Shown here in pieces: positions 1 to 21,322 of a stretch of DNA of 21,322 nucleotides. The translations under genes and the position numbers were made by a program. Each line of letters opens with the position of its first letter. Position 1 is the stretch's first letter. The notes beneath the pieces are model-generated. The model ran no database searches. It worked only from the letters and a program-made list of their open reading frames with translations, and was not told the DNA's origin. The DNA comes from a virus, in the IMG/VR virus record IMGVR_UViG_3300025138_000452, positions 1 through 21,322 of that record; one strand, given 5' to 3'.

Positions 1-122
1 TTGATCCTCTAGTACAGGCAGCTATTGCACACGATAATCTGTATGTATTTGCTACTACCACTATGAACGCAGATGGTACTGCAGGTCGGTTTACTGTTGA
101 GTTAGAATACTCAGTACATTAA
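1..122 (+). CDS. C-terminal end of unknown phage protein (5' truncated)
   Basis: An open frame (codons from position 3) runs from the window edge to a TAA at 120-122 and encodes the last 39 residues of a protein that starts outside the window. The tail reads as alternating polar and hydrophobic residues (for example GTAGRFTVELEYSV), as expected of a beta-rich chain end. The next gene starts 13 nt later behind a GGGGG-containing ribosome binding site, so the two are probably co-transcribed. I do not recognise the family. A virion or accessory structural protein is possible given the neighbours, but nothing in the visible part proves it. Confidence 0.6.
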   Translation, partial: DPLVQAAIAHDNLYVFATTTMNADGTAGRFTVELEYSVH

Positions 123-135
123 GGGGGAATAACCA

Positions 136-438
136 ATGGTTGATCAAGCAGCATTAGTAGGAGAACACTTAGGGTGGGCTGTAGAAGATGCAGTCACTCT
201 AGGTGATACTGCTACTACACACGTAGTTTGCACTGACGCTAAGATGGTGCTTATTGAAACAAGTCACGCTTTAGACATTGGGTTTGGCGTAGCGGAAGCT
301 GATATTACTGATAGTGATATTATGCTTCCTGCTGGTGTACATTCTCTTGTAGTACCTAAAGCTATAGGCAATGCTACTATCTTAAACTATAGACGAGGTA
401 GCAGCACAAGTACATTAGTACGTGTAGTACTATCATAA
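136..438 (+). CDS. Small beta-rich phage protein, unknown function
   Basis: This 100-residue protein starts at ATG 136, preceded by AAGGGGGAATAACC, a strong Shine-Dalgarno. It has no transmembrane segment, and most of it alternates short hydrophobic strands with turns; the C-terminal half (DIMLPAGVHSLVVPKAIGNA, then a serine/threonine-rich strand ending LVRVVLS) looks like a beta sandwich. Such small proteins in phage late regions are often capsid or tail decorations, but no diagnostic motif is visible, so function is left open. It lies between the truncated upstream gene and the lysine/methionine-rich protein at 460, on the same strand with short gaps. Confidence 0.7.
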   Translation: MVDQAALVGEHLGWAVEDAVTLGDTATTHVVCTDAKMVLIETSHALDIGFGVAEADITDSDIMLPAGVHSLVVPKAIGNATILNYRRGSSTSTLVRVVLS

Positions 439-459
439 GATAAACAAAAGGAATATACA

Positions 460-798
460 ATGTCTAAAGCAGACCCAGCATGGCTAAAGGCCATGAAAAA
501 AGAAGCTGACAAATTAGGTCTACCTCTTCGTGAGTTATTAACTAAGTCAACAAAACCAAAATCTAAACCAAAAACTAAGTCTAAAACTATGGCTGCTGCT
601 AGAGGTGGTATGCCTATGGTTAAAAAAGACGGTAAGAAAATTCCTGCTTTTGCTGCTGACGGTGTTGGCAAAATGATGGCTGGGGGAATGACTAAAAAGA
701 AACCTGCAGCTAAAATGATGGCTGGCGGTATGGGCAAGAAGAGTGGTTATATGTATGGCGGTATGGCTAAGAAAAAACCTGCAGCTAAGAAGAAGTAA
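460..798 (+). CDS. Lysine- and Met/Gly-rich small basic protein
   Basis: The 112-residue protein begins at ATG 460 behind AAAGGAATATACA. By hand count 29 residues are lysine against about six acidic residues, so it is strongly basic. Residues 1-30 could form a helix (PAWLKAMKKEADKLGLPLRE); residues 31-45 are a Lys/Pro/Ser/Thr spacer; from about residue 48 the chain is built from imperfect repeats of MMAGGM/MYGGM blocks alternating with KKKPAAK. The repeats are visible in DNA as 13-14 nt copies (671-683 with 713-725; 700-713 with 775-788). Similar Met-Gly-Gly/KKPAAK proteins are common in marine phages and lack an assigned role. Nucleic-acid binding is an inference from charge only. Confidence 0.8.
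   Translation: MSKADPAWLKAMKKEADKLGLPLRELLTKSTKPKSKPKTKSKTMAAARGGMPMVKKDGKKIPAFAADGVGKMMAGGMTKKKPAAKMMAGGMGKKSGYMYGGMAKKKPAAKKK
671..788 (+). repeat. Short direct repeats coding MMAGGM / KKKPAAK blocks
   Basis: Inside the lysine/methionine-rich gene, AAATGATGGCTGG occurs at 671-683 and 713-725, and AAACCTGCAGCTAA at 700-713 and 775-788. They encode the MMAGGM and KKKPAAK blocks. Slippage or recombination between copies would add or remove whole in-frame blocks. Confidence 0.75.
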
Positions 799-814
799 CT
801 ACTATGCATAGCGG

Positions 815-845
815 GATTGCAATCTTGTATGTAGTCCTGTAAGAT
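815..845 (+). promoter_or_regulatory. Candidate sigma70-like promoter with palindrome
   Basis: The gap 799-889 holds TTGCAA (817-822) and TAAGAT (840-845) separated by 17 nt, each matching four of six consensus bases. The -35 element sits inside a perfect 10-bp palindrome GATTGCAATC (815-824), as an operator might. A second -10 option is the extended TGGTATAAC at 852-860. Which, if either, is used cannot be told from sequence. Confidence 0.35.
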
Positions 846-849
846 AAAA

Positions 850-892
850 CATGGTATAACTATCCTTGGTACTATAGAGGAGTTATACCATG
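850..892 (+). promoter_or_regulatory. 12-bp inverted repeat covering SD and start codon
   Basis: CATGGTATAACT (850-861) and AGTTATACCATG (881-892) are perfect reverse complements around a 19-nt loop. The right arm ends exactly on the ATG (890-892) of the 46-aa gene, and the Shine-Dalgarno AGAGGAG (876-882) lies at the loop/stem boundary; CCT (864-866) can also pair with AGG (878-880). In RNA this hairpin would bury both SD and start codon. In DNA the same sequence could be an operator, since the left arm contains an extended -10-like TGGTATAAC. Confidence 0.7.
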
Positions 893-1030
893 TTTAAACG
901 TTTTTTAATTAAATTTCAGAAGAACCAGCAACTACGAGCAGACTACTGGATTCTTATGAACATGTCAGACAAAGACCTAATAGATATAGGAATTACCCGT
1001 GGTGAAATCAAAGGCAAAGTCTACCGTTAA
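890..1030 (+). CDS. DUF1127-like small protein
   Basis: This 46-residue ORF has ATG 890, a good SD (AGAGGAG at 876-882) and TAA 1028-1030. The N-terminal half is basic and aromatic (MFKRFLIKFQKNQQLRADYW). The C-terminal half, LMNMSDKDLIDIGITRGEI, closely follows the DUF1127 pattern of a conserved LxxMsDreLxDIGisRgeI motif near the end of a 45-70 residue protein. DUF1127 proteins are abundant in proteobacteria, especially alphaproteobacteria, and at least one characterised member (CcaF1 of Rhodobacter) is an RNA-binding protein. The gene sits behind its own promoter-like gap and a hairpin spanning its start, and overlaps the next gene by 32 nt. A role in binding host or phage RNA is inference. 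The family call is confident from the motif. Confidence 0.85.
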   Translation: MFKRFLIKFQKNQQLRADYWILMNMSDKDLIDIGITRGEIKGKVYR

Positions 1031-1187
1031 TGCGGCTGGTAATTATACTAAGCCTACTATGCGTAAGTCTCTTGTGGCATCCGTTAAGGCTGGCAGTTCA
1101 GGTGGACGCCCCGGCCAGTGGTCAGCAAGGAAAGCGCAATTGGTTGCTAAAAAATATAAAGCTAAAGGTGGGGGATATAAGTCTTAA
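999..1187 (+). CDS. Conserved small basic phage protein (STVNAAGNYTKP family)
   Basis: The 62-residue protein starts at GTG 999 (or the adjacent GTG 1002), 6 nt after AGGAA (988-992), and overlaps the DUF1127-like gene by 32 nt in another frame. It carries two blocks I recognise from marine myovirus and podovirus genomes: STVNAAGNYTKPTMRKSL (residues 8-25) and GGRPGQWSARKAQLVAKKY (residues 35-53), then a glycine/lysine tail. It is very basic and has no membrane segment. The family is usually annotated only as a domain of unknown function. Being translationally coupled between two other small genes suggests shared expression; the function is unknown. Confidence 0.85.
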   Translation: MVKSKAKSTVNAAGNYTKPTMRKSLVASVKAGSSGGRPGQWSARKAQLVAKKYKAKGGGYKS

Positions 1188-1492
1188 TGGCTAAAGACCC
1201 TAAAGTTGGTACTGGTAAAAAACCTAAAGGTAGTGGTAGAAGACTTTATACGGATGAGAATCCTAAAGATACCGTTAGTATAAAGTTTGCTACTGTAAAG
1301 GAAGCTAAAGAAACTATAGCTAAAGTTAAACGAATAAACAAATCCTATGCACGTAAGATTCAAATCTTGACAGTACTAGAGCAACGTGCTAAAGTTATGG
1401 GTAAGACTGAGATAGCTAGACTTGCAAAGCAAGCAAAGCTACAGTTAAAAAAACAAAAGGATAAAGGCAATGAAGGGCGTAAAGCACTATAA
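1187..1492 (+). CDS. Conserved small basic phage protein (GTGKKPKGSGRRLYTDENP family)
   Basis: This 101-residue protein starts at ATG 1187, sharing one base with the preceding TAA (TAATG), which indicates translational coupling. The N-terminal signature VGTGKKPKGSGRRLYTDENP (residues 7-26) is followed by DTVSIKF and a helical, lysine-rich region (residues 36-95) containing ARKIQILTVLEQRAKVMGK. I recognise this arrangement from aquatic phages and large aquatic viruses, where it is an uncharacterised family. There are no catalytic motifs or membrane segments. Its high positive charge and its cluster with similar proteins fit a nucleic-acid-associated or virion-packaged role, but that is inference. 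Confidence 0.85.
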   Translation: MAKDPKVGTGKKPKGSGRRLYTDENPKDTVSIKFATVKEAKETIAKVKRINKSYARKIQILTVLEQRAKVMGKTEIARLAKQAKLQLKKQKDKGNEGRKAL

Positions 1493-1661
1493 AAAAGACG
1501 GTACAGAACATACTGGTGGTACTCACAAGATGCCTGATGGTTCTTTACACACAGGTAAAACACATAGTAAAACAACTGTAAAGCTATTTCACTATAAAGA
1601 TTTAAGTAAAACAGCAAAGGCTAAAGCCGATGGCAAAATCAAAAAGTCAAAAAAGTCTTAG
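1470..1661 (+). CDS. Small His/Lys/Gly-rich phage protein
   Basis: The 63-residue protein starts at ATG 1470 after AAAGG and overlaps the previous gene by 23 nt. The N-terminal part is a short tandem: HYKKDGTEHTGGTHKMPDGS is followed by LHTGKTHSKT, giving a repeating G/H/T pattern. Then comes VKLFHYKDLSKTAKAKA and a lysine tail. Histidines recur at regular spacing (residues 6, 14, 19, 27, 32 and 41 or nearby), so metal binding is conceivable but unproven. The 'MPDGSLHTGKTH' block occurs in other marine phages as an unannotated small protein. The next gene starts inside its 3' end. Confidence 0.8.
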   Translation: MKGVKHYKKDGTEHTGGTHKMPDGSLHTGKTHSKTTVKLFHYKDLSKTAKAKADGKIKKSKKS

Positions 1662-1887
1662 TCGATGGACAAAGCAAGATTGGAAAACTAAAAGTGGTAA
1701 GCCTTCGACACAGGGTGCTAGTGCTACAGGCGAAAGGTATTTACCTGCGAGTGCTATTAAAGCTATGGATGCAAAAACGTATGCAGCCAGTAGTGCTAAG
1801 AAAAGAAAAGATACTGCATCCGGTAAGCAATTTTCTAAGCAACCGAAGAAAGCAGCGGCTACATCAAAACTTTTTAGAAAGGCATAA
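1630..1887 (+). CDS. Conserved small basic phage protein (SLSRWTKQDWKTKSGKPS family)
   Basis: This 85-residue protein starts at ATG 1630, 32 nt inside the preceding gene. It contains the block SLSRWTKQDWKTKSGKPSTQ (residues 9-28), then ATGERYLPASAIKAM and SAKKRKDTASGKQFSKQPKK, an arrangement I recognise from aquatic phages and large DNA viruses (possibly the DUF5872 family, recalled without verification). It is lysine-rich with no membrane segment, and it ends the block of small basic genes. The next ORF, with a TTG start five nt on, begins the membrane-protein/lysis region. Function is unknown. Confidence 0.85.
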   Translation: MAKSKSQKSLSRWTKQDWKTKSGKPSTQGASATGERYLPASAIKAMDAKTYAASSAKKRKDTASGKQFSKQPKKAAATSKLFRKA

Positions 1888-1892
1888 CTACA

Positions 1893-2225
1893 TTGACATC
1901 CTTTGAAGAAGCAGACAATAACGGTAGTGGTTCTATTGAAAAGCATGAATGGGATTTATTACTATTAGAAGACAAACGCCGAAGGATTGAAGATGAAGAC
2001 GCCCATAGGGATCAGACTAGGAAGATGGCTTGGTTCGCTTTATGGGGAATGTTGCTATATCCTTTTGGTGTTGTTTTTACAAGCGCACTTGGTCTTGATA
2101 ATGCTTCAGCGATCATTGGCAGTATGGCTTCTATCTATTTTGTTTCTGTGGCTGGCGTGGTATCTGTCTTTATGGGTGTAGCTAACTTAGCTAAGAAAGC
2201 TGTAACTAAGGATAAACTAGAATGA
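1893..2225 (+). CDS. EF-hand plus two-helix membrane protein, holin-like
   Basis: The 110-residue protein starts at TTG 1893; no ATG lies upstream in frame before the previous stop, and the first internal Met (residue 45) would remove the N-terminal motif. Residues 8-19 (DNNGSGSIEKHE) match a canonical EF-hand calcium loop at every key position: D8, N10, S12, G13, I15, E16, E19. Residues 25-44 are a charged helix. Hydrophobic segments span about 45-66 and 72-98, with a lysine-rich C-terminus. Two helices in a protein of this size directly before an endolysin cassette suggest a holin or antiholin, with the EF-hand on the N-terminal side. It overlaps the next gene by ATGA. Calcium binding and the holin role are both inferred. 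Confidence 0.8.
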   Translation: MTSFEEADNNGSGSIEKHEWDLLLLEDKRRRIEDEDAHRDQTRKMAWFALWGMLLYPFGVVFTSALGLDNASAIIGSMASIYFVSVAGVVSVFMGVANLAKKAVTKDKLE

Positions 2226-2575
2226 TTGGTCAACTATTAGGTGCAGTCGGTAGTCTTGCCAGCACTTACCTAGACGGTAAGGTAGCGGTACAGAAAGCTA
2301 ATGCGGAGATTAAAGTTAAGCAAGCTACTGGTGAGATTGATTGGGACATAGAAGCAATACGAGCTACACAGAATAGCTGGAAAGATGAGTGGATTACTTT
2401 ACTTTTTAGTATCCCATTAATTCTGGCATTTTGTGGTGATTGGGGAAATCAAATTGTACAGGCAGGATTTACTGCACTGGAAGTAATGCCTACATGGTAT
2501 CAGTATTCTTTAGGTGGGATTGTAAGTGCCAGCATTGGTATGCGGTCTGTATCTAAGTTCTTTGGAAATAAGTAA
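2222..2575 (+). CDS. Holin-like protein (GTA-type 3TM holin family)
   Basis: The 117-residue protein starts at ATG 2222, overlapping the upstream stop (ATGA). The N-terminus is amphipathic and glycine-rich (IGQLLGAVGSLASTYLDGK, residues 2-20), followed by a charged helix. Hydrophobic segments lie at about 57-73 (WITLLFSIPLILAF) and 93-108. An LLG-(A/S)VG start, a charged linker, then W-x-x-x-x-hydrophobic segments is the layout of the 'holin of 3TMs' family found in gene transfer agents and alphaproteobacterial phages. The position before spanin- and endolysin-like genes agrees. The assignment rests on layout rather than a catalytic motif. Confidence 0.7.
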   Translation: MIGQLLGAVGSLASTYLDGKVAVQKANAEIKVKQATGEIDWDIEAIRATQNSWKDEWITLLFSIPLILAFCGDWGNQIVQAGFTALEVMPTWYQYSLGGIVSASIGMRSVSKFFGNK

Positions 2576-2868
2576 TGACTAAGGTTAGTGAAAGCTCTGA
2601 GTTTACTATTCCACTAAAGAACCTATTGTCTTTGGTAGCAGCCACTGCAATATCTGTGTGGGCTTACTTTGGTATTATGGAACGACTAACTTTTATTGAA
2701 CGAGAGCTACTAACCCACTGGGAAGAAATAGAAGAGAACGATAACTGGATTGATGCGTGGTCACCACCACCTGCAGTAGCAGAAAGTATTAAACGAGTTA
2801 GAGCGTTAGAGTTACAAATAAAAGAGTTGGAACTTAAACTACAATTTCTTTTAGCAACACGAAAGTAA
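2575..2868 (+). CDS. Single-pass membrane protein with coiled coil, inner-spanin-like
   Basis: The 97-residue protein starts at ATG 2575 (TAATG overlap). A short polar N-terminus precedes one hydrophobic segment (about residues 15-34, LKNLLSLVAATAISVWAYFG), and the rest is charged. Residues 36-55 are acidic/helical, a proline-containing stretch (WSPPPAV) follows, and residues 70-93 form a leucine-heptad-like helix (IKRVRALELQIKELELKLQF). N-in topology with a periplasmic coiled coil is how inner-membrane spanins look, and the gene sits between a holin-like gene and the endolysin. No lipoprotein partner is obvious, so the spanin call is tentative. Confidence 0.65.
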   Translation: MTKVSESSEFTIPLKNLLSLVAATAISVWAYFGIMERLTFIERELLTHWEEIEENDNWIDAWSPPPAVAESIKRVRALELQIKELELKLQFLLATRK

Positions 2869-2874
2869 TAAGAA

Positions 2875-3048
2875 ATGTGGGCGTTAGTTTGGTTGCAGTT
2901 AACTTCAGGTATGCCATTAGAGTACTTTCAAATATCTTCCTACGAAAGTAGATCAATATGTGAACAAGTTAAACAAAGGGCAAGCATTATGATAACAGAC
3001 ACTAGTATCACAATTGCTTGCTTACATACAGGGGTAACAAAAGAATGA
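2875..3048 (+). CDS. 57-aa small secreted/membrane-associated protein with two cysteines
   Basis: An ORF from ATG 2875 to TGA 3046-3048 encodes 57 residues. It begins with a short hydrophobic stretch (MWALVWLQLTSG), then EYFQISSYESRSICEQVKQR and a hydrophobic C-terminal part (ASIMITDTSITIACL). The two cysteines (residues 29 and 49) could form a disulfide if exported. Its stop overlaps the endolysin start as ATGA, the same coupling used elsewhere in the cassette, which argues it is real. The Shine-Dalgarno is weak. It could be a small outer-spanin substitute or a lysis accessory protein; no lipobox is visible at the N-terminus. Confidence 0.65.
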   Translation: MWALVWLQLTSGMPLEYFQISSYESRSICEQVKQRASIMITDTSITIACLHTGVTKE

Positions 3049-3500
3049 GTTTTAAATTAAGTGTACGTAGCCATGTTAAACTAGAAGGTTTAGATCAACG
3101 TCTTGTTGCAGTAGTTAAGAGCGCAATATTTAAAAGTAAGATTGACTTTGGTGTTATCTGTGGTATGCGTACTACAAAAGAACAAGAAGCCTTAGTCTCA
3201 AAAGGCGCAAGCCAGACTATGAAAAGCAAACACTTGGACGGTCTTGCGGTAGACTTAATGGCTTACATTGGTTCTCGTGGTTCATGGGAATTAAATCTGT
3301 ATGATGATATAGCTGACGCAATGGCAGAAGCTGCACGGGAAATAGACGTACCTATTAGGTGGGGCGCAAGTTGGACAGTCCCAAATATAGCTCACTTTGA
3401 TGGGTCTATGGAAGACGCAATGAACAGCTACATTGATGAGCGTAGATCACAAAATCGTAGACCCTTTATTGACGCTCCGCATTTTGAGTTAATGGTATAG
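3045..3500 (+). CDS. Endolysin, M15-family peptidoglycan peptidase
   Basis: The 151-residue enzyme is predicted to cleave peptide cross-links or stems of peptidoglycan at the end of infection. The zinc site is visible: SKHLDGLAVDL (H63 and D70) and DAPHFEL (H146, with D143 as the probable catalytic acid), which is the SxHxxGxAxD...DxPHFEL signature of M15 L-alanyl-D-glutamate/D-Ala-D-Ala peptidases such as phage T5 endolysin. GVICGMRTTKEQ (36-47) and RWGASW (105-110) are further family blocks. ATG 3045 was chosen over an upstream TTG at 3018 because AGGGG (3030-3034) sits 10 nt before it and it overlaps the previous stop. No signal peptide is seen, so release needs the upstream holin-like proteins. 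Confidence 0.92.
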   Translation: MSFKLSVRSHVKLEGLDQRLVAVVKSAIFKSKIDFGVICGMRTTKEQEALVSKGASQTMKSKHLDGLAVDLMAYIGSRGSWELNLYDDIADAMAEAAREIDVPIRWGASWTVPNIAHFDGSMEDAMNSYIDERRSQNRRPFIDAPHFELMV

Positions 3501-3512
3501 GGAAACATAATA

Positions 3513-3887
3513 ATGGCACGTGCGTTAACAGAACGTCAACAAAAGTTTCTAGCAATCCTTATGGATGAAGCAGGTGGAGACATTTCTACTGCTAAGATAA
3601 TGGCGGGTTACTCTGCTAATACTTCTAACCTTGAAGTTACCAATAGTTTAAAAGAAGAGATCATTGATGTAACGCACAGTTACCTAGCACGTAATGTACC
3701 TAAAGCTGCAATGGCTATGGTAGGTGCTTTGTACGATCCAACTGAGTTGGGTATTCGTGATAAGATGGCAGCAGCTAAAGAACTACTAGATCGTACTGGC
3801 CTTGTTAAAACTGAAAAGGTACAGATAGAAGCTAAGGGCGGTGTAATGCTTATGCCAGCCAAGAATCCAACAGAGGAAGAGGAATAA
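3513..3887 (+). CDS. terS: Terminase small subunit
   Basis: The 124-residue protein starts at ATG 3513 after GGGAAACATAATA. The N-terminal region (residues 5-34: LTERQQKFLAIL...ISTAKIMAGYS) is the helix-turn-helix DNA-recognition pattern of Terminase_2-type small subunits. The middle is helical (NVPKAAMAMVGALYDP, then AAAKELLDRTGLVK), the usual oligomerisation region, and the acidic C-terminus (PTEEEE) is the typical TerL-contacting tail. Its role is to recognise the packaging site and regulate the large subunit. TerL follows about 0.8 kb downstream after two small genes, one of them HTH-like. Confidence 0.85.
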   Translation: MARALTERQQKFLAILMDEAGGDISTAKIMAGYSANTSNLEVTNSLKEEIIDVTHSYLARNVPKAAMAMVGALYDPTELGIRDKMAAAKELLDRTGLVKTEKVQIEAKGGVMLMPAKNPTEEEE

Positions 3888-3891
3888 ACCA

Positions 3892-4374
3892 ATGAGAATA
3901 CTTACATCACTTGCAAAAAAAAGAATAAAAGAAAAATTAAAAAAGAAAGCTGCTGAAAAGATAGCAGATGCTGCTAATAAAAAGAAAGCAAAAACAGCAG
4001 CAGAAAAGAAAAAAGCAGATACAACGAAAAAACTAGTACTCAGCCCCCAACAAGTGGCAGCAGCTAAAAAAGCAAAAGCTAAGCCTGCAAAACCTGCGAT
4101 TAATCCAATAACAGGAAAACCAAGTAGAACTAAGGGTAAACCTTCTAATCCTAAAATAACTTTTGAATCAGAATTACGTGCGTTAAAAAGTAAAGCAATG
4201 ACAGATGCTAATCGTCAAAGGGAAGCATCTAAACTTGCTGTAAAATATGGAAGAACTATTCGTATGAACGGTAAAACTTTTGGGCCAAAGAAAGGACCAC
4301 CTATTTCTCGTGAACGGATACCCGGCGTTAAGAGAAATAATAAAGGTGAAATTATTGATAGAGAAGGTACGTAG
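3892..4374 (+). CDS. Lysine-rich basic protein, unknown function
   Basis: The 160-residue protein starts at ATG 3892 behind AGGAAGAGGAATAAACC. The first 90 residues are dominated by Lys and Ala (KKRIKEKLKKKAAEKIADAA, then more KKA/AKP units) and should form a charged helix followed by a Pro/Lys linker. Residues 105-160 look more folded (ITFESELRALKSKAMTDANR; KYGRTIRMNGKTFGPKKGPP). No enzymatic motif is visible. It sits inside the terminase cluster and is among the most basic proteins here, so DNA association during packaging is a reasonable guess but only that. Confidence 0.75.
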   Translation: MRILTSLAKKRIKEKLKKKAAEKIADAANKKKAKTAAEKKKADTTKKLVLSPQQVAAAKKAKAKPAKPAINPITGKPSRTKGKPSNPKITFESELRALKSKAMTDANRQREASKLAVKYGRTIRMNGKTFGPKKGPPISRERIPGVKRNNKGEIIDREGT

Positions 4375-4386
4375 TATAGGAAAACA

Positions 4387-4800
4387 ATGACTAAATCAGT
4401 AGGTACATGGAAGTTACCACAGCCCACAGACTTAAAAGAAGACAACGTATGGGTTCCAATCCCACGTGTAGCAAGAACAATTCCGTATGGATATGAAATA
4501 GACCCAGAAGATAACGGAATACTCTTGCCAATTAGCTACGAACTTGATATGCTTGAGCAAGCACAGAAATACATTAAACAGTATTCGTATCGGGAAGTAG
4601 CAAACTGGCTTACTAGAAATACAGGTAGGTCAATTTCACACGTAGGATTAAGGAAACGGTTAGACAATGAGCGACAAAGAAAGAACAAAGCTGGAAGCCT
4701 ACGCCGATGGGCAGAGTATGCAAAAAAGGCAATCGCCAAAGCGGAAGAAATTGAAAACACCAGAACTGGCGCAAAAGAAAAAGAAGACAAAGCAGCCTAG
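4387..4800 (+). CDS. HTH-containing protein next to terminase
   Basis: The 137-residue protein starts at ATG 4387 after AGGAAAACA. The N-terminal half (PQPTDLKEDNVWVPIPRVAR, then GYEIDPEDNGILLPI) looks like an extended domain. Residues 57-92 (EQAQKYIKQYSYREVANWLT, then SISHVGLRKRLDNERQRK) have the spacing of a resolvase-like helix-turn-helix. The C-terminus is a long charged helix. The TerL reading frame starts inside this gene and overlaps it by 134 nt. It may be a packaging accessory or second DNA-recognition subunit; similar proteins precede TerL in related marine phages. The molecular role is inferred from position. Confidence 0.75.
   Translation: MTKSVGTWKLPQPTDLKEDNVWVPIPRVARTIPYGYEIDPEDNGILLPISYELDMLEQAQKYIKQYSYREVANWLTRNTGRSISHVGLRKRLDNERQRKNKAGSLRRWAEYAKKAIAKAEEIENTRTGAKEKEDKAA
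4650..4657 (+). promoter_or_regulatory. Shine-Dalgarno deciding the TerL start
   Basis: AAGGAAAC at 4650-4657 lies 9 nt before ATG 4667. The same octamer precedes the portal gene (6240-6247) and the gene at 14902, and near-matches (GGGAAACA, AGGAAAAC) precede 3513 and 4387. This supports initiation at 4667 inside the upstream gene. Confidence 0.55.
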
Positions 4801-6241
4801 TCCAACAATAATACTAGAACAGTTTACAGATAAGATCGAAGAAGATCACAATATAATCTTTAAACCTAACGTTGGGCCACAGACTGACTTCCTTGCAGCA
4901 AGTGAGCGTGAGGTTCTATATGGAGGCAGTGCAGGTGGAGGTAAATCGTATGCTATGTTGGCTGACCCGTTACGCTTTATGGACGTTCCTGCCTTCGCTG
5001 GTGTCCTCCTACGGCATACTACGGAAGAACTAAGAGAACTAATTACTAAGTCACAGGAAATGTACCCTAAGATTTGGCCCGGTATTAAGTGGTCAGAACG
5101 TAAGATGACATGGACTGCACCTTCTGGTGCTACACTGTGGTTAAGTTACCTAGACAAAGACCAAGACGTTACACGATATCAAGGTCTAGCATTTAGCTGG
5201 ATAGGATTTGATGAGTTAACTCAATGGGCTACACCCTTCGCTTGGAACTACATGAGGAGTCGTTTGAGATCGGCAGACCCTGAGCTTCCTCTTTGTATGA
5301 GAGCAACTACAAACCCCGGCGGCAGAGGACATCACTGGGTTAAAAAGATGTTTATTGATCCTGCACCTGCAGGTAAGTCGTACATAGCTACAGACATTGA
5401 TACAGGCGAACAGTTAAAGTATCCTGCAGGACATGCTAAAGCAGGTAAGCCATTATTTAAGCGTAGGTTTATACCTGCAAGATTACGAGACAATCCATAC
5501 TTAGCAGAACAAGGTGACTACGAAGCAATGCTTTTGTCACTACCTGAACAACAACGTAGGCAACTACTAGATGGTGATTGGGACATCAAAGAAGGCGCAG
5601 CCTTTACAGAGTTTGATAGGAAGGTACACGTAGTTGAACCTTTTGATATACCTAATAACTGGGTTAAGTTTAGGTCTTGCGATTACGGTTACGGAAGCCA
5701 CACAGGTGTCCTATGGTTTGCAGTTAGTCCTAGTGAACAGTTGGTAGTGTATAGAGAGTTATACGTATCAAAGGTTCTTGCAGTAGACTTAGCTGACATG
5801 GTACTTGAAGAGGAAGCTGGCGATGGTAATATGCGATACGGTGTTCTTGATAGTAGTTTGTGGCATAAGCGTGGGGATACTGGCCCTTCTTTGGCAGAAC
5901 AAATGATTATGAGGGGATGTCGTTGGCGTCCATCAGATAGAAGTAAAGGTTCACGTGTAGCAGGTAAGAACGAAATACACAGACGTTTGCAAGTAGATGA
6001 GTTTACAGAAGAAGCAAGGTTAGTGTTTTTTAATACGTGTACTGAAACAATCTCTCAGTTACCAGCAATACCATTAGATAAAAAAAATCCAGAAGATGTT
6101 GACACACACTCAGAAGACCACTTGTATGATGCGTTAAGGTATGGTATCATGTCAAGACCAAGATTTAGTATTTGGGACTTTGACAGTAGGGGTACTCCTA
6201 CAAACAGTATGCCAGTAGCAGATTCTACATTCGGATATTAA
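4667..6241 (+). CDS. terL: Terminase large subunit
   Basis: This 524-residue packaging motor couples ATP hydrolysis to DNA translocation into the prohead and cuts the concatemer. The ATPase domain shows Walker A GGSAGGGKS (residues 86-94), Walker B WIGFDE (178-183) and coupling motif TTNPGG (214-219). The RNase H-like nuclease domain shows SCDYGYG (D339), VLDSS (D395) and DHLYDALRYG (D484, D488). The length is normal. The first 50 residues are unusually basic (KRKKLKTPELAQKKKKTKQ). The start at ATG 4667 makes a 134-nt overlap with the HTH gene. No later in-frame ATG before Walker A would avoid it except 4718, which still overlaps, and the AAGGAAAC SD supports 4667. The portal follows after 10 nt. 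Confidence 0.95.
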   Translation: MSDKERTKLEAYADGQSMQKRQSPKRKKLKTPELAQKKKKTKQPSPTIILEQFTDKIEEDHNIIFKPNVGPQTDFLAASEREVLYGGSAGGGKSYAMLADPLRFMDVPAFAGVLLRHTTEELRELITKSQEMYPKIWPGIKWSERKMTWTAPSGATLWLSYLDKDQDVTRYQGLAFSWIGFDELTQWATPFAWNYMRSRLRSADPELPLCMRATTNPGGRGHHWVKKMFIDPAPAGKSYIATDIDTGEQLKYPAGHAKAGKPLFKRRFIPARLRDNPYLAEQGDYEAMLLSLPEQQRRQLLDGDWDIKEGAAFTEFDRKVHVVEPFDIPNNWVKFRSCDYGYGSHTGVLWFAVSPSEQLVVYRELYVSKVLAVDLADMVLEEEAGDGNMRYGVLDSSLWHKRGDTGPSLAEQMIMRGCRWRPSDRSKGSRVAGKNEIHRRLQVDEFTEEARLVFFNTCTETISQLPAIPLDKKNPEDVDTHSEDHLYDALRYGIMSRPRFSIWDFDSRGTPTNSMPVADSTFGY

Positions 6242-6251
6242 GGAAACCTAA

Positions 6252-8387
6252 ATGGAAGAAGATAACATTTTTATTGAAGACGAGTCCATCGTATTAGAAG
6301 ATACGGAACAATCGTCTATTGATGACTACAAAACTAATAACATTATTCCTTATATCCAAGGTCGATATAAACGTGCAGAAGATTATCGTCAGCAAGATGA
6401 AGAGCGTTGGTTAGATGCCTATCGTAACTACCGTGGTATCTATGGGCCTGACGTACAATTTACTGAAGCTGAGAAGTCTAGAGTATTTATTAAAGTAACT
6501 AAAACAAAAACACTTGCTGCCTACCAGCAGCTAGAGTCTATTATGTTTGCCAACAATAAGTTTCCACTTACTGTAGACCCTACTGAATTACCAGAGGGTG
6601 TAGTTGCGGATGTTAACTTTGATCCTGCAGAACCAGATCAGATTAAAGAATCTGATGTAGATAAAGAAATAAATCCCTATGGATTTAAGGGTGACGGTAA
6701 AGACTTTCCCAGAGGTGCAACTTCTAAAACACTTGGCGAAATGCTTGGCCCCCTTACTGATAAACTAAAAGACATTGATGGATTAAAGAACGGTACAGGT
6801 ATGACACCTACTGCTGTTACCTTTAGTCCTGCAATGGTTGCTGCAAAGAAGATGCAAAAGAAAATACAAGATCAACTAGAAGAATCAAACGCAAGTAAAC
6901 ATTTACGTAACACTGCATTTGAAATGGCTCTGTTTGGTACGGGTGTAATGAAGGGGCCATTTGCTGTAGATAAAGAGTATCCACAGTGGGACGATGAAGG
7001 TAACTACGATCCTATTATTAAAACAGTACCACAGGTATCACATGTATCTGTGTGGAACTTTTACCCTGATCCAGACGCAAACAATATGGATGAAGCACAA
7101 TACATTATTGAACGTCATAAGATGTCACGGTCACAACTTCGCCAACTTAAAAAGCGTCCATTCTTTCGTAACAATGTAATTGATGACGCTATTGAGTTAG
7201 GGGAAAACTACAATAAAGAATCTTGGGAAGATGATCTTTCTGACTATGCACCTGAGTACGGTGTTGAACGTTACGAAGTACTTGAGTACTGGGGTACAGT
7301 AGACGTTAACATGCTTGAAGAGCAAGGTGTAGACATACCTTCTGAACTAAGTGAAGTAGATGAATTACAAGCTAACGTATGGATTTGTAATGGCAAGCTA
7401 CTACGTATGGTAATTAATCCATTTAAACCTGCACGTATTCCGTACCACGCAGCACCCTACGAGTTAAACCCTTACAGTTTCTTTGGCGTAGGTATTGCAG
7501 AAAACATGAACGATACACAAACGTTGATGAATGGTTTTATGCGTATGGCTGTAGATAATGCTGTACTGTCAGGTAACTTACTTATTGAAATTGATGAAAC
7601 AAACTTAGTGCCGGGGCAAGATTTATCTTTGTATCCCGGTAAAGTGTTTAGGCGTCAAGGTGGCGCACCGGGACAGGCTATTTTTGGAACTAAGTTTCCT
7701 AATGTATCTGGTGAGAATTTACAACTGTTTGATAAGGCACGTGTACTAGCAGACGAAAGCACTGGCTTTCCTAGCTTTGCTCACGGTCAAACAGGTGTTA
7801 CAGGTGTAGGGCGTACAGCTTCAGGCATATCAATGCTTATGGGTGCGGCACAAGGCAGTATTAAGTCTGTTGTTAAAAACATTGACGATTACTTACTACG
7901 GCCTTTAGGGGAGGGACTATTTCGTTTTAATATGCAGTTTGATTTTGATCCTGATATTAAAGGCGACTTAGAGGTTAAAGCACGTGGTACTGAAAGTCTT
8001 ATGGCTAACGAAGTACGTAGTCAGCGCCTTACACAATTTATGCAGATTGCAGCGCAACCCTCACTTGCACCATTTACTAAATTTCCATACATCATTCGGG
8101 AGATTGCAAAGTCTCTTGAACTTGATCCAGATAAAGTTACTAACAACATGGATGAAGCTGCAATACAAGCAGAGATAATGAAAGGCTTCCAACAGGAGCA
8201 ACCCACCCCAGAAGAAGGACAACCACAAGTAGACCCATCGGGCGCAGGTGGTGGAACAATAGGAACGGGTGGCGCACCAGCACCGGGACAGCAAGGATTT
8301 ACAGGAAATGAACAACAACCACAGCAACCTACTCAAGCACCTCAAGCCGCTGGTGGTCAACCAGCAGGAATGGGACCAGTTCAATAA
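6252..8387 (+). CDS. Portal protein (P22/podovirus-like)
   Basis: The 711-residue portal forms the dodecameric vertex channel through which TerL packages DNA and to which tail proteins attach. It starts at ATG 6252 with AAGGAAAC four nt upstream. The body is a long mixed alpha/beta protein with typical portal blocks: a tyrosine-rich N-terminal helix region (IPYIQGRYKRAEDYRQQDEE), WNFYPDPDA (about residue 267), YHAAPYELNPYSFFGVGIAE (about 398-417), and a helix region rich in NDTQTLMNGFMRMAVDNA. From about residue 645 the C-terminus is low-complexity Q/P/G. Gene order (TerL, portal, scaffold, capsid) strongly supports the call. A second gene begins in another frame within the low-complexity tail. 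Confidence 0.9.
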   Translation: MEEDNIFIEDESIVLEDTEQSSIDDYKTNNIIPYIQGRYKRAEDYRQQDEERWLDAYRNYRGIYGPDVQFTEAEKSRVFIKVTKTKTLAAYQQLESIMFANNKFPLTVDPTELPEGVVADVNFDPAEPDQIKESDVDKEINPYGFKGDGKDFPRGATSKTLGEMLGPLTDKLKDIDGLKNGTGMTPTAVTFSPAMVAAKKMQKKIQDQLEESNASKHLRNTAFEMALFGTGVMKGPFAVDKEYPQWDDEGNYDPIIKTVPQVSHVSVWNFYPDPDANNMDEAQYIIERHKMSRSQLRQLKKRPFFRNNVIDDAIELGENYNKESWEDDLSDYAPEYGVERYEVLEYWGTVDVNMLEEQGVDIPSELSEVDELQANVWICNGKLLRMVINPFKPARIPYHAAPYELNPYSFFGVGIAENMNDTQTLMNGFMRMAVDNAVLSGNLLIEIDETNLVPGQDLSLYPGKVFRRQGGAPGQAIFGTKFPNVSGENLQLFDKARVLADESTGFPSFAHGQTGVTGVGRTASGISMLMGAAQGSIKSVVKNIDDYLLRPLGEGLFRFNMQFDFDPDIKGDLEVKARGTESLMANEVRSQRLTQFMQIAAQPSLAPFTKFPYIIREIAKSLELDPDKVTNNMDEAAIQAEIMKGFQQEQPTPEEGQPQVDPSGAGGGTIGTGGAPAPGQQGFTGNEQQPQQPTQAPQAAGGQPAGMGPVQ

Positions 8388-8538
8388 CTACATAAAAGAT
8401 TTAATTAAACAACAACATAGAACTATGGAGCAAACAGAAGACAGCACTATAGTTTTTAGATCACAGGGCGCAATACATACGTTACGTAGGTTGCTTTTAC
8501 TCAGGGAAGAAGTATTAAAAAATGGGTCTACTGGATAA
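8308..8538 (+). CDS. Small protein overlapping portal 3' end (start uncertain)
   Basis: A frame different from the portal is open from GTG 8269 to TAA 8536-8538. Downstream of the portal stop it encodes FNNYIKDLIKQQHRTMEQ, then FRSQGAIHTLRRLLLLREEV, a charged two-helix protein. The pattern 'hxxxxxxEQxxxxxxhxxxQGAIxxLRRLxxLRxEV' is familiar from small genes placed right after portal in marine phages. ATG 8308 (after ACAGGAA) gives 76 residues; GTG 8269 or GTG 8353 are alternatives. It overlaps the portal by up to about 80-120 nt and the next gene by 17 nt. The function is unknown; a head-assembly accessory role would fit. Confidence 0.65.
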   Translation: MNNNHSNLLKHLKPLVVNQQEWDQFNNYIKDLIKQQHRTMEQTEDSTIVFRSQGAIHTLRRLLLLREEVLKNGSTG

Positions 8539-11500
8539 TCAAAAATTACAAACGGGAGTTGCTACTCTTTTAGGTGTAGATGATGAAAGTGATCAAGCCA
8601 ATGTAATAGCTAGGCAATGGGCATCTGACAATGATTACAGTGATTCAGAAGAAGATACACTTAGGCATATTCTTTTAGGAGGTTTTATGCAAAGTGTTGA
8701 GGGCGAAGGTCTTGGACGTTTAGGTAAAGGCATTGCTGGTAAACTAATAAACGTAAGAGAAAGCACTGATGAAGAAAGCCTTATAGATGTAGACAATAAT
8801 AATTTTGGTAGGCAATTAAGAAAAGAATTAATAAATAGAGATAAAGATAGTAGTGTAGAAGGGTTTGTAGAAGCTGCAAAAAACTTTGTACATAACTTAC
8901 GTACAGAAAAAGAAGTACGTGATGTAGATGGGTTACGTCCTAGAATGAGTACAGCGGGACAAGAAAAACAAACGGACATGGCAAAGGGTGGAGCAATACT
9001 AATGAACAATCAAATGCAGCAATTCGCAGAAGGTGGCCTTGAAGATGAAGGCGGCATGATAGATAAAGTATCTGGCAATGAAGTACCCGTAGGTGGTACT
9101 AAAGAAGGTGTTCGTGATGACATACCTGTCAACGTCAGCAAAGGTGAATTTATCTTTCCTGAAGATGTAACTCGTTTTATTGGCCTTGATAAACTTATGC
9201 AACTTCGACAAGATGCAAAAATGGGTTTAAAGAAGATGGAAGCTATGGGTCAGATGGGTAATTCTGATGAAGCAACTATGGATGACGATATGCCTTTTGA
9301 AATGGCTGACTTAGTAGTTGTAGGTGGCGCAGGCGAACCTATGGAGTTTGCTGACGGTGGATTTATACCAGTTAAAGATTACACTGAAGTGCAAGACATG
9401 ATTTCAGATAAAGCTCAAAAGGGTGCAGGTTATGCTAATGGTGGTATGGTACAACTACAAACTGCAGATGTACCTATGACAACTGACTCTACAGAACCTA
9501 TTGATTATGAAGCCTATATGGGTAGTGTACAAACAGTTACAAAAGAATATAGAAATGCGGCAGGTGAGTCTGTAGTTATTACATTTATTAATGGTGTACC
9601 TACCTTACCTATTCCAGATGGGTACACATTGTATACTCCCGTACCGGGTGATACTACTTCTGTTGCTGGTAATGTTGTTGCTGTAACTTCTAGTAATGTT
9701 GATGCAAGTGGTAATGATACTCGTCAAGACTACGATGGTTCAGAAATAAAAACTGGATTTGCACCAGAGCCAATTGACTATGCAGGTATGTCAGACGAAG
9801 TTTTTGCAGCACAAATGCAACGTGAAAGTGGTGGACTGTACCAATTTGGAAGAATTGTTGGTCTTGGTATAGGGTCTATGGTTCCCGGTGGAATGTTGGT
9901 AATTGGTGGCGGCATGAGATCACATGCTCGTAAGGGTGAAGCAAGATTAAACAGTATGATCGAAGGTGCATCAGGTGAGTATAGAGATGAGTTAATTGCT
10001 ATTCGTGATGGTTGGTTAAAGGCTAACTCCTTAAAGCCTACTGCAGACTCTAATGCTCTTGTAGCTGGAGTAGATTCTTACCTTGCAAGAGATGGGTATA
10101 CAAAAAAACAAAGAACTGCAGCACTTGGGGCGGTAACTGTACCTGTTATTTCAGAAGAAGTTCAAAACAATATAAATACTATTTTAGAAGGTAATGATGC
10201 CTATGTTCAAAGTAAAGAAGAAGCTGAAGCTGTTCAAAAAGTAGTAGACCAACAAATTGCAAGTGGTGGTCGTAGTAACTCTGGAGATTTTCAATACGGA
10301 GATTCTTTAGGAAGTGGCTTAACCCAAGAAACTAAAAATGTAATGCAAACTGTTGCAAATAGCGGTTTACCATTAACTCAAAATCAACTGCAAGCGCAAT
10401 TAGAAGAAAATAGATTAGGTATTGATCCGCAAGATCAAGAAGCCATGAAACAATTAGTAGCACCAACAGGTATTGGTGTAGCACGACCTTCACAAACTGA
10501 AACCGCTATGAGTGGGTCTCAAGTTGAACCTTCTTCTCAAACAGTAGATGCTTTTGGCACTCCCTTTGAAACTAGGTCTTTAGCAAATGCTATGGATAAA
10601 TCTAATGAAGGTCTTTCTGGTGCTGCGAACTTTATACAATCACAAGTGAAACCTTCCCAAACTGAAGCCGTTGTTGGTGAAGCACCAACAGGTATTGGTG
10701 TAGCACCAGCAAGACCTTATGATTACATGCAAGATACAGAGGTTGGCCGAGGGGCTTCTGCGGTTGGAAGAGCAATTTCTAAAGCAGCAAATTATGTTTT
10801 TGATAATGCTTTAGGAGTAAAAGGTAAGGCATTATTTTCTGACACTCCTGACACTGTAACACAACAACCTGTTGTAACACAAAATGTAATAGATAGTATG
10901 GGTGTAGCGCAACCTTCATATGTTGATAACAGTAACAGAATAGATAGTATGGGTGTAGCGCAACCTTCATCTCAGGCAGAAAACATTACACGGGGTTTTG
11001 ATGATACTTCCTTTGTAGCACAATCTTTACCTGCAGAAAACATTACAAGGGGTTTTGATGATATTCCCGTTGTAACACAATCTTCACCTGCAGCTATACA
11101 ACAACAAATGGGTGACGCCTTTGGGTCAGGTAACGTGTTTACTGATCCTCGTCAGGCAGAACAAGCTGTTAAAAATCTGTCTGATCCAAATAATGCATAT
11201 GTTAAAGATGTTGCAGCACAACAACAAATACGTTTAAAAAATGAAAATACTGCTAGAGAATTACGTGCAGAAAAAGCAGCAGAAAATGCTAAACAGAATA
11301 ATGCATTTCAAGATGCCGCTAATAAACTTTTTGATAAAGATGATAAAGAGTATCGTGGTGGTGTGTTGTATAGTACTGCAGGTAAAAATGCAGGTAAAAG
11401 AATAAATACTACATACATGGACGCCGCAAACTTAGCTACCCCCAATGATGGATTAAAGTATAAAGATGGTATACTTAGAGATAAGGACGGTAAAGCAGTA

Positions 11501-12037
11501 AATAATGCATTTCAAAAGATGGCTAACTTACTTACAAAAAATGACGGTAGAAGTTACGTTGGTGGTAATCTTATAGATGATAAAACTAAACTTGCATACG
11601 TACCAAAGGATCGTTCTACTACACCTTTTCGTGATCCCTTTGCAACTACAGCAGTTTCAGATCGTAACAATGGCATGGATGCGTTAACAGCACGGGTTAA
11701 TGCAAACACGGCTCAAGCTAAAGCTAAAGCAGCAAAGGATGCAGCAAAAGCTTCTGCAACACGGGCAGCAGCTACAGCAGCAGCAGCAAGAATGAGAGCA
11801 GCACAATTAGCTGCTAGAACAACTACAAGTAATAAAAGAACTGCTAGTGATAAGGCAAATGAAATCAGAGATCAAAATCAGGCTAACATAAAAAGATCGC
11901 AAATTGCTGCGACAACAGGTTCCGTTAGACCAAAAGCTAGAACTTTTAAAGAAGGTGGTTTAATACAAAAACCTACAACAACTAAAAAGCCTGCAAAGGC
12001 TAAGACTAACAAGCGTGGATTAGCAGCACGTAAGTAA
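8522..12037 (+). CDS. Large putative internal virion/ejection protein
   Basis: This 1171-residue protein starts at ATG 8522, 17 nt inside the previous gene. Residues 1-130 include a helical block (DQANVIARQWASDNDYSDSE, then DTLRHILLGGFMQ). Residues 168-250 hold a block recognisable from marine phages (EGGLEDEGGMIDKVSGNEVP, DDIPVNVSKGEFIFPEDVTR, GLDKLMQLRQDAKMGLKKME). Motifs of the form [FY]x[EDN]GG-hydrophobic recur at 168, 276, 304 and 1142. Residues 440-466 are glycine-rich and hydrophobic and could contact membrane. Residues 640-850 are Gln/Ser/Pro-rich with exact repeats, residues 927-1030 have three related units, and the end is Ala/Lys-rich. Size and position between portal and scaffold suggest an ejection protein; no lytic motif was found. 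Confidence 0.75.
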   Translation: MGLLDNQKLQTGVATLLGVDDESDQANVIARQWASDNDYSDSEEDTLRHILLGGFMQSVEGEGLGRLGKGIAGKLINVRESTDEESLIDVDNNNFGRQLRKELINRDKDSSVEGFVEAAKNFVHNLRTEKEVRDVDGLRPRMSTAGQEKQTDMAKGGAILMNNQMQQFAEGGLEDEGGMIDKVSGNEVPVGGTKEGVRDDIPVNVSKGEFIFPEDVTRFIGLDKLMQLRQDAKMGLKKMEAMGQMGNSDEATMDDDMPFEMADLVVVGGAGEPMEFADGGFIPVKDYTEVQDMISDKAQKGAGYANGGMVQLQTADVPMTTDSTEPIDYEAYMGSVQTVTKEYRNAAGESVVITFINGVPTLPIPDGYTLYTPVPGDTTSVAGNVVAVTSSNVDASGNDTRQDYDGSEIKTGFAPEPIDYAGMSDEVFAAQMQRESGGLYQFGRIVGLGIGSMVPGGMLVIGGGMRSHARKGEARLNSMIEGASGEYRDELIAIRDGWLKANSLKPTADSNALVAGVDSYLARDGYTKKQRTAALGAVTVPVISEEVQNNINTILEGNDAYVQSKEEAEAVQKVVDQQIASGGRSNSGDFQYGDSLGSGLTQETKNVMQTVANSGLPLTQNQLQAQLEENRLGIDPQDQEAMKQLVAPTGIGVARPSQTETAMSGSQVEPSSQTVDAFGTPFETRSLANAMDKSNEGLSGAANFIQSQVKPSQTEAVVGEAPTGIGVAPARPYDYMQDTEVGRGASAVGRAISKAANYVFDNALGVKGKALFSDTPDTVTQQPVVTQNVIDSMGVAQPSYVDNSNRIDSMGVAQPSSQAENITRGFDDTSFVAQSLPAENITRGFDDIPVVTQSSPAAIQQQMGDAFGSGNVFTDPRQAEQAVKNLSDPNNAYVKDVAAQQQIRLKNENTARELRAEKAAENAKQNNAFQDAANKLFDKDDKEYRGGVLYSTAGKNAGKRINTTYMDAANLATPNDGLKYKDGILRDKDGKAVNNAFQKMANLLTKNDGRSYVGGNLIDDKTKLAYVPKDRSTTPFRDPFATTAVSDRNNGMDALTARVNANTAQAKAKAAKDAAKASATRAAATAAAARMRAAQLAARTTTSNKRTASDKANEIRDQNQANIKRSQIAATTGSVRPKARTFKEGGLIQKPTTTKKPAKAKTNKRGLAARK
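10459..11062 (+). repeat. Cluster of exact/near-exact direct repeats in ejection-protein gene
   Basis: Three repeat pairs are visible. A 26-nt exact copy (10459-10484 and 10681-10706) encodes APTGIGVA. A 32-nt exact copy (10888-10919 and 10939-10970; 51-nt offset) encodes IDSMGVAQPS. A 30-nt copy with one mismatch (10976-11005 and 11033-11062; 57-nt offset) encodes AENITRGFDD. All offsets are multiples of three, so gain or loss by recombination would keep the frame. Confidence 0.85.
11300..11608 (+). repeat. Three-unit protein repeat (NAFQxxANxL...DGK)
   Basis: Three consecutive units of about 33-34 residues share a NAFQ/TYMD start, AAN/MAN, K.D/NDG, Y..G(V/I/N)L and a DK/GK turn. They begin at 11300 (NAFQDAANKLFDKDDKEY), about 11412 (TYMDAANLATPNDGLKY) and 11504 (NAFQKMANLLTKNDGRSY). 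The similarity is clear in protein and weaker in DNA, so the duplication is older than the exact repeats upstream. Confidence 0.6.
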
Positions 12038-12047
12038 TCTGTTAAAT

Positions 12048-12110
12048 ATGACTGGCTACTCACCCCCCTATAACACACAGGCTACGGTGGCCCCAGTAAA
12101 CAGGAACTAA
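12048..12110 (+). CDS. Possible 20-aa micro-ORF
   Basis: The 74-nt gap between the ejection-protein and scaffold genes is spanned almost entirely by a 20-codon frame: ATG 12048, TAA 12108-12110. It begins MTGYSPPYNTQATV and ends next to the scaffold start at 12112. The local DNA is unlike its flanks, with a C-run (CCCCCC) and the word GGCTAC twice. The Shine-Dalgarno is poor. It could instead be an untranslated leader for the scaffold gene. Translation is unproven. Confidence 0.25.
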   Translation: MTGYSPPYNTQATVAPVNRN

Positions 12111-12111
12111 A

Positions 12112-12972
12112 ATGGAAAACCAAATAGTAGAAGTACAAGAAGCACCAAAGACTATGTTAATGCAACGTAACAGTAGGGTGCGTGAACGAGTAAAAGAAGA
12201 CGAAGCAGAACTACAACAGATGCTAGAAGAACGTGACAGTTCAGAAAAAGTTGAAGCAGTTGAAGATGAAGAGCCTGCAAATGCAGAGGAAAAAAGTTAT
12301 AAGAAACGGTATGCTGATCTACGGCGAGGATCACAGAAAGCTAAGGAAGATTTAGAAACACGTATTAATGCTTTAGAGACTCAACTAAAACAAAGTACCG
12401 CACAAGAAATGCAGTTACCTAAGTCAGATGAAGACATTGATGCTTGGGCTAAACAGTATCCTGACGTAGCGGCTATTGTTGAAACTATTGCAATTAAAAA
12501 AGCACGTGAACAACAGGCTGGCCTAGAAGACAGGGTAAAAGAAATTGATGAGATGCGTGATTCCGCATCACGTGATCGTGCTGAAGTAGAACTTCTTAAA
12601 GTACATCCTGACTTTGGAGAGATACGTGATAGCGATGAGTTCCATGAGTGGGCAGAAGAACAGCCTAAGTGGGTTCAAGACGCTTTGTACGAAAACGATA
12701 ATGATGCTAGGGCTGCGTCACGTGCGATTGATCTGTATAAGTCAGACATGAATATTAAAACAAAAGCTCCTAGCGACAACAAAGACGCTGCTAAGTCAGT
12801 TAATACTCGTAACAGTAGAAGTCAACCAGACGCTACATCTAACAATAACAAGATGTCTGAGTCTAAAGTAAACAAAATGACTACTAAAGAGTATGAAAAA
12901 CATCAAGACGAAATCATGGAAGCTATTCGAGGTGGTAACTTTATTTACGACATTTCAGGTAGCGCACGATAA
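12112..12972 (+). CDS. Capsid scaffolding protein
   Basis: The 286-residue protein starts at ATG 12112 after CAGGAACTAAA. It is highly charged and mostly helical: an acidic N-terminal coiled coil (residues 20-60), KKRYADLRRGSQKAKEDLET (about 64-83), a DAWAKQYPDVAAIVETIA block (about 108-125), HPDFGEIRDSDEFHEWAEEQ (about 165-184), and a disordered Ser/Asn-rich linker before a C-terminal basic/helical end (TTKEYEKHQDEIMEAIRGG). That composition and its place directly before the major capsid gene are characteristic of scaffolds, which direct coat assembly and leave or are degraded at maturation. No protease motif is visible in it. Confidence 0.85.
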   Translation: MENQIVEVQEAPKTMLMQRNSRVRERVKEDEAELQQMLEERDSSEKVEAVEDEEPANAEEKSYKKRYADLRRGSQKAKEDLETRINALETQLKQSTAQEMQLPKSDEDIDAWAKQYPDVAAIVETIAIKKAREQQAGLEDRVKEIDEMRDSASRDRAEVELLKVHPDFGEIRDSDEFHEWAEEQPKWVQDALYENDNDARAASRAIDLYKSDMNIKTKAPSDNKDAAKSVNTRNSRSQPDATSNNNKMSESKVNKMTTKEYEKHQDEIMEAIRGGNFIYDISGSAR

Positions 12973-12977
12973 AAGAC

Positions 12978-13005
12978 TTGACAATCTACACATATTGTGT
13001 AAAAC
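12978..13005 (+). promoter_or_regulatory. Candidate promoter upstream of major capsid gene
   Basis: A perfect -35 hexamer TTGACA (12978-12983) is followed after 16 nt by TAAAAC (13000-13005; four of six). A 15-nt palindrome TACACA-TAT-TGTGTA (12987-13001) fills most of the spacer and could be an operator. TATATA at 13006-13011 would need a 22-nt spacer and is less likely. Transcription from here would begin a leader of about 200 nt before the capsid start. Confidence 0.4.
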
Positions 13006-13020
13006 TATATACAATAGGTT

Positions 13021-13063
13021 TATTGCAGCCCCATACCTTTGGTTACCTGCAATATCCCTTTTT
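13021..13063 (+). terminator. Stem-loop with T-run: possible terminator/attenuator
   Basis: TATTGCAG (13021-13028) and CTGCAATA (13047-13054) form a perfect 8-bp stem with an 18-nt loop that contains a small inner ACC/GGT pairing. CCC and a run of five T (13059-13063) follow. The stem is AT-containing and the T-run is offset by four bases, so termination may be partial. It would separate scaffold from capsid transcription or act as an attenuator. Confidence 0.35.
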
Positions 13064-13111
13064 CACAAACATAAATGGTTCTAGTGATTACCTAATGTCT
13101 TTGGCCCGTTG

Positions 13112-13137
13112 CTTAGAAGGTTGGCCGACTTTCTTAG
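13112..13137 (+). promoter_or_regulatory. Second hairpin in capsid leader
   Basis: AGAAGGTT (13115-13122) and GACTTTCT (13127-13134) can pair (8 bp, two G-U) around a GGCC tetraloop, with some further outer pairs. No T-run follows. It lies about 80 nt before the capsid start codon and may stabilise or structure the leader. Elsewhere in 12973-13215 I see no convincing gene: the short frames there lack SDs and protein-like composition. Confidence 0.3.
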
Positions 13138-13215
13138 TTAACGTTACCCAAAAGAAATTAGCCTCCTTATTTACACTTTAAGTTTGTATCTGTGTCTAAT
13201 GCAAAGGATAATACA

Positions 13216-14289
13216 ATGGCATTTACGACAGCTACGGGTTATGGCAATCTACCAAATGGTAATTTCAGCCCGGTCATTTACAGCAAACAGGTACAGCTTG
13301 CGTTCCGCAAGTCAACTGTTGTTGGTGACATTACTAACTCCGACTACATGGGGGAAATTTCTGGTCAAGGCGATACCGTCAAGATCATTAAGGAACCTGA
13401 GATTTCTGTTTCAGAATATGCACGTGGCACAAATGTCACAGCGCAAGATTTAGAGGACGCCGATTTTTCATTGACCATTGACAAAGCTAACTATTTTGCT
13501 TTCAAGATGGACGATATTGAAGAGGCCCATAGCCATGTTAATTTCATGGACTTGGCATCTAATCGTGCAGCGTATCGTTTAGCAGATAACCATGACCAAG
13601 AAGTTCTTGGCTACATGGCTGGCTATAAGCAGTCTACTTTGCACAGCAAAGCTGACACACTTAACACTACAGTTAACGGCTCTAAGGCTGTTTCAACTGC
13701 AGGCTCGAATGAGTTGCTTTCTTCTATGCAGCTTCACAAGGGCGACTTTGGTAACATCACTACTGCCTCTGCTGGCACTCACTCAATTCCTGTGACTGCA
13801 CGTATGCCCGGTGCTACTTCGTTGCCAACTGCTACCGTTTCTCCTGCAATGATTGTTGCACGTATGAAGCGTTTGCTTGACCAACAGCAGGTTGACTCAC
13901 AAGGTCGCTGGCTGGTAGTCGATCCAGTATTCATGGAAATTCTTGCTGATGAAGATTCTCGCTTCATGAACGCAGACTTCGGTGACTCTGGTGGATTGCG
14001 TAATGGTTTGACCGTAAGCAACTTTCACGGCTTTCGTGTATACTCCTCGTCCAACTTGCCAGCACTAGGCACTGGGCCGGGTACTGCAGGTACTGCCAAC
14101 CAACTGACTAACCTTGGAGTAATTATGGCTGGACACGATTCCGCTGTAGCTACTGCAGAGCAAATCAATAAGACAGAATCATATCGTGACCCTGACAGCT
14201 TTGCTGACATTGTTCGTGGTATGCATCTATACGGTAGGAAGATTCTTCGTCCAGAAGCAATCGTTACTGCCCGTTATAACGCAGCGTAG
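13216..14289 (+). CDS. Major capsid protein
   Basis: The 357-residue protein starts at ATG 13216, seven nt after AAGGA; a GTG at 13192 is open in frame but would place that SD inside the gene. It builds the icosahedral shell and is expected to have the HK97-like fold. Recognisable coat-protein blocks include an N-terminal arm (FTTATGYGNLPNGNFSPVIY), DYMGEISGQGDTVKIIKEPE, an alpha/beta body around RMKRLLDQQQV and RWLVVDPVFMEILADEDSR, and FHGFRVYSSSNLP. It follows the scaffold gene and a structured leader. Its DNA is clearly richer in G+C than neighbours and favours C-ending codons, which is usual for the most highly expressed virion gene. The fold is inferred, but the identity is well supported by order and composition. 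Confidence 0.88.
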   Translation: MAFTTATGYGNLPNGNFSPVIYSKQVQLAFRKSTVVGDITNSDYMGEISGQGDTVKIIKEPEISVSEYARGTNVTAQDLEDADFSLTIDKANYFAFKMDDIEEAHSHVNFMDLASNRAAYRLADNHDQEVLGYMAGYKQSTLHSKADTLNTTVNGSKAVSTAGSNELLSSMQLHKGDFGNITTASAGTHSIPVTARMPGATSLPTATVSPAMIVARMKRLLDQQQVDSQGRWLVVDPVFMEILADEDSRFMNADFGDSGGLRNGLTVSNFHGFRVYSSSNLPALGTGPGTAGTANQLTNLGVIMAGHDSAVATAEQINKTESYRDPDSFADIVRGMHLYGRKILRPEAIVTARYNAA

Positions 14290-14304
14290 GGGGGGATATA
14301 AACT

Positions 14305-14838
14305 ATGGCTACTTTTGATATGACTTCCGTTGATACTGCTGGTGTTGGAGCAAACGTTCTTGCTGTTCCAACAGTAGTTGGTAACACTGTACGAACCGTT
14401 GAAGCAATCTTAGATATTGATGCTATGATTGCTGCAGGTGCTACTATTGCAGATGGAGACATTTTCCAACTGTTAGAAATACCTGCTGAATCAGTAGTGG
14501 TTGCTGCTGGTGCAGAAATCATGAAGTCCTTTACAGGTTCTTGTACTTGTAATATTGACTTTGCTGGTGGAGATGACATCATTGACGGTGCTGCACTTGA
14601 TGCTGCTGCTGGTACATACCTTGTAAAAGGTAGTAACGGCGAAGCTAATATTGTAAACACAGGTGCTGCATCTACTTTTGCTGCTGCTGCTCTTGCATGT
14701 GTTGGTGCTGCAGATACCATTGACGTAGTTGTCGCTGGTGCTGCTGCTGCAACTGGACGCTTACGTGTCTATGCAGTAATTGCTGATGTTTCGGCTGCTC
14801 ATACTGAGGCTGCTGCAGCCCAGCGTGACTTGCTGTAA
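14305..14838 (+). CDS. Alanine-rich protein after capsid, putative head decoration protein
   Basis: The 177-residue protein starts at ATG 14305, with a very strong SD AGGGGGGGAT 9 nt upstream. It is rich in Ala, Val, Gly and Asp with almost no basic residues (VRTVEAILDIDAMIAAGATI; LEIPAESVVVAAGAEI; GRLRVYAVIADVS), suggesting a beta-sandwich. It follows the capsid gene by 15 nt and is itself followed by a hairpin, so the two would share the high-expression unit. Proteins of this size and place often decorate or cement capsids. I see no decisive motif, so the role is inferred from position and composition. Confidence 0.7.
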   Translation: MATFDMTSVDTAGVGANVLAVPTVVGNTVRTVEAILDIDAMIAAGATIADGDIFQLLEIPAESVVVAAGAEIMKSFTGSCTCNIDFAGGDDIIDGAALDAAAGTYLVKGSNGEANIVNTGAASTFAAAALACVGAADTIDVVVAGAAAATGRLRVYAVIADVSAAHTEAAAAQRDLL

Positions 14839-14854
14839 CACTACACTAAACTTT

Positions 14855-14890
14855 GGGGCTGGCTTTGCGCTGGCCCCATTGCTGCATTTT
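14855..14890 (+). terminator. GC-rich hairpin after capsid operon
   Basis: The sequence 14855-14877 folds into a 9-bp stem (GGGGCTGGC with GCTGGCCCC, two G-U pairs) and a five-base loop TTTGC. It is the most G+C-rich element of the region and lies in the 63-nt gap after the decoration-protein gene. TTTT follows at 14887-14890, nine bases past the stem, so it is a weak intrinsic terminator or an mRNA 3'-stabilising element. Confidence 0.55.
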
Positions 14891-14901
14891 AAGGAAACAT
14901 A

Positions 14902-15831
14902 ATGGCCCTGACATATCTTTCATTAACTAACGATGTTATAACTCGTATGAATGAAGTTGTTCTTACTGCTTCATCTTTTACAGATGCTAGGGGTGTTCAA
15001 GTACAATGTCAAAATGCTGTTAATGAATCTATACGATACATTAATCAAAAAGAATTTGGTTATCCTTTTAACCATTCAACTAATACATCTACGTTAGTTC
15101 CCGGTACAACTAGGTATGATGTACCTACTAGTACTAAACATATTGATTATAATACAGCTAGAATAAAAAAGAATACTGACCTTAATACTTCGGGTGGTAA
15201 TCTTATAAAGTTAGATTATAATGAATATATTAGTAGGGGCTTTGCTACCCAAGAAGATGAAGTAGATGCAACAACATTAAATGGTTCTTTAACAGACAGT
15301 GCTACTACAATTACTGTTGTAAGCACGGCAGACTTTGCTACTAGTGGAGTTCTTTTTATATTAGGTGAACAAGTATCTTACACAGGTACTACGTCTACTA
15401 CTTTTACTGGTTGTACTAGAGGTGCTAATAGCACTACTGCTGCAGCCCACGCTACTGGTGTACAGGTAGCTTTATTTACAAATGGTGGAGTTCCTCAATT
15501 TATTGTACGTACTCCAGATAATAATTATTTACTATATCCTTTACCCGATAAACAATACACACTAGTGTTTGATTTTTATACTTTTCCAGATGACTTAGCT
15601 GCACATGGAGATACTACTAGTATACCAGATAGATTTTCACCAATTATTGTGGATGGGGCTACTGCTTTTGTGTATCAATATCGTGGTGAGTTAGATCAAT
15701 ACAATACAAACTTTGTACGCTTTGAACAAGGCATAAAGAATGTACAAAGTCTTCTTGTAAATAAATACGAATACGTTAGGTCAACTGTTATATATAGACC
15801 TAGTAATTATAATATTGGAATTTCTTTTTAA
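14902..15831 (+). CDS. Tail hub/head-tail connector protein (tail tubular A-like)
   Basis: The 309-residue protein starts at ATG 14902, three nt after AAGGAAAC. The N-terminal helical part (LTNDVITRMNEVVLTAS; VQVQCQNAVNESIRYINQKE) and later blocks (VPGTTRYDVP about 66-75; NNYLLYPLPDKQYTLVFDFY about 207-226; IVDGATAFVYQYRGE about 249-263) resemble tail tubular protein A / adaptor proteins that sit under the portal ring of short-tailed phages. Residues 128-190 are an inserted beta module (ITVVSTADFA...YTGTTSTTFTGCTRGANSTT...) that also occurs in the next gene. The end overlaps the following start by one base (TAATG), so the pair is coupled. Confidence 0.75.
   Translation: MALTYLSLTNDVITRMNEVVLTASSFTDARGVQVQCQNAVNESIRYINQKEFGYPFNHSTNTSTLVPGTTRYDVPTSTKHIDYNTARIKKNTDLNTSGGNLIKLDYNEYISRGFATQEDEVDATTLNGSLTDSATTITVVSTADFATSGVLFILGEQVSYTGTTSTTFTGCTRGANSTTAAAHATGVQVALFTNGGVPQFIVRTPDNNYLLYPLPDKQYTLVFDFYTFPDDLAAHGDTTSIPDRFSPIIVDGATAFVYQYRGELDQYNTNFVRFEQGIKNVQSLLVNKYEYVRSTVIYRPSNYNIGISF
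15283..15471 (+). repeat. Shared beta module, copy 1 (in tubular A-like gene)
   Basis: Residues 128-190 of the first hub protein match residues 107-168 of the next one in order and spacing: TIxV, xSTADF/VSGF, ASG/TSG, E(Q/I)xxYTGxTSTT, TGxTRxAxSTTAAAHxxGVxV. DNA identity is low except around the STTAAAH segment. Confidence 0.75.
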
Positions 15832-17582
15832 TGGTTGATAGTTCTAGGGTACAACCTGCAGCATTTAATTGTGAAGGCGGTTTAGTTTTAAACCGTTCTA
15901 CTTTTCTTATGCAACCGGGAGAGGCTTTAGTATTAGAAAACTTTGAGCCTGACGTTGAAGGCGGCTACAGAAGAATTAACGGCTATCGTAAATACGTTAA
16001 TCACATTATACCACAAACCAATTCTTCATCAGAAAAAGTAATTGGCGTAGCTAGTTTTGCAAATAAAGTAATAGCTTGTAGAGGCGAAAAGATATTTAAT
16101 GCTGGGACTACTGAATTATCTACAAGTATAACTGCGACTGAAACTATGTCAGGGTCAGGTACAATTAGAGTAGAATCGGTTAGTGGTTTTACCGCTAGTG
16201 GTACTATACAAATTGAAAATGAAATATTTACATATACAGGTATAACCAGTACAACTAATCCAAATTTACTTACGGGAGTAACTAGGGCTGCTTCTAGCAC
16301 TACAGCCGCTGCACATCTTAATGGTGTAGTTGTATCTTCTACTTGGACAGAAATTGATACAGGAAGAACTAGTGCAAAAAAGTATAGGTTTGAACGTTTT
16401 AATTTTAATGGTACTGATAAAATTATATTTGTTGATGAAGAAAATGCTCCTGTAGTTTTTGATTCTTCTTTTAATGTAGTTGATGTTGCTGCAAGTGCAG
16501 TTGCAGGTTCTAAACATGTAGCATCTTTTAAAAATCATATGTTCTATGCGGGTAAAGGTACTACACCAGAAGAAGTTGTATTTAGTGTTCCTTTTGACGA
16601 AGATAATTTTACTAGTAGCGATGGAGCAGGAAGTATTAAAGTAGACGATACTATAGTCGGCCTTAAAGTGTTTCGAGATTCTTTATTTATATTTTGTGAA
16701 AATAGAATATTTAAATTAACAGGTAACACGTCTTCTGATTTTGCAATAATTCCTGTTACTAGGTCTATTGGTTGTCTTAATGGAGATACTATTCAAGAAT
16801 TTGGTGGTGATTTAATTTTTCTTGGGCCTGATGGTCTTAGAACGGTAGCTGCTACTGCAAAAATTGGTGATACAGAACTTGGTACAGTAAGTAAAAATGT
16901 ACAGTCTCTTTTTGATGTTAACATTAAAGACTCATTACTATTTGAAAGCGTTGTTATAGCTGACAAAACACAGTATAGAATATTTTTTACTAAAGAGGGA
17001 CAAGCAGAAAACCTTACACGAGGTGTTGCTTGCGTAATAAAACAACAAGGATTTGAGTTTTCTGAAATACGAGGAGTAAAACCTACCTCTACAGATACTT
17101 TTATAACTTCTGGAGATGTAATTGTATTGCACGGAAGTAGTGATGGCTATGTACAAAGGCAAGAAAAGGGTAATACTTTTGATGGCACACCAATACTAGC
17201 TAGATATAGAAGTCCCGATTTAAGTTTTGGGGATACTGGTATTAGAAAACATATGCAGAGAGTTATTGTTAACTATAAACCTGAATCTGCTATTGACGCC
17301 GATTTATTAATACGTTATGATAATGAAGGATCGGGTTCCGCAAGACCTGCACCTTATGCTTTAGACTCTTCTACTATTGCAGCACAATTTGGTAGTGCGT
17401 TATTTAGTATAGTAGGTGATGCTGCTACTTTTGTTTTTGGTGGTCCTTCACAACCTATTATAAGACAATCAGTAGAAGGTTCAGGATTTTCTGTTATATT
17501 AAGAATAAATGATGGAGGTGAAACTGCACCTTACTCACTTAAAGGATTTCAGTTAGAGTATCAATTAGGAGCAAGACGTTAA
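15831..17582 (+). CDS. Tail hub protein (tail tubular B / P22 gp10-like)
   Basis: The 583-residue protein starts at ATG 15831, overlapping the upstream stop. The layout fits the beta-propeller hub/stabilisation proteins of short-tailed phages: an N-terminal block (FNCEGGLVLNRSTFLMQPGE; LENFEPDVEGGYRRINGYRK), then blade-like repeats of hydrophobic strands (VIGVASFANKVIACRGEKIF; KIIFVDEENAPVVFD; HVASFKNHMFYAGKG; LKVFRDSLFIFCENRIFKLT; GDLIFLGPDGLRTVA). Residues 107-168 are the inserted module shared with the upstream protein. The C-terminal third ends with a strand-rich domain (ILRINDGGETAPYSLKGFQL). It should plug the portal/adaptor complex and carry the fibre encoded next. The exact family cannot be fixed by eye. 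Confidence 0.75.
   Translation: MVDSSRVQPAAFNCEGGLVLNRSTFLMQPGEALVLENFEPDVEGGYRRINGYRKYVNHIIPQTNSSSEKVIGVASFANKVIACRGEKIFNAGTTELSTSITATETMSGSGTIRVESVSGFTASGTIQIENEIFTYTGITSTTNPNLLTGVTRAASSTTAAAHLNGVVVSSTWTEIDTGRTSAKKYRFERFNFNGTDKIIFVDEENAPVVFDSSFNVVDVAASAVAGSKHVASFKNHMFYAGKGTTPEEVVFSVPFDEDNFTSSDGAGSIKVDDTIVGLKVFRDSLFIFCENRIFKLTGNTSSDFAIIPVTRSIGCLNGDTIQEFGGDLIFLGPDGLRTVAATAKIGDTELGTVSKNVQSLFDVNIKDSLLFESVVIADKTQYRIFFTKEGQAENLTRGVACVIKQQGFEFSEIRGVKPTSTDTFITSGDVIVLHGSSDGYVQRQEKGNTFDGTPILARYRSPDLSFGDTGIRKHMQRVIVNYKPESAIDADLLIRYDNEGSGSARPAPYALDSSTIAAQFGSALFSIVGDAATFVFGGPSQPIIRQSVEGSGFSVILRINDGGETAPYSLKGFQLEYQLGARR
16149..16334 (+). repeat. Shared beta module, copy 2 (in tubular B-like gene)
   Basis: Residues 107-168 (GSGTIRVESVSGFTASGTIQ, then TYTGITSTTNPNLLTGVTRA and STTAAAHLNGVVV) correspond to the module of the upstream gene, with a three-residue insertion (NPN) after TSTT. 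Confidence 0.75.
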
Positions 17583-20500
17583 ATGGGCGCTACATACACA
17601 AGGCAATCATCTTTTACAGACGGTGACGTTATTACCGCCGATCTGTTTAATAATGAATACGATCAACTTTTAGCTGCATTTGCATCTAGTACAGGCCATA
17701 CTCACGATGGTACTGCTGGTGAAGGTGGCCCTCTTGCTAATATGTTAGGTCATTCTATTACTTTTGGATCAGGCACTGCAGGCACTGATGTTGTTATTAC
17801 CTTTGATGGGGAAACTAATGATGGTGTCTTTAAGTGGATGGAAGATGAAGATTACTTTGAGTTTTCTGATGACGTACTTATTGCTACAACAGAAAAACTA
17901 CAGTTCCGTGATACTGCTATTTATATTAACTCATCTGTTGATGGTCAACTTGATCTTGTAGCTGACACTGAAATACAAATAGCAGCTACTACTATTGATA
18001 TTAATGGCCTTGTTGATATATCAGGTAACTTATCTGTAGGTGGTAACTTAGATGTTACAGGTACTATAGACTTTAGTGACTCTAATATTACTAACGCTGG
18101 AACTATGGGTCTTGATAGTATTTTTGGTGATACTGACGCTAACACTAGTATTACATTTAGTGGATCAGATGTTATTACAATAGCTAATGCAGGTACAAAT
18201 CAAGTTACATTTAATGACGGTAGTATTGCTCCTGTAACCGACTCAGATGTTGACTTAGGTACTAATAGTTTACGTTTTAAAGATGCATATATAGATAGCG
18301 CTACTGTAACAGGTAATGTTTTAGCTGGTGGTACAGTTGAGCCTGCAGGTGATACAGCCGCTGGTGATAACGCAGCAATAGGTTATACATCTGCTGAAGG
18401 TCTTATTCTTACTGGACAGGGTAGTACTAACGACATTACCATTAAGAATGACGCTGATGCGGATGTAATAACAATAGCTACAGGCACAACAGTTGTAGGT
18501 ATTCCCGGTAGTCTTGATATAGAAGGTGCTATAGATGTTAATGGTACAGCTAACTTAGATGTTGTAGACATTGATGGTGCTGTGGATATGGCATCTACTT
18601 TGGCGGTTGCTGGCGTAGTCACAGCCAACGCAGGTGTGGTTGTAGACAATATTACAATTGATGGTACGGAGATTGACTTATCTTCTGGTGATTTAACTAT
18701 AGATGTTGCTGGTAACATAGAAATAAATGCAGACGGTGGTACAGTTACATTTAAAGATGGCGGCGCTACTTTAGGTACAGTTACTTCGGCTGGTTTTTCA
18801 GGTACATCTGCAGGTATCGTAGTTAATGACAACAATGCAAATACAAATTTTCCTGTAGTATTTCACGATGAGTCAAACGGTTTACTGGATGACACAGGTG
18901 CATTTTTATATAACCCAAGTACAGGAACCCTGACAGGTACAGCCTTAGATATATCTGGTGACATAGACGTAGACGGTACATCTAACCTAGACATTGTGGA
19001 CATTGATGGTGCTGTGAACATGGCAACGACTGCCCTCGTAACAGGTGTTCTAACCACCACGGCTGCGACTGTGTTTAATGGTGGGTTTGCTAGTAATGCT
19101 AACTCTACTGTTGGTGGCACTCTTGGTGTAACAGGCGTAGTCACAGCCAACGCAGGTGTGGTTGTAGATAATATCACTATTGATGGCACAGAGATAGATT
19201 TGTCTTCTGGCAGCCTAACACTAGACGTAGCAGGAGATATTATTTTAGATTCTGATGATGCTAACTGGAGATTTAAAGATGATGGAACATCTATATTAGA
19301 GATAGGTGCTGGTGGTGGTGGAGGTGGACCATCTTTATTTAGTGCTATTTCAGATGCAGATATGATATTTAAAGGCAACGATGGCGGTTCAGCAATAACT
19401 GCCCTCACCCTTGATATGTCAGCGGCTGGTGCGGCTACGTTTAATTCTACGGTAACAAGTACAGGACTTATTGCAAACACAGCAGGTACATCCAACTTCA
19501 GAGCAGGTGTCAACGCAGGGGATGCAATAGCCTCTAACGGTAACTTTAACGTCTGCGTGGGCGATGAGGCAGGAACTGCAATCACGACAGGGGATAACAA
19601 CACAGCCGTTGGATATGCTGCATTAGCAACAGAAGATGCACATGGTAATAATACTGCTATTGGGTGGAGTACTTTAAAAAATTTAGATGCAGGTGCTGAA
19701 GGATACAACACCGCTGTCGGTGCAGATGCTGGTAGAAACGTGAATACGGGCACAAGTAATACCTTACTTGGAGCCAGATCAGGAGATGCCTTAACCACAG
19801 GCTCATTAAATGTAGCCGTAGGTATGGATGCTTTAACAACAGATAGAGCTGGAAATCGCTCAACTGCCATTGGTCTTAATGCCTTACAACAGCAAAACTT
19901 TTCAACAAGTACACTTGTTTACAACACAGCAGTCGGCTACGAAGCAGGTAAAGCAGTCACAACTGGCGTAGGCAACACCCTCATTGGCGGTCTAGCTGGA
20001 GATGCACTTACGGATGCAGATTTTAATGTAGCCATAGGTAAGAACGCTTTAAGCACAGATACTTTGGGTTCGTTTAGTACAGCAGTAGGTATAAATGCGT
20101 TAGAAACTCAAAACTTTACGACAGCTACTCAGACGTACAATACAGCAATTGGAGCGTTAGCTGGCGGTGCAGTAACAACTGGTACATTTAACACATTAAT
20201 TGGTGGCAAATCAGGTGATGCTATTACATCGGGTGATAACAATACTGCTGTGGGCTACTCATCTTTAACTACTAATACACTTTCAGATAGAAACGTAGCA
20301 ATGGGTAATTTTGCACTATCTGCCCTCAATCATACTACCACTACAGATGCTTACAATGTAGGTGTTGGTCATAGTGCAGGAAGAGAAATCACAACGGGCG
20401 TAGAGAACGTATTAATCGGTGGTCTTGCTGGTGATGCCTTAACTGATGCTGACTTCAACGTAGCAATTGGGCATCTTGCTTTAAGTAGTGATACATTAGG

Positions 20501-21322
20501 GTCTCAGTCTGTAGCAATAGGTAAAGAGGCTTTATTTACTCAAAACTTTACTACAGCTACCGCTTCTAACAACGTAGCAATTGGACATAACGCAGGATTT
20601 GCAACTACTACAGCGACAAACAACGTCTTTGTTGGAGCTTTTGCTGGCGATGCAGTGACCACGGGCGACAACCTTGTGGCGATTGGTAGAAACGCATTAA
20701 CCACAATGACCACTGGAACTGCAAATGTTGCGGTGGGAAATTTTTGTTTAAATTCGCTGACTACAGCTAGCTCTAATACGGCGGTGGGACAAAATTGTGG
20801 GGCCGATATAACCACTGGCGTACAAAACACACTTATGGGTGATCTCTGTGGTGACGCCTTAACTGACGCAGATTATAACGTAGCTGTGGGAGATGCAGCA
20901 TTAGGCGCTGATACACTAGGTAGTAGGTCTGTTGCTGTTGGTCAGGGAGCTTTGTCAACTCAAAACTTTACTACTGCTACAAATGTTGAAAACGTGGCGA
21001 TTGGTTATGATGCAGGAGTAGCAATCACAACTGGGTTCAAAAATACTATAGTCGGCGCTCTAGGATATGACAATTTACAAAATGGTGACAGAAATATTTC
21101 TATTGGTTACGACACTTCATCAAGTGGTGTTAACGACTCTCTTGCAATTCTTATTGGGGTTTCTATTACAAGCGGAGGAGCAGGTACAGCAAGGCTTGGT
21201 AACAGTGGAGGAACAGCAACACTAGGTCTAGATGGATCAGATACTTCATGGGCCGCTGCTTCAGACTCAAGGCTTAAAAAAGATGTAGAAAATTCTACTG
21301 TAGGATTAGAGTTTATTAAAGA
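17583..21322 (+). CDS. Tail fibre protein with YadA-like repeats and S74 chaperone (3' truncated)
   Basis: A frame open from ATG 17583 (SD AGGAG 17567-17571) to the window end gives at least 1246 residues. The N-terminal part (SFTDGDVITADLFNNEYDQL, then GHTHDGTAGEGGP) is a fibre attachment-like region with an HxH motif. Residues about 60-650 are Asp/Gly/Thr/Val-rich triple-helix-like repeats (DISGNLSVGGNLDVTGTIDF; NITIDGTEIDLSSG twice). From about residue 650 come NxAVGxxA units like the head repeats of YadA-type trimeric adhesins, organised in 72-residue super-repeats. The last visible residues, from about 1227 (SDSRLKKDVENSTVGLEFIK), are the start of an S74 intramolecular chaperone, which trimerises the fibre and cleaves itself off. 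It should bind the host receptor. Confidence 0.9.
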   Translation, partial: MGATYTRQSSFTDGDVITADLFNNEYDQLLAAFASSTGHTHDGTAGEGGPLANMLGHSITFGSGTAGTDVVITFDGETNDGVFKWMEDEDYFEFSDDVLIATTEKLQFRDTAIYINSSVDGQLDLVADTEIQIAATTIDINGLVDISGNLSVGGNLDVTGTIDFSDSNITNAGTMGLDSIFGDTDANTSITFSGSDVITIANAGTNQVTFNDGSIAPVTDSDVDLGTNSLRFKDAYIDSATVTGNVLAGGTVEPAGDTAAGDNAAIGYTSAEGLILTGQGSTNDITIKNDADADVITIATGTTVVGIPGSLDIEGAIDVNGTANLDVVDIDGAVDMASTLAVAGVVTANAGVVVDNITIDGTEIDLSSGDLTIDVAGNIEINADGGTVTFKDGGATLGTVTSAGFSGTSAGIVVNDNNANTNFPVVFHDESNGLLDDTGAFLYNPSTGTLTGTALDISGDIDVDGTSNLDIVDIDGAVNMATTALVTGVLTTTAATVFNGGFASNANSTVGGTLGVTGVVTANAGVVVDNITIDGTEIDLSSGSLTLDVAGDIILDSDDANWRFKDDGTSILEIGAGGGGGGPSLFSAISDADMIFKGNDGGSAITALTLDMSAAGAATFNSTVTSTGLIANTAGTSNFRAGVNAGDAIASNGNFNVCVGDEAGTAITTGDNNTAVGYAALATEDAHGNNTAIGWSTLKNLDAGAEGYNTAVGADAGRNVNTGTSNTLLGARSGDALTTGSLNVAVGMDALTTDRAGNRSTAIGLNALQQQNFSTSTLVYNTAVGYEAGKAVTTGVGNTLIGGLAGDALTDADFNVAIGKNALSTDTLGSFSTAVGINALETQNFTTATQTYNTAIGALAGGAVTTGTFNTLIGGKSGDAITSGDNNTAVGYSSLTTNTLSDRNVAMGNFALSALNHTTTTDAYNVGVGHSAGREITTGVENVLIGGLAGDALTDADFNVAIGHLALSSDTLGSQSVAIGKEALFTQNFTTATASNNVAIGHNAGFATTTATNNVFVGAFAGDAVTTGDNLVAIGRNALTTMTTGTANVAVGNFCLNSLTTASSNTAVGQNCGADITTGVQNTLMGDLCGDALTDADYNVAVGDAALGADTLGSRSVAVGQGALSTQNFTTATNVENVAIGYDAGVAITTGFKNTIVGALGYDNLQNGDRNISIGYDTSSSGVNDSLAILIGVSITSGGAGTARLGNSGGTATLGLDGSDTSWAAASDSRLKKDVENSTVGLEFIK
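18612..19168 (+). repeat. Direct-repeat pair in fibre stalk (35-nt exact copies)
   Basis: GGCGTAGTCACAGCCAACGC and the next 15 bases recur exactly at 18612-18646 and 19134-19168 (522-nt offset). Just upstream GACATTGATGGTGCTGTG recurs at 18567-18584 and 18999-19016 (432-nt offset), so the second copy carries a 90-nt (30-codon) insertion. The copies encode VVTANAGVVVDNITIDGTEI and NxDIDGAV. Confidence 0.85.
19704..21110 (+). repeat. 216-bp (72-aa) super-repeats in fibre, alternating types
   Basis: Equivalent codons begin at 19704, 19920, 20136, 20352, 20568, 20772 and 20988: spacing 216 nt except one unit of 204, the last unit degenerate. Units 19920, 20352 and 20772 share GDALTDADFNVAIG...DTLGS...TQNFTTAT. 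Units 19704, 20136 and 20568 are a second type (…TGDNNTAVG…), so the higher-order period is about 432 nt. Each unit has five NxAVG/NTLIG-like turns. Confidence 0.85.
21261..21322 (+). other. Start of S74 intramolecular chaperone domain (partial)
   Basis: SDSRLKKDVENSTVGLEFIK at the window end is the characteristic N-terminus of the S74 domain, whose S-D-S-R-L-K-K start includes the self-cleavage serine region. The catalytic Ser/Lys pair further into the domain lies outside the window. Confidence 0.8.

Follow-up and report, generated by a model that had tools for sequence, protein, structure and literature searches.

In phage T4, genes e, soc, 49 and I-TevI, together with T4 segB and Aeh1 mobE, carry hairpins that sequester the RBS and have a late promoter embedded in them (PMC3014915, PMC2988022). 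For e, soc, 49 and I-TevI, the Shine-Dalgarno sequence (SD) and AUG lie in helices in long early transcripts, and the late promoters drop the 5′ strand of the helix (PMC3014915, PMC2988022). In gene e, the structure reduces synthesis about 100-fold (PMC3014915). A different kind of leader control is described for a gene of the DUF1127 family, duf1127-1 of S. meliloti, which is held down by its own leader through transcription attenuation via a translated uORF (PMC12218461). As to the protein family, CcaF1, a DUF1127 protein, is reported to bind RNA (cited in PMC12501420), and DUF1127 proteins are also reported to bind the PhoR kinase.

Here we analysed the leader of a DUF1127 gene in a viral DNA record of 21,322 nucleotides, the whole of which is called the window. 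The locus resembles the T4 cases in that SD and/or AUG are buried in long, upstream-initiated transcripts. A putative promoter that overlaps the 5′ strand of the helix would, by sequence prediction in 39 of 43 leaders and with 15 of 88 distinct leaders as exceptions, give transcripts without that strand. It differs in its phages, which are HMO-2011-type podophages unrelated to T4, in its promoter, which is an extended host-type −10 (TGNTATAAC/T) and not the T4 late promoter TATAAATA, in its gene, a small DUF1127 regulator where T4 has lysozyme or an endonuclease, and in the position of the promoter, which varies between upstream, arm and loop. The gp55-dependent TATAAATA promoter is absent, and the −10 is TATAAC or TATAAT with a TG extension. 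By analogy, the element would work like the T4 cases while standing outside the T4 late-promoter set; a hairpin-gate switch has been described for T4 and its relatives, and so far neither for HMO-2011-type phages nor for DUF1127. The S. meliloti gene is likewise a DUF1127 gene held down by its leader, but the leader studied here sequesters the SD directly and has neither uORF nor terminator (PMC12218461). We consider the element to be, probably, a translation gate that acts in cis and contains its own promoter, of the T4 gene e and I-TevI type.

The phage and its DUF1127 gene

The gene downstream of the leader is:

890..1030, + strand: DUF1127 (PF06568) gene, 46 aa (Pfam match)

The preliminary description of the window, made from its letters, had called the product DUF1127-like, and the match to PF06568 (26.0 bits, Pfam gathering cut-off 23.3) agrees with this. 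Full-length identity of the terminase to the roseophages CRP-1 and CRP-345 and to HMO-2011 is 78.6–81%, and the gene order (small genes, DUF1127, endolysin, terminases, portal, coat) is that of HMO-2011-type phages; the window is an HMO-2011-type marine podophage. HMO-2011-type phages have been called dominant in the oceans (PMC9038755). The main HMO-2011-type paper mentions neither DUF1127 nor promoters, and a limited literature search found no paper with transcript mapping for these phages. Because the DUF1127 gene sits inside a long co-directional array, with seven annotated genes before it in CRP-1, transcription probably reads through it from upstream. Neither a terminator-like site nor an intrinsic terminator was found near the leader. 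In phage CRP-13, the terminase small subunit gene is immediately preceded by an unannotated DUF1127 gene (L006, 5546–5707). Contig FZLS01000083.1 of Rhodobacteraceae bacterium Water_Bin34 (L175 / L187), which is probably a phage or prophage contig, holds a DUF1127 gene with a phage-type leader and its −10 in the loop.

A hairpin covers the SD and start codon

The elements of the hairpin are:

847..861, + strand: left arm of the perfect 15-bp inverted repeat (folding, repeat search)
863..867, + strand: anti-SD segment UCCUU, partner GAGGA at 877–881 (folding, covariation)
876..882, + strand: Shine-Dalgarno AGAGGAG, buried in read-through RNA (folding, opening cost)
881..895, + strand: right arm, with SD end, spacer, start codon and codon 2 (folding, repeat search)

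A perfect 12-bp repeat ending precisely on the ATG had been noticed here. Its arms CATGGTATAACT (850–861) and AGTTATACCATG (881–892) are indeed exact reverse complements; the repeat was given too short, since the perfect match is 15 nt, AAACATGGTATAACT (847–861) and AGTTATACCATGTTT (881–895) with 19 nt between the arms, and the right arm runs past the ATG into codon 2. Among perfect inverted repeats of at least 12 nt with a gap of at most 40 nt, it stands alone in the whole window; Markov shuffles gave 0.07 such repeats of at least 12 nt per window, and no 15-nt perfect repeat occurred in 30 shuffles. A second inverted repeat (GTAGAAGACTTTATAC / GTATAAAGTTTGCTAC, 88%) is found at 1236–1293, inside a 101-aa gene.

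As RNA, 847–860 pairs with 882–895, an added anti-SD helix joins UCCUU 863–867 to GAGGA 877–881, and the SD at 876–882 is itself paired. The MFE of the hairpin is −22.4 kcal/mol (z −4.3), and none of 200 shuffles was as stable. Moreover, opening the stretch from SD to AUG costs 18.3 kcal/mol in this leader, which is more than at any of 163 other gene starts (maximum 17.4, median 4.3), taken from the window and from related phages.

RNA thermometers (ROSE, fourU) are hairpins that bury SD and AUG, as this one does, but the stem here is much more stable, and Rfam 15 gave no match above gathering score in the window and four relatives. That the leader is such a thermometer, or a uORF-dependent attenuator as for a Sinorhizobium DUF1127 gene, has only a very slim chance of being right. 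The buried SD and AUG, the regulated S. meliloti leader (PMC12218461) and the sequence ATG-GTA-TAA in the left arm would all suit it, but for a thermometer a perfect 15-bp stem is very stable, the surroundings show no terminator-like site, and in S. meliloti control works through transcription that ends prematurely, downstream of a translated uORF. A uORF in the left arm was rejected as a candidate because ATG-GTA-TAA results from the (A)TGNTATAA promoter element, that is, from the extended −10, and has no SD. Of the hairpin types proposed earlier, the translational hairpin that buries an RBS is kept, and nothing specific points to a thermometer or a ligand attenuator.

The pairing is conserved among relatives

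From two scans that covered IMG/VR and isolated roseophages, 150 leaders were usable, and 43 divergent representatives were defined as being <90% identical to one another. Related leaders were aligned to look for compensatory substitutions, a check that had been proposed: the SD is paired with an upstream anti-SD segment in 43 of 43 divergent leaders, and in an alignment of 54 leaders changes on both sides occur in six of seven consensus pairs. In this alignment, 90.9% of cells in the seven-pair core are paired, against 44–67% when the arms are slid. Double-change cells number 76 against 30.7 ± 9.4 after shuffling, and the mean energy of own-arm duplexes is −15.2 kcal/mol, compared with −11.5 (sd 0.42) when permuted, a value reached in 0 of 20,000 permutations, although these shuffles and permutations overstate the significance because the leader sequences are related. 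A stricter comparison, in which arms were swapped between nearest neighbours, came out about even, with 27 stronger and 23 weaker. The window's own clade shows almost no variation in the arms, and the covariation comes mostly from other clades; pairing is weak in a few members (L004, L175). The register of the arms also differs, being GGTATAACT/AGTTATACC in the window's clade and ACTATCTCC/GGAGATAGT in other clades, with the same signals buried. G-U pairs are many, and pairs change via G-U in 7–12 sequences at three positions. Because strong covariation and G-U changes are found across the 43 divergent leaders, the RNA pairing is under selection. In several leaders (L036, L047, L052, L065, L123 and L130), the loop contains a second hairpin (GGTAAG..CTTACC), which is variable between phages.

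Host DUF1127 genes served for comparison. A scan for close host relatives gave three matches, and the controls were therefore drawn from a family search, which supplied 25 leaders, all from a single bacterial family with a Rhodobacteraceae bin at its centre. These leaders lack sequestration (median z −0.1 against 2.8 in phages), and in this comparison the SD-sequestering element is specific to these phage DUF1127 genes. The RNA hairpin that had been suggested to hide SD and AUG is well supported by the compensatory and G-U changes and by its absence from host DUF1127 genes.

A putative promoter is embedded in the left arm

The second half of the element, a conserved extended −10 inside the left arm, was missed in the preliminary description:

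852..860, + strand: extended −10 TGG-TATAAC (TGGTATAAC) within the left arm (conservation)
867..870, + strand: predicted start zone of the embedded promoter, in the loop (+12 from −10 start)

The motif TGNTATAAY is present in 38 of the 43 divergent leaders, where 0.66 is expected, and upstream of four of the 163 gene starts, three of the four being DUF1127 genes. A TATAAC or TATAAT box whose predicted start falls at or 3′ of the anti-SD, with loss of the arm, occurs in 39/43 leaders, and 24/43 carry only a −10 whose predicted start drops the anti-SD arm. The median cost of opening SD to AUG is 11.9 kcal/mol for read-through RNA and 3.8 for RNA from the nearest −10. When the window's RNA is folded from 869, there is no structure around SD and AUG, and from 867 only weak structure. 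The extended −10 of the window has no good −35. Promoter-like sites TTGACA-N16-TATAACTA precede the coat gene in CRP-1 and HMO-2011 (L001 13281, L003 14300), and because the same TATAACTA box stands there with TTGACA 16 bp upstream, TGG-TATAAC is a plausible host-type −10; from its conservation and placement we infer promoter activity and the start site. A generic consensus promoter scan showed no enrichment over shuffles; it missed the box at 852–860 because it required a final T, and conservation was used instead. A T7-like promoter (ACTATAG 871–877, resembling T7 −6..+1) was rejected, as the motif is at chance frequency in the window and missing from relatives, and no RNA polymerase gene is annotated in CRP-1.

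In CRP-235, CRP-738 and their IMG/VR relatives, the −10 (TATAAT) occupies the loop, and the anti-SD arm precedes this promoter; an example is AACTCTCCTTAGT..TGTTATAAT..ACTAAGGAGAGTT. Since the arm is upstream of the promoter, the hairpin would be possible only in read-through RNA, and we regard this layout as the strongest single argument for a gate. A transcription start inside the loop had been named as an observation that would speak against the hairpin; the comparison suggests that such a start is the mechanism itself, with read-through RNA locked and local RNA open.

The DNA reading of the repeat, as an operator overlapping an extended −10, fared unevenly: the arm does overlap a conserved extended −10, whereas the operator is weakened by the G-U pairs and by the shift of arm register between clades. 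The RNA hairpin and the extended −10 are compatible, not alternatives. A dyad operator for a DNA-binding repressor, the RNA hairpin being incidental, is in our estimate improbable. The repeat of the window is perfect and overlaps the promoter, as such an operator would, and a separate palindrome stands beside the −10 in CRP-212 and CRP-3; however, G-U changes (7–12 sequences, three positions) keep RNA pairing and not DNA symmetry, arm register and sequence vary between clades while SD pairing is kept, and the arms of CRP-235 flank the promoter at a different distance. The palindrome itself (CACCTAATTAGGTG; GCACTTAACTAGGTGC), which adjoins the −10 in CRP-212, CRP-3 and relatives (L088 735–765; just upstream in L091/L102/L103), looks like a repressor operator.

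The gate with a built-in promoter would then operate as follows. Read-through mRNA from upstream genes would include the left arm, the hairpin would fold, and the SD and AUG of the DUF1127 gene would be closed. From the extended −10, placed in the left arm here and in the loop in a sister clade, RNA would start at the boundary of anti-SD and loop, and this local RNA, without the left arm, would have SD and AUG open. DUF1127 protein would thus be made mainly from the local promoter and not from the long upstream transcript. The pairing behind the closed state is seen in folding and covariation, and the −10 box behind the open state in its conservation; the translational effect, its timing and its purpose we infer.

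The upstream promoter and the exceptions

Two further elements precede the hairpin:

806..822, + strand: conserved element GCATAGCGGGATTGCAA, containing TTGCAA at 817–822 (alignment of leaders)
840..845, + strand: weak P1-type −10 TAAGAT, 17 bp after TTGCAA (direct reading)

The element at 806–822 (consensus GCATA[AG]CGGG[GT][TA]TGCA) is in all leaders of alignment A2, directly after the stop of the upstream gene and 60–75 nt before the DUF1127 start, and occurs once in each of the phage sequences read. It is possibly an activator site, a −35 region or a small hairpin (GCATA/TATGC in some). TTGCAA is the −35 of a promoter, P1, in other clades; the P1 −10 is strong there (TATAAC) and broken in the near relatives L008/L010. 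RNA from the window's P1-type −10 is predicted to retain most of the left arm. In 15 of 88 distinct leaders, called class I (e.g. L023, L024, L038), a clear promoter is found only upstream of the hairpin, P1 being TTGCAA-N17-TATAAC and the box at the inner position being weakened to TAAAAC. Because P1 lies upstream of the hairpin, local RNA of class I should carry it. P1 and the inner box are both present in 15/43 representatives. For class I phages, the sequences suggest one of two things, an inner box that is still active or a hairpin that acts on local RNA as well, and mainly because of these exceptions our confidence in the gate model is moderate.

These exceptions bear on the proposal that every DUF1127 mRNA, whether from P1 or from read-through, has the hairpin at its 5′ end as a conditional translational operator, which would be opened by a trans factor such as the DUF1127 protein (autoregulation), a host RNA-binding protein or an sRNA. 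With P1 15–16 bp upstream, class I mRNA begins with the hairpin, and some DUF1127 proteins bind RNA (CcaF1, cited in PMC12501420). We nevertheless think it unlikely: a −10 that would drop the arm is present in 39/43 leaders, the CRP-235/CRP-738 group has the arm upstream of the promoter, the loops showed no conserved motif, other DUF1127 proteins work via protein contact with PhoR, and host DUF1127 leaders have no hairpin. Autoregulation of DUF1127 via its leader is possible, with nothing specific to it among the present observations.

Tandem TATAAC boxes 14–15 bp apart were seen in L001 (2890/2905), L002 (3770/3785), L006 (5475/5489), L036, L047 and L092, and resemble a promoter with a sigma-dependent pause element downstream of it. 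Taken as the main function, this would make the leader a promoter and pause element, as at the lambda late promoter, for the downstream lysis/packaging operon, with the hairpin secondary. Many leaders do have two such boxes, and the DUF1127 gene is upstream of endolysin and terminase genes, but SD pairing and covariation are left unexplained, many leaders have a single box, and no Q-like gene was identified here in a search that was not systematic; we hold this to be rather improbable.

Implications for phage gene control

One stretch of DNA would serve as both −10 box and anti-SD arm. Tentatively, this may be an undescribed RNA/promoter element, a sensor of transcript origin for a phage DUF1127 protein whose target may be host RNA turnover or PhoR phosphate signalling and which may also feed back on its own leader. 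If this is true, ribosomes can translate only mRNA that was started at the local promoter. By comparison with T4, the same trick, in which read-through is silenced and a promoter hidden in the hairpin frees the gene, was very likely reached independently in HMO-2011-type phages, and their natural range of promoter placements (upstream, arm and loop) would let the logic of the gate be tested. DUF1127 is a small regulator whose roles, in binding RNA or PhoR, are disputed; here it would be a phage gene under tight expression gating, and such gating suggests that its mistimed expression is costly.
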